DNA from: Pseudolabrys sp.
Lineage (GTDB): Bacteria; Pseudomonadota; Alphaproteobacteria; Rhizobiales; Xanthobacteraceae
DNA length: 64,000 nucleotides
NCBI GenBank assembly: GCA_017849615.1
Contig: JAFIGS010000014.1
Span: 62,001 to 126,000 of the forward strand
Direction of reading: 5' to 3'
Of the stretch, positions 1 to 64,000 are shown piece by piece (within the stretch, counting starts at the first letter, position 1; every line of letters starts with the position of its first letter). The notes below the pieces were generated by a model. The model had not been told where the DNA came from and made no database searches. It saw only the letters and a list, made by a program, of their open reading frames with translations. Position numbers and translations under genes: made by a program.

Positions 1-505
1 AGCCTTCGCGGGTGAAGCCGCACTTCTCCAAGAGCCCGATCGACGGCTTGTTGGTCGGGATACAGGCGGCCTCGACCCGGTGGAGGCGCAGGGCGCCGAA
101 CGAGTAGGTCAGCAGGGCCCGGACCGCGGCGCTCATGTGGCCCTTGTGGGCAAATGGCGCGCCGACCCAGTAGCCAAGGCTGCCGGCCTGAGCGACGCCG
201 CGCCGGATATTGGCCAAGGTCAGCCCACCCACCAGCGCGCTGTCGCCGCTGCGGAACACCAGGAAGGCATAGGCCAGATCGTTGCGCTGGTCGTCCTGAT
301 AGCGGCGCAGCCGGCGGCGGAAGGAGCCGCGGCTCAGGTCATCCGGAGGCCAGATGGGCTCCCACGGGGTGAGGAACTCCCGGCTCTGCTCCCGTAGCGC
401 GGCCCAGGCCGCAAAGTCGCCGAGCAGCGGCGCCCGCAAATAGACGCCGTCTCCGGTAATCGCCGGCGCCGCTTCGGTGAAGCCGACGGTGCGGAAAAAC
501 GCCAT
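1..505 (-). CDS. GNAT-family N-acetyltransferase (RimJ/RimL-like), 3' end cut by the window
   Basis: An open frame runs from an ATG at 505 off the left edge of the window, so only about 168 N-terminal residues are visible and the C-terminus is missing. The translation carries the RimJ-like pattern: an N-terminal beta strand (GDGVYLRAP), a central G-G-x-T-L-x-N-I segment, a Y-W-V-G-x-P motif and a late L-x-R-V-E-A strand followed by N-x-x-S-x-x-L-L-E-K-x-G-F. These are typical of protein N-terminal or ribosomal-protein alanine acetyltransferases using acetyl-CoA. A stop codon 23 bases upstream of the ATG fixes the start region, and the gene follows the M16 peptidase gene by 31 bases, probably as the last gene of a thrC-M16-GNAT operon. 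The substrate cannot be inferred. Confidence 0.85.
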   Translation of the reverse strand, partial: MAFFRTVGFTEAAPAITGDGVYLRAPLLGDFAAWAALREQSREFLTPWEPIWPPDDLSRGSFRRRLRRYQDDQRNDLAYAFLVFRSGDSALVGGLTLANIRRGVAQAGSLGYWVGAPFAHKGHMSAAVRALLTYSFGALRLHRVEAACIPTNKPSIGLLEKCGFTREG

Positions 506-536
506 GGCCCTAAACCTGCCCGGCCGTCATGAAGGC

Positions 537-1808
537 TCAGGCCGCCGGGCGAACCAGACTTTCGGCAATCGCGGCGGTGCTTTCAAGCCCGTTGCCCGGC
601 CCGAGCGCGGCGATCGCAGGCCGGCCGCGGCTGATGAGGGCCCTGCCGGCGGCGCGGGCACTGTCGACGGTTACGGCTTCGACCTTGGCGACGATCTCGT
701 CCAGCGGCACCGGACGGCCATAGGCCAGCATCTGGCGGGCGAGCTGGCCAAGCCGGGCTTCCGAGCTTTCCAGCGTCATCAAAAGGCCGGCCTTCATCTG
801 CGCCTTGGCGCGGGCGACTTCGGCCTCGTTGAGGGTCTCAGTGGCGCTCTCGATCTGGTCGATGACGACGCGCATCAATTCCGGCGCGTCAGCTTCGTCG
901 GTTCCGGCGTAAAGCCCGAACATCCCCGTGTCCGAATAGGGCATGTGGAAGGCCTGGATGGTGTAGCAAAGGCCGCGGATTTCGCGCACTTCCTGAAACA
1001 GCCGCGAGGACATGCCGCCGCCGAGCACGCTGGTGAACACCTGCAGGCTGTAGAGTTGCGGGTCCTTCACCGGCACGCCTTCCAGCGCCAGCGCGATATG
1101 CACCTGCTCGAGATCGCGCGACTCCACCCTGGTGCCGCCGCCGAAGCGCGCGGCCTGATGCTCCGGCGCATCCGGCCCGGCGAAGCTCTCGAAACGCTTC
1201 GTCACATCCTCGACGATCTGCTGATGATCGACGGCGCCCGCCGCCGCGACCAGCATGTTCGGCGCGCGATAATTGCGGTTGAGATAGGCGCGCAGGCTCT
1301 TGGCGCTGAAGCCGCGCACGGTCTCCGGCGTGCCGAGAATGGAGCGGCCGATCGGCTGGTTGGGAAACGCGGTCTCCTGCAAGCGATCGAACACCAGATC
1401 GTCCGGCGCGTCTTCGGTGGCGCCGATTTCCTGCGTGATGACGTTCTGCTCGCGGCGCAGCTCTTCCGGATCGAAAGTCGGTTCCGACAGAATGTCCGAC
1501 AGCACGTCGAGCGCCAGCGGCACATCGGCCTTCAGCACGCGGGCGAAGTAGCCGGTGTTCTCGATCGAGGTCGCGGCATTGAGATCGCCGCCGACCGCTT
1601 CGATGGTCTCGGCGATCTGGCGCGCGGTGCGGCGCTTGGTGCCCTTGAAGGCCATGTGCTCGAGAAGATGCGAAATGCCGTGCTCATCGGGCGCCTCGTC
1701 ACGGCTGCCGGCGCCGATCCACACGCCGAGCGACGCCGATTCCAGATGGGGCATGCGGTCGGTCACGACAGCGAGGCCCGACGGCAATTGGGTGACTTCG
1801 ACGGTCAT
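537..1808 (-). CDS. M16 family zinc metallopeptidase (processing-peptidase-like)
   Basis: The 423-residue protein has the inverted zinc motif HxxEH at residues 47-51 (H47, E50, H51) and a downstream conserved Glu region around residues 120-127. The C-terminal half holds the second M16 domain with the G-G-G-M-S-S-R-L-F-Q-E-V-R-E signature. Length and architecture match bacterial homologues of the mitochondrial processing peptidase beta subunit, which degrade or process peptides. Its ATG overlaps the thrC stop codon by four bases (ATGA), indicating translational coupling. The thrC-M16 pairing is common in Hyphomicrobiales. No signal peptide is visible, so a cytoplasmic location is inferred. Confidence 0.93.
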   Translation of the reverse strand: MTVEVTQLPSGLAVVTDRMPHLESASLGVWIGAGSRDEAPDEHGISHLLEHMAFKGTKRRTARQIAETIEAVGGDLNAATSIENTGYFARVLKADVPLALDVLSDILSEPTFDPEELRREQNVITQEIGATEDAPDDLVFDRLQETAFPNQPIGRSILGTPETVRGFSAKSLRAYLNRNYRAPNMLVAAAGAVDHQQIVEDVTKRFESFAGPDAPEHQAARFGGGTRVESRDLEQVHIALALEGVPVKDPQLYSLQVFTSVLGGGMSSRLFQEVREIRGLCYTIQAFHMPYSDTGMFGLYAGTDEADAPELMRVVIDQIESATETLNEAEVARAKAQMKAGLLMTLESSEARLGQLARQMLAYGRPVPLDEIVAKVEAVTVDSARAAGRALISRGRPAIAALGPGNGLESTAAIAESLVRPAA

Positions 1809-3220
1809 ACGGCAGCTCCTTCACGCGCGGCGCGCGAGGCGCCGGCGACGAATTCCTCGATTTTGGCCTGATCGGCCGGCAGCACGGTAAAGCGCTCGGC
1901 CTTGGTGGGCAGATCAGACAGCCAATCTGGGAGCCCGGGATCGACCCCGCAAGCCGCCTTGACCGCGTCCGGGAACTTGGCCGGATGGGCCGTCGACAGC
2001 ACGACCATGGGCACCTTGGGATCGCGCGTCTCCTTTTCGGCCACCGCCAGCGCCACCGCCGTATGCGGATCGATGGCGTAGGACGCCTCTTTCATCCAGG
2101 CGCGGATTTCGGCATCGACCTCCTGCTCGTCGGCGCGATCGGCCGAGAACAGCGCGCGCATTTCCTTCAGCGCCGCCTCCGGCACCGAGAAGCGGCCGGA
2201 CTGCGTGAGCGAGCCCATCAGCGCTTTGACCTTGGCGGCATCGCGGCCGCAGGTCTCGTACAGCAGGCGCTCGAAATTCGACGACACCTGGATGTCCATC
2301 GACGGCGACGAGGTCGCGACCACCTGCCGCGTCTCGTAATCGCCGGTCGCGAAAGTGCGCGCCAGAATGTCATTGACGTTGGTGGCGACGACCAGCCGGT
2401 CGACCGGCAGGCCCATCTTGCTGGCGACATAGCCGGCATAGACGTCGCCGAAATTGCCGGTCGGCACCGTGAAGGCGATGCGCCGGTGCGGCGCGCCGAG
2501 CGCAACCGCGGACGTGAAGTAATAGACCGCCTGCGACACCAGCCGCGCCCAGTTGATCGAATTGACGCCGGACAGCCGCACGCGATCGCGGAAGGCGTGA
2601 TGATTGAACATCGCCTTCACCAAAGCCTGGCAGTCGTCGAACGTGCCTTCCACCGCGATGGAGTGAACGTTGTCCTCGGTCGGCGTCGTCATCATGCGCC
2701 GCTGCACGTCGGAGATGCGGCCGTGCGGAAACAGCGCAACGACATCGACCTGGGCGCTGCCGCGGAACGCCTCGACCGCGGCGCCGCCGGTGTCGCCGGA
2801 GGTCGCGACGACGATGGTCGTGCGCTGACCGCGCTTCTGCAGCACGTGATCCATGAGCCGCGCCACGAACTGCATGGCGAGATCCTTGAACGCCAGGGTC
2901 GGGCCATGGAAGAGTTCGAGCACGAACAGATTGTCGCCAAGCTGCACCAGCGGCGCGACCGCCGGATGGCGGAACGTGCCATAGGCCTCGCGCGCGATGC
3001 GGGCGAGATCGGCCTCGGCGATGGAACTGCCGACGAAAGGCTTGACCACCTCGACCGCGACCTCGGCATAGGGCCGCCCGGCGAAGCCGGCGATGGTCGA
3101 CGGCGACAACCGCGGCCACGAGTACGGGACATAGAGGCCGCCATCGCGGGCCAGCCCCGACAGCATCGCCTCGACGAAATCGAGTCGGGCGCCGCCGCCC
3201 CGGGTTGAGATGTAATGCAT
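1805..3220 (-). CDS. thrC: Threonine synthase
   Basis: Threonine synthase converts O-phosphohomoserine to threonine with pyridoxal phosphate. The protein begins MHYISTRGG, the usual ThrC start, followed by the F-H-G-P-T-L-A-F-K-D motif whose K112 is the expected PLP lysine, and a T-S-G-D-T-G-G-A phosphate-binding loop. The frame stays open to a TTG at 3259, but the ATG at 3220 gives the family-typical N-terminus and a length of 471 residues. The gene overlaps the M16 peptidase start by four bases, forming a thrC-M16-GNAT operon. The M16 and GNAT neighbours often sit just downstream of surf1 in related genomes; here about 3.9 kb of unrelated genes separate thrC from surf1. Confidence 0.95.
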   Translation of the reverse strand: MHYISTRGGGARLDFVEAMLSGLARDGGLYVPYSWPRLSPSTIAGFAGRPYAEVAVEVVKPFVGSSIAEADLARIAREAYGTFRHPAVAPLVQLGDNLFVLELFHGPTLAFKDLAMQFVARLMDHVLQKRGQRTTIVVATSGDTGGAAVEAFRGSAQVDVVALFPHGRISDVQRRMMTTPTEDNVHSIAVEGTFDDCQALVKAMFNHHAFRDRVRLSGVNSINWARLVSQAVYYFTSAVALGAPHRRIAFTVPTGNFGDVYAGYVASKMGLPVDRLVVATNVNDILARTFATGDYETRQVVATSSPSMDIQVSSNFERLLYETCGRDAAKVKALMGSLTQSGRFSVPEAALKEMRALFSADRADEQEVDAEIRAWMKEASYAIDPHTAVALAVAEKETRDPKVPMVVLSTAHPAKFPDAVKAACGVDPGLPDWLSDLPTKAERFTVLPADQAKIEEFVAGASRAAREGAAV

Positions 3221-3439
3221 TGATTTTGTTGACTGTCTTGGAAACAGGGGTTCGTTCAAGGCACCCTAGCCTCGGGCCGGGCCAAGCACAAGAAAGGCCC
3301 AGCCGGCCGGCAAACCGGCCCGGCAGGCGCGCTGCCCGGCGCGCCGGCCGGAATATTCGTCACAAGCACTGTGCCGCTTCGCCGCTTCGCCGGCCGGAGG
3401 CCTCTGGCTAGTTTCGCACCATCATTCGACGAGGTGCCG

Positions 3440-3823
3440 ATGTCCGACCAGCCATTCAAATTCGCCGTGTCCTACGCCAAGGACGCCACGTTCGCGCCGC
3501 AGGGCCTGTGGTCGCATTTCGAGTATCGCAATCTCGGCATCGCGGACGTGACCGGCGGCCGCTTCGGCGCCCACATCATCCGCGCCAAGGAAGCACGCGA
3601 AGCCGCCTTCAAGCGGCACAAGCACGATCTCGAATTCCAGATGTTCTACATCCTGAAGGGCTGGTTCAAGTTCGAGTGCGAAGGCCAGACCATCACCGTC
3701 AGGGCCGGCGACAGCGTGCACCAGCCTTCCGGCATGCCGCATGTCACCATTGCCTGCTCGGACGATCTCGAACTGATCGAGATCACCTCGCCGGCGGAGT
3801 TTGCCACCATCGACGTGGAGTGA
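3440..3823 (+). CDS. Cupin-domain protein
   Basis: A 127-residue single-domain cupin. The central region has H-K-H-D-L-E-F-Q-M-F-Y-I-L-K-G as cupin motif 1 and a later P-S-G-M-P-H segment as motif 2, so metal-binding histidines are present. The ATG at 3440 is chosen because GAGGT lies five bases upstream; the longer frame starting at 3371 has no such site and would overlap the thrC promoter region. No substrate can be assigned. Small cupins of this type are often found beside ring-cleavage or sugar genes, but the neighbours here give no clear pathway. It is transcribed divergently from thrC. Confidence 0.8.
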   Translation: MSDQPFKFAVSYAKDATFAPQGLWSHFEYRNLGIADVTGGRFGAHIIRAKEAREAAFKRHKHDLEFQMFYILKGWFKFECEGQTITVRAGDSVHQPSGMPHVTIACSDDLELIEITSPAEFATIDVE

Positions 3824-3830
3824 TGTTTTT

Positions 3831-3910
3831 GTAGCCCGGATGGAGCGAAACGCAATCCGGGGCGAACGCCAAAGAAGGTCCCGGGTTTCGCTGCGCCCCA
3901 CCCGGGCTAC
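3831..3910. repeat. Intergenic palindromic repeat, family A
   Basis: The ends are perfect inverted copies: GTAGCCCGG at the left and CCGGGCTAC at the right, with an inner pair of similar G/C-rich arms. A shorter relative with the same outer sequence lies at 42801-42856. It sits between the convergent cupin and epimerase genes and could fold into a long hairpin on either strand. Confidence 0.8.
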
Positions 3911-3922
3911 AAACAAGTGCGT

Positions 3923-4834
3923 TTAAGCCCGCAGGCTCTCGCGATACGAGCCGTTCTCGATGTCGTCGAGCAGGGCGACGCCCTTCGGCTTCCAGTCCAG
4001 CATCTTGCGCGCCTTAAGCGCGCTGACGCGGCTGTTGGAGGCGAAGGTGGCGTGCGCCGAGATGCCCCACTCCTTGAGCGCTTCCGCCATCGGCCAGCTT
4101 TCGGTCTTGCCGCCATAGCCGAGCAGGCGGCTGATGGCCTGCGCCACCGCGCGCATGCTGCACTCGCCGTTCTCGGCATAGAACAGCGAGCCGGGCGGCG
4201 CCTTTGCCAGAATGAGCAAATAAAGATCGGTGACGTCGTCGATGTGCACGTTCGACCAGATGTTCTCGCCCGCGCCGATGTGCAGCGCCTTGCCCTTGCT
4301 GACGGCGAGATCGAGCATGCGCGGCACCTGGATGCTTTTCTTGTGCAGCCCGAGGCCGGCGCCGTAGATCAGCGTCGGCCGGATCACGCATGAGCGCACG
4401 CCGCGCTGCCCATACGACAACACGAGTTGCTCGACCGCGAGACGGCCCTGCCGCTCGGGCAGCGACGTGTGCGGGGTATCCTCATGGAAGATCAGATCGC
4501 TGGCGTTGCCGGCGCCGCGGTCGGCGATGATGCTGGAACCGCTGGTGTGAATGAAGGATTTACCGGTTCCCTCGAGCACCGGAAGGATGGCCTCGACGGC
4601 GAAGGGATCGTCGGAATTGGCGGCGTTGATCACGGCATCGACGCCGCGCGCGGCCTCGGCAAGCAGATCGAGGCTGATCAGCGATCCGACGAGGGGCTCG
4701 ATGCCGAGCGCCTTGAGGCGCGCCGCGCCATCCTCGCTGCGCGTGAGACCGACGACCTTGTGGCCCGCGGCCAGCAGTTTTGCCGCCACCGAACCGCCAA
4801 TATAGCCGGTCGCACCCGTCACCAGAATCTTCAT
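3923..4834 (-). CDS. NAD-dependent epimerase/dehydratase (extended/atypical SDR)
   Basis: The 303-residue protein starts with a classical Rossmann dinucleotide-binding motif, G-A-T-G-Y-I-G-G at residues 7-14, and a typical N-A-A-N segment near residue 70. A strict YxxxK catalytic pair is not obvious, as in atypical SDRs such as NmrA-like or epimerase-like proteins. The closest general description is NAD(P)-dependent epimerase/dehydratase. It is transcribed divergently from a LysR-type regulator 117 bases away, the usual arrangement for a regulator and its target. The substrate is unknown. Confidence 0.85.
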   Translation of the reverse strand: MKILVTGATGYIGGSVAAKLLAAGHKVVGLTRSEDGAARLKALGIEPLVGSLISLDLLAEAARGVDAVINAANSDDPFAVEAILPVLEGTGKSFIHTSGSSIIADRGAGNASDLIFHEDTPHTSLPERQGRLAVEQLVLSYGQRGVRSCVIRPTLIYGAGLGLHKKSIQVPRMLDLAVSKGKALHIGAGENIWSNVHIDDVTDLYLLILAKAPPGSLFYAENGECSMRAVAQAISRLLGYGGKTESWPMAEALKEWGISAHATFASNSRVSALKARKMLDWKPKGVALLDDIENGSYRESLRA

Positions 4835-4951
4835 CCGCAGAGCCCTCGCCTTGTATTTCGCCGCAGTCTACCAGCAGCCCTTAACATTGCTGAGGCAGAG
4901 AAAGCGGCATAGGATTTATGATCACCGGTCACAGAACGGGAGCCAGTGCCG

Positions 4952-5911
4952 ATGGCCGATAAATCGGGGGAAATGGAGTTGTTCGTCCGCGCCGTGGCGC
5001 TGGGCAGTTTCTCCAATGCGGCGCGCACCTTGCACGTCACGCCCTCGGCCGTCAGCAAGGCGATCGGGCGTCTCGAAGACAGGCTCGGCGTCCAGTTGCT
5101 TGACCGCTCGACACGCAGCATCCGCCTCACGGACGAAGGCCAAGTCTATTACCGCGAATGCATGCGGCTGACGGTGGAGATCGACGAACTGGAGCGCAAT
5201 CTCGGCTCGCGCCGCAACGTGCCGCAGGGACGGCTGCGCGTGAATTCATCGGTGTCGATCGCGCGCCAGCATCTGCTGCCGATCCTGCCGCAGTTTCTCG
5301 AGCGTTATCCGGAAATCGAAATCGACCTGTCGCTGTCCGACGAGGTCGTGGACCTGGTCAGCGGCCAGGCCGATGTCGCCCTGCGCATCGGCCCGCTGCA
5401 GGATTCCTCGCTGCGCGCCCGCAAGGTGCTGGATTTCCGCCGCATCGTGGTGGCGTCGCCATCCTATTTGGCGCGGCACCCTGCGCCGCGCACGCCAGCC
5501 GATCTTGCGGCACACAACTGCCTCGGCTTCAACATCAAGGCGAGCCTGAACGAGTGGCCGTTCATCGAGAACGGCCGTTCCTTTACGCAGCCCGTGTCCG
5601 GGAATTTCCGCGCCAATAACGGCGACACCTTGCGCGATGCCGTGCTGGCGGGCGGCGGCGTCGCACGCCTCGGCAGCTTCATGGTGGATGACGACATCCG
5701 CGCCGGGCGGCTGGTGCCGCTGCTGGAAGGCTATCACCCGAACGACACGCTGAGCGTCTTCGCCGTCTTCTTCCGGCAGAAGTATATGCCGGCCCGCATC
5801 CGTTGTTTCGTCGATTTCCTGATCGACGGGCTCGGCCACATCACGATCGCCGAGCCGTCCGGCCTTATGCGCCGCAAGGCGCAGCCAGCTGCCGCCTCGG
5901 TGGCGGGCTAA
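4952..5911 (+). CDS. LysR-family transcriptional regulator
   Basis: The N-terminal winged helix (about residues 1-60) contains the LysR pattern V-A-L-G-S-F-S-N-A-A-R-T-L-H-V-T-P-S-A-V-S-K, followed by L-E-D-R-L-G-V-Q-L-L-D-R-S-T-R. The rest (from about residue 90) is the periplasmic-binding-protein-like effector domain. The length of 319 residues is normal. The ATG at 4952 is preferred over the GTG at 4946 because GGGAG lies about nine bases upstream of the ATG. The gene is divergent from the epimerase gene, so this regulator probably controls that promoter and its own. The co-inducer is unknown. Confidence 0.92.
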   Translation: MADKSGEMELFVRAVALGSFSNAARTLHVTPSAVSKAIGRLEDRLGVQLLDRSTRSIRLTDEGQVYYRECMRLTVEIDELERNLGSRRNVPQGRLRVNSSVSIARQHLLPILPQFLERYPEIEIDLSLSDEVVDLVSGQADVALRIGPLQDSSLRARKVLDFRRIVVASPSYLARHPAPRTPADLAAHNCLGFNIKASLNEWPFIENGRSFTQPVSGNFRANNGDTLRDAVLAGGGVARLGSFMVDDDIRAGRLVPLLEGYHPNDTLSVFAVFFRQKYMPARIRCFVDFLIDGLGHITIAEPSGLMRRKAQPAAASVAG

Positions 5912-6048
5912 CCCTCCGGACCTGTTCCTCATTGGCAAAGATGCTGTGACGCTCAGGCTTTTGGGCGGCTGATACACTGACGCCATGCCGGCCGCAAAAA
6001 GCGGCGGTTTGCAACGACAAAACAACAAACCTTGCAGGCGAGGGACAG

Positions 6049-7029
6049 ATGCGTCAGGGATGGAAGGCATTACTGAGCGGACTTGCGATGATCGGGCTTG
6101 CGATCACCGGCTCCGCCTCGCCGGCAGCGGCGGCGTTTCCGGAGCGTCCGATCACACTGATCGTGCCGTGGGCCGCCGGCGGCGGCACCGATGCGGTGGC
6201 TCGCATGATCGCCGCGCTGCTGGAAAAGGACTTGGGCCAGCCGATCAACGTCATCAACCGCACCGGCGGCTCGGGCGTCGTCGGCCATCAGGCAATCGCG
6301 ACCGCCAAGCCGGACGGCTACACCATCGGTTTGATCACGCTCGAGATCAACATGATGCACTGGGTCGGCCTGACCGATCTCGACTACAAGGGCTTCACGC
6401 CGCTGGCGCTGATGAACACCGACCCCGCCGCGATCCACGTCAAGTCGGACTCCAAGTACAAGACGATCAGCGAACTGCTCGACGACATCAAGGCCAACCC
6501 GAACAAGTTCAAGGCCTCGGGCACCGGCCAGGGCGGCAGTTGGCATCTCGCGCTCGGCGGACTCTTGAAGTCCAAGGGCATCGATCCGAAGAGCGTCGGC
6601 TGGGTGCCAGCGACCGGCGCGGCCACCGCGCTGACCGACCTCGCCGGCGGCGGCGTCGATTTCGTCTCCTGCTCGCTGCCGGAGGCCGAGAGCCTGACCA
6701 AGGCCGGCCGCGTCCGCACGCTCGTCTACATGGACAGCAAGCGTTCGAAGGTGGCGCCGGACATTCCGACGGTCAAGGAAGCCACCGGCTCGGACTGGAC
6801 CATGGTGCTGTGGCGCGCGATGGCGGCGCCGAAGGGGCTGCCGGCCGACATCACCGTGAAGTACGAAGCGGCGTTCAAGAAGGTCTATGACAGCAAGGAA
6901 TATCAGGACTTCATGACCAACCGCGGCTTCGGCGCCGTCTGGGGCGGGTCGGCCGAACTGGGCACGTTCCTGGCCAAGAACGACAAGGAGCTGGGCGAGA
7001 GCCTCAAGGATCTCGGACTGGCGAAGTAA
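6049..7029 (+). CDS. Bug/TctC-family periplasmic solute-binding protein (tripartite tricarboxylate transporter type)
   Basis: A 326-residue secreted protein. Residues 1-29 form a Sec signal peptide (charged start, hydrophobic core, cleavage after A-A-A-A). The mature start F-P-E-R-P-I-T-L-I-V-P-W-A-A-G-G-G-T-D is the hallmark of the Bug (TctC) family, which binds carboxylates for tripartite tricarboxylate transporters. No TctA/TctB membrane subunits lie nearby, so this is an orphan receptor, as is common in this family. The sequence AGGGACAG precedes the ATG and a strong terminator follows the stop codon. The ligand cannot be inferred. Confidence 0.93.
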   Translation: MRQGWKALLSGLAMIGLAITGSASPAAAAFPERPITLIVPWAAGGGTDAVARMIAALLEKDLGQPINVINRTGGSGVVGHQAIATAKPDGYTIGLITLEINMMHWVGLTDLDYKGFTPLALMNTDPAAIHVKSDSKYKTISELLDDIKANPNKFKASGTGQGGSWHLALGGLLKSKGIDPKSVGWVPATGAATALTDLAGGGVDFVSCSLPEAESLTKAGRVRTLVYMDSKRSKVAPDIPTVKEATGSDWTMVLWRAMAAPKGLPADITVKYEAAFKKVYDSKEYQDFMTNRGFGAVWGGSAELGTFLAKNDKELGESLKDLGLAK

Positions 7030-7065
7030 AAGTCGTCATCGCACAACAAGGACGACCTGATGCGG

Positions 7066-7095
7066 ACCGGGCGCAGCGATGCGCCCGGTCTTTTC
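7066..7095 (+). terminator. Rho-independent terminator after the Bug-family gene
   Basis: A perfect 10-bp stem, ACCGGGCGCA with TGCGCCCGGT, encloses a GCGA tetraloop and is followed by CTTTTC. It lies 36 bases after the stop codon and just before the convergent surf1 gene ends. The T-run is only on the plus strand. Confidence 0.85.
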
Positions 7096-7098
7096 ATG

Positions 7099-7842
7099 TC
7101 AGGCTCCGTCGCGACGGCGGAGACGGCCGGCGACGAAGGCGGCGTAGACGCCCATCAGCGCCAGCGCGAGCCCGTACCAGGTGATGGCGTACTGCCAGTG
7201 ATTGTTCGGCAGCTTGACCTCGATGCGGCCGGGCTTCGGCAATCCGCCCGCCGGCACCGGCAACTCCTGATCGATGTAGAACGGCGTATCGATGGTCCAG
7301 CCATTGGCTGCGGCCATCGCCTTGGGATCGCGGATGAAGAACACATTGGCCTTGAGATCATCGGCCGGGGCGAACATGCCGCGGCTCTCGGGCCAGCGCA
7401 TATAACCGGTGATCTCGACCGGTGCGTTCGACGCCGCGCCGCCGCGGCTGGCGGCAGCCTTGCGGTCGGTCGGCACAAAGCCGCGGTTGACCAGCACGGT
7501 GGCGCCATCGTCGAGCCGCGCCGGCGCGAACACCCAATAGCCCTGCCCCGTGATGTCCGATCGCAGCGACGATCCCGCCGTGTAGACGAAGGCTTCGCCG
7601 GGCAGGAGCGCCGCGGTGAACTTGACCCGGGCATATTCATGGTCGGCCTCGGTCAGCGCGCTCCATGCCGCCCGCGGCGGCAGCGGCCGCGGCGGCTGGC
7701 CGATGCGCGCATCCAGCGTGGCGATGAGATTTTGCTTCCACGACATGCGCTGCAACTGCCAGGTGCCGAGCGACACGAGGATCGCGAGGCCGATGGCGGC
7801 CGCGATGCCGGCGGTGACGATGCTGCGGGTATGGGCCGTCAC
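7099..7842 (-). CDS. surf1: SURF1-family cytochrome oxidase assembly protein
   Basis: SURF1 helps insert heme a into cytochrome oxidase subunit I. The 247-residue protein has the expected two transmembrane helices, one near residues 8-28 and one near the C-terminus, framing a periplasmic domain. It carries the family motifs L-G-T-W-Q-L-Q-R, V-L-V-N-R-G-F-V-P and N-N-H-W-Q-Y-A-I-T-W-Y. The start is a GTG at 7842 overlapping the stop of the DUF983 gene by four bases (GTGA). The longer frame upstream of it only shadows DUF983. It is the last gene of the oxidase cluster. Confidence 0.92.
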   Translation of the reverse strand: MTAHTRSIVTAGIAAAIGLAILVSLGTWQLQRMSWKQNLIATLDARIGQPPRPLPPRAAWSALTEADHEYARVKFTAALLPGEAFVYTAGSSLRSDITGQGYWVFAPARLDDGATVLVNRGFVPTDRKAAASRGGAASNAPVEITGYMRWPESRGMFAPADDLKANVFFIRDPKAMAAANGWTIDTPFYIDQELPVPAGGLPKPGRIEVKLPNNHWQYAITWYGLALALMGVYAAFVAGRLRRRDGA

Positions 7843-8252
7843 CGGTCGCCCTTTGGCTGATCGCTCGTTGTCTGATCGTTCTTGGGCGTGAGTTGGCCGG
7901 GGGCGGCCTTGTGATGGAATTGCAGCGCGATCAGCAGCCCCTTGATCAGGCGCAAAGGCGGCAGCGTCAGCAGCAGGATCAGCGGCAGCCACAGCGCCGC
8001 GTGCAGCCAGTACGGCGGCTGGTAGACCACCTCGGTGATCAGCGCCGCCATGACGACGAGCGCGCCGCCGATCAGGATCACGAACACCGCCGGGCCGTCG
8101 CCGGCGTCGGCAAAGCCGTAATCGAGCCCGCATTGGTCGCAGGCCGGGCGCAGGCCGAGGAAGCCGTCGAACATCTTGCCCTCGCCGCAGCGTGGACATT
8201 GACCCATCAGCCCGCGTTTGACAGCGAGCCCGGTGCCGGACTGATCGTTCAT
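7839..8252 (-). CDS. DUF983 membrane protein of the cytochrome oxidase cluster
   Basis: The 137-residue protein begins with two Cys pairs, C-P-R-C and C-D-Q-C, which look like a small zinc-ribbon knuckle. Two hydrophobic helices follow (about residues 55-75 and 80-105). This is the DUF983 family, found between ctaE and surf1 in many alphaproteobacteria and assumed, without direct proof, to help oxidase assembly. A strong GGAGG site precedes the ATG. An intrinsic terminator lies immediately upstream, so this gene and surf1 may be expressed at a lower level than the subunit genes. Confidence 0.9.
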   Translation of the reverse strand: MNDQSGTGLAVKRGLMGQCPRCGEGKMFDGFLGLRPACDQCGLDYGFADAGDGPAVFVILIGGALVVMAALITEVVYQPPYWLHAALWLPLILLLTLPPLRLIKGLLIALQFHHKAAPGQLTPKNDQTTSDQPKGDR

Positions 8253-8263
8253 ATCGTTACCTC

Positions 8264-8293
8264 CAAAGCAAAAGGGCGGCGTTGCCGCCGCCC
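8264..8293 (-). terminator. Intrinsic terminator/attenuator between ctaE and the DUF983 gene
   Basis: Read on the minus strand, the stem GGGCGGCG / CGCCGCCC closes a GCAA tetraloop and is followed by TTTTGCTTT. This is a textbook terminator placed 25 bases after the ctaE stop and just ahead of the DUF983 ribosome binding site. Confidence 0.8.
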
Positions 8294-8318
8294 CTTCGCC
8301 AGCTCAGCCGCGCACGGC

Positions 8319-9170
8319 CTAGTGACCGGCGACGGCGCCGTGGTTGTGGCCCCAGACATAGATGGCGGCGAACAGGAACAGCCAGACGACGTCGACGAAG
8401 TGCCAGTACCAGGCGGCGAATTCGAAGCCGAGGTGCTGCTTCGGCGTGAAGTGGCCGGCGAGCGCGCGGAACAGGCAGACGATCAGGAAGATCGTGCCGA
8501 TGATGACATGCGCGCCATGGAAGCCGGTCGCCATGAAGAAGGCGGCGCCATACATGTTGCCGGAGAAGGCGAAGGTCGCGTGCATGTACTCGTAGGCCTG
8601 CACGCAGGTGAAGATGGCGCCGAGGCCGATGGTGAGGATGAGACCCCACTTGAGGCCCTGGCGATCGTTCTCCAGCAGCGCGTGGTGCGCCCAGGTCACG
8701 GTGGTGCCCGAGGTCAGCAGGATCAGCGTGTTCAGGAGCGGCAGGTGCCACGGGTCGAAGGTCTCGATGCCCTTCGGCGGCCAGACGCCGCCGGTGAAGG
8801 CGACGCGGGCGACTTCATGGACGTCGCCGGGAAACAGCGCGGTGTTGAAGTAGGCCCAGAACCAGGCGACGAAGAACATCACTTCCGAGGCAATGAACAG
8901 GATCATGCCGTAGCGGTGCGAGATCTGGACGACGCGGGTGTGATCGCCCCGGTGCTGCGCCTCGTTGATGACGTCGCGCCACCAAGCGATGAAGACGTAG
9001 AGAACGCCGAGCGTGCCGGCGCCGAACACCAGCGGCGCCGCCGCATAGAGGTGGTGCATCCAGCTAATGGCGCCGAAAGCCATGACGAAGGCGGCGACCG
9101 ACCCAACGGCCGGCCACGGCGACGGATCGACCAGATGGTAGTCGTGTTGCTTGGTATGTGCCTCGGCCAT
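8319..9170 (-). CDS. ctaE: Cytochrome c oxidase subunit III
   Basis: Subunit III of the aa3-type oxidase, a 283-residue protein with seven hydrophobic helices. It starts with [12 protein letters not shown] and contains the conserved [14 protein letters not shown] segment and the late [19 protein letters not shown] motif. It stabilises proton pumping by subunit I in the inner membrane. It lies downstream of ctaG with a 65-base gap that contains a small hairpin, in the usual alphaproteobacterial order. Confidence 0.97.
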
Positions 9171-9204
9171 TGTCGTCTCCGTTCAAATCGCGTCGGTTTG
9201 TAAC

Positions 9205-9220
9205 GGGCGCCTCGGCGCCC
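9205..9220. other. Short GC hairpin between ctaG and ctaE
   Basis: GGGCGC and GCGCCC flank a four-base loop in the ctaG-ctaE gap. No T-run follows on the minus strand, so it is more likely an mRNA-stabilising or processing structure than a terminator. Confidence 0.4.
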
Positions 9221-9235
9221 CCCAAATGTATCCGT

Positions 9236-9850
9236 TTAGAGTCTCTTCTGTTCCTTCGGCTCGGTGGTGGCGACCGGCTTCGGCGGCGCCTCCATCGGGA
9301 AGAAGGTGTAAGACAGCGTGATGGTGTTCAGCGACTCCTGGTCGCTGTCCTTGACGATCGCCGGATCGACGTAGAACACCACCGCCATATCGCGGGCTTC
9401 GCCGGCCTTCATGGTCTGCTCGGTGAAACAGAAGCAGTTGATCTTGTGGAAGTAGAGCCCGACCTGCGGCGGCGTCACATTGTAGCCGGCCTGCGCGGTG
9501 ATCTCGCGCGGGGCATCGTTGATGACCTTGTAATAGACGGTCTTCACTTCGCCGATGCGGACCTTGACCGAGTTCTGTTCGGGCACGAAGCGCCACGGCA
9601 GCCCCGGCGCCACGTTCGAATCGAAGCGGATGGTCAGTTCGCGATCGAGCACTTCGCCGGGCGCCAGCGTCGACACCTGCGTGGTGCCGCCGAAGCCGGT
9701 GGTGCGGCAGAACCAGTCGTAAAGCGGCACGGCGGCGAACGACATGCCGACCATGCCGGCGGCGACGGCGCCGCAGATCGCGGCGACGAGCGTGTCGCGC
9801 TTGACCTTGCGCACGGGAACGGGGCGATCGGCCGGAGGCGTTTGCGTCAT
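9236..9850 (-). CDS. ctaG: Cytochrome c oxidase assembly protein CtaG/Cox11
   Basis: Cox11-family copper chaperone that delivers copper to the CuB site of subunit I. The 204-residue protein has one N-terminal membrane helix (about residues 20-42), the P-L-Y-D-W-F-C segment, and the copper-binding C-F-C motif within K-I-N-C-F-C-F-T-E-Q. The C-terminal part ends with the Y-T-F-F-P-M pattern typical of the family. Its ATG overlaps the stop of the upstream small CoxF-like gene (ATGA). Confidence 0.95.
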   Translation of the reverse strand: MTQTPPADRPVPVRKVKRDTLVAAICGAVAAGMVGMSFAAVPLYDWFCRTTGFGGTTQVSTLAPGEVLDRELTIRFDSNVAPGLPWRFVPEQNSVKVRIGEVKTVYYKVINDAPREITAQAGYNVTPPQVGLYFHKINCFCFTEQTMKAGEARDMAVVFYVDPAIVKDSDQESLNTITLSYTFFPMEAPPKPVATTEPKEQKRL

Positions 9851-10023
9851 AGCGGGCGCACCAGAACGGCTGGACCCTTCACCAGGGTCATGACGTAAAA
9901 CAGCACGACGAGAACGAGCAGCGCCACCGCGATGGCGACAGAGCGCGAGCGCCGCGCACGCTGCTGGGCCTCGGTGAGCACGATGCCCTGATCTTTGCCT
10001 TGGGGCTTCTTGTTGTCGTCCAT
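9847..10023 (-). CDS. Small CoxF-like single-pass membrane protein of the oxidase operon
   Basis: A 58-residue protein: a charged cytoplasmic N-terminus rich in K, Q and R (R-A-R-R-S-R-S) followed by one membrane helix, about residues 30-50. It occupies the position of coxF/ctaF between ctaB and ctaG in rhizobial oxidase operons. The start is the second ATG of an ATG-ACC-ATG pair. A GGCGGAG site lies six bases upstream of that ATG but directly abuts the first. It overlaps ctaG by four bases. The role is inferred from position only. Confidence 0.75.
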   Translation of the reverse strand: MDDNKKPQGKDQGIVLTEAQQRARRSRSVAIAVALLVLVVLFYVMTLVKGPAVLVRPL

Positions 10024-10037
10024 GGTCATCTCCGCCG

Positions 10038-11021
10038 TCACGCGGCCACCCTGGCGATCAACCCGCCCCAGCCGCGATCGACCAGCAGCACCGCGTACAG
10101 CAGGAACAGATACAGGATCGAGAAGGCGAAAAGATGCCGGCAGGCGCGGTCGGCCGGCGACGCCTCGCGATAGACCTGCAGCGCCAGAAGGATCATCGCG
10201 GCGCCCGTCACCACCGCCACGGCGCCATAGAGCGCGCTGGCATAGCCGAGCAGCCACGGCGAGACGCCGAGCGGCACGAGGATCAGCGTGTAGAGCAGGA
10301 TCTGCAGCCGGGTATGAGCATCGCCCGCGACATTCGGCAGCATCGGCACGCCGGCGCGGCCATAGTCGCTCTTCTTGTAGATCGCCAACGCCCAGAAGTG
10401 CGGCGGAGTCCAGAAGAAGATGATGGCGAACAGGATGACCGGTTCGAGCGACAGCGAGCCGGTCACCGCGGCCCAGCCGATCATCGGCGGAAAGGCGCCG
10501 GCTGCGCCGCCGATGACGATGTTCTGCGGCGTCGAGCGCTTCAGCCACATCGTGTAGATGACGGCGTAGAAGAAGATGGTGAAGGCTAGCAGCCCGGCGG
10601 AGATCCAGTTGACGAGAAGACCGAGCGTCACCACCGAGAAGCCCGACAGGGTGAGCCCGAACGCCAGCGCCTCGCCCGGCCTGACCTTGCCGGCCGGAAC
10701 GGGACGACGCGCGGTGCGCGTCATGACCTTGTCGATATCGGCGTCGTACCACATGTTCAGCGCGCCCGACGCGCCGGCGCCCACCGCGATGCAGAGCAAC
10801 GCGGTGAATGCCGTGATCGGATGCAGACTGCCCGGCGCGACGGCGAGGCCGACCAGCGCCGTGAACACCACGAGCGACATCACCCGCGGCTTGAGCAGCG
10901 CGATGTAGTCGCCGACCTCGGCGCTGCTCGGCTCGTAGAGAGCCGCGTCATAGCGGCCCCCATCGATGAGTTGCGCCCCGCCGGGGCGGCCGACATTCGC
11001 GCCTTCGCTGATGAGCGACAT
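10038..11021 (-). CDS. ctaB: Protoheme IX farnesyltransferase (heme O synthase)
   Basis: CtaB prenylates heme B to heme O, the first step to heme A for the oxidase. The 327-residue protein has about eight or nine hydrophobic helices. It shows the UbiA-type Asp-rich motif N-M-W-Y-D-A-D-I-D followed by [12 protein letters not shown]. The N-terminus has the family pattern [10 protein letters not shown]. It lies 29 bases after ctaD and just before the small CoxF-like gene. Confidence 0.96.
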
Positions 11022-11050
11022 TGCCCGGCTACGCCCTTCTCAATCGCACA

Positions 11051-13590
<2,540 letters not shown>

Positions 13591-14003
13591 TTTCTTATGC
13601 GCTCCTCGACGATAACGGCCTTGGACAAGGCCCCATTTTGCCCCTGCGCGCCGCTTGCCCGGGCGGGCAAGCCAGAACGGCCACTGACGGCATTTGCCAC
13701 GGGCGTGGCGGAGCTTGCGGTGCAGTGGCCCTAGGGGAAACCTCGCATCTCAAACCACAAATCCAACGCTCCCGCAATGTACCTCATTAGAACAATTCTG
13801 CGACAAAGCGGTAATCCTCAAACACGCCCTATTTGCCGTATTTCCGCCAATCCGGAGGCGTTCAGGGTATGGGATACCGCAGCCCGTATAATCGGCCAGC
13901 CGGCATGTTCGTGGCCGACCGTCTAGAATGGCCAATGCGGGTGATTCGGACCGTGGGCGCCGCCTCCCCTGCCTCCCGCGTAGTTTCGCTAAAGGATTGA
14001 AGT
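13591..14003. promoter_or_regulatory. Divergent regulatory region between ctaC and the IalB-family gene (413 bases, no gene)
   Basis: I see no credible coding frame here. Two perfect palindromes lie close to ctaC: GGCCTTG-GA-CAAGGCC at 13617-13632, and GCTTGCCCG-GG-CGGGCAAGC at 13653-13672. They may be operators or leader hairpins of the oxidase operon. The stretch 13760-13880 is less GC-rich and is the likeliest place for the two promoters. AAAGGATTGAAGT just before 14004 is the IalB ribosome binding site. Confidence 0.5.
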
Positions 14004-14546
14004 ATGAGCGATTTCAGGCAGCCCTGGCGGATGGCCGTCCAACTGAACAGACTGGCCCTGGGACTAGGCGCCGCCCTTGCCTTGCTTGCGGCCGGATGGT
14101 CCGGCGCCGCGCTTGCGCAAGGCGCGGTCAAGTCGGTGCACAAGGACTGGCAGATCCGCTGCGATACCCCGCCGGGCGCCAAGGCCGAACAGTGCGCCCT
14201 GATCCAGAGCGTGACGGCCGAAGACCGCGCCAATGTCGGCCTCACCGTGATCGTGCTGAAAACCGCCGATCAGAAGAGCAAGCTGATGCGGGTGGTTGCG
14301 CCTTTAGGCGTACTCCTGCCGTCGGGGCTCGGTCTCAAGATCGACAATGCCGATATCGGCCGCGCCGGCTTCGTGCGCTGCCTGCCCAACGGCTGTATCG
14401 CGGAAGTTGTCATGGACGACGAGCTTCTCAAGAAGTTGCGCACCGCCAAGACGGCGCTGTTCGTCATCTACCAGACGCCCGAAGAGGGCATCGGTTTCCC
14501 GATGTCGCTGGGCGGCTTCGGTGAAGGCTACGACAAGCTGCCTTAA
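14004..14546 (+). CDS. Invasion-associated locus B (IalB) family protein
   Basis: A 180-residue secreted protein. After a short hydrophilic start, residues 15-38 form a signal peptide ending A-L-A-Q. The mature part shows the IalB pattern: W-x-I-R-C-D-T-P-P near its start, a paired Cys (A-E-Q-C-A-L-I-Q) and the V-R-C-L-P-N-G-C-I-A-E motif, giving four cysteines probably in two disulfides. IalB was named from Bartonella but relatives are widespread in non-pathogenic Hyphomicrobiales, so no invasion role should be assumed. It commonly lies divergent from ctaC, as here. Confidence 0.88.
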   Translation: MSDFRQPWRMAVQLNRLALGLGAALALLAAGWSGAALAQGAVKSVHKDWQIRCDTPPGAKAEQCALIQSVTAEDRANVGLTVIVLKTADQKSKLMRVVAPLGVLLPSGLGLKIDNADIGRAGFVRCLPNGCIAEVVMDDELLKKLRTAKTALFVIYQTPEEGIGFPMSLGGFGEGYDKLP

Positions 14547-14582
14547 GCCTCGATCCCGAAACCACGGTCCGGATCTGGATTC

Positions 14583-15137
14583 ATGGCGAAAGACCTTCTC
14601 GTCCTCACCACCGGCGGCACTTTCGACAAACGCTATCCGGAAGGCCAGTGGGTGACGGAATTCACCTTCCCGCCGGGTCAGGAGTCGGCTGTCACCGACA
14701 TTCTGAAGCGTGCACGGATGGCGCCTTCGTCTTTCGCTTGCGAGTGGCTGTTCGCCGAGGATTCCACCAAAATCACCGACGCGCAGCGCGACATCATCGC
14801 CAACCGCTGCGCCAGCGCGACGCAGCGGCGGATTGTCGTCACCCACGGCACCGACACCATGACCCGGCGGATCGACCCGGAAACCGGCAAGGTCGCGGCC
14901 ACACCGAACACCGCAGCGACAATCGCCGCGCGCAAGCTGGACAAGACCATCGTGCTCACCGGCGCGGCTCAGCCGGCGGTTCTGCGTGACAGCGACACCG
15001 ACTTCAATCTCGGCCTCGCCATCGGCGCGGCGCTCACGGCGCCGCCAGGGGTTTACATCGCCATGAACGGGCTGGTCGCGCCATGGGACGCCGTGGTCAA
15101 GACGGTGGATGGCAGCTTCCGCACGCTCGAAGCGTGA
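14583..15137 (+). CDS. Short asparaginase-domain protein (N-terminal domain only)
   Basis: A 184-residue protein with the two threonine/aspartate motifs of L-asparaginases: L-T-T-G-G-T-F-D-K at residues 8-16 and V-T-H-G-T-D-T-M near residue 90, followed by the L-T-G-A-A-Q-P segment. Ordinary type I/II asparaginases have about 330 residues, so the C-terminal domain is absent. Short one-domain relatives occur in many proteobacteria and the frame is intact, so this is a short family member rather than an obvious fragment. Enzyme activity on asparagine is uncertain. It precedes the PLP ammonia-lyase by 11 bases. Confidence 0.8.
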   Translation: MAKDLLVLTTGGTFDKRYPEGQWVTEFTFPPGQESAVTDILKRARMAPSSFACEWLFAEDSTKITDAQRDIIANRCASATQRRIVVTHGTDTMTRRIDPETGKVAATPNTAATIAARKLDKTIVLTGAAQPAVLRDSDTDFNLGLAIGAALTAPPGVYIAMNGLVAPWDAVVKTVDGSFRTLEA

Positions 15138-15148
15138 TACGTCCGGCC

Positions 15149-16129
15149 ATGGCCCTGTTCAGCATCGACGAACTCGAAGCCGCCAGCCGCCTCGTCTATC
15201 GGCAGATGAAGCCGACGCCGCAATATGCCTGGCCGCTATTATCGGAGCGCGCCGGCGCGGCCGTCTGGGTCAAGCACGAGAACCATACGCCGACCGGCGC
15301 CTTCAAGGTGCGCGGCGGCATTACCTTCATCGACTGGCTCAAGCGTACGCATCCGGATATTCCGGGCATCGTCACGGCGACGCGCGGCAATCACGGCCAG
15401 TCGCAGGCGCGCGCCGCGACCGCCGCCGGACTGAAGGCGAAGATTTTCGTACCGTTCGGCAACTCGGTCGAGAAGAACGCCGCCATGCGCGCCTTCGGCG
15501 CCGATCTGATCGAATTCGGCAGCGATTTCGACGAGGCCAGGCTCGTGGCGATGCGGGTCGCGGAAACCGAGGGGCTCTATCCTGTGCCGCCGTTCCATCG
15601 CGAACTGGCCCGCGGCGTCGCCACTTATGCGCTGGAGTTCTTCAGCGAAGCGCGCGATCTCGACACCGTCTATGTGCCGATCGGCTGCGGCTCCGGCATC
15701 TGCGGCGTCATAGCCGTGCGCGACGCGCTCGGCCTTGCCACCGAAGTCGTCGGCGTCGTCTCGACCGAGGCGGCCGGCGCCAAACTGTCCTTCGAAGCCG
15801 GCAAACTGGTCGAGACCAACTCGGCGAACACCATCGCCGACGGCATGGCGGTGCGCGTGCCTGTACAGGAAGCCTTCGACATCTATTCCAAGGGCGCGAG
15901 CCGCATCGTCGCGGTGAGCGACGACGACATCGCCGAAGCAATGCGCATTCTCTATCGCGACACGCATAATCTCGCCGAAGGCGCCGGCGCCGCCGGCCTC
16001 GCCGCATTGCTCGGCGAAAAGGACAGAATGCGCGGCAAACGCGTCGGCATTATCCTGTCCGGCGGCAATGTCGATCTGCCGCTCTATGCCCGCATCCTGA
16101 CCGGCGATTTCAACAAGCCGGCACAATAA
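15149..16129 (+). CDS. PLP-dependent threonine dehydratase-like enzyme (serine/threonine ammonia-lyase family)
   Basis: Fold type II PLP enzyme of 326 residues. The PLP lysine lies in N-H-T-P-T-G-A-F-K-V-R-G-G, the phosphate loop is G-C-G-S-G-I, and the cofactor ring Ser sits in I-L-S-G-G-N-V-D. There is no C-terminal ACT regulatory domain, so it resembles catabolic threonine dehydratase or hydroxyaspartate ammonia-lyase rather than biosynthetic IlvA. The ATG at 15149 gives the family-type N-terminus M-A-L-F-S-I-D-E-L-E-A-A; the earlier in-frame start overlaps the asparaginase-like gene. The substrate (Thr, Ser or hydroxy-Asp) is not determined. Confidence 0.88.
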   Translation: MALFSIDELEAASRLVYRQMKPTPQYAWPLLSERAGAAVWVKHENHTPTGAFKVRGGITFIDWLKRTHPDIPGIVTATRGNHGQSQARAATAAGLKAKIFVPFGNSVEKNAAMRAFGADLIEFGSDFDEARLVAMRVAETEGLYPVPPFHRELARGVATYALEFFSEARDLDTVYVPIGCGSGICGVIAVRDALGLATEVVGVVSTEAAGAKLSFEAGKLVETNSANTIADGMAVRVPVQEAFDIYSKGASRIVAVSDDDIAEAMRILYRDTHNLAEGAGAAGLAALLGEKDRMRGKRVGIILSGGNVDLPLYARILTGDFNKPAQ

Positions 16130-16143
16130 ACCGGAGGATCGCC

Positions 16144-16848
16144 ATGAATGCGTTCGACCACCCGCTCATCAGGAAGGGCATGCCGCTGCAGCTTGCCAAG
16201 CGCCGCGCCCGCATCGCCGCCGGAGAGAAGCCGCTCGGCTGGAAGGTCGGGCTCGGCGCGCCGGCGATGATGGAGAAGATCGGCATCAAGGCGCCGATTG
16301 TCGGCTATCTGATGCAGGACGCGCTGATTGCTTCCGGCGGCACGGCGTCGCTCAAGGGTTTTACGCGTCCCGTCGCCGAGGCGGAGATCGCCGTACGCAT
16401 GGCGGCGACGCCGAAGCCGGGCGCGTCCGCCGACGAAGTGCGCGCCGCGATCAAGGAGATCATGCCAGCCATCGAGATCGCGGACATGGATGTGCTGCCG
16501 ACGCCGGATAATCTCGACGTTATCCTCGAAGGCGACGTCTTCCAACGCCATGTCGTCATTGGTGATGCGACGCGCGCCGGCGGCTCGATCGAGGGGCTGA
16601 CCTCGCGCGTGACCCGAAGCGGTGCGCTCATCAACACCACGACCGACCCTGAAGCGCTCACCGGCAAGGCCGTCGATATCGTCGCCCATGTCGCGGCGAC
16701 CCTGGCGGCCTATGGCGAAACGCTGCTGCCCGGCGACATCATCATCACCGGGTCGATCACGCCGCCGCAGATGCTCGAGGCTGGCGATACGGATTTCGCC
16801 CATACGCTCGATCCAATCGGCAAAGTCGCCGTGACATTCGATTGGTGA
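16144..16848 (+). CDS. 2-keto-4-pentenoate hydratase-like (fumarylacetoacetate hydrolase superfamily) protein
   Basis: A 234-residue protein of the MhpD/hydratase type. It shows G-W-K-V-G-L-G-A-P near the start, A-E-A-E-I-A-V-R-M as the metal-binding Glu motif, and a central I-E-I-A-D motif. The end has G-D-I-I-I-T-G-S-I-T-P-P. Relatives add water to 2-hydroxypenta-2,4-dienoate in meta-cleavage of aromatics, or decarboxylate oxalocrotonate. No other aromatic-degradation genes are nearby, so the pathway is open. GGAGGATCGCC precedes the ATG, and the stop overlaps the next gene. Confidence 0.85.
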   Translation: MNAFDHPLIRKGMPLQLAKRRARIAAGEKPLGWKVGLGAPAMMEKIGIKAPIVGYLMQDALIASGGTASLKGFTRPVAEAEIAVRMAATPKPGASADEVRAAIKEIMPAIEIADMDVLPTPDNLDVILEGDVFQRHVVIGDATRAGGSIEGLTSRVTRSGALINTTTDPEALTGKAVDIVAHVAATLAAYGETLLPGDIIITGSITPPQMLEAGDTDFAHTLDPIGKVAVTFDW

Positions 16849-17543
16849 ATGAAAGGCCGACACGCGTGCTGCCCTGGAAAGTGCTCGATACCGCCCCGGT
16901 CCCCGGCGGCCGCAAGGAACTGCGCCTCAAGCAGCGCGGCAAGGAATTCGTCATCATGCTCGACAAGCGCGAGCTGATGAGCAGCTACCTGAGCGTCACC
17001 GAGAAGGCGCTGGCGACCTTCGGCTGCGAGGCTATCAAGACGCGCGAGAAAGCGCGCGTGCTGATCGGCGGCCTCGGCATGGGCTACACGTTGCAGGCGA
17101 CGTTGAAGGTGCTTGGCGACAAGGCCGAGATCCTCGTCGCCGAACTCGTGCCTGCCGTCGTCACATGGGCGCGCGGGCCGTTGGCGCATATCATCGACGG
17201 CAGCCTGGACGATCCGCGCGTTGCCGTTCACGAGATCGACGTGGGCGAACTGATCCGCGGCAAGAAGTCGGCCTACGACGCCATTCTGCTCGATGTCGAT
17301 AACGGCCCCGACGGGCTGACCCGCAGCGCCAATGACGCGCTGTATGACATTGCTGGCCTCGCCGCCGCGCATCACGCCCTGCGCAAGGGCGGCGTGCTGG
17401 CGGTGTGGTCATCCACGCCCGATGCGAAATTCACCGCGCGGCTGAAGAAGGCCGGCTTCGCGGTCAAGGAATTCCCCCTGCGCGCCAACGGCCCGCATGG
17501 CGGCGCCAAGCACTTCATCTGGACGGCCACCAAGGCCGGTTAG
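16845..17543 (+). CDS. Spermidine-synthase-like SAM-binding protein
   Basis: A 232-residue protein with the spermidine synthase/methyltransferase Rossmann fold: V-L-I-G-G-L-G-M-G-Y-T at about residues 70-80, an acidic strand end V-A-E-L-V-P, and Y-D-A-I-L-L-D-V-D-N-G-P-D where polyamine synthases have their catalytic Asp region. The N-terminal beta domain of true SpeE is short here, so it is better called spermidine-synthase-like. The GTG at 16845 overlaps the hydratase stop (GTGA). A second GTG at 16866 with AAAGG upstream is also possible. The function is unknown. Confidence 0.8.
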   Translation: MNERPTRVLPWKVLDTAPVPGGRKELRLKQRGKEFVIMLDKRELMSSYLSVTEKALATFGCEAIKTREKARVLIGGLGMGYTLQATLKVLGDKAEILVAELVPAVVTWARGPLAHIIDGSLDDPRVAVHEIDVGELIRGKKSAYDAILLDVDNGPDGLTRSANDALYDIAGLAAAHHALRKGGVLAVWSSTPDAKFTARLKKAGFAVKEFPLRANGPHGGAKHFIWTATKAG

Positions 17544-17689
17544 GGCTCTTTATTTTGACGGGTTTTCTTCACGCGAACCGGAAGACCACTTCGCTCGAAA
17601 ACCCTGTGCCCCTCGCCAAATCGCCTCATTGTGCCTATCTGTTGGGGACCCGCTGCCTCAGCGATATGGAATTTCAGGAGTTTTTGGCC

Positions 17690-19111
17690 ATGGACCCAGC
17701 CGCTTCCTCACTGATCGACCGCGCCGGGCTCGACAAGGCCAAGGTGCGCGAATTGCTCGGCCGCGGCCTCGAAGGCGCCGACGACGGCGAACTGTTCCTC
17801 GAATACAAGCAGACCGAGGCGCTCGCCTTCGACAATGGCCGCCTCAAGCAGGCGACCTACGACACCACGCAGGGCTTCGGCCTGCGCGCCGTGAAGGATG
17901 AGGCGGTCGGCTACGCCCATGCCTCCGACCTCTCGGAAGGCGCGCTGGCCCGCGCCGCCGACGCCGTGCGCGCCGTCAAGGGCGGCTATTCCGGCCAATA
18001 CGCCGAGCCGCCGGGCCGCACCAACCGCAAGCTTTACGACGATGTGAATCCGCTCGGCACGCCGGCCTTCGATCAGAAGGTCAAGCTGCTCGAGACCATC
18101 GACGCCTATGCCCGCGCCAAGGACCCGCGCGTGCGGCAGGTCACCGCCTCGATCGCCGCGACCTGGCAGGTCGTGGAGATCCTGCGCGCCGATGGCGAAA
18201 GCTATCGCGACATACGCCCGCTGGTGCGCCTCAATGTTTCGGTGGTGGCCGGCGACGGCGACCGCCAGGAAACCGGCAGCTATGGCGTCGGCGGCCGCGA
18301 GGGCTATGAGCGCTTCATCGAACCGTCGATGTGGCAGAACGCCGTCGACGAGGCTGTGCGTCAGGCCATGGTCAATCTCACCGCCGTTGCCGCGCCGGCC
18401 GGCGAAATGGATGTCGTGCTCGCGTCCGGCTGGCCGGGCGTGATGCTGCATGAAGCGGTCGGCCACGGCCTCGAAGGCGATTTCAATCGCAAGAAGACCT
18501 CCGCATTTGCCGGCCTGATGGGCCAGCAGGTCGCCGCCAAGGGCGTCACCGTGATCGACGACGGCACCGTGCAGCAGCGCCGCGGCTCGCTCACCATCGA
18601 CGACGAAGGCACGCCGACCAACCGCACCGTGCTGATCGAGGACGGCATTCTCGTCGGCTACATGCAAGACCGCCAGAACGCGCGGCTGATGGGCATGAAG
18701 CCGACCGGCAATGGCCGGCGCGAAAGCCACGCCCATGTGCCGATGCCGCGCATGACCAACACCGCGATGCTCGCCGGCGACAAGGAGCCGGCCGAGATCA
18801 TCGCCTCGGTGAAGAACGGCCTCTATGCCGTGAACTTCGGCGGCGGCCAGGTGGACATCACATCGGGCAAATACGTCTTCCAGTGCACCGAGGCGTACAA
18901 AATCGAGAACGGCAAGGTCACCGCGCCGGTGAAAGGCGCCATGCTGATCGGCAACGGCCCGACCGACCTGCATCGCATCTCGATGATCGGCAACGACTTC
19001 GCGCTCGATCCGGGCATCGGCACCTGCGGCAAGAACGGCCAGGGCGTGCCGGTCGGCGTCGGCCAGCCGTCGCTGCGCATGGACAAGATCACCGTCGGCG
19101 GCACGGCGTAA
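17690..19111 (+). CDS. tldD: Metalloprotease TldD
   Basis: TldD partners with TldE/PmbA to form a zinc protease that matures microcins and degrades unfolded peptides. The 473-residue protein contains the HExxxH zinc motif at residues 254-259 (H-E-A-V-G-H) and the conserved C-terminal run G-N-G-P-T-D-L-H-R-I and C-G-K-N-G-Q-G-V-P-V-G-V-G-Q-P. The ATG at 17690 is chosen because CAGGAG lies nine bases upstream; an ATG at 17666 lacks one. The partner tldE is not in this window. tldD often neighbours the IalB/ctaC region in related genomes. Confidence 0.95.
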   Translation: MDPAASSLIDRAGLDKAKVRELLGRGLEGADDGELFLEYKQTEALAFDNGRLKQATYDTTQGFGLRAVKDEAVGYAHASDLSEGALARAADAVRAVKGGYSGQYAEPPGRTNRKLYDDVNPLGTPAFDQKVKLLETIDAYARAKDPRVRQVTASIAATWQVVEILRADGESYRDIRPLVRLNVSVVAGDGDRQETGSYGVGGREGYERFIEPSMWQNAVDEAVRQAMVNLTAVAAPAGEMDVVLASGWPGVMLHEAVGHGLEGDFNRKKTSAFAGLMGQQVAAKGVTVIDDGTVQQRRGSLTIDDEGTPTNRTVLIEDGILVGYMQDRQNARLMGMKPTGNGRRESHAHVPMPRMTNTAMLAGDKEPAEIIASVKNGLYAVNFGGGQVDITSGKYVFQCTEAYKIENGKVTAPVKGAMLIGNGPTDLHRISMIGNDFALDPGIGTCGKNGQGVPVGVGQPSLRMDKITVGGTA

Positions 19112-19116
19112 CCGTC

Positions 19117-19893
19117 ATGGCCGAGACGTCTCAGGTCGCCAGCAAACCGTCGCGCCTGCGCACGCTCGCCAAGGCCGTCATCGATGTCGTGTCGATCGTG
19201 CTTGTGGTGACCGTAGCCAAGACGGCGGTGGCCGAGCCGTTCTATGTGCCTTCGGGCTCAATGGAGCCAACGCTGCTGATCGGCGACGAACTGCTCGCCA
19301 CCAAGTTCGCCTATGGCTACTCGACGGCGTCGCTGCCGTCCTTCATGACGCTGCCGGAAAGCGAGCGCCTGTTCGGCGCGTTGCCCAAGCGCGGCGACGT
19401 CGCGGTGTTTCGCTGGCCGGGCGACCGCGGCCAGGTCTGGGTCAAGCGCGTCATTGCCTTGCCCGGCGATCATGTGCGGCTCGAGCACGGCACCGTCTTC
19501 ATCAATGGTGAAGCAGCAACGCTGACGCCGGACGGCACCGGCCAGGCCGAGAACGAGGACGGCTCGCAGGCGCCGGCCGCGCGCTACATCGAGACATTGC
19601 CCGGCGGGCGCAAACACACCGTGTTCAAGCTGATGGCGTTCAACCGGCTCGACAACATGCCGGACACCGTCGTGCCGGCCGGGCATGTGTTCGTCATGGG
19701 CGACAATCGCGACAACTCCGCCGATTCCCGCGTGCCCTTGCGCGCCGGCGGCGTCGGCATGCTGCCGACGGCCAATCTCATCGGCCGCGTCGATGCCATT
19801 GTCGGCTCGTGGGATCTCGGGCTGAAGAACCAGCCGGTGTGGACCTGGCCGAAGGGGTTGCGGCTGTCGCGGTTTTTCAGCGGCGTGGAGTAG
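19117..19893 (+). CDS. lepB: Signal peptidase I
   Basis: Inner-membrane serine protease that removes Sec signal peptides. The 258-residue protein has an N-terminal membrane helix (about 17-38), the catalytic Ser48 in P-S-G-S-M-E-P-T-L, the general-base Lys110 in W-V-K-R-V-I-A-L-P-G-D, and box E, G-D-N-R-D-N-S-x-D-S-R. Its ATG follows the tldD stop by five bases, so the two are probably co-transcribed. A second lepB may exist elsewhere, as this one is not next to rnc or acpS. Confidence 0.93.
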   Translation: MAETSQVASKPSRLRTLAKAVIDVVSIVLVVTVAKTAVAEPFYVPSGSMEPTLLIGDELLATKFAYGYSTASLPSFMTLPESERLFGALPKRGDVAVFRWPGDRGQVWVKRVIALPGDHVRLEHGTVFINGEAATLTPDGTGQAENEDGSQAPAARYIETLPGGRKHTVFKLMAFNRLDNMPDTVVPAGHVFVMGDNRDNSADSRVPLRAGGVGMLPTANLIGRVDAIVGSWDLGLKNQPVWTWPKGLRLSRFFSGVE

Positions 19894-19913
19894 AAGCAAT
19901 CCGCCCTATGTGA

Positions 19914-20002
19914 TGTCATGGCCGGGCTTGACCCGGCCATCCCGATTGGCTGGGCACCGTGCGTCCCCAAGCGGGATCACCGGGTCAAGCCCGGTGATGA
20001 CA
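19914..20002. repeat. Intergenic palindromic repeat, family B
   Basis: Two hairpins in tandem: GGCCGGG-CTTGA-CCCGGCC on the left and CACCGGG-TCAAG-CCCGGTG on the right. The outer ends GTCATGG and TGATGAC are near-inverted copies. This type is common between genes of Bradyrhizobium-like genomes. It separates the convergent lepB and PAN-domain genes and may act as a transcription stop. Confidence 0.75.
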
Positions 20003-20025
20003 GGCAGGTGTTGCCCTGCGCGCGC

Positions 20026-20586
20026 CTACCTCACCACGCCCGAAATGCAGCACGGCTTCTGCCGCGGCCGGGTGATCTTGTCCTTCAGGAAACAGCGCGC
20101 CGACGCGCCGATATAGCCGGGCCGCACATAGGTCCAGGCCCGGCATTTGTTATCGTCCGTGCAAGCCTGGCCGCAAGCGGCGCCGTTGGCGTCCGCCGGC
20201 ATCTCGAAATCGCGATAGTCGCCCCCAAGACGATCGATGGAAAACTCGGTGGTGCCGAGACGCGGCTCGATGACACCGGCGCCCTTGACCCCTGACACGC
20301 AGCAGGCGTCGTCGTTGCGCGGCGGCACCTTGTTCTTGAGCCAGCAGGTCGCCATCGCATTGGCCGTGCGCGGGTAGGAAAAGCTCCAAGCCAGACAACG
20401 GGAGTCGCGCTCGCAGCGCGCCGCGCAGACCGCGGGGTCGCCGGTCCGGATCTCGAACTTGGAATAGTCGCCGCCGCGCCGGTCGAAGCCGGACTGAGCC
20501 TGCGCCGTTCCGGCCCCCGCTATCGAAACGACAAGCATCGCCAGCAGCCCGGCGGCTCTTGCCAATTTTGTCGGATCGAAAATCAT
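20026..20586 (-). CDS. Secreted protein with two PAN/Apple domains
   Basis: A 186-residue protein with a signal peptide (residues 1-31, ending A-Q-A-Q) and two similar cysteine-rich domains. Each begins with R-x-G-G-D-Y-x-x-F-E and holds C-x3-C, C-x-A-W and a final C-x-L-K or C-F-L-K plus C-C motif. This internal duplication matches PAN_4-type Apple domains, which bind proteins or sugars outside the cytoplasm. No enzymatic part is present. The ligand is unknown. It is divergent from a GT-C glycosyltransferase gene, but a functional link is only a guess. Confidence 0.8.
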   Translation of the reverse strand: MIFDPTKLARAAGLLAMLVVSIAGAGTAQAQSGFDRRGGDYSKFEIRTGDPAVCAARCERDSRCLAWSFSYPRTANAMATCWLKNKVPPRNDDACCVSGVKGAGVIEPRLGTTEFSIDRLGGDYRDFEMPADANGAACGQACTDDNKCRAWTYVRPGYIGASARCFLKDKITRPRQKPCCISGVVR

Positions 20587-20816
20587 GCCGGCCTGCTGTT
20601 CCCGCGCCCCGCGTGAATGCCGGCCGCCGCCCCCCTGCGTTGCCGTGCGGGTGCAGCATGACAGATGCCACAGAACAAGACAAAATCCTCATCACGACGA
20701 TGGGAGGATGTCCTGCCGGGTACCCGCCTGTCGCCGCGGCCGTTCATCACGGCTGGACCGTGCGAGCCAACGCATGGCCAGACGCGAACCTGGCGCCGCG
20801 GCGTCCCGAGGCCCCA

Positions 20817-22490
20817 ATGATGCACGCCTGTACCGAACGCGCATGGACCCCATGGGCGCGCGTGGCGCCGCTGCGCGCCCGGCTGGCCGCGATGGATCGT
20901 TACGATCTCGCCGTCGCCGCGCTGTTCGCGCTGCTGCTGGTGCTGGTCTTCACGACGCTGCATTCCTACGCCATCACCAATGACGAGGACGTCCAGCAGC
21001 GCTACGGCGAGATGATCGTCTCCTACTATGCCAGCGGCTTCAAAGACCGCTCGCTGTTTCACTTCGTCAATCTCTATCTCTATGGCGGCCTGTTCGACGT
21101 CCTGGCGGTGCTGACGCAGCGCCTGCTGCCGTTGATCGACCCCTACACCATCCGTCATGTGCTCTGTGCGCTCATCGGCGTCGGCGGCATCGCCGCCGCC
21201 TGGGCGAGCGCGCGGCTCGTGGCCGGCCCGCGCGCCGCGGCGATCGCCGCCTTCGCGCTGGCGGTGTGCGGGCCGTGGTATGGCTCGATCTTCAATCACA
21301 CCAAGGACATTCCCTTCGCCGCGGCGATGATGGCGGCGACCTTCTTCCTGCTGCGTCTGAGCCGCGACCTGCCACGCCCTCGCCTCGGCGACGTCATCGG
21401 CTTTGGCGTTTTCCTCGGCTGCGCGCTCGGCATCCGCGTGCTCGGCCTGCTGCTGATCGGCTATGTTGCGCTGGCGATCCTCATCAACTGTCCGCGCTGG
21501 CGGGACGACTTCCGCGGCGCGTTCGACTTTTTCGCCCGGTCCGTTGTCGCGCTGCTGCCGGCGTTTCTCATCGGCTACGTCATCATGCTGCTGGCATGGC
21601 CTTGGGCGGCGCTGTCGCCGCTCAACCCCATTCGCGGTCTCATCGATTTCGGCGCCTTTCACTATCAGATCCGCACCCTGCTCAATGGCCAGGTCTATGA
21701 AATGGCCAATGTGCCGCGCTGGTACATCCCGGCTTATCTGCTCTACAAATTGCCGTTGATCATGCTGACCGGCGCGATCGTATCGCTGGGTTTCGTGCTG
21801 TGGCCGCGCAGCGGCAAGTCTGCCCCGGCACAGCGGCGGCGCAACGAGACGCTGCTGCTGGCGGCGGCCGCGCTGTTTCCGGTGCTGTGCCAGGTCATCG
21901 ACCGCGGACCGGCTTTTTGCGGCCTGCGGCACTTTCTGTTCGTGGTGCCGTTGTTCGCGGTGCTGGCCGGCATCGGTTTCGATGCGGCGCTGCGCCATGT
22001 CGCCCTGTGGCAGCCGTGGGCGGCGCGCGCAGCCGCGATCGCCATCGTCGCGGTGCTCACCTGGAACGCCACAACGCTGATCGCGCTGCATCCCTATCAG
22101 TATCTTTTCTACAATCCGCTGGTCGGCGGCCTGCCCGGCGCCTCCGGTCGCTATGAAGGCGACTATTGGGTCACGATCATGCCGGAAGCCGTGACCGACC
22201 TCGAAACCTATGTCGCGAAACTCGACGCCGCCGGCGATCACCCGCAGCGCTATACGGTCGCGGTGTGCGGCGACCGCCTGCCGTTCGAGAAGCAGGCCAA
22301 CAGCCGCCTGCAATGGGTGTCGGACTGGAGCAAGGCCGAGTTCTTCATCGCGCCCACGCACATGAACTGCGACCGCGCGCTCGGCGGCAGCGAGATCGTG
22401 CAGATCAGACGGCTCGGCGTGAAGATCGGCGTCGTGAAGGACCGCCGCGGCCTGCTCATCTCGGAAGTCGCGAGCGGGCCCGAAAATTAA
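20817..22490 (+). CDS. GT-C family membrane glycosyltransferase (ArnT/PMT-like)
   Basis: A polytopic protein of about 557 residues with ten or more hydrophobic helices. The first external loop holds I-T-N-D-E-D-V-Q-Q-R-Y-G-E, the acidic pair expected for GT-C glycosyltransferases that use polyprenyl-phosphate sugars. The C-terminal 120 residues form a soluble domain. The start is uncertain: ATG 20817 or 20820 give the best fit, and in-frame ATG 20658 would add residues lacking any family pattern. The acceptor, perhaps lipid A or a surface glycan, is unknown. Two hairpins follow the stop codon. Confidence 0.8.
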   Translation: MMHACTERAWTPWARVAPLRARLAAMDRYDLAVAALFALLLVLVFTTLHSYAITNDEDVQQRYGEMIVSYYASGFKDRSLFHFVNLYLYGGLFDVLAVLTQRLLPLIDPYTIRHVLCALIGVGGIAAAWASARLVAGPRAAAIAAFALAVCGPWYGSIFNHTKDIPFAAAMMAATFFLLRLSRDLPRPRLGDVIGFGVFLGCALGIRVLGLLLIGYVALAILINCPRWRDDFRGAFDFFARSVVALLPAFLIGYVIMLLAWPWAALSPLNPIRGLIDFGAFHYQIRTLLNGQVYEMANVPRWYIPAYLLYKLPLIMLTGAIVSLGFVLWPRSGKSAPAQRRRNETLLLAAAALFPVLCQVIDRGPAFCGLRHFLFVVPLFAVLAGIGFDAALRHVALWQPWAARAAAIAIVAVLTWNATTLIALHPYQYLFYNPLVGGLPGASGRYEGDYWVTIMPEAVTDLETYVAKLDAAGDHPQRYTVAVCGDRLPFEKQANSRLQWVSDWSKAEFFIAPTHMNCDRALGGSEIVQIRRLGVKIGVVKDRRGLLISEVASGPEN

Positions 22491-22520
22491 AGCGCCCGCC
22501 GGAGGGGCCAGCGGGCGCTT
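22490..22520 (+). terminator. Hairpin directly after the glycosyltransferase stop
   Basis: AAGCGCCCGC and GCGGGCGCTT form a perfect 10-bp stem around an 11-base loop, overlapping the last base of the stop codon. No long T-run follows, so termination may be Rho-assisted or completed at the next hairpin. Confidence 0.55.
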
Positions 22521-22562
22521 GTCGATCCGGCGCGAGAGGGGAATTTCGCGGTGTCGGACCGG

Positions 22563-22590
22563 CGGCCGGTGAGAGGGACCGGCCGTTTAT
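22563..22590 (+). terminator. Second hairpin downstream of the glycosyltransferase gene
   Basis: CGGCCGGT and ACCGGCCG form an 8-bp stem with a seven-base loop, followed by TTTATC. It lies before the convergent DUF1127 gene. Confidence 0.55.
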
Positions 22591-22623
22591 CGGGAGCGCG
22601 ACATCAGGCGCGCTCCATATTCG

Positions 22624-22983
22624 CTAGATCGCCTGCCGCGCCGGCCGGTTGGTCGGCGGACGCTTGAAGGCGGTATTGTCGCCTTCCCAGCTCACGACGC
22701 GGGTGCGGGTGCGATTGATGCGCCGCTCGATGGCGCGCTCCGACAGCAGCGCCGTGGGGTCTTCCCACAGCGGCGCCGAGAAGGCGTCGTTCACGTCGGC
22801 CTGCGTGATGCCGATGTCGGCGAGCATGCGGTGATCGAGGCCGGCCAGCACCTGGGCATCGCGGCGGTGACGGATGGCACGGGCGACGGCTTTGACCGAG
22901 ACGACAGCGAGATTGAGGGCGTTACCCAGAGCCCGGGCCAGGGTACCGGCGGCGAGCGGCAAAACAGGGTATGCGGTCGTCAT
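22624..22983 (-). CDS. DUF1127-domain protein
   Basis: A 119-residue protein with the DUF1127 core L-A-G-L-D-H-R-M-L-A-D-I-G-I-T-Q-A-D-V near the middle, preceded by a basic amphipathic helix and followed by an R-rich tail. DUF1127 proteins are small alphaproteobacterial regulators; several bind RNA or influence phosphate, carbon and small-RNA metabolism. The start is the second ATG of an ATG-ACC-ATG pair because a GGAG site lies six bases upstream of it and abuts the first. It is divergent from a LysR gene whose relatives activate DUF1127 genes. Confidence 0.82.
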   Translation of the reverse strand: MTTAYPVLPLAAGTLARALGNALNLAVVSVKAVARAIRHRRDAQVLAGLDHRMLADIGITQADVNDAFSAPLWEDPTALLSERAIERRINRTRTRVVSWEGDNTAFKRPPTNRPARQAI

Positions 22984-23193
22984 GGTCATCTCCGTTTCCT
23001 ACACACGATCAAGGCGTTAATCGCCCGGACCGGGCCGGCGGGCCACCCGGTTCCTGCACCTGAGTCCCTATCGGCAGGATCAATATGCGCTTGCGGTATT
23101 GATTAGTGAAACGAATGTTTTTAATCTGACCAATCAGGATCGCTGATATGAAGCCGCCGGGACGAAAATCCCGTGATTTGCAGGGAGTCACTC

Positions 23194-24075
23194 ATGACCG
23201 CATTGCTCGACGCCGACCAGCTCCGCACATTCATCGCCATCGCGGAGACCGGCAGCTTCACCAAGGCAGCCGAGGTCGTGAACAAGACGCAGTCCGCCGT
23301 GTCGATGCAGATGAAGCGGCTGGAAGAACGGCTCGACCGCCCGGTGTTCGTGCGCGACGGCCGCGCCTCCAAGCTGACCGAGGACGGCCAGCGCCTGCTC
23401 GACTACGCGCGGCGCATCATCAAGCTGAACCTCGAGACCATCGCGGCCTTCGGCGACGAAGAACTGTCCGGCCGCGTGCGGCTCGGCGTGCCGGACGATT
23501 ACGCCGACCGCTATCTGCCCGAGATCATGGCGCGGTTCTCGCGCGCCTATCCCGGCGTCGAGCTGTCGGTGATCTGCGAGCCGTCGTCCGATCTGTGGGA
23601 ACGCATCGACGCCAACGAGATCGATCTCGCCATCGTCACCAATTGCGAGTCACAGCGCGCCGCCGAGACCTTCCGCCGCGAGCGGCTGCTGTGGGTGACG
23701 TCGAACCGTCACGCCGCGCACACCGAGGAGACCGTGCCGCTGGCGCTCGGCCGGCCGACCTGCGCCTGGCGCCGCACCGCCATCGAACGGCTCGACACGA
23801 TGGGCCGGCCGTATCGCCTGCTCTATTCGAGTTCGAATGCCGGCGCGGTGGCCGCCGCCGTGCTGTCCGGACTGGCCGTGTCGGTGCTCGCCGAGTCGGG
23901 GCTGCGCCCCGGCATGCGCGTGCTGACGCCGGCCGACGGCTATCCGGATCTGCCGAGTTGCCAGATCGGGCTGGTGCGCAACGCGCATGAAAGCTCGACC
24001 TTGGCCAATGCGCTGGCCGAGCACATCATCTCCTCGCTCGACAACCTGTCGGAAGCGGCGATTGCGGCGGAGTAA
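23194..24075 (+). CDS. LysR-family regulator (VtlR/LsrB-like)
   Basis: A 293-residue LysR protein. The winged helix begins L-L-D-A-D-Q-L-R-T-F-I-A-I-A-E-T-G-S-F-T-K-A-A and continues K-T-Q-S-A-V-S-M-Q-M-K-R-L-E-E-R-L. This is the pattern I associate with the VtlR/LsrB subgroup of alphaproteobacteria. The ATG at 23194 is preceded by GGGAG at a six-base spacing. In Brucella and Agrobacterium, VtlR activates an AbcR small RNA and small DUF1127 genes. The divergent DUF1127 gene here fits that theme. The subgroup assignment is from memory of motifs, not a search. Confidence 0.88.
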   Translation: MTALLDADQLRTFIAIAETGSFTKAAEVVNKTQSAVSMQMKRLEERLDRPVFVRDGRASKLTEDGQRLLDYARRIIKLNLETIAAFGDEELSGRVRLGVPDDYADRYLPEIMARFSRAYPGVELSVICEPSSDLWERIDANEIDLAIVTNCESQRAAETFRRERLLWVTSNRHAAHTEETVPLALGRPTCAWRRTAIERLDTMGRPYRLLYSSSNAGAVAAAVLSGLAVSVLAESGLRPGMRVLTPADGYPDLPSCQIGLVRNAHESSTLANALAEHIISSLDNLSEAAIAAE

Positions 24076-24080
24076 GCGCG

Positions 24081-25016
24081 CTATCGTTTCGGCGCGCGCA
24101 GGATGAGCACATTGCCGAGCAGGACGGCGGCGAGGCCGCATACCGCCAGCAGGCTCCAGCGATAGTCCTCGGCGAAGGTCGAGACGATGAGCGCGACCAC
24201 GGGATACATGACCGTGGTGTAGCCGGTGCGCGCCGCGCCGATGCGCCCGAGCAAGGTGAAATAGACGCCGAAGGCGACGAACGAGCCGATGACCGACAGA
24301 TAGGCGAGACCTCCGAGATAGGTGACGCTCAAGTCGATTGTGAAGGTCTCGCCGCGCGCCAGCACCACCAGACTCACGATGAGGATGCCGTACGTCATTC
24401 CCCATGCCGCCGAGGCGAACACCGGCAGGCGCCGCCGCTGCGCCGCGACGGAGATCATGTTGGCGATGCAAAACGACAAAGTGCCGCCAAGCGCCAGCAG
24501 CAGTCCGAGCATGGCCGTGCTGTTAAAACTGATGCCGCCCAATTCCGGATAAAACATCGCCGCGACGCCGCCGACGCCGAGGATGCCGCCGGCGACGGCG
24601 CGACGCTCGATCCGCGCGCCCAGCACCAGCGCGCCGAGAACGACATTGCCGACCGACGCCAGCGAAAAGGCGATCGACAGCAGGCCGGACGCGACATACT
24701 GGGCGGCATGGTAGAAGAGGATGAAGTTCGTCGAGAAGATGCCGGCGCCGAGGCCGACGAAGTAGAGATGATCGGCGAAGGGAAAGCGCAGGGGTTCGCC
24801 ACGCGCCGCCGCCAGCACGAACATCAGCGGCGCCGCGATGGCGAAGCGCCAGACCACCGAAACTTCCGGCGCGACGGCGCCGACCTGGTAATGCATCGCG
24901 ATCCAGGACAAGCCCCAGACCAGCACGGAAGTGCCGTAAAGAGCATAGTCCAGCGGCGACAGCGCCCGCGTATTGGGATCGCGGCTCTGAACGGATTTGT
25001 CGGCTTGTTGCGGCAT
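24081..25016 (-). CDS. EamA/DMT-family transporter, copy 1
   Basis: A 311-residue ten-helix membrane protein with two EamA repeats. It has the conserved first helix Y-G-T-S-V-L-V-W-G-L-S-W-I-A-M-H-Y-Q-V, the P-E-V-S-V-V-W-R-F motif and the repeat-2 G-G-L-A-Y-L-S-V-I-G-S-F segment. The substrate of this drug/metabolite transporter group (often amino acids or nucleosides) is unknown. The ATG at 25016 gives the family-type start; the longer frame shadows the neighbouring gene. It is a tandem paralogue of the next gene with which it shares most motifs. Confidence 0.9.
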   Translation of the reverse strand: MPQQADKSVQSRDPNTRALSPLDYALYGTSVLVWGLSWIAMHYQVGAVAPEVSVVWRFAIAAPLMFVLAAARGEPLRFPFADHLYFVGLGAGIFSTNFILFYHAAQYVASGLLSIAFSLASVGNVVLGALVLGARIERRAVAGGILGVGGVAAMFYPELGGISFNSTAMLGLLLALGGTLSFCIANMISVAAQRRRLPVFASAAWGMTYGILIVSLVVLARGETFTIDLSVTYLGGLAYLSVIGSFVAFGVYFTLLGRIGAARTGYTTVMYPVVALIVSTFAEDYRWSLLAVCGLAAVLLGNVLILRAPKR

Positions 25017-25089
25017 TTCGGACCGTTTCGATATCACGACGGCTTCGCTTGTGCCTCCGAAGGCGTGGCCGCACAACCCGATTTCAGCA

Positions 25090-26016
25090 TCACGCAGGCC
25101 GCGGCCGCAGCACGAGGAACACGCCGACCATGACGCTGACAAGGCCGAAGGCGGCGAGCGGCGTCCAGCGATAGCCCTCGAGCACGGTCGAAGCGGCCAG
25201 CGCGACCACCGGATAGAGCACGGTTGAATAGCCGGCGCGCGCCGGGCCGATGCGACCCAGCAGCGTGAAATAGATGGCAAAACCGGCGAACGATCCGAGC
25301 AGACTGATATAGCCCAGCGAAATCAGATAAGACGGGCGCCAATCAATGATGAAGCTGGCGCCTTTCACGAAGGCCACCACGGCGATCAGCGTGGTGCCAT
25401 AGGCCATTGCCCAGGCCAGCGTGGGGACGACCGGCAGCTTGCGGCGCTGCGCGGCGAGAGAGACCATGTTGCCGGCGCAGAACGACAAGGTCCCCAGCAG
25501 TCCGAGAATGAAGCCGAGGACCGCGCCGCCTTCGAGCCGCAGTTCCTGCACTTCCGGATAGAACATGGCGGCGACGCCGGCCACGCCGAACAGGCCGCCG
25601 ATGACGACGCGGCTCTGGATGCGGGTGCGGAAGAAGATGGCGCCCAGCGCAACATTGAAGATGGCGGCGAGCGTGAATTCGATCGACAACAGCCCCGACG
25701 GCACGTGCATCGCCGCGTAGTAGAAGAGCAGATAGTTCATCGAGAACACGGTCAGGCCGAGGCCCGCGAAGTAGGCGTGGTCGATCAGGCGGTAACGAAG
25801 GCTCTCGCCGCGCACCAGCGCGAACGCGAACATCATCGGCGTCGCGATCAGATAGCGCCAGACGATCGAGACCTCGGGCGCAACCACGCCGACCTGAAAG
25901 TGCATGGCGATCCAGGACAGGCCCCAGATCAGCACCGACGTCGAATAGAGGCCGTAATCCAGCGGCGTCATCGCGTTCGCATATGACACGGAATTCGGTT
26001 TGCTGGATTGGGACAT
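25090..26016 (-). CDS. EamA/DMT-family transporter, copy 2
   Basis: A 308-residue ten-helix protein, clearly paralogous to copy 1. Both share L-D-Y-x-L-Y-x-T-S-V-L-x-W-G-L-S-W-I-A-M-H near the N-terminus, P-E-V-S-x-V-W-R, a central A-A-M-F-Y-P-E and the late F-T-L-L-G-R-I-G. The two genes are 73 bases apart in the same direction, so they arose by tandem duplication and then diverged. The substrate is unknown. Confidence 0.9.
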   Translation of the reverse strand: MSQSSKPNSVSYANAMTPLDYGLYSTSVLIWGLSWIAMHFQVGVVAPEVSIVWRYLIATPMMFAFALVRGESLRYRLIDHAYFAGLGLTVFSMNYLLFYYAAMHVPSGLLSIEFTLAAIFNVALGAIFFRTRIQSRVVIGGLFGVAGVAAMFYPEVQELRLEGGAVLGFILGLLGTLSFCAGNMVSLAAQRRKLPVVPTLAWAMAYGTTLIAVVAFVKGASFIIDWRPSYLISLGYISLLGSFAGFAIYFTLLGRIGPARAGYSTVLYPVVALAASTVLEGYRWTPLAAFGLVSVMVGVFLVLRPRPA

Positions 26017-26112
26017 CAGGCTCGGGCCTTACGGCAAGGGCCCGATTCTTGTGCCGATTTCAACGCCGTTCGGCAACCCGCACGCGGCGATAACGGTCAT
26101 GAGCGACGACTC

Positions 26113-26583
26113 TCAGCAGATATCGGCCGCCGTGGCGCCGAGCACGCGCACCAGATCCGCCGGCGCCAGTTCCACCTGCAGGCCGCGGCGGCCGCCGTTG
26201 CAGAGAATGGTCGGGAATTGCAGCGCCGACTGGTCGATGAAAGCCCGCGCCCGCTTCTTTTGGCCGAATGGCGAAATGCCGCCGACATGATAGCCGGTGA
26301 TGCGCTCGGCTTCGGGCGCGCCGAGCATGGCCGCGCTTTTCGCCCCGGCCGCCGCGGCCAGGCGCTTCAAATTCACTTCCTTGTCCGACGGCGCCAGCAC
26401 GCAGGCGACGTCGTTGCCGGCCTTGGCCATCAAGGTCTTGAGCAGCCGCGCCGGCTCGATGCCAAGCGCCTCGGCCGCCTGCATGCCGATGCGTTCCGCG
26501 TTCGGATCGTACTCGTATTCGTGGAGCTTGAAGGCCACCTTGGCCTTTTCGAGCGCGACCGTCGCGGGCGTGGATTTGGCCAT
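26113..26583 (-). CDS. ybaK: YbaK-type Cys-tRNA(Pro) deacylase
   Basis: A 156-residue YbaK/EbsC-fold protein that hydrolyses Cys-tRNA(Pro) misacylated by prolyl-tRNA synthetase. Visible family features are the early H-E-Y-E-Y-D segment, K-T-L-M-A-K-A-G-N-D as the substrate lysine region, V-L-A-P-S-D-K-E-V-N-L-K-R, and the G-G-I-S-P-F-G-Q-K-K motif with a final G-G-R-R-G-L-Q-V-E-L. The ATG at 26583 is preceded by a GAGGCAGAG site. A palindromic repeat lies just upstream of it. Confidence 0.92.
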   Translation of the reverse strand: MAKSTPATVALEKAKVAFKLHEYEYDPNAERIGMQAAEALGIEPARLLKTLMAKAGNDVACVLAPSDKEVNLKRLAAAAGAKSAAMLGAPEAERITGYHVGGISPFGQKKRARAFIDQSALQFPTILCNGGRRGLQVELAPADLVRVLGATAADIC

Positions 26584-26590
26584 CTCTGCC

Positions 26591-26718
26591 TCGTGTCCCG
26601 GACGCGGCGCAGCGCGCCAGCGGTGCACCGCAGATCCGGGACCTATTCACGTTCGAGATTTCATGGGTCCCGGTTCTGCAGCGCACGACTTCGTCCTGCG
26701 CTGCGCCCGCGACACGAG
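26591..26718. repeat. Intergenic palindromic repeat, family D (copy 1)
   Basis: Outer ends CTCGTGTCCCG and CGCGACACGAG are near-perfect inverted copies, with inner ATCCGGGACC and GGGTCCCGGTTC arms forming a second inverted pair. The whole unit could fold into a long cruciform. A clear relative lies at 50386-50513. It separates the ybaK and gshA genes. Confidence 0.8.
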
Positions 26719-26722
26719 TCCC

Positions 26723-28093
26723 TCAATACATATACTCATCGTAGATGCGGTCGACATTGCCGCCCCACTCGCCGTGGTACTTCTCCAGAAGCTCCTCGGC
26801 CGGCGTGATGCCGCGCGCGACCGATTCCTCGAGCGGACGCAGATAGCGCGTCTCGTCGCGGCCGTTGCGGTCGAGCCTTTTGCGGCGGGCAAGACCCCGC
26901 GCCGCAATGCGCAAGGTTTCCTGGGCCAAAGTCAGCATGTTGCGGCCGCGAATTTCGGCCCGAAAGCCGAGCCTGGGCACGTCGTCGCGCAGCTTCTGGC
27001 GCTCCTGCGCGGTCCAGTCCTTGACCATCTGCCAGCAGGCGTCGAGCGCGTCGTCGTCATAGAAAATGCCGACCCAGTAGGCCGACAAAGACGGCAGCCG
27101 CCGCCACGGGCCGCCATCGGCGCCGCGCATTTCGAGATAACGCTTGAGACGCACCTCGGGGAAGATGGTCGAGAGGTGATTGGCCCAGTCCGAGATGGTC
27201 GGGCGCTCACCCGGCATGGTGTCGAGCCTGCCGGCGAAGAAATCGCGGAACGACTTGCCGGAGACGTCGATGTACCTGTCGCCGCGCTTGACGAAATACA
27301 TCGGCACGTCGAGGGCGTAATCGACATAGCGCTCGAAGCCCATGCCGTCCTCGAAGGCGAAGGGAATCATGCCGGCGCGGTTGTTGTCGGTGTCGCGCCA
27401 GATCTCGGATCGCGCCGACAGGTAGCCGTTCAGCTTGCCTTCGGTGAACGGCGAGTTCGCGAACAGCGCGGTGGCGACCGGCTGCAGCGCCAGCGACACG
27501 CGCAGCTTCTTGACCATGTCGGCTTCGGAGGCGAAGTCGAGATTCGATTGCACCGTGCAGGTGCGATACATCATGTCGAGGCCGCGCGTGCCGACCTTCG
27601 GCATGTAGTTCGTCATGATCTTGTAGCGGCCCTTGGGCATCACCGGCATGTCCGCGCGGCTCCAAGTGGGAGTCATTCCCAGCCCGATGAAGCCGAGGCC
27701 GAGCGGCTTGGCGACTTCGCGCACCTGCGCCAGATGCGCGAACAGTTCGGCGGCGGTCTGGTGCACATTGTCGAAAGGCGCGCCGGACAGTTCGAACTGG
27801 CCGCCCGGCTCCAGCGAAATCGCGCCGCCGCCGGTGACGTCAAACATGCCGATGATGTTCTCGCCTTCCATGATCGGCTCCCAGCCGAGCAGGCCGTGCA
27901 TGCCGTCGAGCAGCGCGCGGATCGACCGCGGCCCGGCATAAGGCACGGGCTTGTGATCCTTCAGCGTGAAGACGAACTTCTCGTGCTCGGTGCCGACGCG
28001 GAACTCGGTTTTCGGCTTGCAGCCTGCCTCGAGCCAGGCGACGAGTTCGTCGCGCGTCTCGAGGGGAGTCATGTCGATCTGGTCGCGCGCCAT
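26723..28093 (-). CDS. gshA: Glutamate-cysteine ligase (plant/alphaproteobacterial type)
   Basis: First enzyme of glutathione synthesis: ATP-dependent joining of glutamate and cysteine. The 456-residue protein matches the plant-type GCS2 family used by alphaproteobacteria, with R-V-G-T-E-H-E-K-F near residue 33, E-P-G-G-Q-F-E-L-S-G-A, M-P-K-G-R-Y-K-I-M and a central M-Y-R-T-C-T-V-Q-S-N-L-D. The C-terminus D-R-I-Y-D-E-Y-M-Y is typical. An alternative ATG lies seven codons downstream. It ends four bases from a family D repeat. Its placement upstream of arsenic genes may be incidental, although glutathione supports arsenic detoxification. Confidence 0.93.
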   Translation of the reverse strand: MARDQIDMTPLETRDELVAWLEAGCKPKTEFRVGTEHEKFVFTLKDHKPVPYAGPRSIRALLDGMHGLLGWEPIMEGENIIGMFDVTGGGAISLEPGGQFELSGAPFDNVHQTAAELFAHLAQVREVAKPLGLGFIGLGMTPTWSRADMPVMPKGRYKIMTNYMPKVGTRGLDMMYRTCTVQSNLDFASEADMVKKLRVSLALQPVATALFANSPFTEGKLNGYLSARSEIWRDTDNNRAGMIPFAFEDGMGFERYVDYALDVPMYFVKRGDRYIDVSGKSFRDFFAGRLDTMPGERPTISDWANHLSTIFPEVRLKRYLEMRGADGGPWRRLPSLSAYWVGIFYDDDALDACWQMVKDWTAQERQKLRDDVPRLGFRAEIRGRNMLTLAQETLRIAARGLARRKRLDRNGRDETRYLRPLEESVARGITPAEELLEKYHGEWGGNVDRIYDEYMY

Positions 28094-28160
28094 CAGGTCA
28101 GGTCCGGCAAATGGGCCGCGAACTAACCATGCGGCGAGGCAAAGGGCAATGCGGGCGACG

Positions 28161-28841
28161 TCAGGCGGCTACGGCGTTTTCGCGGGGCCATAGCAGGCGA
28201 GCCGCGGCGACCGCGACCAGCATGCCCGCAAGTTGGGCAAGGATAAAAGCCGGCACGCCGGCCGGCGCGATACCGGCAAAGGTGTCGGACAGCGCCCGCG
28301 CGATCGTGACCGCCGGATTGGCGAATGACGTCGAGGCGGTGAACCAGTAAGCCGCCGTGATGTAGAGGCCGACCGCATAAGGCACGGCCATCGGCGCCCG
28401 CGCGAGGCCGCCGAAGATCGTCAGCAGCAGGCCGAAGGTGGCGACCGTTTCGGCGAACCATTGCGGCGGACCGGAGCGGATTTTCATCGACAGCTGGATC
28501 AGCGGCAGATCGAACATGGCATGCGCGGCCAGGACACCGATGACGCCGCCGATGATCTGCGCCGCGATGTAGGGAAACACATCGCCACGGTCGAACTCAC
28601 CGCGCAAGGCGAAAGCCAGGGTCACCGCCGGATTGAAATGCGCGCCCGACACGGGGCCGAAGACCAGGATCAAAACGACGAGCATCGCGCCGGTCGGCAA
28701 CGTGTTGCCGAGAAGGGCGAGCGCCACGTTTCCGCCGGCGATGCTGTCGGCCATGATGCCGGAGCCGACCACGGCCGCCAGCAGAAACGCGCTGCCGAGC
28801 GCTTCGGCGAACAGGCGGCGCGAGAGAGGCGCTTTGCTCAC
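28161..28841 (-). CDS. aqpS: Aquaglyceroporin of the arsenic operon (AqpS-like)
   Basis: A 226-residue MIP channel with six helices and both NPA boxes: H-F-N-P-A-V-T-L-A and F-A-N-P-A-V-T-I-A-R. The GTG start overlaps the arsC stop (GTGA), so the two are translationally coupled. In Sinorhizobium meliloti the analogous AqpS lets the arsenite made by ArsC flow out of the cell in place of an ArsB pump. No arsB or acr3 gene is visible here, which supports the same downhill-efflux scheme. Arsenite specificity is inferred from the operon. Confidence 0.9.
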   Translation of the reverse strand: MSKAPLSRRLFAEALGSAFLLAAVVGSGIMADSIAGGNVALALLGNTLPTGAMLVVLILVFGPVSGAHFNPAVTLAFALRGEFDRGDVFPYIAAQIIGGVIGVLAAHAMFDLPLIQLSMKIRSGPPQWFAETVATFGLLLTIFGGLARAPMAVPYAVGLYITAAYWFTASTSFANPAVTIARALSDTFAGIAPAGVPAFILAQLAGMLVAVAAARLLWPRENAVAA

Positions 28842-29368
28842 GACACAGTCCTGCTGCGCTGCTTCGTATTCTGCTGCGAAGCGCCGATATCCTTGAGCTC
28901 CTTGTGCAGCACCATCTTGTCGAGCCTGGCAATCGGCAACGCCAGGAACAGTTCGATGCGGCGAGCGAGCATGCGATAGGCGTCGTCGAAGGCGGCAGCG
29001 ATCTCGGCCTCGCTGCCGGTCGCCGCGGCCGGATCGGGCACGCCCCAATGCGCCGTCATCGGCTGACCCGGCCACAGCGGACAGGCTTCGCCGGCCGCGT
29101 CGTCGCAAACGGTGAAGACGAAATCCATTTGCGGCGCGCCTTGCTGCGCGAATTCCAGCCAGCTCTTGGAGCGGAAACCGGAAACGTCGTAGCCGAGATT
29201 GCGCAGCAGCTTGAGCGTGCCCGGATTGACCGCGCCCTTCGGCTGGCTGCCGGCGCTGAAGGCGCGGAAGCGGCCCTTGCCTTCGCGCTCGAGAATGGCT
29301 TCGGCGATCACCGAGCGCGCGGAATTGCCGGTGCAGAGGAACAGCACGTTGTAGACACGATCGGACAT
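28838..29368 (-). CDS. arsC: Arsenate reductase (low-molecular-weight phosphatase type)
   Basis: A 176-residue arsenate reductase of the thioredoxin/LMW-PTP class. The P-loop C12-T-G-N-S-A-R18-S supplies the nucleophile and arginine. The redox pair is C88 and C96 in V-C-D-D-A-A-G-E-A-C-P, and a D-P-A motif supplies the general acid. It reduces arsenate to arsenite in the cytoplasm. The C-terminal 25 residues (K-E-L-K-D-I-G...) extend past the usual domain. It lies between arsR (nine-base gap) and the overlapping aquaglyceroporin gene. Confidence 0.93.
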   Translation of the reverse strand: MSDRVYNVLFLCTGNSARSVIAEAILEREGKGRFRAFSAGSQPKGAVNPGTLKLLRNLGYDVSGFRSKSWLEFAQQGAPQMDFVFTVCDDAAGEACPLWPGQPMTAHWGVPDPAAATGSEAEIAAAFDDAYRMLARRIELFLALPIARLDKMVLHKELKDIGASQQNTKQRSRTVS

Positions 29369-29377
29369 GCGAGTGCT

Positions 29378-29731
29378 CTATGAGGCTGGTTGTTTGGCGC
29401 GTTTCCGCGAAGGCTTGCAGGCCGCGACCGGCGCGCATTGCTCGGACGCACCGCCGCAGCAATTGTCGGTGAGGTAGGCGACGAGCGCATTCATGGTCTC
29501 GAAGCGCGCGGCGTAGATCATCGAGCGGCCGTCGCGGCGAACGGTGACGAGACCCGCCGCGCGCAGACGATCGAAGTGAAAAGTCAGCGTGTTCGGCGCG
29601 ACGCCGAGTTCATCGGCAATCGCGCCCGCGGACAGGCCGTCAGGTCCCGCCTGAACGAGCAGCCGATAGACGCCGAGGCGATGGTTCTGCGCCAGAGCGG
29701 CGAGCGCCGCGACCGCATCCGTTTGTTCCAT
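29378..29731 (-). CDS. arsR: ArsR-family arsenite-responsive repressor
   Basis: A 117-residue winged-helix repressor with the DNA-reading segment L-G-V-A-P-N-T-L-T-F-H-F-D-R-L-R-A-A-G-L-V and the wing R-R-D-G-R-S-M-I-Y. A cysteine cluster (C-C-G-G-A-S-E-Q-C-A-P-V-A-A-C) lies in the C-terminal tail rather than in the recognition helix, so it is a C-terminal-site ArsR. It heads the arsR-arsC-aqpS operon. No ribosome binding site precedes the ATG, and its promoter -10 lies only seven bases upstream, suggesting leaderless translation. Confidence 0.93.
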   Translation of the reverse strand: MEQTDAVAALAALAQNHRLGVYRLLVQAGPDGLSAGAIADELGVAPNTLTFHFDRLRAAGLVTVRRDGRSMIYAARFETMNALVAYLTDNCCGGASEQCAPVAACKPSRKRAKQPAS

Positions 29732-29732
29732 A

Positions 29733-29767
29733 TTTCAACGATTATTGAAATGAAGCGCGCCCGTCAA
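29733..29767 (-). promoter_or_regulatory. ars operon promoter with overlapping ArsR operator
   Basis: On the minus strand, TTGACG (29767-29762) and TAATCG (29744-29739) are separated by 17 bases, a good -35/-10 pair. The perfect inverted repeat TTTCAA-N6-TTGAAA at 29733-29750 covers the -10 and fits ArsR-type operators. The arsR ATG begins two bases after the operator, so the transcript would start at or next to the start codon. Confidence 0.7.
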
Positions 29768-30635
29768 GCGGATTGACCAGCGGACATGCGGGGGCGGCCC
29801 TGTTCTTGAAAGGCCCGGGCCGAGCCTCACCCCTTTTTCCTTTCTCCGAAGAGAAATGGAGCGCCGGGAGGCGCCAGGGGGTTTGCGAGACCCCCTTTTG
29901 GCAAGGCTTGCGAGGCCCCGCCGCACGCCGGACCGAAGCAAGGTTTGCGAGACCTGCTCCGCGGCGCGCGCGCCGGCCCGCGCCGGGTTTGCGAGGCCCG
30001 ATGCGGCGGCGCTGCGCCTCCCGGCGCTCCACCACCAGACCGGCCACCGGCCGGCCCGATCGTCACGAGGCGCATTGTCGGCGCCCCGCCCTTCCCTGCC
30101 CGCCCCGGCGCGTCATGACGGCGCCGGATGAGGCAGAGAGAGGATTGGGAATTTATACTGAAACGGGACGATGGTCAAGACAGAATTCCTCCGCCTCTCC
30201 ACCGTCATGGTCCGCCGAGATCGGCCGCCACAAATATCAGAGGAGCTTGATTGTTACGGTGGGCACAGAATGCGTCGTGCAGGAGAATAAGCCGCGCAAG
30301 GCAGTGGCGACTATGTCGTAAGCACCGCCAAGCTGGGGCTAGGAAAGAAGCCGTAAACTAATTTCGGCAGTTACGGTTTGCGCCATATCGCTGAAGGGTG
30401 TGGACACCCGCACGCTCCTGCTCTTGGAGCAGCTTGCGATCTGATAAATACGTTATGGGCACACACCCTGGCGGTCGCTATCCCCGCTAGTCACAGAAGA
30501 CACACTAGCCATAGAGGGCCAGTGAGAAATTTGTACTATGGGTCGACCAAATAGGGTTAGTTTTTAATTAACGAGTCTCGTGTTGATTCGCAAATGAAGC
30601 GTCCCGGACTGCGCAAACAGCCCGGGACGCCATTT
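29751..30635. other. Gene-poor stretch between the ars promoter and the tRNA gene
   Basis: I see no convincing protein gene in these 885 bases. The first 300 bases hold a GC-rich palindromic element (listed separately). From about 30130 the composition turns more AT-rich, with stop codons in all frames and several small inverted repeats: for example CCGTAA...TTACGG around 30353-30378 and CTAG...CTAG near 30488-30510. A GC hairpin, GCGTCCCGG (30599-30607) with CCGGGACGC (30622-30630), lies just before the tRNA. The open frames at 29773-30321 and 29856-30131 run through the palindrome and are not supported as genes. Confidence 0.5.
29858..30030. repeat. 173-bp palindrome-bounded element with four GCGAG boxes
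   Basis: The ends are perfect 17-bp inverted repeats: GGAGCGCCGGGAGGCGC (29858-29874) and its complement at 30014-30030. Inside are four copies of YTTGCGAGRCC at 29882, 29907, 29944 and 29988, all in the same direction. The first also forms a GGGGG...CCCCC hairpin followed by TTTT. Confidence 0.7.
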
Positions 30636-30711
30636 GAGCCCGTAGCTCAGCTGGATAGAGCAGCTCTCTCGTAAAGCGCGGTCGGGGGTTCGAGTCCCCC
30701 CGGGCTCACCA
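30636..30711 (+). tRNA. tRNA-Thr (anticodon CGU), with unusual body
   Basis: A 76-base cloverleaf can be folded. The acceptor arms GAGCCCG and CGGGCTC pair fully, the D-stem is GCTC/GAGC, the T-stem is GGGGG/CCCCC with loop TTCGAGT, the discriminator is A and CCA is encoded. The anticodon loop CTCGTAA gives CGU at 30670-30672, reading threonine ACG. The anticodon stem GCTCT/AGCGC has a central U-C mismatch. The D-loop with GGAUA resembles bacterial tRNA-Arg. A strong terminator follows. Confidence 0.8.
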
Positions 30712-30725
30712 ACTTCACTGCGGAC

Positions 30726-30756
30726 AGGCCTCCCTTACGGGGGGCCTTTTCGTTTT
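30726..30756 (+). terminator. Rho-independent terminator after the tRNA
   Basis: AGGCCTCCC and GGGGGGCCT form a 9-bp stem around TTAC, followed by TTTCGTTTTC. It begins 15 bases after the tRNA CCA end. Confidence 0.88.
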
Positions 30757-30797
30757 CTAGGCCACCAATATGGCCAGAGTCGACTCCGCTCATCAAG

Positions 30798-30827
30798 CAA
30801 TTTATTGTCTAATAGAGCAATAAATTG
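30798..30827. promoter_or_regulatory. AT-rich perfect palindrome upstream of the small RHH-like gene
   Basis: CAATTTATTG (30798-30807) and CAATAAATTG (30818-30827) are a perfect 10-bp inverted repeat with a ten-base spacer. It ends 22 bases before the ATG of the next gene. The low GC content contrasts with the genome and it is well placed as an operator. Confidence 0.55.
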
Positions 30828-30849
30828 TTCACGAGTTTGTGCGGCGTCA

Positions 30850-31047
30850 ATGGCTAGAGGGCCTAGAAAACAAAAGACAGCGCCCCTTCGCATGAAGGTG
30901 TCGCCTAACTTGTATGCCTACCTTGAGGTTTTAGCGCGGGACACTCAGCTGGGAGCCGGTCCAAACGACGTCGCCAATTTCTTGCTGACACAACGCCTAG
31001 AGCAAATGCTGGCGGAAAATTACCATGAGAGGGTCATCCCAAAATAA
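30850..31047 (+). CDS. Small ribbon-helix-helix-like protein
   Basis: A 65-residue basic protein. The segment P-L-R-M-K-V-S-P-N-L-Y-A-Y-L-E-V-L-A could be the beta strand and first helix of an RHH (Arc/CopG-like) domain, followed by G-A-G-P-N-D-V-A-N-F-L-L-T-Q-R-L-E-Q-M-L as the second helix. The ATG at 30850 starts a K/R-rich arm; the open frame extends to a TTG within the palindrome but that start is unlikely. Codon use is less GC-biased than in neighbours. It lies between a tRNA and a helicase gene with no partner toxin visible. RHH assignment is inferred from pattern only. Confidence 0.55.
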   Translation: MARGPRKQKTAPLRMKVSPNLYAYLEVLARDTQLGAGPNDVANFLLTQRLEQMLAENYHERVIPK

Positions 31048-31255
31048 CGCTATTCACATGGCGAACGAAGATCCTTGACGTTCGGTAATTTTCAAACAAG
31101 CACCCCTCATCCCGGCGCGACCGTCGACGCTCTTCCCGCTTTGTCAGGCAGTTGACCAGCTTCTTGCTTAGAGCCCGGTCTCGCCATGACCAAACCGAAG
31201 CGGGTAGCTCCAGTTCTCAGCCCCCTGCGCATTTGATTGGAGCGGTGGCTATGGG

Positions 31256-31285
31256 TCCCGGGCCTCGCTATCGCTCGCCCGGGAC
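31256..31285. repeat. Short palindrome upstream of the RecD-like helicase gene
   Basis: GTCCCGGGC and GCCCGGGAC form a perfect 9-bp stem with a 12-base loop. It resembles one arm of the family D repeats and may be a decayed copy. Confidence 0.5.
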
Positions 31286-31343
31286 GACGGCAAGGGTCGG
31301 TTCCCAATTTGTTCTTTGCCATCCGCGCGCCATGCATTATGCA

Positions 31344-32468
31344 ATGCCGATGAAATTCACGCCCCATCAGGATGACGCGCTCAAAGCCGTCTCAAGCTGG
31401 CTCAAGGCCAAGCCCGGCACCGGTTCGACGCCGCAGATTTTCCGCCTGTTCGGCTTTGCCGGCACCGGCAAGACCACGCTCGCCACCCACCTCGCCGAGG
31501 CGGTGGACGGCGAGGTGAAGTTCGCCGCCTTCACCGGCAAGGCGGCCTCCGTGATGCGCGGCAAAGGCTGCCGCGGCGCCACCACCATCCATTCGCTGAT
31601 CTACCGCGCGCGCGAGAGCGGCGAGGAAATCCCCAGCTTCGATCTCTGGGAGGAGGCGCCGGCCTCGAAGGCGTCGCTCATCATCATCGACGAATGCTCG
31701 ATGGTCGATGGCGAGCTCGGCAAGGACCTGCTCTCCTTCGGCGTGCCGCTCTTGGTGCTGGGCGATCCGGCGCAATTGCCGCCGATCACCGCCGGCGCCA
31801 ATGGCGGCGGCTTCTTCACCGAGCACGAGCCCGACGTGATGCTCACCGAGGTGCATCGCCAGGCGCAGGACAATCCGATCATCCGCCTGTCGATGGACAT
31901 CCGCGCCGGCGAGTATCTCGAGCCCGGCCGCTATGGCGAGACCGAGGTCGTCATCAAGAGCGAGCTCGATCCGCAGCGCGTGCTCGATGCCGACCAGGTG
32001 CTGGTCGGCCGCAACAACACGCGGCGCGCCTATAACCAGCGCATGCGCGAGCGCCGCGGCTTCAAGGACCCGATGCCGGAAGCCGGCGACAAGCTGGTTT
32101 GCCTGCGCAACAACCGCAAGAAGGCTTTGTTCAACGGCGGCCTGTGGAGCGTCAAGGAACGCGGCGGCCGCAAGACCGGCATCATGACGTTACGCCTGAT
32201 GCCCGACGACGAAACCGCGACGCGCGGCGTCAAGGTGTCGGTGCGGCCGGAATGTTTCACCGGCGGCATCGAGCAGATGGACTGGCAGCAGCGCAAACCC
32301 TACGACGAGTTCGACTACGGCTATGTGCTCACCGTGCACAAGGCGCAAGGCTCGCAGTGGGACGACGTCGTTTTGTTCGACGAGAGCTTCGCGTTTCAGG
32401 AATCGCGCCAGCGCTGGCTCTATACCGGCGTCACCCGCGCCGCCAAGCGGCTGACGGTGGTGATGTAG
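31344..32468 (+). CDS. RecD-like ATP-dependent DNA helicase (AAA_30 type)
   Basis: A superfamily 1B helicase of about 374 residues. Walker A is G-F-A-G-T-G-K-T-T, followed by motif Ia F-T-G-K-A-A-S-V-M, Walker B I-I-I-D-E-C-S-M-V-D and motif III L-G-D-P-A-Q-L-P-P. The end has V-L-T-V-H-K-A-Q-G-S-Q-W-D-D-V and the motif VI region Y-T-G-V-T-R-A-A-K-R-L. This matches single-chain RecD2-like helicases lacking the N-terminal domain. The start is unsure: ATGs at 31332, 31344 and 31350 are all in frame and none has a good ribosome site. Its biological role is unknown. Confidence 0.85.
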   Translation: MPMKFTPHQDDALKAVSSWLKAKPGTGSTPQIFRLFGFAGTGKTTLATHLAEAVDGEVKFAAFTGKAASVMRGKGCRGATTIHSLIYRARESGEEIPSFDLWEEAPASKASLIIIDECSMVDGELGKDLLSFGVPLLVLGDPAQLPPITAGANGGGFFTEHEPDVMLTEVHRQAQDNPIIRLSMDIRAGEYLEPGRYGETEVVIKSELDPQRVLDADQVLVGRNNTRRAYNQRMRERRGFKDPMPEAGDKLVCLRNNRKKALFNGGLWSVKERGGRKTGIMTLRLMPDDETATRGVKVSVRPECFTGGIEQMDWQQRKPYDEFDYGYVLTVHKAQGSQWDDVVLFDESFAFQESRQRWLYTGVTRAAKRLTVVM

Positions 32469-32604
32469 GGCTTCGCCCCCGCGTCAGAAAAACAGACGCC
32501 CAGCGTAGCCGCGGCCGGCCGGCGACTTTCCCGGCGCGCGCGCGAATGGCACGATGCCGGCCGAAAGGTCTCACGGCGAACCGCCGCCGTGACGGGGAAT
32601 TGCC

Positions 32605-33492
32605 ATGGAACCGATTATCGACGCGCACCACCACATCTGGCGTCACGCCGACCAGCCCTGGCTGCAGGGCCCGGCCGTGCCGCGCATTTTCGGCGAATAC
32701 GAGAAGCTGCGCCGCGATTATCCGGTCGAGGATTTTCTCGCCGATCTGAAAGACACCGGCGTCGTCAAGTCGGTCTATGTGCAGACCAACTGGCTGCCGG
32801 GCCGCGAGGTCGAAGAGGTGGAGTATGTGCAGGAGGCCAATAGCCGCAGCGGCTGGCCGCACGCCATCGTCTCCTTCGTCAACCTGCAGAACGAGGATGC
32901 GCCGCAGGTCATGGCGGCGCAGGCCAAGGCCTCAAAGCTGATGCGCGGCGTGCGTCAGCAACTGCACTGGCACGCCAACCCGCAATACAAGTTCGCGCCG
33001 ACGCCGGTTGAGATGAACACGCCGATGTTCCGCAAGAACTTCGCGCTGCTTCAGGAGCGCGGCTGGCTGTTCGAACTGCAGGTGTTCGCCTCGCAGATGG
33101 CGGACGGCGCGGCTCTGGCCAAGGCCTTCCCCGGCACCGTCATCGTGCTGGAGCACGCCGGCATGCTGGAGGACCGCTCGCCCGAAGGCCGCAAGGCCTG
33201 GCGCGAGGGCATGAAGCGGCTGGCCGGAGAGCCCAACATGCACACCAAGTTCTCCGGGCTCGGCACCTTCATCCGCAGGAACGACCCGCAGCACATCGCC
33301 GACATCGTCGGCGAGACGCTGGAACTGTTCGGCGCGCAGCGCTGCGTCTGGGGCTCCAACTTCCCGGTCGAAAGCCTGTGGACCGACTACGCCTCGATCG
33401 TCACCGCGATCCGCGCCGCGCTGGCGCCCTATCCGGACGCCGACCGCCGCGCCGTGCTGCACGACACGGCGCAGAGGCTGTATCGGATTTGA
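32605..33492 (+). CDS. Amidohydrolase family 2 protein (COG3618, fuconolactonase-like)
   Basis: A 295-residue TIM-barrel metal hydrolase. The first strand ends D-A-H-H-H-I-W, giving the metal-binding H-x-H. Later come L-E-H-A-G-M on the core strand, K-F-S-G-L-G-T-F, and W-G-S-N-F-P-V-E-S-L, the usual final metal site. The family includes L-fuconolactonase and 2-pyrone-4,6-dicarboxylate lactonase; no neighbour indicates a substrate. A palindromic repeat with long arms follows the gene. Confidence 0.87.
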   Translation: MEPIIDAHHHIWRHADQPWLQGPAVPRIFGEYEKLRRDYPVEDFLADLKDTGVVKSVYVQTNWLPGREVEEVEYVQEANSRSGWPHAIVSFVNLQNEDAPQVMAAQAKASKLMRGVRQQLHWHANPQYKFAPTPVEMNTPMFRKNFALLQERGWLFELQVFASQMADGAALAKAFPGTVIVLEHAGMLEDRSPEGRKAWREGMKRLAGEPNMHTKFSGLGTFIRRNDPQHIADIVGETLELFGAQRCVWGSNFPVESLWTDYASIVTAIRAALAPYPDADRRAVLHDTAQRLYRI

Positions 33493-33525
33493 GCCGAGCG
33501 AGAGGCCGGCGCTTCTCTTTCTTTC

Positions 33526-33666
33526 CTTCCCCTCTCCCCTTGGGGGAGAGGGTGGCAAGCGAACGAATGTGAGCGAGCCGGGAGAGGGGTGCTTGCTCAA
33601 CGAAATTTACCCCTCTCCCGCCCTCGCTTTGCTCGGGCACCCTCTCCCCCAAGGGGAGAGGGGAAG
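33526..33666. repeat. Intergenic palindromic repeat, family E, with 29-bp perfect arms
   Basis: Bases 33526-33554 (starting CTTCCCCTCTCCCC) are the exact inverted complement of 33638-33666. A second inner pair, GGGAGAGGGGT with ACCCCTCTCCC, lies inside. The 141-bp unit lies between the convergent amidohydrolase and fadJ-like genes and could terminate both. Confidence 0.85.
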
Positions 33667-33691
33667 GCACGGCAAGGCTTCGACGTAGAAC

Positions 33692-35902
33692 CTACGCCGC
33701 CTTCTTCTTCGGTGCGAACCTGGCGTGGAAGCTCTCGCCCTTCTCGGCCATCTCGACGAGCTGCTTGCCGGGCGCGAAGCGCTTGCCGAATTTGGTCTCC
33801 AGCTTCCTGCACAGCGCGACGAACTTCTTCGTCCCCATCATGTCGATGTAGGACAGCGCGCCGCCGGTGAAGGGCGCAAAGCCCCAGCCCAGGATCGAGC
33901 CGACATCGGCCTCGCGCACGTCGGTGACGACATGCTCCTCGAAGGTGCGCGCGGCTTCCACCGCCTGCGCGACGAGGAAGCGCTGTTTGAGCTCCTCGAC
34001 GTCGATGGCCTCGACCTCCTCGCGCGACAGCTTTTTCGGCGACAGGTCGGCGAGGCCCGGCCACAGTCTTTTGGGCTGGCCCTGCGGATAATCGTAGAAA
34101 CCCTTGCCGTTCTTGCGGCCGAAGCGCTGGTTCTTCTCGACCAGATCCTCCAGCAGCTTCTTCATGCCGGGATTGACCGCGCCGGCGCCAAGATCGGCTT
34201 CGGTGGCGCGCAGGATCTTCAGGCCGAGATCGACGCCGGTCTCGTCGTTGAGCGATAAAGGCCCGACCGGCATGCCGGCCATGCGCGCGGCATTCTCGAT
34301 CATCGCCGCCGGGATGCCCTCCAGGAACATCAGGTGCCCTTCCTGGATGTAGGCAAGCACGCAGCGGTTGGCGTAGAAGCCGCGCGTGTCGTTGACGACG
34401 ATCGGCGTCTTGCGGATGGCGCGAATGAAATCGAGCGCGGTGGCGAGCGCCGCATCACCCGTCTCCTTGCCCATGATGACCTCGACCAGCATCATGCGAT
34501 CGACCGGCGAGAAGAAGTGGATGCCGATGAAGCGCTTCGGGTCCTTGAACTCGGCGGCGAGCGACGTGATCGGCAGCGTCGAGGTGTTGGAGGCGAAGAT
34601 GGCCTTGTCGCCGATCACGGCCTCGATCTTCTTGATGACATCGGCCTTGACCTTGCGGTCCTCGAACACGGCTTCGACGATCAGGTCGCAATCCTTCAAC
34701 GCCGCATAGTCGGCGGTCGCCGTGATCTTCTCCAGCAGCGCGTCGCGCTCGGCGCCCTTCATGCGGCCTTTCATGACGCGATCGGACAGCGCTTTGTGCA
34801 GCCCGGCCTTGCCCTTGTCGGCGGTTTCCTGATCGCGATCGATCAGCACGACATTGAGCCCGGCCGCGGCCGAGACCTGCGCGATGCCGGCGCCCATGAA
34901 GCCGGCGCCGACGACGCCGATCTTCTTCAGGTTCGTCGCCGGCACGCTGGCCGGGCGGCGCGCGCCCTTGTTGAGGTCCTGCATGTTGACGAAGAGCGTG
35001 CGGATCATCGCCGCCGCTTCCGGCGAGCGCAGGATCTTGGCGAAGTGCCGCGACTCGACGCGCAAGGCGGTGTCGATGTCGACCTGCAGGCCCTCATAGA
35101 CCACCTGCATGATGGCGCGGGCGGCGGGATAATTGTCGTAAGTCTCGCGGCGATAGATGGCGTTGGCCGGCGGGAAGGTCATCATGCCGGCCTTGGAGTA
35201 AACGAGGCCGCCGGGGAATTTGTAGCCCTTCACGTCCCACGGCGCCTCGGCCTTGCCGCCGGCCTTGATCCAGGCTTTCGCGGTTTCGATCAGCTTGTCC
35301 TGCGGCACGACATTGTCGATGAGCTTCGCCGCCTTGGCGCGATCGACCTTGAGCTGGTCGCCCTTGAGCAGGAACTGCAGCGCATCGGCGGGCGGCATGA
35401 TGCGCACGACGCGCTGCGTGCCGCCGGCGCCGGGGAACAGGCCGACCTTGATTTCGGGCAGGCCGAGGCGCGTTTTCGGATTGTCGGAAGCGACGCGGTG
35501 ATGGCAGGCCAGCGCCAGTTCGAAGCCGCCGCCCATCGCCGTGCCGTTGAGCGCGCAGACCCACGGCTTGCCGCTCTTCTCGAGGCGGCGATAAAGCTGC
35601 GACAGCTTCGCGCTCTCCTCATAGACATATTGCGCGGCGGCGACCTCGCCTTCCTTCTTCACCTTGTCGGCGTAGATGGCGCCCATGCTCTCCAGCATGG
35701 TGAGATCGGCGCCGCCGCAGAAGGCCTCCTTGCCGGAGGTGATGACGGCGCCCTTGATGGCGGCATCGCCCGCCACCTTGTCGACGAGGTCGGACAACTC
35801 CTCGATCACCTCCATGGTGATGACGTTCATCGAGCGGTCGGCCATGTCCCAGGTGATCAGCGCAATGCCGTCGGCGTCGATGTCGAGCTTGAAAGCGGTC
35901 AT
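33692..35902 (-). CDS. fadJ: FadJ-like bifunctional enoyl-CoA hydratase/3-hydroxyacyl-CoA dehydrogenase
   Basis: A 736-residue fusion enzyme of beta-oxidation. Residues 1 to about 190 form the crotonase domain (S-G-K-E-A-F-C-G-G-A-D-L-T, and A-L-N-G-T-A-M-G-G-G-F-E-L-A with the oxyanion loop and catalytic Glu). From about 330 the dehydrogenase begins with I-G-V-V-G-A-G-F-M-G-A-G-I-A, then G-I-H-F-F-S-P-V with the catalytic His, followed by two C-terminal domains. It hydrates trans-enoyl-CoA and oxidises the 3-hydroxyacyl-CoA with NAD. The thiolase gene lies upstream, separated by the DUF559 element. The DUF559 stop overlaps its start codon (ATGA), and GAGAGG lies just upstream. Confidence 0.94.
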   Translation of the reverse strand: MTAFKLDIDADGIALITWDMADRSMNVITMEVIEELSDLVDKVAGDAAIKGAVITSGKEAFCGGADLTMLESMGAIYADKVKKEGEVAAAQYVYEESAKLSQLYRRLEKSGKPWVCALNGTAMGGGFELALACHHRVASDNPKTRLGLPEIKVGLFPGAGGTQRVVRIMPPADALQFLLKGDQLKVDRAKAAKLIDNVVPQDKLIETAKAWIKAGGKAEAPWDVKGYKFPGGLVYSKAGMMTFPPANAIYRRETYDNYPAARAIMQVVYEGLQVDIDTALRVESRHFAKILRSPEAAAMIRTLFVNMQDLNKGARRPASVPATNLKKIGVVGAGFMGAGIAQVSAAAGLNVVLIDRDQETADKGKAGLHKALSDRVMKGRMKGAERDALLEKITATADYAALKDCDLIVEAVFEDRKVKADVIKKIEAVIGDKAIFASNTSTLPITSLAAEFKDPKRFIGIHFFSPVDRMMLVEVIMGKETGDAALATALDFIRAIRKTPIVVNDTRGFYANRCVLAYIQEGHLMFLEGIPAAMIENAARMAGMPVGPLSLNDETGVDLGLKILRATEADLGAGAVNPGMKKLLEDLVEKNQRFGRKNGKGFYDYPQGQPKRLWPGLADLSPKKLSREEVEAIDVEELKQRFLVAQAVEAARTFEEHVVTDVREADVGSILGWGFAPFTGGALSYIDMMGTKKFVALCRKLETKFGKRFAPGKQLVEMAEKGESFHARFAPKKKAA

Positions 35903-36369
35903 GGGTTTTCCTCTCGATAGCTCGTTGATTGGCTTTTCCCCTCCCCCCGCGCGCGCTTGCGCGTGGTGGGGAGGGGTAAGGGGTGGGGGCCCGCCTGCGA
36001 TCTTGCAGTCAATGCTTCAAAGATCACTGTCATTACGCCCTCAGTGTTCGCGAGCACGTCACCATTCCAGAACCGAAGCACGTGGTAGCCATGGTCGGCG
36101 AGATACCGCGTCCGCCGGGCATCGTGCGAAAGTGCTTGCCCGAGCATGTGGCCAGAGCCATCCAGTTCAATGACAAGCTTGGCCTGATGATGCGCGAAAT
36201 CGGCGAAGTAGGGCCCGACGGTCGCCTGCCGGCGAAAATGCCCATCGCCGACACCTAGACGCCGCAGGTGCCACCACAGCCGGCGCTCCGCGTCGGTCAT
36301 GTCGCGACGCAGTTGCCGCGCCCGCGGCACGCGCCGGTCAGTCGCACGTTCCTGCTCGTTGCGAGGCAT
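35899..36369 (-). CDS. DUF559-domain (Vsr-like fold) protein carried by an inverted-repeat element
   Basis: A 156-residue protein. The core is [39 protein letters not shown] and [14 protein letters not shown], the DUF559 pattern related to very-short-patch-repair endonucleases (PD-(D/E)xK fold, with D and E-x-D visible). The ATG at 36369 has AAGGGGA upstream and lies inside the right repeat. An in-frame ATG at 36444 would add a repeat-encoded arm. The last 30 residues run through the left repeat, and the stop overlaps the fadJ start. Nuclease activity is not proven for this family. Confidence 0.82.
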
Positions 36370-36431
36370 TCCCCTTGACTTGCCCCCCACCCCGGACCCC
36401 TCCCCACCGCTGCGCGGGGGGAGGGGAAAAG
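35933..36431. mobile_element. 499-bp inverted-repeat element carrying a DUF559 gene
   Basis: Both ends carry a perfect 20-bp inverted repeat: CTTTTCCCCTCCCCCCGCGC at 35933-35952 and its complement at 36412-36431. Further inward, GGGGAGGGGT-AAGGGGTGGGGG on the left and its near-complement on the right extend the similarity. The DUF559 gene fills the interior. The unit lies exactly in the gap between the thiolase stop (36452) and the fadJ start (35902). I do not see a clear target-site duplication. Mobility is inferred. Confidence 0.6.
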
Positions 36432-36451
36432 TTGCGCCGTGCATCAAGATG

Positions 36452-37663
36452 TCAAACCCGTTCGATGATCGTGGCGGTGCCCATGCCGGCGCCGATGCAC
36501 AACGTGACCAGCGCGGTTTCCTTGCCGGAACGCTCCAGCTCGTCGAGCACGGTGCCGAGGATCATGGCGCCGGTGGCCCCTAACGGATGGCCCATGGCGA
36601 TAGCGCCGCCATTGACGTTGATCTTGTCGTGCGGAATGTCGAAGGCCTGCATGTAGCGCAGCACCACCGAGGCGAAGGCTTCGTTGAGCTCGAACAGGTC
36701 GATGTCGCCGATCGACATGCCGGCGCGCTTAAGCACCTTCTCGGTCACCGGCACCGGGCCGGTGAGCATGATCGACGGCTCGGAGCCGATATTGGCGAAG
36801 GCCTTGATGCGCGCGCGCGGCTTGAGGCCGTTGCGCTTGCCGGCTTCCTCATTGCCGATCAGCACCGCGGCGGCGCCATCGACGATGCCCGACGAATTGC
36901 CCGGCGTATGGACGTGGTTGATCGATTCGAATTCCGGATAGCGCTGGATCGCCACGGCGTCGAAGCCGCCCATCTCGCCCATCTGCACGAACGACGCGTT
37001 GAGCGCGGCGAGCGTCTGCATGGTCGTCGACGGACGCATGTGCTCGTCCTTGTCCAGGATGGTCAGGCCGTTGACGTCCTTGACCGGGACCACCGACTTC
37101 TTGAAGCGGCCTTCGTCCCAGGACCGGCCGGTGCGCTTCTGGCTTTCCACGGCATAGGCATCGACGTCGTCGCGCGAGAAACCGTATTTGGTCGCGATCA
37201 TGTCCGCCGAGATGCCCTGCGGCACGAAGTAGGACTTGAGCGCGATCGAGGGATCGACCGGCCAGGCGCCGCCCGAGGCGCCGATGCCGACACGGCTCAT
37301 GGATTCGACGCCGCCGCCGATGGTCAGATCGTGCTGGCCGGACATCACCTCCGCCGCGGCGAAGTTCACCGCGTCGAGGCCGGAGGCGCAAAAGCGGTTG
37401 ATCTGGATGCCGGGCACCTTCTCGCCGAAGCCGGCCATGATCGCGGCGACGCGGGCGATATCGCCGCCGGCCTCGCCGACCGGATCGACGCAGCCGAGCA
37501 CGACGTCGTCGACGGCGTCGGGGGCGTCGAGCTTGTTGCGCTCCTTGATGGCGCCGAGCGCCTGCGCCGCGAGATTGAGCGCGGTGACTTCGTGCAGCGC
37601 GCCGTCGGACTTGCCGCGCCCGCGCGGCGTGCGGACGGCGTCGTAGATGAAGGCTTCGGTCAT
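36452..37663 (-). CDS. fadA: Acetyl-CoA acyltransferase (thiolase)
   Basis: A 403-residue thiolase that cleaves 3-ketoacyl-CoA with CoA in the last step of beta-oxidation. The acyl-accepting Cys92 lies in [14 protein letters not shown]. The catalytic His is in [15 protein letters not shown] and the second Cys, about residue 389, in L-C-I-G-A-G-M-G. The ATG at 37663 is preceded by AGGGAG; the in-frame extension to 37723 comes from a repeat. It forms a beta-oxidation unit with fadJ downstream and acyl-CoA dehydrogenase upstream. Confidence 0.94.
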
Positions 37664-37676
37664 TCGGCTCTCCCTC

Positions 37677-37786
37677 GTCATTCCGGGGCGCGCTGAAAGC
37701 GCGAACCCGGAATCCAGCGACAAATCGTTAGCATTCCCTGTTTCCCTGGATTCCGGGTTCGCCGCTTCGCGGCGCCCCGGAATGAC
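37677..37786. repeat. Intergenic palindromic repeat, family C (copy 1)
   Basis: Ends GTCATTCCGGGGCGC and GCGCCCCGGAATGAC are perfect 15-bp inverted repeats, with an inner GAACCCGGAATCCAG / CTGGATTCCGGGTTC pair. The same family lies at 57601-57705. It fills the gap between the acyl-CoA dehydrogenase stop and the thiolase start. Confidence 0.85.
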
Positions 37787-37793
37787 AGAGAGA

Positions 37794-38951
37794 TTACAAA
37801 CTGCGCGCGATCAGCAATTTCATGATCTCGTTCGTCCCCGCATAGATACGCAGCACGCGGGCGTCGCGGTAGAGGCGCGAGATCGGATATTCGTCCATGA
37901 AACCATAGCCGCCGAACAGTTGCAGGCAGCGGTCAAGCAACTGGCCGAGCGTGTCGGTGAGCCGGTATTTGGCCATCGAGGCGGTCACGGTGTCGAGCTT
38001 GCCCTCGATGTGCAAGCCGATGCAATGGTCGAGGAAGACCTTGGCGATGGTGGCGTCGGTCTTGCAGGCGGCCAGTTCGAACTGGGTGTTCTGGAAATCG
38101 AGGATGGCCTTGCCGAAGGCCTTGCGTTGCTTGACATAATCAATCGTCAAGGCGAGCGCGCGTTCCATCATGGCGACGGCGTTGATGGCGACAATCAGCC
38201 GCTCCTGCGGCAACTCCTTCATGAGCTGATAGAAGCCCTGCCCGGTCTCGGTGCCGAGCAGGTTCTCGGCCGGCAGCTTGACGTCGTCGAAGAACAATTC
38301 GGACGTATCGGCGGCGTCCATGCCGAGCTTCTGCAGCTTGCGGCCGCGGCGGAAACCGGGCGCGTTATCGGTCTCGACCACCATCAGCGACACACCCTTG
38401 GAGCCGGCGGCCGGGTCGGTCTTGGCGACGACGATGATGAGGTTGGCGTGCTGGCCGTTGGTGATGAAGGTCTTGGAGCCGTTGAGCACATAGCCGTTGC
38501 CGGACTTCTCGGCCTTGGTGCGCACGCCCTGCAAATCGGAGCCGGTGCCCGGCTCGGTCATGGCGATGGCGCCGATCATTTCACCGGACGCGAGCTTGGG
38601 CAGCCAGCGCTGCTTCTGCTCCTCGGTGCCGTAATGAAGGATGTAGGGCGCGACGATGCCGGAATGCAGGGGCGCGCCGAAGGAGTCGAAACCGCCGAGC
38701 GAGTATTCGCGGTAGATGACGGCCTCATGACCGAAATTGCCGCCGGCGCCGCCGTATTCCTCCGGCAGCGACGCCCCTAACAGGCCGGCCTCACCGGCCT
38801 TCTCCCAGACATCGCGCGGATAAATGCCGGCGTCGTGCCAGGCGTCGAGATGCGGCGTGTATTCGTCGGCAATAAAGCGGCGGGCCTGCTCCTCGAGCAG
38901 GACCAGATCCTCCGTCATCCAGGACGGACGAGGCAGATTGAGCGCTTCCAT
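37794..38951 (-). CDS. Acyl-CoA dehydrogenase
   Basis: A 385-residue flavoenzyme that makes the trans-2,3 double bond of acyl-CoA. It has the signature [17 protein letters not shown], then G-S-K-T-F-I-T-N-G for FAD binding, and near the end [12 protein letters not shown] with catalytic Glu375 in Y-A-G-T-N-E. The length fits short- to long-chain dehydrogenases. It is upstream of the thiolase and fadJ genes in the same direction. Chain-length preference cannot be told. Confidence 0.94.
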
Positions 38952-39022
38952 GGGCGGACTTTCCCGACGAGTCGTTTGTTTGCCGGGGAGGATAGGACGC
39001 CGGAAGGGCGGAAGCGAGGGGG

Positions 39023-39213
39023 CCTCTCCCCTCCCCCCGTTCGCGAAGCGAATGGCGGGGAGGGGTCGGGGGTGGGGGGCGAATTATCATTCGCGAGGCC
39101 GGTAAAATCCCCCCACCCCGCCAGCCTTCGCTATCTCTCAGACTGGCGCCCCTCCCCACCGCCATAGCGCGTCAAAGACGCGCGTTAACGCGCTTATGGC
39201 GGGGGGAGGGAAA
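39023..39213. mobile_element. 191-bp gene-less inverted-repeat unit, family F
   Basis: The left half starts CTCTCCCCTCCCCCCG and ends GGGGTGGGGGGC; the right half starts CCCCCCACCCCG and ends GGCGGGGGGAGGGAAAG. The two halves are inverted copies of the same kind as the ends of the DUF559 element 2.6 kb away, but no gene lies between them. The right half has an extra internal palindrome (CGCGTTAACGCG, 39180-39191). The unit lies between the acyl-CoA dehydrogenase and the branched-chain binding-protein genes. Confidence 0.6.
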
Positions 39214-39218
39214 GCAAG

Positions 39219-40385
39219 TTACTTCGCCGGGTCCTTGACCTTCTCGATCTTGTCGAACTCGACGTTCTGGCTGACGCCGTTCACCTTCTCGACACGGCGG
39301 ATGTAGACCGTCTGGATGATGTCGCGGGTTTCCGGATCGATCGAGATCGGGCCGCGCGGGCTTTCCCAGGCCATGCCCTTGGCGGCGCCGATGAGCGAGT
39401 CGCCGTCGGCCTTGCCGCCGGTCTTCTTCAGCGCCTCGTAGATGAGGTGCATGCCGTCCCAGCCGCCGATCGAGAAGATGTCCGGGTTACGCTTGAACTC
39501 GGCGTTGTAGGCCTTCACGAAGTCCTCGTTCATCTTCGACTTGTGCTCCCAGCCGTAGTGGAAGACCGTGATGATGCCGAGGCCGGCGTCGCCCATGTTC
39601 TTGAGCGCGACGTCGTCCATCGTCAGTTCGCCCTGGCCCATGACCTTGACCTTCTTGGGGTCAACGCCACGCTCCTGCAGCGCCTTGGCGATCGCGACCG
39701 GCTGCGCGCCGCCCGGAATGAAGATGAAGATCGATTCCGGGTTGAGGTCCTTGGCGCGCTGCACGAAGGCCGAGAAGTCCGGGTTGGCAACCGGCATGCG
39801 CACCGAGCCGACGATCTCGCCGCCGCCGGCCTTGAAGCCCTTCTGGAACCAGGTTTCGGCGTCGATGCCCGGGCCATAATCGGAGACCATGGTGTAGGCC
39901 TTCTTGGTGCCCTGCTTGGCCGCCCATTTGCCGAGCGTATCCTCGAGTTGCGGAATGGTGAGCGAGGTGCGCGCGATGTAGGGCGACTTGGTGGTGATGA
40001 TCGAGGTCGCCGCGTTCATGACGACCATGAACTTCTTGGCTTCTTCGGACGGACCGGCGGCGCCGAGCGCTTCCGGCGTCAGCGTGAAGCCGGCGAGGAT
40101 GTCCACCTTGTCGCGAACGATGAGTTCCTGCGCCAGGCGCTTGGCGACGTCCGGGTTCGGACCGCCGGTGTCCTTGCGGATGATTTCGATCTTCTTGCCG
40201 GCGACGGTGTCGCCATGCTGCTTGATGTACAGCTTGACGGCGTTGTCCATCTGCGCCGCGGTGTCGGCGAACTGGCCCGAATAGGCCATGATCAAACCGA
40301 TCTTGACGGTGTCCTGTGCCGAGGCCGAGGATGCGGCCGACGCAGCCAGGAGCGCGGCCGCCAAAAACAGACCAGTCTTCTTCAT
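39219..40385 (-). CDS. ABC transporter substrate-binding protein (LivK/branched-chain amino acid type)
   Basis: A 388-residue periplasmic binding protein. Residues 1-23 are a signal peptide (A-S-A-Q-D). The mature N-terminus V-K-I-G-L-I-M-A-Y-S-G-Q-F-A and later Y-T-M-V-S-D-Y-G-P-G match the peripla_BP_6/LivK family. Relatives bind branched-chain amino acids, amides or aromatic acids. No permease or ATPase genes lie next to it, so the rest of its transporter is elsewhere. Position after a block of beta-oxidation genes may hint at an acid ligand, but that is a guess. Confidence 0.92.
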   Translation of the reverse strand: MKKTGLFLAAALLAASAASSASAQDTVKIGLIMAYSGQFADTAAQMDNAVKLYIKQHGDTVAGKKIEIIRKDTGGPNPDVAKRLAQELIVRDKVDILAGFTLTPEALGAAGPSEEAKKFMVVMNAATSIITTKSPYIARTSLTIPQLEDTLGKWAAKQGTKKAYTMVSDYGPGIDAETWFQKGFKAGGGEIVGSVRMPVANPDFSAFVQRAKDLNPESIFIFIPGGAQPVAIAKALQERGVDPKKVKVMGQGELTMDDVALKNMGDAGLGIITVFHYGWEHKSKMNEDFVKAYNAEFKRNPDIFSIGGWDGMHLIYEALKKTGGKADGDSLIGAAKGMAWESPRGPISIDPETRDIIQTVYIRRVEKVNGVSQNVEFDKIEKVKDPAK

Positions 40386-40499
40386 CTAATTCCTCCCCAT
40401 GAGCCGCACGGTTGAAAGTCGGCTTCCCCTGCAAAATAGCGGCAATCCCGGCGTTCGTCACGCCTTAGCCGCACGCTCACCGGATGGAAACGACCCAGC

Positions 40500-41513
40500 A
40501 TGCTTAAATTCTCGATATTCGATCATCTCGACAACAGTGGCGCGCCGTTGGGCACGTTCTTCGAGGAGCGGCTTCGGCTTGTCGAAGCGATCGAACGCGG
40601 CGGCTTTGCCGGCTATCACCTCGCCGAGCATCACTCGACGCCGCTTGGGCTGGCGGCGAGCCCCAGCGTGTTCCTTGCTGCGGCGATCCAGCGCACACGA
40701 ACCTTGCGGCTTGGCCCGCTGGTTTACGTGCTGCCGCTCTATCACCCGCTGCGGGTGTACGAAGAGATCTGCATGCTCGATCACATGAGCGGCGGCCGAC
40801 TGATGGTCGGCGTGGGCCGCGGCGGCGCGCTGGTCGAGCACGAGCGCTATGGGATCGATCCCACCAACGCGTCGCCGCTGTACCACGAAGCCTTTGCCGT
40901 GCTAATGCGCGCTTTCGAGAGCGATGTCGTCAACTTCGAAGGCAAGTTCTTCACCTTCAAGGACTACGTGGTGCAAGCCAAGCCCGCCCAACGGCCCCAC
41001 CCGCCGCTGTGGTACGGCGCGCCGAGCCCGGACGCGATCGCGTGGGCCGTGCCGAAATCGATCAATGTGGTGTCGCTTGGGCCGGCGGACCGCGCCCGCG
41101 CCATCAGCGATCGCTATCGCAATGACTGGCGCGCGCTCGGCCGCGACGATGCTGCACTGCCGCATATCGGCATCACGCGTCATGTCGTGGTCGCCGAGAC
41201 CGACGCCGAGGCGCGGCGCATCGCCGACAATGCCTACGCCACCTGGCGCCAGTCCATGGACTGGCTGTGGCGGCACGCCGGCCAGGATTTCAGCCTGAAG
41301 GGCATTTACCCGCAAAGCTTCGCCGAACTCGCCGCCATCGGCCACGGCGTCGCCGGCTCGGCCGCCACCGTGCGGGACTACATGAGCAAGCTCGAGCGCG
41401 AGGCCGGCGTGAACTACGTGCTGTGCCAGATGGTGTTCGGCGACATGAGTTTTGCTGATGCGACTCATTCGATTGATTTGTTTGCCAAGGACGTGATGCC
41501 GGCGTTTCGGTAA
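40500..41513 (+). CDS. Luciferase-like (LLM class) flavin-dependent monooxygenase
   Basis: A 337-residue TIM-barrel flavin enzyme. The first strand F-S-I-F-D-H-L is followed by Y-H-L-A-E-H-H, the L-R-L-G-P-L-V-Y-V-L-P-L-Y-H-P-L-R-V-Y-E-E motif, L-D-H-M-S-G-G-R-L-M-V-G-V-G-R-G and the late G-S-A-A-T-V-R-D-Y. These mark bacterial-luciferase-like monooxygenases that use reduced FMN. The family oxidises alkanes, amines and many other compounds; the substrate is not known. An MFS transporter gene follows in the same direction by 48 bases and may act with it. Confidence 0.9.
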   Translation: MLKFSIFDHLDNSGAPLGTFFEERLRLVEAIERGGFAGYHLAEHHSTPLGLAASPSVFLAAAIQRTRTLRLGPLVYVLPLYHPLRVYEEICMLDHMSGGRLMVGVGRGGALVEHERYGIDPTNASPLYHEAFAVLMRAFESDVVNFEGKFFTFKDYVVQAKPAQRPHPPLWYGAPSPDAIAWAVPKSINVVSLGPADRARAISDRYRNDWRALGRDDAALPHIGITRHVVVAETDAEARRIADNAYATWRQSMDWLWRHAGQDFSLKGIYPQSFAELAAIGHGVAGSAATVRDYMSKLEREAGVNYVLCQMVFGDMSFADATHSIDLFAKDVMPAFR

Positions 41514-41561
41514 CTTCGTTCGCGTGCTAACACGCGCCATCGCCTTGCCGGGTGCGCTCTC

Positions 41562-42797
41562 ATGAATGCCACGATCGAAACCTCCGCCGCCTACGGCGTG
41601 GAGTCGCCCTACGCCTGGCGGCGCCTCGCCGCCGGGCTGATGCTCAGCACCTTGGGCGGCGTCGGCATGTGGTCGGTCGTGGTGGCGCTGCCGGCGATGC
41701 AGGCCGAATTCGGCGTCGATCGCGCCTCGGCCTCCGTTCCGTTCACGATGACCATGCTCGGCTTCGGCGTCGGCAATATCGTCATGGGCCGGCTCGCCGA
41801 CCGCTTCGGCATCGCGCTGCCGATGGCGCTGGGCACGATCATGCTCGCGCTCGGCTATGTGCTCACCGGCCTTGCCGGCTCGCTGTGGCAGGTCGCGCTG
41901 GCGCATGGTCTGCTGATCGGCGTCGGCTGCTCGACATCGTTCGGGCCGCTGATGGCCGACATGTCGCACTGGTTCTCGCGGCGCCGCGGCCGCGCCGTGG
42001 CGATCGCGGCGACCGGCAATTATCTCGCCGGCACGTTCTGGCCGCTGGTGGTCTCGCACTTCATCGGCGTCAGCGACTGGCGCACCACGCATATCGGCAT
42101 CGGCATCTTTCTCGTCTTCGCAATGTTTCCGCTCATCCTGGTGATGCGGCGCAAGCTGATCGAAGGCCACAGCGACGCCACCACCACCGATGACGAACGC
42201 CGCCGCGCCGACAGCCCGTTCTCGCCGCGCACGCTGCAGATCCTGCTCTGCATCGCCGGCGTGTGCTGCTGCGTGGCGATGTCGATGCCGCAGGTGCATC
42301 TCGTCGCCTATTGCGCCGATCTCGGTTACGGCGCGGCGCGCGGCGCCGAAATGCTGTCGGCCATGCTGGCGCTCGGCATCATCAGCCGCGTCGGCTCAGG
42401 CTTCGTCGCCGACAAGATCGGCGGCGTGCGCACGCTGCTGATCGGCTCGGTGGCGCAGGGCGTCGCGCTATTCCTCTATCTGCCGTTCAACGGGCTTTAT
42501 TCGCTGTACATCATCTCGGCGATGTTCGGCCTGTTCCAGGGCGGCATCGTGCCGATGTACGCCGTCATCGTGCGCGAATATTTTTCGCCGAAGGAGGCCT
42601 CGACGCGCGTCGGCTTCGTGATTTTCTCGACCGTGGCCGGCATGGCCATCGGCGGCTGGATGTCGGGCAAGATCTTCGATCTTACCGGCTCGTATCAGGC
42701 GGCCTTCGTCAACGGCATCGCCTTCAACGCCATCAACGTCACGATCATGATCTGGCTGCTGATGCGCTCGCGCCGCGGTGCAATGGCGACGGCTTAA
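41562..42797 (+). CDS. MFS transporter
   Basis: A 411-residue twelve-helix major facilitator. The loop-2 motif G-R-L-A-D-R-F-G is present after helix 2, and a weaker copy, G-S-G-F-V-A-D-K-I-G-G-V-R, follows helix 8. N- and C-terminal tails are short. It resembles monocarboxylate/oxalate-formate type MFS members (W-x-x-x-V-V-A-L-P-A-M-Q near the start). It lies downstream of the luciferase-like gene, perhaps co-transcribed. The substrate is unknown. Confidence 0.9.
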   Translation: MNATIETSAAYGVESPYAWRRLAAGLMLSTLGGVGMWSVVVALPAMQAEFGVDRASASVPFTMTMLGFGVGNIVMGRLADRFGIALPMALGTIMLALGYVLTGLAGSLWQVALAHGLLIGVGCSTSFGPLMADMSHWFSRRRGRAVAIAATGNYLAGTFWPLVVSHFIGVSDWRTTHIGIGIFLVFAMFPLILVMRRKLIEGHSDATTTDDERRRADSPFSPRTLQILLCIAGVCCCVAMSMPQVHLVAYCADLGYGAARGAEMLSAMLALGIISRVGSGFVADKIGGVRTLLIGSVAQGVALFLYLPFNGLYSLYIISAMFGLFQGGIVPMYAVIVREYFSPKEASTRVGFVIFSTVAGMAIGGWMSGKIFDLTGSYQAAFVNGIAFNAINVTIMIWLLMRSRRGAMATA

Positions 42798-42800
42798 ATT

Positions 42801-42856
42801 GTAGCGCGGGTGGAGCGCAGCGAAACCCGGGTTGCGCTTCGCTCCACCCGGGCTAC
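42801..42856. repeat. Intergenic palindromic repeat, family A (short copy)
   Basis: GTAGCGCGGGTGGAGC at the left and GCTCCACCCGGGCTAC at the right are inverted copies with one mismatch. Inside is a second pair, GAAACCCGGGTTGC. It lies between the convergent MFS and acyl-CoA dehydrogenase genes and is a shorter relative of 3831-3910. Confidence 0.8.
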
Positions 42857-42859
42857 GAA

Positions 42860-44650
42860 CTAAAACGCCTCCGCCGGCAACTCCATCGTGCTCGCCGCGC
42901 CCGCCTGGATGCGGGCAAGGCGCGTCACCGTCTCGGGCATGATGCGCTCCATAAAGAAGCGCGCGGTGACGAGCTTGGCGTTGAAGCGCGCCGCGTCGCC
43001 GCCGGCCTTGATCTTCGCACTCGCCGCGTCGGCGATCTGGCACCACATGTAGCCGAGCGCCACGAGACCGAAGAGATGCATGTAATCGGTGGCGCCGGCG
43101 CCGGCGTTGTCGGGCTTGGCCATGGCGTTCTGCATGAACCACATCGACGCCTGCTGCAGATCGTTCGCGCCCTTGCCGAGCGCGGCGACCAGCGGCTTCA
43201 TCGTTTCGTCGCCGCCCTTCTCTTTGGCATAGGCGCCGAGCTCCCCGAGGAACGCCATCAGCGCGCGGCCGCCGTCCTTGCCGAGCTTGCGGCCGACGAG
43301 GTCCATGGCCTGCACGCCGTTGGCGCCTTCGTAGATCATGGCGATGCGCGCATCGCGCACGAACTGCTCCATGCCGTGCTCGGCGATGTAGCCGTGGCCG
43401 CCATACATCTGCTGCGCCGATACCGTGTTGGCGAAGCCGACATCGGTCATCACGCCCTTGATCACCGGCGTCATCAGGCCGAGCGCATCATCGGCGGCCT
43501 GACGTTCCTTGGCGTCGCCGGAGCGGTGCGCGACGTCGCTCTTGAGACCGGCCCACAGCACCAGCGCGCGCGCCGCCTCGTTGAAGGCGCGCATGGTCAT
43601 CAAGGTGCGGCGCACGTCGGGATGCACGATGATCGGATCGGCCGCCTTGTCGGGGAACTTCGCGCCGGTGATGGCGCGGCCCTGCAGGCGCTCCCTGGCG
43701 TAGACGACGGCGTTCTGATAGGCGACCTCGGACAGCGCGAGGCCCTGGATGCCGACGCCGAGCCGCGCCTCGTTCATCATCACGAACATGGCATTGAGGC
43801 CGCGGTTTTCCTCGCCGACCAGCCAGCCGGTGGCGCTGTCGTAATTCATCACGCAGGTCGAGTTGCCGTGGATGCCCATCTTCTCTTCGAGCGAGCCGCA
43901 GGACACGCCGTTGCGCGCACCGACCGAGCCATCGTCGCCGACCATGAACTTCGGCACCACGAACAGCGAAATGCCCTTGGTGCCGGCGGGCGCGCCTTCG
44001 ATGCGCGCCAGCACCAGATGGATGATGTTGTCCGACATGTCGTGTTCGCCGGCGGAGATGAAGATCTTGGTGCCGGAGATCTTGTAGGAGCCGTCGGCCT
44101 GCTTCACCGCCTTGGTGCGCAACAGGCCGAGATCGGTGCCGCAATGCGGCTCCGTCAGATTCATGGTGCCGGTCCAGACACCTTCGATCATCTTCGGCAG
44201 ATATTTCTGCTTGATCGCGTCATTGGCGTGGACGATGAGCGCGGCGATCGCGCCCTGCGTCAGGCCGGGATACATGGCGAAGGCCATATTGGCCGAGCAG
44301 AAGTATTCGTTGACGATCTCGGTGATCGTCATCGGCAGGCCCTGGCCGCCGAATTCCTGCGGCGCCGAGATGCCGATCCAGCCGCCCTCGACGATCTGCC
44401 TGTAGGCGTCCTTGAAGCCGGTGGGCGTCGTCACGCTGCCGTCGGCTGCGCGCTTGCAGCCTTCCTTGTCGCCGACACGGTTGAGGGGTGTCAGCACGTC
44501 CTCGGACAGCTTGGCGGCTTCGGTGAGGATCGCCTCGACCACGTCCGGCGAGGCGTCGGAGAAGCCCGGCAGATTGCCGTAGCGCTCGATGTGAAAAACG
44601 TCGTTGAGCAGAAACAGCGCGTCATCGACAGGCGCTTTGTAGATCGGCAT
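42860..44650 (-). CDS. Acyl-CoA dehydrogenase, long form with C-terminal domain (DmdC/FadE-like)
   Basis: A 596-residue protein, about 200 longer than ordinary acyl-CoA dehydrogenases. It starts Y-K-A-P-V-D-D-A-L-F-L-L-N-D-V, typical of the DmdC group. It has T-M-N-L-T-E-P-H-C-G-T-D-L-G as the flavin signature, M-Y-G-G-H-G-Y-I-A-E-H-G, and I-Y-E-G-A-N-G-V-Q-A in the catalytic Glu region. The last 130 residues are the C-terminal helical domain. DmdC oxidises methylmercaptopropionyl-CoA, but many relatives handle ordinary acyl-CoAs, and no dmd genes are nearby. Confidence 0.92.
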   Translation of the reverse strand: MPIYKAPVDDALFLLNDVFHIERYGNLPGFSDASPDVVEAILTEAAKLSEDVLTPLNRVGDKEGCKRAADGSVTTPTGFKDAYRQIVEGGWIGISAPQEFGGQGLPMTITEIVNEYFCSANMAFAMYPGLTQGAIAALIVHANDAIKQKYLPKMIEGVWTGTMNLTEPHCGTDLGLLRTKAVKQADGSYKISGTKIFISAGEHDMSDNIIHLVLARIEGAPAGTKGISLFVVPKFMVGDDGSVGARNGVSCGSLEEKMGIHGNSTCVMNYDSATGWLVGEENRGLNAMFVMMNEARLGVGIQGLALSEVAYQNAVVYARERLQGRAITGAKFPDKAADPIIVHPDVRRTLMTMRAFNEAARALVLWAGLKSDVAHRSGDAKERQAADDALGLMTPVIKGVMTDVGFANTVSAQQMYGGHGYIAEHGMEQFVRDARIAMIYEGANGVQAMDLVGRKLGKDGGRALMAFLGELGAYAKEKGGDETMKPLVAALGKGANDLQQASMWFMQNAMAKPDNAGAGATDYMHLFGLVALGYMWCQIADAASAKIKAGGDAARFNAKLVTARFFMERIMPETVTRLARIQAGAASTMELPAEAF

Positions 44651-44989
44651 CGTTTTCTCCCCGGCATCAGGCTTCGGGCGTCACTTTGGGCGGTCAGGCG
44701 CCCGTTTGGAAAGTGGCCCGCTTGTTTCAAGTTCCCTTCAGGCAGCTAAGCGTCGGCCCGGGCGTCGCCAAGGCGGGAATCGGAACGCTTTCCCCGCATT
44801 TTGCCGCAGGCCCTTTACGGGCGCATTAAGGGACCTTGCCCCCTCGCTCGCCCCCGCAATTCCTAACGAAACCCGGCCGCTTCGGCCAAATCTTAACCCG
44901 CTGTTTACCCTAAGCGGCAAAAAGTCGGGAGTTAGCAAAAGTCGGGCAAACAGCGCTCTGTCGCCTCCACCTCGACGTTGGGTGTGCGA
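44651..44989. promoter_or_regulatory. Divergent region between the acyl-CoA dehydrogenase and PodJ-like genes (339 bases)
   Basis: No gene is visible. The right part carries TTAA-N7-TTTAC at 44893-44908, one base from the CtrA consensus TTAA-N7-TTAAC. GAATC at 44777 is a CcrM-type GANTC site. These cell-cycle motifs suit a polarity-factor promoter, though both are short and could be chance. Confidence 0.45.
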
Positions 44990-47900
44990 ATGAAATTTGG
45001 TGTCCCGTGGAGTGTCAAAGGCATCCGGCCCGAAGCCCGCGAGACAGCCAAGGAAGCGGCTCGCCGGTCCGGCATGCCTTTGGGCGAATGGCTGAATTCG
45101 GTCATTCTGCAGCAAGCCGGGGACTTTGACGACGAGGACGCCTACGGCGCCCAGGACATGTCCTCCGTTCATGAACGGCTGGACGACATCACCCGCCGCC
45201 TCGACCAGTTCTCCCGCAAGGGTCCGGAGGCCTATGCCCCGCGCCGCGACCGCGCCCCCGCCGGTCCCAACAACGACCAGCTCGTCCAGCTGATCGCCCG
45301 GCTCGACCAGCGCATCGAGAGCCTCGCCCAATTGCCGCGCATGATGGCGCCCTACGCGCCGCCGCTGGCGCCGCAGGCCCCGGCCTGGGCCCATGCCCCG
45401 CAAATGCCGGCGCAGATGCAGCCGCCGATGGCGCGGCCGCCCATCCCGCAACAACCGCTGCCGCAACAGCCCGGCCTGCCGCTCGGCCTCGACCGCGCCG
45501 CCGCCGACATCGCCGCTCGCCAGCGCAGCCTGAACGGCATTGCGCCTCAGGCCGCGCCGATGGCTCCGCCGAACGCGCCGCTACCGCATGTCGTTACCGC
45601 TCCGGCCACCCCCGCTTACGTCCCGGCGGTGCCGACGCAGGACCTGTCCGGGCTCGAAGAGCACCTGCGGCAGATCACCGACCAGATCGAGACCTTGCGC
45701 CGCCCCGGCGTCGAGGACGCCATCAACGCCCTGCGCGCCGAACTCGGCGATATCGGCCGGGCGCTCAACGAGGCCATGCCGCGCCAGGCCATCGACGCCA
45801 TCGAGCGGCAGATCCAGGGGCTGACCCAGCGCATCGCCGAAGGCCGCCAGAATGGCGGCGACGCCGGCGCGCTCGGCGGTATCGAGCACGGCCTCGCCGA
45901 GGTGCGCGACGCGCTGCGCGGCCTGACCCCGGCCGAAAACCTCGTCGGCTTTAACGATGCCGTGGACGGCCTCGCGCACAAGATCGACATGATCGTGGCC
46001 CGCCGCGATCCGGAAATGCTCGGCCAGCTCGAGCGCGCCATCACCACCTTGCGCGAGATGACCGGCCACGTCGCGTCCAACGACGCGGTCAGCCGGCTTG
46101 CCGCGCAGGTCGCGGAGCTGGGCGACAAGGTCGATCATTTCGCCATGGGCGGCGCCCAGGACGCGCTCAACAATCTCGAGCACCGCATCAGCGCGCTCGC
46201 CGATGCGCTCGCCGTCCGCTCGCAGAACGGCGCCAGCGTACCGCCGCGGCTGGAAGCGCTGGTCGAGTCGCTGTCGGACAAGATCGAGCAGATCCAGCAG
46301 TCGCGCGGCGACAACGTCGCCGTCGGCCATCTCGAGGATCAGATCGTCGCACTGGTGCAGCGCCTCGACGCTTCCGATTCACGACTCGGCCATCTCGAAG
46401 CCATCGAACGCGGCCTCGGCGATCTCCTCGTCCATATCGAGGAACTGCGCGCCAACAAGAATCCCGGCGCCGTTCGCGAAGAAAACGCGCCGCATGTGGC
46501 CCATTTGCAGGAGCAACTGGCGCGCACGCAGTCGGCGCTCGACGCCATGCACGGCACGCTCGGCATCGTCGTCGATCGACTCGCCACCATCGAAAAGGGC
46601 GTGCGCGAGCCGCGGCCGGCCGCCCCGATGGCCGGTTATGACCAAGAGATGGAATTGACGCAGCCGGTCGGCCGCGTCGCCGCCCGCACCGTGTTCGACG
46701 AGCCGCTGCAGGCCCAGCCCGCTCCGCAGCCGGCGCAGCCACGCATGGACATTGAGACGGCGCCGCCGCCGGTGGCAGCGCCACAGCCGGAGCCGGCACG
46801 GTTGCCGCCGCGGCCCTATCCGCAACAGCCGGCGCCGGAGCTGGCGGCCGCGCTGGCGATGCAGCCGGCCGCGCAACCCGCGCCGCAACAGGCTGTCCAG
46901 CAGCCGGTGCAGCAGCAGGCGCCGCGCCGCCTGCCGCCGGTCACGCATCTGCCGATCAATCCCGACCTGCCGCCCGACATGCCGATCGAGCCGGGTTCGA
47001 CGCCGCCGCGCTTTGCCGGCAGCCACGCCGCCCGCATCGCCGCTTCGGAAGCCGCGCTCGGACCGGCGCGGGCCAAACTGCAGGCCGAGCCGGAGAGCAA
47101 GTCCGGCTTTATCGCCGCCGCGCGCCGCGCGGCGCAGATCGCGATGCGGTCGAACAAGCCTTCGGCCGCACCGCGCGCGCCGGAGCCGGAAATTTCGGAA
47201 TACCTGCCGCACGATCAGGAGGCCCGGCCCTCGCTGCGCTCCTCGGTCGCGAAGAAGATCAAGTCGGTCTTCATCGCCGCCAGCCTGGTCGCCGTCATCA
47301 TCGGCGGCATCCAGATCGCCAGCAAGTTCTTCAACTTCAGCCCCTCGTCGCAATCCACGCAGAACGCCATCAACAGCCTGCCCACGTCGCCGCCGCCGGC
47401 CGGCGACGATCCGCTGGTCACGCATTCGCTGACCGCGCCGATCAAGCCGTTCGACGGCTCCGGTACCGTAACCGGCGCGACGCCGAACAACGGGCCGGTC
47501 CGCAATGTGACGCCGGGCATCCTGCCGGGCTCCGACTCCTCGTCGCTGCTCTCGGCGCCGATGCTCAATCCGCCGCCGCGCACCACCCCGAACACGGCGG
47601 CGCCGGCCAACGACGTGACCGGAAGCATCACGCCACGCCCGTCCAGGGCGAAGCCGGCCAGCGTCTATGGCGACGTCGACCTGCCGATCGCCATCGGCGG
47701 CGCTCGCCTGCGCGACGCGGCGCTCGGCGGCGATGCCGTCGCCGCCTACGAGATCGCGCAGCGCTTTGCCGAAGGCCGCGGCGGCGTCGCCGCCAATGCC
47801 GAGGAGGCCGCGCGCTGGTTCGAACGCTCCGCCGGCAAAGGCTTCGTCCCGGCGCAATTCCGCTACGCCAGCACGCTCGAGAAGGGCAATGGCGTGAAGA

Positions 47901-48442
47901 AGGCGCTCGGCCAGGCGCGCAAGCTCTACGTCGCGGCCGCTGCCAAGGGTCACGCCAAGGCCATGCATAACCTGGCGGTGCTCTACGCCGAAGGCATCGA
48001 CGGCAAGCCGGATTACGTCACCGCGGCGCAGTGGTTCCGCAAGGCCGCCGACCACGGCGTCGGCGACAGCCAGTACAATCTCGGCATTCTCTGCGCCCGC
48101 GGCCTCGGCGTGGAGAAGAATTTCAACGACGCCTACCAGTGGTTTGCGCTGGCCGCCGCCCAGGGCGACCGCGAAGCCGCCAAGAAGCGTGACGAGATCG
48201 CCAGCCGGCTCGAGCCCGACGAACTCACCGCGGCCCAGGCCGCGGTCAAGAAGTTCGCCGCCAGGCCGCAGCCCGCCGAAGCGATCGCGGTCCCCGCGCC
48301 ACAGGGCGGCTGGGACGATAACGGCAACGCCGAGAGCCCCGCGGCTCCGGCGCCCGGCCCGGTTAGCAAGCCGCAACCCCGGCCGCAGACCTCGCGCGCC
48401 GCCGCCGCGCCGCTGAACCTCAGCAGCATGGGCCGGAATTAA
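44990..48442 (+). CDS. PodJ-like polar localisation factor with SEL1 repeats
   Basis: A 1150-residue protein. It begins with the PodJ-type motif F-G-V-P-W-S-V-K-G-I-R-P-E-A-R-E-T-A-K-E-A-A (written with gaps in mind) and M-P-L-G-E-W-L-N. Residues 60-540 are coiled-coil-rich, about 540-680 are proline/glutamine-rich, one membrane helix lies at 758-777, and about 903-1073 hold four SEL1 repeats in the periplasm. This is the layout of Caulobacter PodJ, which organises one cell pole. The ATG at 44990 is chosen over a TTG at 44978. Residues before the SEL1 part are low-complexity. Confidence 0.83.
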   Translation: MKFGVPWSVKGIRPEARETAKEAARRSGMPLGEWLNSVILQQAGDFDDEDAYGAQDMSSVHERLDDITRRLDQFSRKGPEAYAPRRDRAPAGPNNDQLVQLIARLDQRIESLAQLPRMMAPYAPPLAPQAPAWAHAPQMPAQMQPPMARPPIPQQPLPQQPGLPLGLDRAAADIAARQRSLNGIAPQAAPMAPPNAPLPHVVTAPATPAYVPAVPTQDLSGLEEHLRQITDQIETLRRPGVEDAINALRAELGDIGRALNEAMPRQAIDAIERQIQGLTQRIAEGRQNGGDAGALGGIEHGLAEVRDALRGLTPAENLVGFNDAVDGLAHKIDMIVARRDPEMLGQLERAITTLREMTGHVASNDAVSRLAAQVAELGDKVDHFAMGGAQDALNNLEHRISALADALAVRSQNGASVPPRLEALVESLSDKIEQIQQSRGDNVAVGHLEDQIVALVQRLDASDSRLGHLEAIERGLGDLLVHIEELRANKNPGAVREENAPHVAHLQEQLARTQSALDAMHGTLGIVVDRLATIEKGVREPRPAAPMAGYDQEMELTQPVGRVAARTVFDEPLQAQPAPQPAQPRMDIETAPPPVAAPQPEPARLPPRPYPQQPAPELAAALAMQPAAQPAPQQAVQQPVQQQAPRRLPPVTHLPINPDLPPDMPIEPGSTPPRFAGSHAARIAASEAALGPARAKLQAEPESKSGFIAAARRAAQIAMRSNKPSAAPRAPEPEISEYLPHDQEARPSLRSSVAKKIKSVFIAASLVAVIIGGIQIASKFFNFSPSSQSTQNAINSLPTSPPPAGDDPLVTHSLTAPIKPFDGSGTVTGATPNNGPVRNVTPGILPGSDSSSLLSAPMLNPPPRTTPNTAAPANDVTGSITPRPSRAKPASVYGDVDLPIAIGGARLRDAALGGDAVAAYEIAQRFAEGRGGVAANAEEAARWFERSAGKGFVPAQFRYASTLEKGNGVKKALGQARKLYVAAAAKGHAKAMHNLAVLYAEGIDGKPDYVTAAQWFRKAADHGVGDSQYNLGILCARGLGVEKNFNDAYQWFALAAAQGDREAAKKRDEIASRLEPDELTAAQAAVKKFAARPQPAEAIAVPAPQGGWDDNGNAESPAAPAPGPVSKPQPRPQTSRAAAAPLNLSSMGRN

Positions 48443-48685
48443 GTTTAAATCCGCGAAAGCGGTGACCTCGCGCCGGCAAGGGTGTTCAATCGCGCCGAAT
48501 CGCGCGAAGACGTATGCGTGTCTTGAAACATCGTCAGGCTCGATCCGAGCCGATGCGTCGCAGGCGGCGCCTCACTTAGACCCGGATCGAAATCTACGGA
48601 TGTCCGGCACGTGATCCGCGGCGGCGACGGCCGCCGGCGCGGAGTGCGCTTCCGACCCACGCCCTGAACGCCGGACGACGTCGCC

Positions 48686-49609
48686 TTGCAGATCTACCTC
48701 CCGATCGCCGACCTGCCTGTCAACATCTTCCTGGTTTTCGGGATGGGCCTGACCATCGGCTTCATCTCGGGCATGTTCGGCATCGGCGGCGGCTTCCTGA
48801 TGACGCCGCTGCTGATCTTCATTGGCATCTCGCCGGCGGTCGCGGTGGCCAGCGTCACCAGCCACATCGCCGCCTCCTCCTTCACCGGCGCGATCAACTA
48901 CTGGCGTAAGCGTGCCGTCGACATATCGCTCGCCTTGATGCTGCTGGCGGCCGGCATCGTCGGCACCGCGGCCGGCGTCTGGCTGTTCACCGTGCTGCGC
49001 GCGATCGATCAGCTCGATCTCGTCATCGGCCTGTCCTACGTGACGCTGCTGACCACCGTCGGCGCGCTGATGATCAATGAAGGCGTGCAGGCGGAACTGC
49101 GGGCGCGGCGCGGCGGCCCGGGCACCTTGCGCCGGCCGGGCAGCCACACCTTCGTTCACGGCCTGCCACTGAAGATGCGCTTCAAGCGCTCCAAGATCTA
49201 TGTGTCGGTCATTCCGGTCTGGGGCATCGGCTTCATGATCGGCTTCATCGGCGCCGTGCTCGGTATCGGCGGCGGCTTCCTTCTGGTGCCGATGCTCATC
49301 TATTTCCTGCGCGTGCCGACCGCGACCGTGATCGGCACATCGATGGTGATGACCCTCATCACCATGACCTCCGCCACCGTGATGCACGCCGCCACCAACC
49401 ACCTGGTCGATGCGGTGCTGGCGCTGATCCTGATGGTGGGCGGCGTCATCGGCGCGCAGTTCGGCGCCCATACCGGCCAGCGCATGCGCGCCGAGCGCCT
49501 GCGCCTGCTGCTCGGCCTCCTCGTCTTCATGGTCGGCATGCGCTTCGCCTACGAACTGGTCGTGCAGCCCAACGAGCTGTACTCGATCCGCATGGTGGGG
49601 TTCGACTGA
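48686..49609 (+). CDS. TauE/SafE-family sulfite/anion permease
   Basis: A 307-residue protein with about eight membrane helices in two homologous halves. Each half has the family motif: G-F-I-S-G-M-F-G-I-G-G-G-F-L near residue 25 and G-F-I-G-A-V-L-G-I-G-G-G-F-L later. TauE/SafE members move sulfite, sulfoacetate or similar anions out of the cell. The start is a TTG at 48686 with no better choice in frame. The stop overlaps the next gene by one base, and that partner (TIGR02186-type) commonly accompanies this permease in alphaproteobacteria. Confidence 0.9.
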   Translation: MQIYLPIADLPVNIFLVFGMGLTIGFISGMFGIGGGFLMTPLLIFIGISPAVAVASVTSHIAASSFTGAINYWRKRAVDISLALMLLAAGIVGTAAGVWLFTVLRAIDQLDLVIGLSYVTLLTTVGALMINEGVQAELRARRGGPGTLRRPGSHTFVHGLPLKMRFKRSKIYVSVIPVWGIGFMIGFIGAVLGIGGGFLLVPMLIYFLRVPTATVIGTSMVMTLITMTSATVMHAATNHLVDAVLALILMVGGVIGAQFGAHTGQRMRAERLRLLLGLLVFMVGMRFAYELVVQPNELYSIRMVGFD

Positions 49610-50385
49610 TGCACCGCCTCGCCGCCATCGCCGCGATCCTTGCCTGCGCCGCCGCGCTGTCGCCGGCCCGCGCCGAAAACCTGGTGCTGTCGCTGTCGAC
49701 GCACCGCGTCGCCGTCACCTCGAGCTTCGTCGGCGCCGACCTCGTGCTGTTCGGCACCGTGGAGCCCGACGCGCCGCGCGCGGCGCTGCGCAACAATTAC
49801 GACATCGTCGCCACCGTGAGCGGGCCGCGCGCCACCTTGCGCACGCGGCGCAAGGCGCGCGTGCTCGGCATCTGGGTCAATGTCGATACCCGCGAGTTCA
49901 TCCGCGTACCGTCCTATCTCGCCGTGCTCAGCAATCGGCCGGTCGCCGACATCACCAGCGCCGAGACGGCGCGGCGCATGCAGCTCGGGCTGAACCAGGT
50001 CATCCTCACGCAGCGCATCGGCGCCGACTTCGCCGACACCGTGCCCGACGATCCGTTCCGCGTGAACTACATCAACCTGAAGAAGGAAGCCGGCCACTAT
50101 CGCGAAATGTCGAACGGCGTCACCTTCCTGACCCCGACCGTGTTCCGCGTCGCCATTCCGCTGCCGGCCGATGTCGTCACCGGCGGCTATTCCGTGGACG
50201 TCAAACTGTTCGCCGACGGAAAACTCGTCACGCGCAACAATACCGCGCTGGAAGTGATCAAGACCGGCATCGAGCAATACGTCTTTGAGGCCTCGCAGCA
50301 CCACGGCCTGGTCTACGGCATCGTCGCCGCCATGATGGCGCTGTTCATCGGCTGGGCCGGCAGCGTGGTGTTCCGGAGGGATTAG
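49609..50385 (+). CDS. TIGR02186-type membrane-anchored protein paired with TauE/SafE permease
   Basis: A 258-residue protein with a signal peptide (1-22, ending A-R-A), a periplasmic beta-rich part starting L-V-L-S-L-S-T-H-R-V-A-V-T-S-S-F-V-G, and one C-terminal membrane helix (about 232-252). It matches the TIGR02186 conserved family found next to TauE-type permeases. Its ATG overlaps the permease stop (TGATG), so the two are co-translated and probably form a complex. The precise role is unknown. Confidence 0.83.
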   Translation: MHRLAAIAAILACAAALSPARAENLVLSLSTHRVAVTSSFVGADLVLFGTVEPDAPRAALRNNYDIVATVSGPRATLRTRRKARVLGIWVNVDTREFIRVPSYLAVLSNRPVADITSAETARRMQLGLNQVILTQRIGADFADTVPDDPFRVNYINLKKEAGHYREMSNGVTFLTPTVFRVAIPLPADVVTGGYSVDVKLFADGKLVTRNNTALEVIKTGIEQYVFEASQHHGLVYGIVAAMMALFIGWAGSVVFRRD

Positions 50386-50513
50386 GTCCCGGACGCGGCG
50401 CAGCACGAAGTGATGCGACGCAGATTCGGGACCGCCTCAAGTTCCGCGTTCGCGAAGGTCCCGGTTCAGCAGCGCATCGTTCGCTGCGCTCACGCTGCAC
50501 CGCGCCCGGGACA
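50386..50513. repeat. Intergenic palindromic repeat, family D (copy 2)
   Basis: Starts GTCCCGGACGCGGCGCAGC and ends CGCGCCCGGGAC, with inner ATTCGGGACC and GGTCCCGGTTC arms, matching the layout and sequence of 26591-26718. It lies between the convergent TIGR02186-type and phosphoesterase genes. Confidence 0.8.
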
Positions 50514-50519
50514 AGAAGA

Positions 50520-51272
50520 TCAATCCCCCAGGCAGCGCTTCGCCGTGAAGGCGTAGAGCCGGTCCGACCCCAGCATATGCGCGGTGAAGTCGAGCGCGCC
50601 GAACAGGTCGGCGAAAGCGGCGTCACGAATGTTCAGGCCGCCGGTGAATTCGCCGAAGGCCGGCATCACCATGCGGGTGGCATCGACGGCAAAGCAGCGG
50701 CGGCGCACCGAACGGCCGCGCTGCGAAATCTTCGCCACCGGATGCAGATGACCGGCGATCTCGCCATGCGCGCCGCTCGGCAGATGGCGGAAGGTCAGCG
50801 CGTCGATGGTCAAGGTGTGCGTGAACACGCCGCCGATGCCGTCGGCCGGTTCCGGATCGTGATTTCCGGTGATCCAGACCCAATCGCGGCCGCGTTGCAG
50901 CGCCGCGATGCTGTCGCGGTCCTCAGCGGCCAGCCGCGACGGCCCGCCGCCGTCATGGAAGCTGTCGCCGAGCGCGACCATCATGCGCGGGGCATAATGC
51001 GCGATGAGTTTGGTCAGCCGCGCGAGAGTCGCGGCGGTATCGTAAGGCGGCAGCAGCATACCGCGCCGGGCGAAGCTCGAACCTTTTTCCAGGTGCAGAT
51101 CGCTGACCACGAGCAGACCGTGCGCGGGCCAATACAGCGCGCCGCAGGGGTCGCACACCAGCGAGACAGCATTGATCGAAACAATATGATCCGCTCGTCC
51201 CCGCGAAAGCGGGGACCCAGTGCCTTCATCTTCTGGATTCCCGCTTGCGCGGGAATGAGCGGAGTAGCTCAA
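50520..51272 (-). CDS. pdeM: Ligase-associated DNA-damage-response metallophosphoesterase (PdeM-type)
   Basis: A calcineurin-like phosphoesterase of the four-gene DNA repair module. All metal motifs are present: V-V-S-D-L-H-L-E-K-G, L-G-D-S-F-H-D, G-N-H-D-P-E and G-H-L-H-P. The conserved part begins around L-V-C-D-P-C-G-A-L-Y-W-P-A-H. Upstream of this the only open start is a TTG at 51272 that overlaps the helicase stop (TTGA); about 22 of the first 30 residues are then encoded by a palindromic repeat. A GTG at 51158 is an alternative start but trims family residues. The start is therefore uncertain. Confidence 0.85.
   Translation of the reverse strand: MSYSAHSRASGNPEDEGTGSPLSRGRADHIVSINAVSLVCDPCGALYWPAHGLLVVSDLHLEKGSSFARRGMLLPPYDTAATLARLTKLIAHYAPRMMVALGDSFHDGGGPSRLAAEDRDSIAALQRGRDWVWITGNHDPEPADGIGGVFTHTLTIDALTFRHLPSGAHGEIAGHLHPVAKISQRGRSVRRRCFAVDATRMVMPAFGEFTGGLNIRDAAFADLFGALDFTAHMLGSDRLYAFTAKRCLGD
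51195..51260. repeat. Palindromic repeat, family H, inside the 5' end of the phosphoesterase gene
   Basis: Two hairpins: GTCCCCGC-GAAA-GCGGGGAC at 51197-51216 and ATTCCCGC-TTGC-GCGGGAAT at 51237-51256. It is the rhizobial-type intergenic repeat but here lies in frame within the predicted N-terminus of the phosphoesterase gene, right after the helicase stop. Confidence 0.8.
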
Positions 51273-53902
51273 TTCATCGCTTCCTTGATCAACTCGTCGG
51301 CGGCTTCCGCCAGCAGCGTGTCCGCCGCCTCGCCATAGACCGTTTCGCGGCCGATCTCCAGCATCACCGGAACCGCCAGCGGCGAGACGTGGTCCAGCCG
51401 TTTATGGACGATTCGGCCCTTAACGCGCGACAGCATTTCCGACAGCCGCTTGATATCGAGCAGCCCGGTCGCGGCGTCGGCCCGCGCCGCGCGCAGCAGG
51501 ATGTGATCGGCCTGATGCTTGCGCAAGACGTCGTAAACAAGATCGGTGGAAATCGTGAGTTGCCGCCGCGTCTTTTCCTCACCGGGGAACCGGCGCTCGA
51601 TCAGCCCGGCGATGATGGCGCAAGTGCGGAAGGTGCGTTTCATCAAGGCCGATTCATCGAGCCAGGCCTCAAGATCGTCGCCGAGCATGTCTTCGGCGAA
51701 GAGTTCCGCCAGCGACAGGCCGCCCTTCGCAATCCGCAGCCCCAAATCGCCAAGGCCCCACACCGCCAGCGCATATTCGTTGGCGACGAAACCGAGCGGC
51801 TTCAGCCCCCAGCGCTCAAGCCGCCGCGTAAGCAGCATGCCGAGTGTCTGATGCGCGAGGCGGCCCTCGAACGGATAGCAGACCAGATAATTCTTGGCCG
51901 CACGCGGAAAGGTCTCGACCAGCAGATCGTTCGCCGGCGGCAACAACGACCGCCACTCCTGGATCTTCAGCCACTCGCGCACTTGCTCCGGCAACGCGCC
52001 CCACGCTTTCGGATCGGCGAGAATGTCGCGCACGCGCGAAGCCAGATACGTCGACAGCGGAAACTTGCCGCCTTCGTAAGCCGGCACTTTCGGATCGGTG
52101 GCGTTGGAGCGCGAGGCATAGACTTCGTTTTCGACCAGCGCCTCGTAGCGCAATATTTCGCCGGCGAAGACGAAGGTGTCGCCCGGCGTCAGGCCTTCGA
52201 TGAAATATTCCTCGACCTGGCCGAGCACGCGGCCGCCGCGCGGAATGACCGTCGTCGAACGCCGCGAGCGCATGAGGCGAACTTTCAGCATGTCGGCTTC
52301 GACGATGGTGCCGATATTCATGCGATAGCGCTGCGCCACGTTCGGATGCGTGACGCGCCACTTGTTGTCCTTGCCGAGACGGATCTTGGCGAAACGCTCA
52401 TAGGCTTTCAGCGCATAGCCGCCCGTGGCGACGAAATCGATGACGCCATCGAAGTCGCTGCGCGCGAGTTTGGCGTATGGCGCGGCGGCGCGAACCTCAT
52501 CATACAGTTCGTCGGCGGTGAACGGCTCGCCAACGGCGCGGCCGAGCACATGCTGCGCCAGCACGTCGAGCGCGCCGGTGCGGAGCGGCGGCGTGTCTTG
52601 AGCATTCTCGGCGACCGCGCCGATCGCCGCTGTGCATTCCAGCACTTCGAAGCGGTTGGACGGCACCAGCACCGCCTTCGACGGCTCGTCGAGCCGGTGA
52701 TTGGCGCGGCCGATCCGCTGCAGCAACCGCGACGAGCCTTTCGGCGCGCCGATATTGACGACCAGATCGACATCGCCCCAGTCGATGCCGAGATCGAGCG
52801 AGGAGGTACACACCACCGCGCGCAATTTGCCGGCGGCCATGGCGTCCTCGACCTTGCGGCGCTGCGCGACATCGAGCGAGCCGTGATGCAGGGCGATGGC
52901 GAGGTTGTCGTCATTGATGCCCCACAAAGCCTGAAACATGAATTCGGCCTGGCTGCGGGTGTTGACGAAGATGAGCGTCGTCTTGTGCGCCTTGATCAGA
53001 TCGTAGACTTCGCCCAGCGCGTGACGCGCCGAGTGGCCGGCCCAGGGCAGCCGCTCGGTGGTCTGCAGCATCGACACATCCGGCTGGGCGCCGGCTTGCG
53101 CGATGACGAGATCAGCAAACACCACGCCGTCCGGCGGCTGCGGCACGAGATAACGACGTAGCTCATCGGGTTCGGCGACGGTGGCAGAGAGCCCGACGGC
53201 GGTCAGCCCCGGCGCCAGCGTGAACAGCCGCGCGAGGCCCAGCGACAACAGATCTCCCCGTTTGGACAGCACCAACGAATGCAGTTCGTCGAGAATGACG
53301 CGCTTGAGCGAGCCGAACAGGAACGGCGCGTCGGCGGTGGCGAGCAGCAGCGCCAGTTGCTCGGGCGTCGTGAGCAGGATGTCGGGCGGATCGCGGCGCT
53401 GGCGCTGCCGCTTGGAGGTCGGCGTGTCGCCGGTGCGAGTCTCCAGCCGGATCGGCAGCTTCATCTCGGCGACCGGCGCTTCGAGATTGCGCGCGATATC
53501 GACGGCCAGCGCCTTCAGCGGCGAGATGTAGAGCGTGTGCAGACCGCCTTCTCTTCCTTCTCCCCGCTTGCGGGGAGAAGGTGGCGAGGCGCGCAGTGCC
53601 GAGACGGATGAGGGGGCCTCCTCCGACGTCAACACCCCCTCACCCGGCTGCCCCCGGCTCTTCGCCGGGAACAGCCGACCTCTCCCCGCAGGCGGGGAGA
53701 GGTGAAGAGAGCGCTCATGCAGCTCCACCAGCGTCGGCAGAAAACCGGCCAGCGTCTTGCCGCCGCCGGTGGGCGCGATCAGCAGCGACGATGTCCCGGC
53801 GCGCGCTTTCTCCAGCAACGCCAATTGATGCGCACGCGGCTGCCACCCGCGCGCGGCAAACCAGTTCGCAAAGATGTCCGGGAGCGGCGCCGATGCGCTC
53901 AA
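51269..53902 (-). CDS. lhr: Ligase-associated Lhr-like DEXH-box DNA helicase, with an in-frame repeat insertion
   Basis: An 877-residue superfamily 2 helicase (Lhr-Core type). Walker A is A-P-T-G-G-G-K-T at residues 43-50, motif II is L-D-E-L-H, motif III is L-S-A-T-V, and helicase-C has R-I-G-R-A-N-H-R. The family C-terminal winged-helix and DUF4145-like part fills about 400-877. Residues about 65-120 are encoded by a palindromic repeat that sits between motif I and motif Ia (L-Y-I-S-P-L-K-A-L), a region that is normally short. The TTG at 53902 overlaps the methyltransferase stop. Working with the ligase, exonuclease and phosphoesterase, it repairs DNA damage. Confidence 0.92.
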   Translation of the reverse strand: MSASAPLPDIFANWFAARGWQPRAHQLALLEKARAGTSSLLIAPTGGGKTLAGFLPTLVELHERSLHLSPPAGRGRLFPAKSRGQPGEGVLTSEEAPSSVSALRASPPSPRKRGEGREGGLHTLYISPLKALAVDIARNLEAPVAEMKLPIRLETRTGDTPTSKRQRQRRDPPDILLTTPEQLALLLATADAPFLFGSLKRVILDELHSLVLSKRGDLLSLGLARLFTLAPGLTAVGLSATVAEPDELRRYLVPQPPDGVVFADLVIAQAGAQPDVSMLQTTERLPWAGHSARHALGEVYDLIKAHKTTLIFVNTRSQAEFMFQALWGINDDNLAIALHHGSLDVAQRRKVEDAMAAGKLRAVVCTSSLDLGIDWGDVDLVVNIGAPKGSSRLLQRIGRANHRLDEPSKAVLVPSNRFEVLECTAAIGAVAENAQDTPPLRTGALDVLAQHVLGRAVGEPFTADELYDEVRAAAPYAKLARSDFDGVIDFVATGGYALKAYERFAKIRLGKDNKWRVTHPNVAQRYRMNIGTIVEADMLKVRLMRSRRSTTVIPRGGRVLGQVEEYFIEGLTPGDTFVFAGEILRYEALVENEVYASRSNATDPKVPAYEGGKFPLSTYLASRVRDILADPKAWGALPEQVREWLKIQEWRSLLPPANDLLVETFPRAAKNYLVCYPFEGRLAHQTLGMLLTRRLERWGLKPLGFVANEYALAVWGLGDLGLRIAKGGLSLAELFAEDMLGDDLEAWLDESALMKRTFRTCAIIAGLIERRFPGEEKTRRQLTISTDLVYDVLRKHQADHILLRAARADAATGLLDIKRLSEMLSRVKGRIVHKRLDHVSPLAVPVMLEIGRETVYGEAADTLLAEAADELIKEAMN
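53553..53706. repeat. Palindromic repeat, family G, inserted in frame in the Lhr-like helicase gene
   Basis: CTTCTCCCCGC-TT-GCGGGGAGAAG at 53557-53580 and ACCTCTCCCCGC-AG-GCGGGGAGAGGT at 53678-53703 bound a 154-base stretch that keeps the reading frame open and adds roughly 50 codons rich in S, P, R and G. Confidence 0.8.
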
Positions 53903-54816
53903 GCGTCCTCCTTCTTGGCCACCACCACCAAGCCCGGAACCGGCGCACCCTTCTCGGTGCGCGTCGAGGCGCGCTCGCAGATCAACATCCGGAGGCCGCC
54001 GCCGGCCACCGCTTCGCGCACATGCGCTTCCGCATGCGCATAGCGCAGCGTATCGCGCAGGATCACGCCGTCGCCGTCATGGGTTTCGACGGTGAAAGCG
54101 AGATAGCCGCCCGGCTTCAGGACGCGCTCAATCGGCGCGCCGATCTGCATGAGTTCATGGAAGTAAATGAAGACATCGGCGGCCAGAACGAGATCGAAGG
54201 AGCCCGGCGTTGCGCCGCGCAGATAGGTCATCGCCTCGGCGTCGGCGAGATCGTCATAGACGCCCTTGCTGCGCGCCACCGCCAACATGCCGCCCGACAA
54301 ATCGACGCCCGTAAGCCGCCCGCACAACGGCCGGAACAGATCGCCGGCCAGCCCGGTGCCGCAGCCGAGATCGAGCACCGCGTCGCACATCTCGGGCGCG
54401 CCGGCGCGGCTCAGCGCATCGAGCAGCAATTGCGGGCCGCGATAATTGAGATGGCCGGTCAGCGAGGCCTCGAACTTCGGCGCATAGCCGTCGAACAGCG
54501 ACTGGATGTAGCCGATCGGCATTGCGACCGGCGGCAGCGCGCCGAGCCGCGCCAGCCGCACCGCCGCGCCATGGGCGTCGCGCGGATCGGCCTGCCGCGC
54601 TTTCTCGAAGGCCGCGACCGCGCCCTCCTTGTCGCCGAGCCGCTCGCGCGTCTCGCCGAGCGCGAACCAGGCCGCGACAAAGCCGGGCGCCAGTGCCACG
54701 ACCTCCGCCAGCAGTTCCGCGGCGGCGGCGTGGTCGCCCTCGTCCATGAGCCCGCGCGCCCACTCGAAGCGGCGATCGGCGATCAGGTCGCCCGAGGTCA
54801 GGTGGATGGCACTCAA
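53899..54816 (-). CDS. TPR-containing SAM-dependent methyltransferase
   Basis: A 305-residue protein. The first ~95 residues hold two TPR units (G-D-H-A-A-A-A-E-L-L-A-E-V-V-A-L-A-P and a second ending A-R-Q-A-D-P-R-D). The methyltransferase follows with V-L-D-L-G-C-G-T-G-L-A-G at about residue 150, V-D-L-S-G-G-M-L and L-K-P-G-G-Y-L-A-F. It resembles class I methyltransferases with an NDUFAF7/BioC-like fold; the target is unknown. The start is a TTG without a clear ribosome site. Its stop overlaps the helicase start (TTGA), tying it to the repair operon. Confidence 0.87.
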   Translation of the reverse strand: MSAIHLTSGDLIADRRFEWARGLMDEGDHAAAAELLAEVVALAPGFVAAWFALGETRERLGDKEGAVAAFEKARQADPRDAHGAAVRLARLGALPPVAMPIGYIQSLFDGYAPKFEASLTGHLNYRGPQLLLDALSRAGAPEMCDAVLDLGCGTGLAGDLFRPLCGRLTGVDLSGGMLAVARSKGVYDDLADAEAMTYLRGATPGSFDLVLAADVFIYFHELMQIGAPIERVLKPGGYLAFTVETHDGDGVILRDTLRYAHAEAHVREAVAGGGLRMLICERASTRTEKGAPVPGLVVVAKKEDA

Positions 54817-54859
54817 GGGGCGCTCGCGCGTTGCGGTATGGATGCCTATCTAAACCGTC

Positions 54860-55909
54860 ATGCGGCCCGAACAAATCCTCGCCCCCATGCCGTCCGGCCT
54901 GTGCAGCAAGGCCGGCGGCTTTCATATCGACCCGACCCGGCCGGTGGACAAGGCCCTGATTACCCATGGCCATTCGGACCATGCCCGGGCCGGGCACGGC
55001 CATGTGCTGGCGACCCAGGAAACCCTGGACATCATGCGCCTGCGCTATGGCGAAAATTTTGCCGGCTCGACCCAGGCGATCCGCTACGGCGAAACCCTCG
55101 AGATCAGCGGCGTGCGGGTGAGCTACCACCCCGCCGGCCATGTGCTCGGCTCGGCGCAGATCGCCGTCGAGCGCAAGGGAACCCGGATCGTCGCGTCCGG
55201 CGATTACAAGGATGTCGCCGACCCGACCTGCGCGCCGTTCGAACTCGTCCCCTGCGACGTCTTCATCACCGAGGCGACTTTCGGCCTGCCCGTGTTTCGG
55301 CATAGCGATGCTGCCGGCGAGATCAGGAAGCTTCTGCATTCGGTCACGGTGTTTCCCGAGCGCGCGCATCTGGTCGGCGCCTATTCGCTCGGCAAGGCCC
55401 AGCGCGTCATCGCCATGCTGCGCGCCGCCGGTTACGACAGGACCATCTATCTCCACGGCGCGATGGAGAAGATCACCGCCTATTACCGGGAGCGCGGCAT
55501 CGATCTCGGCCCGGTCGAACTGGTGAAGGGCGCCAGGAAGGCCGAACTGGCCGGCACCATCACCATCTGCCCGCCGACCGCGATGAGCGATCTGTGGTCG
55601 CGGCGCTTTCCCGATCCGGTGCTCGCCTTTGCCTCGGGATGGATGCGCGTGCGCGCCCGCGCGAGACAGCGCGGCGTCACGCTGCCTTTGGTGATTTCCG
55701 ATCACGCCGACTGGGATGGCCTGGTGAAGACGATTGCTGCCACCGGCTGTTCCGAAGTCTGGGTCACCCATGGCGAAGAGGAAGCCCTCGTGCACTGGGC
55801 GCACATGCAGGGCATTAAAGCCAAGCCATTGGCGATCGTCGGCTATGGCGATGAGGAAGAGCACGAGAATCCGGCGCCTGCTGACGCCGAAACCGGGGCG
55901 AAGCCATGA
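54860..55909 (+). CDS. Ligase-associated DNA exonuclease (metallo-beta-lactamase/beta-CASP type)
   Basis: A 349-residue MBL-fold nuclease. The zinc motif H-G-H-S-D-H lies at residues 36-41, followed by S-G-D-Y-K, A-G-H-V-L-G-S-A-Q and a late S-D-H-A-D-W. This is the ligase-associated exonuclease of the bacterial four-gene repair set. It shares ATGA overlap with the ATP-dependent ligase downstream and is divergent from the methyltransferase-helicase-phosphoesterase arm, with a 43-base gap holding both promoters. Confidence 0.92.
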   Translation: MRPEQILAPMPSGLCSKAGGFHIDPTRPVDKALITHGHSDHARAGHGHVLATQETLDIMRLRYGENFAGSTQAIRYGETLEISGVRVSYHPAGHVLGSAQIAVERKGTRIVASGDYKDVADPTCAPFELVPCDVFITEATFGLPVFRHSDAAGEIRKLLHSVTVFPERAHLVGAYSLGKAQRVIAMLRAAGYDRTIYLHGAMEKITAYYRERGIDLGPVELVKGARKAELAGTITICPPTAMSDLWSRRFPDPVLAFASGWMRVRARARQRGVTLPLVISDHADWDGLVKTIAATGCSEVWVTHGEEEALVHWAHMQGIKAKPLAIVGYGDEEEHENPAPADAETGAKP

Positions 55910-57624
55910 ACCGCTTCGCCGAACTGCTCGACCGCCTCGCCTACGAGCCGGGGCGCAACAACAAGATCAAGCTGATCGCCGCTTATCTGCGCGAGACGGA
56001 AGATCCCGACCGCGGCTATGCGCTCGCCGCCATGACGGGCGCGCTGTCGTTCCGCAATGCCAAGGCCGGCATGATCCGCCAGCTCATCGCCGAGCGCACC
56101 GATCCGGCGCTGTTCGCACTGTCCTACGACTATGTCGGCGATCTGTCGGAGACGGTGGCGCTGATGTGGCAACCGAAGGCAGGCGATGCCTCAGCGCCGG
56201 CGATCGAAGACTTCCCGACCGATCTCTTCGCGACGCCGCGCGACGAAACGAAGCTGCTGCGCAACGATCCCTCGCCCTCTCTCGCCGAGGTCGTCGAGAC
56301 CCTCGCGACACTGAGCAAGGCGCAACTGCCGGCGCAGATCGCGCGCTGGCTCGACACGCTCGACGAGACCGGCCGCTGGGCGCTGCTCAAGCTAGTCACC
56401 GGCGCGCTGCGCATCGGCGTGTCGGCGCGCCTCGCCAAGACCGCAACGGCGAGCCTCGGCGGCAAGGAGCCGGACGAGATCGAAGTCATCTGGCCGGGCC
56501 TCGCGCCGCCTTACACCGGCCTGTTCGCCTGGCTCGAAGGCAAAGGCGACAAGCCGGTCAGCAGCGATCCCGCGCCGTTCCGGCCGGCGATGCTGGCGCA
56601 TGGCATCGAGAACGGCGACCTGGCCGCGCTCGATCCCGAGGACTTCATCGGCGAATGGAAGTGGGACGGCATCCGCGTCCAAGCCGTCGCCGGACGCGAC
56701 GAGAACGGCGACATGGTACGGCGGCTTTATTCGCGCACCGGCGAGGACATCTCGCCGAGCTTTCCCGATCTGCTGCCGTCGCTGCGCCAGCCCGGCGCCA
56801 TTGACGGCGAGTTGCTGATCCTGCGCGATGGCCGCGTGCAGTCGTTCAACGTGCTGCAGCAGCGGCTCAACCGCAAGTCCGTGACGCCGAAGCTGATCAC
56901 CGAATTCCCGGCGCATCTGCGCGCCTATGATCTGCTCGCCGATGACAGCGGCGACCTGCGCCACCTCGGCTTTGCCGAACGCCGCGAGAGGCTCGAAGCC
57001 TTTGTCGGCAAGCTCGACACGAGGCGCGTCGATCTCTCGCCGCTGGTTGCCTTCAAGACCTGGGACGAGCTCATCGCCGCCCGCGCCAACCCGGCCGAAG
57101 GCGGCGCCGGCGATGACGCCGACGCCGTCGAAGGCGTCATGCTCAAGCGCCGCGACGCGGCTTATGTGCCCGGCCGGCCGAAAGGCCCGTGGTGGAAGTG
57201 GAAACGCGACCCGATGACGGTCGACGCCGTGCTGATGTACGCCCAGCGCGGCCACGGCAAGCGCTCGTCCTTCTATTCCGACTATACCTTCGGGGTCTGG
57301 AACGGCGAGGACGTGCTGGTGCCCGTCGGCAAGGCCTATTTCGGCTTCACCGACGAGGAGCTTGCCGAGATCGACCGCTTCATCCGCCGCCACACTGTCC
57401 GGAAATTCGGGCCGATGCGCGAGGTGACCCATGAGCCCGATACCGGCCTGGTGCTCGAGGTTGCATTCGAAGGGTTGCAGCACTCGACCCGGCACAAGTC
57501 GGGCATAGCCATGCGCTTTCCGCGCATCAGCCGGTTGCGCTGGGACAAGCCGCCGCGCGAGGCGGACCGGCTGGAGACGCTGGAGACGATTCTAAATTCC
57601 GTCATTCCGGGGCGCGGGCATTAG
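55906..57624 (+). CDS. Ligase module ATP-dependent DNA ligase
   Basis: A 572-residue ATP-dependent DNA ligase. The adenylated Lys252 lies in E-W-K-W-D-G-I-R. It is followed by R-L-Y-S-R-T-G-E-D as motif Ia/III region, D-G-E-L as motif III, E-G-V-M-L-K-R as motif IV and W-W-K-W-K-R as motif V. Residues 1-200 form the DNA-binding domain and 350-560 the OB part. The C-terminal residues S-V-I-P-G-R-G-H and the stop codon come from a palindromic repeat that starts at 57601. It overlaps the exonuclease by four bases. Confidence 0.94.
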   Translation: MNRFAELLDRLAYEPGRNNKIKLIAAYLRETEDPDRGYALAAMTGALSFRNAKAGMIRQLIAERTDPALFALSYDYVGDLSETVALMWQPKAGDASAPAIEDFPTDLFATPRDETKLLRNDPSPSLAEVVETLATLSKAQLPAQIARWLDTLDETGRWALLKLVTGALRIGVSARLAKTATASLGGKEPDEIEVIWPGLAPPYTGLFAWLEGKGDKPVSSDPAPFRPAMLAHGIENGDLAALDPEDFIGEWKWDGIRVQAVAGRDENGDMVRRLYSRTGEDISPSFPDLLPSLRQPGAIDGELLILRDGRVQSFNVLQQRLNRKSVTPKLITEFPAHLRAYDLLADDSGDLRHLGFAERRERLEAFVGKLDTRRVDLSPLVAFKTWDELIAARANPAEGGAGDDADAVEGVMLKRRDAAYVPGRPKGPWWKWKRDPMTVDAVLMYAQRGHGKRSSFYSDYTFGVWNGEDVLVPVGKAYFGFTDEELAEIDRFIRRHTVRKFGPMREVTHEPDTGLVLEVAFEGLQHSTRHKSGIAMRFPRISRLRWDKPPREADRLETLETILNSVIPGRGH

Positions 57625-57705
57625 CCCGCGAGCCCGGAATCCATATCCCCGGTGCTGCGGTGTATGGATTCCGGGCCCGGCCCTGTCGGGCCGTCCCGGA
57701 ATGAC
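57601..57705. repeat. Intergenic palindromic repeat, family C (copy 2), overlapping the ligase 3' end
   Basis: Ends GTCATTCCGGGGCG and the inverted TCCCGGAATGAC, with inner GCCCGGAATCCAT / ATGGATTCCGGGC, match 37677-37786. The ligase stop codon at 57622-57624 lies inside it. Confidence 0.85.
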
Positions 57706-57753
57706 GAGACTGGCTTCTTGACCGCCGTCGCAACTTCGCCTCAGGTACCGCCC

Positions 57754-58062
57754 ATGCCAAACGACCTGGAGCCCGTGGAGCGCCGCATGAGCAACGACAC
57801 CGCTACCCGCATTTTCGGCGGCTCGCCGCTCGGCGTCCTCGTGCGCCTGATCCTGGTGTCGATCCTGGTCGGCGTCATCCTGTCGGCGCTCGGCCTCAAC
57901 CCGCTCGATATCTTCGAGAGCCTGCGGCGGCTCATCCGCAACATCTGGGACATGGGCTTCGACGCCATCCGCTGGGTGTGGGGGTATTTCCTGCTCGGCG
58001 CCGTCATCGTCATCCCGATCTGGCTGATCATGCGCCTCGTCAACGCGCCGCGCGGGAAGTAA
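57754..58062 (+). CDS. DUF6460-type small membrane protein
   Basis: A 102-residue protein with two membrane helices: L-G-V-L-V-R-L-I-L-V-S-I-L-V-G-V-I-L (about residues 27-45) and a C-terminal W-G-Y-F-L-L-G-A-V-I-V-I-P-I-W-L-I-M. Between them is a conserved L-N-P-L-D-I-F-E-S-L-R-R-L. The pattern fits the DUF6460 integrase-like family of alphaproteobacteria, of unknown role. The ATG at 57754 has AGGT upstream; an ATG at 57787 is the alternative. A repeat lies just upstream. Confidence 0.75.
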   Translation: MPNDLEPVERRMSNDTATRIFGGSPLGVLVRLILVSILVGVILSALGLNPLDIFESLRRLIRNIWDMGFDAIRWVWGYFLLGAVIVIPIWLIMRLVNAPRGK

Positions 58063-58074
58063 ACCGGCCGGACC

Positions 58075-59394
58075 TTGTCCTCCCACATCGAGATCAATTC
58101 GGCGCGCATCTTTGCGCTCGCCGCTCCGGCGATGCTCGCCAACATCACGACGCCGCTGCTCGGCGTGGTGGCGACGACGGTCATCGGCCGCCTCGGCGAT
58201 GCCGCCATTCTCGGCGGCGTCGCGATGGCGGCGCTGGTGTTCGATTGCATGTTCTGGCTGTTCGGCTTTCTGCGCAGCGGCACCGTGGCGCTGACCGCGC
58301 AGGCCTATGGCATGCGCGACCCCGACGAGCAGCGCGCTGTGCTCGCCCGCGCCTTGATGACGGCGGCCCTCGTCGGCGGGCTGCTGATCGCGGCGCGCCT
58401 GCCGCTGACCGATCTCATCTTCAACCTGATGGGCGGCAGCGCCGACGTCTCCGCGACCGCGCGCGAGTACTTCCTGATCCGGACATGGTCGTCGCCCTTC
58501 GCGCTGGCCAACTATGTGATGATCGGCTGGTTCGTCGGGCTCGCGCGGCCGCTCAAGGCGCTGTCGGTTCAGATCACGGTCAATATCATCAACATGGTTC
58601 TGACCGTGATCGCGGTGCTGTGGCTCGGCTGGGGCGCCAGCGGCGCGGCGCTGTCGGCGGTCATCGCGGAGGCCTGCGGTCTGGCCATGGGCCTCACCAT
58701 GGCGTGGCGCATGCTCGAAGGACGCTTCGAATGGCGCAGCCGCGGACATTTCGACCGCAACAAGCTGTGGCGCATGCTGCTGATCAACCGCGACATCATG
58801 CTGCGCACCGCGGCGCTGATCACCGTATTCCTGGTGTTCTCCTCGCAAGGCGCGCGCGCCGGCGACCTGACGCTGGCCGCCAATGCCGTGCTGCAGAACC
58901 TGATGCTGGCCGGCACCTTCCTGCTCGAGGGTCTCGCCAATGCTGCGCAGCAACTGTGCGGCGCGACCTATGGCGCGCGCGATCGCGCCGGGTTTGCCCG
59001 CGCCGTGCGCCTGCTGCTGCAATGGGCGGCGGCATTCGGCCTCGCCGTCTCGGTATTGTTCTATTTCGGCGGCGGCCTGGCCATCGACCTGATGACGGCG
59101 AGCGAGGACGTGCGCCGCGTCGCCCATGCCTATCTGCCGCTGGCCGCGCTGGTGCCGGCGATCGGTGCGCTCGGCTTCTGCTTCGACGGCATCTATATCG
59201 GCGCGACCTGGACGCGCGACATCCGCAACATGATGGCCGCCGCGATGGCGTGTTATCTGGCGATGTGGTGGGCGACGGCATCGCTCGGCAATACCGGGCT
59301 GTGGATTTCGATGCTGACGTTCTACTTCTTCCGCAGCACCTTGCTCGGGCTGCGCTGCCGCTGGCTCATCCGCGCCGAATGGCCGCCGCGATAG
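58075..59394 (+). CDS. MATE-family efflux transporter
   Basis: A 439-residue protein with twelve helices in two halves of six. It starts I-F-A-L-A-A-P-A-M-L-A-N-I-T-T-P-L-L-G-V-V-A-T, the usual MATE opening, and contains the F-L-R-S-G-T-V-A-L-T-A-Q-A-Y-G segment. MATE proteins export cationic drugs and toxins using proton or sodium gradients. A TTG at 58075 is the only start that keeps this N-terminus. The DinF subgroup is likely from the N-terminal pattern. It overlaps nothing; pyrD is convergent 9 bases away. Confidence 0.9.
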   Translation: MSSHIEINSARIFALAAPAMLANITTPLLGVVATTVIGRLGDAAILGGVAMAALVFDCMFWLFGFLRSGTVALTAQAYGMRDPDEQRAVLARALMTAALVGGLLIAARLPLTDLIFNLMGGSADVSATAREYFLIRTWSSPFALANYVMIGWFVGLARPLKALSVQITVNIINMVLTVIAVLWLGWGASGAALSAVIAEACGLAMGLTMAWRMLEGRFEWRSRGHFDRNKLWRMLLINRDIMLRTAALITVFLVFSSQGARAGDLTLAANAVLQNLMLAGTFLLEGLANAAQQLCGATYGARDRAGFARAVRLLLQWAAAFGLAVSVLFYFGGGLAIDLMTASEDVRRVAHAYLPLAALVPAIGALGFCFDGIYIGATWTRDIRNMMAAAMACYLAMWWATASLGNTGLWISMLTFYFFRSTLLGLRCRWLIRAEWPPR

Positions 59395-59403
59395 CGGGCG
59401 CCG

Positions 59404-60498
59404 TCACGTCGGCCAGCTATCCGCGGTGATGTCGGCGGCGTCGACGCCCACCATGGCGGCGAGCGACTCGCGGTTGCCGCGTTTGAGCGCGGCGGCGATA
59501 TCGGCCTTCATGCGCGGCACCAGTCCGATGCCGTGATAGATCAGGCCGGTATAGAGCTGCACCAAAGTCGCGCCGGCCTTGATCTTGGCGATGGCCGTGG
59601 CGCCGGAATCGACGCCGCCGACGCCGATCAGGGGAAAGGCGTTCTCGGTGCGCACGAAGGTCTCGGCGAGGATGCGCGTCGACAGGCGGAACATCGGCTT
59701 GCCGGACAGGCCGCCGGTTTCCTTGGCGCGCTCGTGATCGCGCAGGGCCGAGGGCCGCGAGATCGTGGTGTTCGACACGATCATGCCGTCGACGCGATGC
59801 TTGCGCGCGACACCGACGACATCGTCGAGTTCGGGCAAGGTGAGGTCGGGCGCGATCTTGACCAGCACCGGCGTCGGGCCCGTGCGCTCCTTCACGCCGT
59901 CGCGGGCCTCGATGACGCGGGACAAGAGTTCGTCGAGCGCGCTGGCCTGCTGCAGACTGCGCAGGCCGGGCGTGTTCGGCGACGACACATTGACGGTGAA
60001 ATAGCTCGCCACCGGCGCGAAGGTCTCGATCAGCCGCACATAGTCCTCGGTGCGATCGACCGAATCCTTGTTGGCGCCGATATTGACGCCGACGATACCG
60101 CCGTCGCGCGGCCGCGCCGACAGCCGCGCCAGCGCCGCGGCGGCGCCGCCATTGTTGAAACCGAGTCGGTTGATGACGCCGCCGTCCGATTCGAGACGGA
60201 AAACGCGCGGCCGCGGATTGCCGAGCTGCGGCCGGGGCGTCAGCGAGCCGACCTCGACGAAGCCGAAGCCGAATCGGAGCAGCGCGTCGGGCGCCACCGC
60301 GTTCTTGTCGAAGCCGGCGGCGAGCCCGATCGGATTGGGGAAATTCAGGCCAAAGGCGCGCACCTTGAGCTCGGGCGGATCGGCGGCCGGGCGGCCCCGC
60401 GGCACGAAATGCAGCGCCTTCAGCGCCAGATTATGGGCGTCTTCGGGGTCGAGGGCCCGCAGGAAGGGGCGCGACAGGCGATCAAGAAAGCCGATCAC
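59404..60498 (-). CDS. pyrD: Dihydroorotate dehydrogenase (quinone), class 2
   Basis: Fourth step of pyrimidine synthesis, linked to the membrane quinone pool. The 364-residue protein has the N-terminal helix of class 2 enzymes, G-L-A-A-G-F-D-K-N, the FMN motif V-G-S-L-T-P-R-P-Q, and N-V-S-S-P-N-T-P-G-L-R with the catalytic Ser. The late G-V-G-G-V-D-S-G motif is present. The GTG at 60498 with GGAG eight bases upstream is chosen over an upstream in-frame TTG. Confidence 0.95.
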   Translation of the reverse strand: MIGFLDRLSRPFLRALDPEDAHNLALKALHFVPRGRPAADPPELKVRAFGLNFPNPIGLAAGFDKNAVAPDALLRFGFGFVEVGSLTPRPQLGNPRPRVFRLESDGGVINRLGFNNGGAAAALARLSARPRDGGIVGVNIGANKDSVDRTEDYVRLIETFAPVASYFTVNVSSPNTPGLRSLQQASALDELLSRVIEARDGVKERTGPTPVLVKIAPDLTLPELDDVVGVARKHRVDGMIVSNTTISRPSALRDHERAKETGGLSGKPMFRLSTRILAETFVRTENAFPLIGVGGVDSGATAIAKIKAGATLVQLYTGLIYHGIGLVPRMKADIAAALKRGNRESLAAMVGVDAADITADSWPT

Positions 60499-60640
60499 CG
60501 GCAAAACTCCGCTGAACAAATCAGGCGCCCGGGGCCGCCTTGATTCCAAATGCCGCAGAGACATAAGCCCGGCGGGCGCCAAAAGCGATGCTCCCGGCAA
60601 ATTTCCTGTCGGAATTCGGGTATTCAGCCACAGAAACACT

Positions 60641-60670
60641 TGCTTTATACCCCCGATTCGAGGCTATAAT
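60641..60670 (+). promoter_or_regulatory. Sigma-70-type promoter of the S24 regulator gene
   Basis: TTGCTT (60641-60646) and a perfect TATAAT (60665-60670) are 18 bases apart. The likely start site near 60677 lies 17 bases before the ATG at 60694 and 65 before the preferred ATG at 60742. Confidence 0.65.
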
Positions 60671-60741
60671 TCCTACGTAATGACCGATAACCCATGCCTC
60701 CGGCTCCCGAGCGGGCCGCGGCCGCAACGCTGGTGCCTTTC

Positions 60742-61371
60742 ATGCTGACCCATGCGCAAATCTGGAATGCCATCGACCGCCTGGCCGAGCGCTCAGGGAT
60801 GACCGCCTCCGGCCTCGCCAAGAGGTCCGGGCTCGATCCGACCACCTTCAACAAGTCGAAACGCATCACCCCCGAAGGGCGGCCGCGCTGGCCCTCGACC
60901 GAATCGGTGGCCAAGGCGCTGGCGGCGACCAACACGAAGGTGGATACCTTCGTCTCCCTGATCGCCGACGGCACCAAGCCCTCCATCAGCAGCGTGCCGC
61001 TGATCGGCTTCGCCGAGGCCGGCGCCGCCGGCTATTTCGACGACGCCGGTTTCCCGGTCGGCAAGGGCTGGGAGAAGGTGAGCGTACCCAGCATCACCGA
61101 CGAGCACGCCTATGCGCTGGAAGTGTCTGGCGACTCGATGAAGCCGGCCTATCGCGAGGGCGACATCATCATCGTCTCGCCCGGCTCCCCGGTGCGCAAA
61201 GGCGACCGCGTTGTGGTCAAGACCCGCAAGGGCGAGATCATGGCCAAGGAGCTCAAGAAAAAGCAGGCCAAATCGATCGAGCTCAAATCGCTCAACTCGG
61301 AGCACCGCGACCGCACCTTGCAGATGTCGGACGTCGAGTGGATCGCCCGCATCCTGTGGGCGAGCCAGTAA
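60742..61371 (+). CDS. LexA-like S24-family regulator with helix-turn-helix domain
   Basis: A 209-residue repressor. Residues about 6-60 form an XRE-like helix-turn-helix (A-E-R-S-G-M-T-A-S-G-L-A-K-R-S-G-L-D-P-T-T-F-N with a break) and the rest is the S24 self-cleavage domain. Catalytic Ser132 in V-S-G-D-S-M-K-P and Lys169 in G-E-I-M-A-K-E are 37 apart, as in LexA. It is not LexA itself. It resembles phage-type or PrtR/cI-like regulators, yet no phage genes are near. An in-frame ATG at 60694 is an alternative start. Confidence 0.87.
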   Translation: MLTHAQIWNAIDRLAERSGMTASGLAKRSGLDPTTFNKSKRITPEGRPRWPSTESVAKALAATNTKVDTFVSLIADGTKPSISSVPLIGFAEAGAAGYFDDAGFPVGKGWEKVSVPSITDEHAYALEVSGDSMKPAYREGDIIIVSPGSPVRKGDRVVVKTRKGEIMAKELKKKQAKSIELKSLNSEHRDRTLQMSDVEWIARILWASQ

Positions 61372-61510
61372 GCGCCCAGCCCGTCAGCGGCCATGGATCG
61401 CGGCCGGCGATCCCGGTAGAGTTCCCTCGCACCGGCTCCTGAGTCGCGGCAACGGCGCGTCAGCGTTGTTGCCGCGATTGGTAGTCCGGTATTCCATCAG
61501 GGGGCTCGTT

Positions 61511-62263
61511 ATGGATCGTCGACATGCGTTGAAGGTGTTGGCTGGTATGGCGCTGTGCCCGGTTTGCGCATCGCCGGGTTTTGCCGCGGAAGGCGCGCAC
61601 TGGAGCTACGAGGGCGACCACGGCCCGTCACATTGGGGCGATCTCGACGCCGCCAGCAAAGTCTGCTCGGTGGGCTCGCAGCAATCGCCGATCGACATTC
61701 AAAGCAGTATCAAGTCGCAACTGCCGGCCTTGAAAATCACCTGGCCGAAGATGCCGGACATGATCGTCAACAACGGCCACACCATCCAGGTGAACGCCGA
61801 TCCCGGCAACAGCTTGACGGTGGGCTCGAGCAAGTACGAGCTGCTGCAGTATCATTTCCATCACCCGAGCGAGCATCTGATCGCCGGCAAGGCCTATCCG
61901 ATGGAAGTGCATTTCGTGCATCGCGAGTCGAGCGGCAATCTCGCGGTGATCGGCGCGCTGATGGCGGCCGGCAAGGCCAACGCCGCCTTCAACAAGATCG
62001 TGACCGCCATGCCGAGCAAGGAAGGTCCGGCGGTGAAGATGTCGGCTGCCGCCGACCCCAACCAGATGCTGCCGGCCGGCCGCAGCTACTATCGCTATTC
62101 CGGCTCGCTGACGACGCCGCCTTGCAGCGAGGTGGTGAACTGGCTGGTGCTGCGCGACCCGATCCAGGTCGCGCGCGCCGACATCGACGCGTTCGGCAAG
62201 CTGTTCCCGATGAACGCGCGCCCGGTGCAGAAGGACAACCGCCGCTTCGTGCTGAGTTCGTGA
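61511..62263 (+). CDS. Alpha-type carbonic anhydrase, periplasmic
   Basis: A 250-residue protein whose first 26 residues look like a Tat signal (D-R-R-H-A-L-K-V-L-A-G, twin arginine, then a hydrophobic core and C-A-S-P-G-F-A-A). The mature part has H-W-S-Y-E-G-D-H-G-P-S-H-W-G, S-P-I-D-I, and zinc ligands H115, H117 and H134 in H-F-H-H-P-S-E-H and M-E-V-H-F-V-H-R-E. This is the alpha class that hydrates CO2 in the periplasm. An intrinsic-type hairpin follows. Confidence 0.93.
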   Translation: MDRRHALKVLAGMALCPVCASPGFAAEGAHWSYEGDHGPSHWGDLDAASKVCSVGSQQSPIDIQSSIKSQLPALKITWPKMPDMIVNNGHTIQVNADPGNSLTVGSSKYELLQYHFHHPSEHLIAGKAYPMEVHFVHRESSGNLAVIGALMAAGKANAAFNKIVTAMPSKEGPAVKMSAAADPNQMLPAGRSYYRYSGSLTTPPCSEVVNWLVLRDPIQVARADIDAFGKLFPMNARPVQKDNRRFVLSS

Positions 62264-62274
62264 GGCTTGCTTGA

Positions 62275-62297
62275 TCCCTCCCCTTTCAGGGGAGGGA
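62275..62297. terminator. Hairpin between the convergent carbonic anhydrase and lysS genes
   Basis: TCCCTCCCCT and AGGGGAGGGA form a perfect 10-bp stem with a three-base loop. No strong T-run follows on either strand, but position suggests shared termination. Confidence 0.55.
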
Positions 62298-62302
62298 TAA
62301 CT

Positions 62303-63958
62303 TTACGCGCTTCTTGCCAGCGCCCCGTCGATCATGTCGACGGTGTTCTTGACGCCGTAGACGGCGACGAAGGAGCCGAAGCGCGGCCCCTTCTCCTGGC
62401 CGAGCAGCACCTGATACAGCATGTTGAACCAGTCCAGCGACACGCCGGGACGGCCGTCCTTGGCCTTCTTGGCGTGATCGAGGAACGGCTCGCGGCGCCC
62501 GATCTCGTAGACGACGTTCTGGATGTCTTCCGCCGTCGATTCCGGATTGAGGTTGGCGAGCGCATCGCGCAGGTCGGACAAAGCCTTGCGCTCGACCGCG
62601 CTCGGCTCGCGGAATTTCTTTTCCGGCAGCACGAAGTCGCGGAAGTAATGAATGGCGTAGCCGACCGCGTCGTTCAGCTTCGGATGGGTCTGCGGCGTCA
62701 CGCCCGGGCGATAACGGCCGATGAAGCCCCACAACGTCTCGGCGTTCTCGGCGTTCGACGATGACACCAGGGTCAGCAGCATCGTGAAGGTCACCGGCAT
62801 GTCCGCCGCCGGCGGCTTGCCGGAATGGATATGCCACACCGGATTGCCGAGCTTCTGCTTCCAGTCCTGCTGGCGCGGATAGCCTTCGAGGAACTGCTGA
62901 TAGTCGTCGACCTGACGCGGGATCACGTCGAAGTACAGGCGCTTGGCCGCCTTCGGCTCGCGGTACATGAACAGCGACAGCGATTCCGGCGAGGCATAGC
63001 GCAGCCATTCCTCGATGGTCAGGCCGTTGCCCTTCGACTTGGAGATCTTCTGCCCCTTCTCGTCGAGGAACAGTTCGTAGTTGAAGCCTTCCGGCGGCTT
63101 GCCGTCGAGCGCCTTGCAGATCTGGCCGGACAGCTTGACCGAGTCGATGAGATCCTTGCCGGCCATTTCATAATCGACCCCGAGCGCGACCCAGCGCATC
63201 GCCCAGTCCGGCTTCCATTGCAGCTTGCAGGCGCCCCCCGTCACCGGAACCGTGACCGGCTCCTTCGTTTCGGGATGCTCGTAGGTGATGGTGCCGGCTT
63301 TGGCGTCATGCGCGGTGATCGGCACCTGCAGCACGATGCCGGTCTGCGGATCGATCGGCAGGAACGGCGAATAGGTCGCGGCGCGCTCCTCGCGCAGCGA
63401 CGGCAGCATGATCGCCATCACCTTATCGAGGCGCGCCAGCATCTTCAGCAGCGTGGCGTCGAAGCGGCCCGACTTGTAATACTCGGTCGACGAGGCGAAC
63501 TCATACGTGAAGCCGAAGTGGTCGAGGAAGGCGCGCAGCCGCGCGTTGTTGTGTTCGCCGAACGAGGGATGCGTGCCGAACGGATCGCGCACCTGCGTCA
63601 GCGGCTTGCCGAGATCGAGCGCCAGCGCGTCCTTGTTGGGCACGTTGTCCGGCACCTTGCGCAGGCCGTCCATGTCGTCGGAGAAGGCGATCAGCCGCGT
63701 CGCCACCTTGTCCTCCGTGAGCGCCCGGAAGGCGTGGAGCACCATGGTCGTCCGCGCCACTTCGCCGAAGGTGCCGATATGCGGCAGGCCCGAGGGGCCG
63801 TAGCCGGTCTCGAAAATGACCTCGTCCTTTGGCTTCGCCTTGAGCCGCGCCACGATCTTTTTGGCCTCTTCGAACGGCCATGCGTTCGACTGCTCGGCGA
63901 ACTTCTTGAGCTCTTCGGGCGTGATTTGCGGCGCAATTTCAGCAGTGGTCATCGACAT
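62303..63958 (-). CDS. lysK: Class I lysyl-tRNA synthetase
   Basis: A 551-residue class I lysyl-tRNA synthetase, the archaeal/alphaproteobacterial LysK type, not the class II LysS. The HIGH-like motif is in [14 protein letters not shown] and the KMSKS-like motif is K-I-S-K-S-K-G-N-G. The middle carries W-K-P-D-W-A-M-R-W. It charges tRNA-Lys. The ATG at 63958 is preceded by GGAGG at about five bases. A second in-frame ATG lies at 63952. Confidence 0.96.
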
Positions 63959-64000
63959 TCCGGCCTCCGGCGGGCAGACATAAGCGGGGAGCCCATTTCC

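Follow-up and report, generated by a model that had tools for sequence, protein, structure and literature searches.

Evidence that the DUF559 gene between fadJ and fadA of Pseudolabrys sp. belongs to a mobile or formerly mobile REP element

REPs are repeats found widely in bacteria. The results presented here support the view that the DUF559 gene located between fadJ and fadA in Pseudolabrys sp. forms part of a REP element that is, or once was, mobile, and that its occurrence goes along with that of the dispersed REPs of the same class. The element lies in the window, i.e., the whole stretch of 64,000 nucleotides that was analysed (contig JAFIGS010000014.1, positions 62,001 to 126,000), at positions 35933-36431. 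The preliminary description of this DNA had noted perfect 20-bp inverted ends with further inner similarity, a DUF559 gene in the interior and a location in the gap of a beta-oxidation gene block, and all of these features were confirmed. It had also proposed that DUF559 moves the palindrome family as a RAYT-like system with an unrelated enzyme; this proposal is now supported, the cutting and moving by DUF559 itself being what we infer.

Structure of the window element

The outer inverted arms, 35933-35952 and 36412-36431, are complementary at 20 of 20 positions, and the inner inverted pair, 35965-35989 and 36384-36408, shows 92% complementarity. Both ends are REPs, each made up of a C-rich palindrome that forms a hairpin and an inward-pointing, G-rich tail (Table 1). 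The flank-to-flank score of the locus was 55, compared with a maximum of 32 across 355 control windows of identical geometry. On either side of the locus are the frames of FadJ (33692-35902) and FadA (36452-37723), and the DUF559 frame reads through the left REP, its stop overlapping the start codon of fadJ. When both window REPs were read from the sequence, the GTAG tag was absent, as were CGTC and TGTC; CCTC is present inside the stem only, and the tail is G-rich.

The open DUF559 frames of the window (35899-36447) and of the locus L042 extend into the REPs, adding tails such as PHPLPLP...GEG. Such REP-encoded tails could be contaminants of annotated DUF559 proteins.

Table 1. Positions of the element and of related REPs in the window
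Feature	Position	Strand	Remarks
Gene-less inverted REP doublet, tail GGGAGAGGGG	33525..33667		Tail class of element L003 of the same genome
DUF559 gene, 156 codons, probable start codon ATG 36369, stop 35901-35899	35899..36369	-	PF04480 match; conserved E28, D57, E68, D70, H74
Left REP: palindrome 35933-35976 and inward G-rich tail TAAGGGGTGGGGG at 35977-35989	35933..35992	+	Tail class TGG; fold -45.2 kcal/mol
Right REP: inward tail (CCCCCCACCCC on the + strand) and palindrome, mirroring the left REP	36382..36431	-	Fold -29.2 kcal/mol
Gene-less inverted REP doublet (REPIN-like), tail GGGGTCGGGGGTGGGGGG mirrored by CCCCCCACCCC	39023..39210		Shares the tail class of the window element; matches the right REP in inverted orientation
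Single REP, tail GGGTGAGGGG (CCCCTCACCC on the + strand)	53635..53703	-	Tail class of element L001 of the same genome

Repeats of other kinds are also present in the window. An inverted doublet of a different palindromic repeat (CGTCATTCCGGGGCGC...), resembling the CGTC-tagged REPs, was observed at 37677-37786. A further repeat family (CCCGGGTTTCGCTGCGCCCCACCCGGGCTACAA) is found at 3828-3913 and 42799-42879, where the segments 3880-3912 and 42799-42831 form a 94% inverted match.

The DUF559 protein

The protein encoded by the window element matched PF04480 (DUF559) with 113.5 bits, the gathering cut-off being 20.6. The Pfam search of this protein revealed DUF559 only, plus MTES_1575 below its cut-off, and no match to the Vsr profile. 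Likewise, the searches of Pfam, NCBIfam and PDB sequences yielded DUF559 and nuclease-type entries and no transposase. A profile match to PDB 3hrl was obtained at 7e-34, as well as a weak one (E 0.0014) to 3r3p, named 'Mobile intron protein', which we take to be I-Bth0305I.

In an alignment of 28 rows, 19 columns were invariant, including E28, Q48, D57, E68, D70, H74 and D83. The active-site residues are intact in the flanked loci described below: E28, D57, E68, D70 and H74 are kept in all 98 and D83 in 97 of them. The DUF559 genes are under purifying selection, with dN/dS values of 0.04-0.19 in 14 of 15 pairs and saturation in the remaining one. The assignment to a defence system was rejected, as PADLOC gave only a weak match to DpdF (E 4e-4), and so was a phage origin of the gene, the PHROG matches being only weak.

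Inverted flanks of DUF559 loci

DUF559 was found in 137 of the 148 genomes of the host's family. The genome of the window (G000) has five PF04480 matches. Four of them (L001-L004) are enclosed by inverted REPs, each time of a different kind. The remaining one (L005; G000:C34:53122-56430), a 402-codon frame with a DUF559 domain, has no flanking REPs, and its D70, H74 and D83 are replaced.

To score the flanks, the 250 bp upstream of each DUF559 locus were compared with the 250 bp downstream in inverted orientation. The median score of the first 76 loci was 50.5 versus 19 in 355 shifted windows of the same loci (99th percentile 29, maximum 32), and the value of 29 was kept as the threshold for later loci. 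The loci above it numbered 61 of 76, then 80 of 95 and finally 98 of 113 as the set grew, in a non-random sample of best-scoring or chosen matches (the five from the own genome, batches of 30 and 43, L042 and later additions). Enough flanking sequence was available for 76 of 78 loci of the first set and 19 of 20 of the second, while 18 of the 20 regions of the third were new. One locus scored as unflanked (L072) has both REPs visible by eye. In a second control, the upstream flank of one locus was compared with the downstream flank of another (444 pairs); the median score was 22, with 50 at the 95th percentile and 77 as the highest value. These high top scores arise because the ends of different loci often resemble each other, and the matching within pairs alone is therefore weaker evidence than the shifted-window control suggests.

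The explanation of the flanks as chance or an artefact of C-rich intergenic DNA is refuted by the controls. The motifs are indeed G+C rich and of low complexity, and a reversed palindrome pattern was still matched 0-37 times per genome; however, this pattern is far rarer than the real one (13 versus 90 matches in the own genome), and 61 of the first 76 loci exceeded the 99th percentile of the shifted windows.

The flanked loci belong to Alphaproteobacteria, Legionella (L136), Lysobacter (L125), Thiothrix (L134), Dehalococcoidia of the Chloroflexota (L118), WOR-3 (L124) and Syntrophales (L109). Among additional named records, kept outside the counts, those from Sinorhizobium (L273), Azospirillum lipoferum (L274), Sphingomonas (L275) and Deinococcus (L276) were flanked, and those from E. 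coli (L271, downstream repeats only) and Azospirillum brasilense (L272, upstream only) were not.

Organisation of the REPs and gene-less doublets

The REPs share a common plan of a palindrome, an optional second hairpin and a tail of the form GGGTGAGGG, GGGTGGGG, GGGAGAGGG or GGGAGGGG. In 80 elements, the median size between the outer REP limits was 473.5 bp, and the same tail class was present on both sides in 60, as assigned by a motif rule that may pick up stem arms as well. The tails mostly point inward, with outward orientation in some elements, e.g., L104, L131, L134 and L276. On one strand, stem and tail together supply four runs of G; this was the case for 62 of 80 left ends and 69 of 80 right ends, compared with 4 of 306 control windows.

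Inward-facing neighbouring REPs were surveyed in contiguous sequence of three congeneric genomes, 1.264 Mb in total, which covered the window and was picked partly for its known DUF559 genes. Of the 24 inward pairs no more than 1.5 kb apart, 20 were gene-less with a spacing of at most 150 bp, and the remaining four, spaced by 331-700 bp, all enclosed DUF559. No inward pair in the surveyed 1.264 Mb enclosed any gene other than DUF559. The strict palindrome rule missed two of the six DUF559 domains in this sequence (L002 and L165), both of which were scored as flanked in the flank test.

Orthologous sites with and without the element

Among the 35 fadA-fadJ gaps that were fetched, only one contained DUF559 (L042, G010), with REPs near-identical to the window type. 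In six congeners the gap (35903-36451 in the window) holds a cupin gene and no DUF559; the cupin frame was read directly in five of them and via an opposite-strand frame in L037. G071 (L050) has one bare palindrome between fadA and fadJ, whose loop is the same as that of G010. In L100 (Pseudolabrys sp.) and L101, the element adjoins fadA about 500 bp before fadJ, and in L100 these 500 bp are recognisable as the cupin gene by the opposite-strand frame. As the element stands next to fadA in three other lineages (L100, L101 and L042), it is old at fadA-fadJ, and a fresh insertion at this site was rejected. The possibility that the cupin gene moved elsewhere in the window genome was rejected as well, because only matches of 30-31% identity were found there; the gene therefore appears to have been lost.

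Other sites differ in the presence of the element. The L001 site is presumably bordered by metF and metH. It carries the element in four genomes (G000, G070, G091 and G153), and nine aligned genomes have a short gap without it. In G168 and G183 this site is taken by other palindromic repeats, to which G183 adds a solo palindrome of the L001-site element family. A doublet similar to that at 37677-37786 of the window was seen in both genomes at this position, where other congeners have the DUF559 element. At the L163 site the element is present in G070 and G168, one palindrome is found instead in G034 and two in G172, one of the latter matching a palindrome that also precedes the element in G070. 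The L003 element is absent from three aligned genomes.

The comparison of G000 with G153 over 400 kb revealed a full element in G153 opposite an imperfect solo palindrome in G000, one REP doublet opposite a solo palindrome and one doublet that was simply absent. Several sites carry other repeat families instead, and at one orthologous site a repeat similar to the CCCGGGTTTCGCTGCGCCCCACCCGGGCTACAA family replaces a REP doublet. Moreover, in G075 one element is present twice on a single contig, about 35 kb apart; the copies share 93.6% identity over 455 bp and have unrelated flanks. For an empty-site comparison this genus offered just one other genome, which gave no information. The elements are located in several unrelated intergenic gaps, with no single conserved homing site, intron or intein. 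In the comparison of filled and empty sites, the flanks were too diverged to fix the junction base by base, and no target-site duplication was identified.

These comparisons bear on the explanation that DUF559 is an ordinary repair gene of the VSP-like kind, with palindromes that serve as terminators or boundary signals and nothing mobile. Its model would be VsrA of Caulobacter, a protein that contains DUF559 and is likened to E. coli Vsr; it is reported to be induced by DNA damage and to cause the SOS response when methylation by the cytosine methyltransferase ScmA is missing (PMC12907096). Several copies are indeed inherited in place and under purifying selection. Nevertheless, we consider this explanation quite improbable, since the same kind of flanks recurs in unrelated neighbourhoods and phyla and is lacking in shifted windows of the same loci, the presence of the element differs among congeneric genomes, and G075 has copies at two different places.

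REP classes, DUF559 clades and palindrome load

Within genomes, the left REP best matched its own right REP in 25 of 26 elements from nine genomes. Across all 80 elements the own partner ranked first in 29 and among the top three in 48, with a median rank of 2 (40 expected). The REP of L001 is closer to a REP of another element than to its own partner.

The tail classes are also clustered on the tree of DUF559. The numbers of changes compared with those after shuffling were 13 vs. 27.3 for TGA, 9 vs. 18.4 for TGG and 5 vs. 10.5 for AGA, and for each of these classes none of 500 shuffles was as low; the clustering of AGG was weaker (6 changes vs. 7.8, with 13 of 500 shuffles as low). The tree comprised 93 DUF559 domains, two of the 95 loci having been dropped for a short or interrupted domain, and is poorly resolved, 17 of its 90 inner branches being starred. 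The four elements of the own genome occupy four separate places on it, each near others of its tail class.

Since this clustering could stem from linkage alone, unlinked motif copies were tested by counting the motif of the window REP class, GGGGAGGGGTNNGGGGTGGGG, in the 148 family genomes. Its median was 6 in the 27 genomes with the window DUF559 clade, defined as E at most 1e-26 by a cut-off set after inspection of the list, versus 0 in the 82 genomes with other strong DUF559 matches (p 2e-7). The excess remained after subtraction of the two own-end copies, applied to the clade group only (p 7.5e-4). More than two copies of the motif were also found in 25 of the 121 genomes without window-clade DUF559.

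Based on a general palindrome pattern, the median load was 62 in the 109 genomes with a strong DUF559 match and 20 in the 39 without one (p 6e-6), the strong-match cut-off having been placed, after inspection of the list, at the gap between 2e-20 and 1e-30. In all 17 genera that include both kinds of genomes, the mean number of palindromes was higher with strong DUF559 (p 2.9e-4). In these genome-level tests related genomes are non-independent points, and the genome tables for both the palindrome load and the cognate motif were transcribed by hand. At least 50 palindromes despite no strong DUF559 match were present in 13 genomes, including all six sampled of the genus g41. The latter (G041, G073, G094, G113, G130 and G145) have 66-132 palindromes each.

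The most serious alternative is that an enzyme encoded elsewhere moves the REP pairs and DUF559 rides along as a passenger, perhaps useful in repair, so that the match between class and clade follows from linkage. Linkage can produce the clustering of tail classes on the tree, and the 13 palindrome-rich genomes without strong DUF559 would also fit. However, we regard this alternative as unlikely, because no other gene was present inside the inward pairs of the survey, the unlinked cognate motifs track the matching DUF559 clade, and the recurrence of the association in Deinococcota, Chloroflexota and Pseudomonadota is not readily explained by a passenger. Moreover, the best candidate for another mover, the RAYT-type Y1_Tnp (PF01797), was matched in just 35 of the 148 family genomes, 27 of them over the cut-off, and had no match in any of the seven genomes of the window's genus (the own genome and six congeners).

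The same result bears on the explanation that a tyrosine (HUH) transposase of the RAYT or TIRYT kind moves the REPs. The motif GGGGWSAS, shared by the TIRs of TIRYT genes according to PMC3733652, also fits GGGGAGAG. Nevertheless, the seven genus genomes without Y1_Tnp hold 10-91 palindromes each, so the explanation is disfavoured in this genus and appears very improbable.

The expectations expressed in the preliminary description were that DUF559 genes are flanked by matching inverted ends more often than random genes, that relatives have sites without the element, and that the DUF559 phylogeny matches the palindrome subfamilies. They agree with the 98 of 113 loci that score as flanked relative to shifted windows, with the single DUF559 among 35 fadA-fadJ gaps and the empty sites of other elements (the fadA-fadJ copy itself being old), and with the REP tail class following the tree. 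The contrary outcomes it had named, i.e., a lack of empty sites, an invariant fadA-fadJ gap or DUF559 genes elsewhere without flanking palindromes, did not occur.

Comparison with known systems

In the REPIN-RAYT system, as presented in PMC3116915 and PMC3733652, a single nuclease-type gene is located between inverted REPs, gene-less doublets are formed and repeat classes have their own genes. As in such a REPtron, the window gene is flanked by inverted REPs of one class, and gene-less inverted doublets of similar size occur in the same genomes. However, the enzyme is DUF559 and not an HUH tyrosine transposase, and instead of the GTAG tag the REPs share a G-rich tail, which forms a four-run G motif with the stem. 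Terminal inverted repeats are also present in insertion sequences, whose known transposase families (DDE, HUH, tyrosine/serine recombinase) were not matched here.

The EDxHD homing endonucleases and their function in mobility are described in PMC3943268. The conserved DUF559 residues E28, D57, H74 and D83 may correspond to the E, D, H and D of this family, represented by I-Bth0305I, to which the profile similarity is weak (E 0.0014). Unlike these endonucleases, DUF559 here is a stand-alone gene of about 150 codons without an intron, an intein or a single homing site, and its element has its own inverted palindromic ends. Vsr repair endonucleases nick DNA at T:G mismatches. The window protein differs from Vsr and VsrA as well: it has no Vsr Pfam match, it is encoded next to fadJ and fadA rather than a methyltransferase, and the ends of its element are palindromic.

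The CGTC-tagged REPs of Alphaproteobacteria have a terminal CGTC (or TGTC, CCTC) tag and a CCA-like tail, and according to PMC3733652 they have no associated transposase genes. They resemble our REPs in forming small palindromic doublets, and similar-looking ones are found in the same genomes, even at the same intergenic site, whereas the sequence and tag of the window REPs are different.

In E. coli K-12, the DUF559 gene ycjD (L277:1581-2180) is followed downstream by a REP with the tail GGGTTAGGGTGAGGGG. With a 45-bp query of this repeat, matches were obtained in 5375 of 5426 E. coli genomes, at a median of 18 places each. We presume that this repeat belongs to the BoxC family. BoxC is listed with 56 bp and 32 copies in PMC2267715. 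In the record that was examined (L271), ycjD lacks a matching REP on its upstream side, so the pair is incomplete. Just ahead of the gene lies another perfect palindrome, of a different sequence (CACCTCATTCTGACAA...TTGTCAGAATGAGGTG). The use of ycjD as a clean case of presence and absence was rejected, as the one fetched genome with a match to sapF only has efflux genes in place of ycjD after sapF and not a clean empty site.

Among the papers listed by searches of the open-licence PMC literature, in one case 10 of 1,424, no publication linking DUF559 to palindromic repeats appeared. A DUF559 gene of Deinococcus is listed among induced repair genes (PMC6712171), and in Legionella pneumophila a segment carrying a transposase and a DUF559 gene is reported to occur in three copies, which are recombination hotspots (PMC12308824), the latter being the nearest published hint of DUF559 in repeated DNA. 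A further paper, PMC9927313, turned out to be a false match to DUF5590.

Proposed mechanism and significance

On balance, it seems rather probable that DUF559, as an EDxHD/Vsr-like nuclease, spreads its cognate REPs and the gene-less doublets, combining a RAYT-like anatomy with an unrelated enzyme. The window element would then be the gene-bearing member of a REP family, and DUF559 would be a small nuclease of the PD-(D/E)XK kind. It would bind the REP of its own subfamily, recognised by the hairpin palindrome and the G-rich tail, and cut at or near it; repair or rejoining of the cut would copy the REP-bounded unit to other intergenic sites, and in this way binding and cutting would cause the spread. 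Two units would travel, one of about 0.4-0.6 kb with the DUF559 gene and the other a gene-less REP doublet of about 105-150 bp that would use the enzyme in trans.

The route may be homing-like, with a cut at an existing palindrome repaired from a copy of the element, or it may be a transposition into new sites. The homing-like route is slightly favoured because of the solo palindromes and the kinship with homing endonucleases. The solo palindromes may be targets of elements or their remains: the palindromic nature of each end makes the two ends direct repeats as well, so that their recombination would reduce the element to a solo palindrome, the state observed at several sites.

More tentatively, and with the balance somewhat against it, these elements might form a widespread class of bacterial mobile repeats, with palindromes homed by a stand-alone nuclease of the Vsr-like EDxHD kind. 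The enzyme would cut the REP of its own class, as a hairpin or G-quadruplex, repair would copy the unit into the cut palindrome or a new site, and solo palindromes would be both targets and remains. If such palindrome homing by an EDxHD nuclease were true, it would represent a new chemistry for the spread of REPs, possibly also behind the ycjD-linked repeats of E. coli.

Whole REP classes have no known mover, as PMC3733652 states for the CGTC repeats. If DUF559 is the mover of the REPs described here, a domain of unknown function present in nearly all genomes of the family would gain a role and a C/G-rich class of repeats an origin, and a nuclease likened to mismatch-repair enzymes would be the sole enzyme of a mobile element. 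As E. coli K-12 has both the DUF559 gene ycjD and a related repeat, the idea is testable in a laboratory strain.
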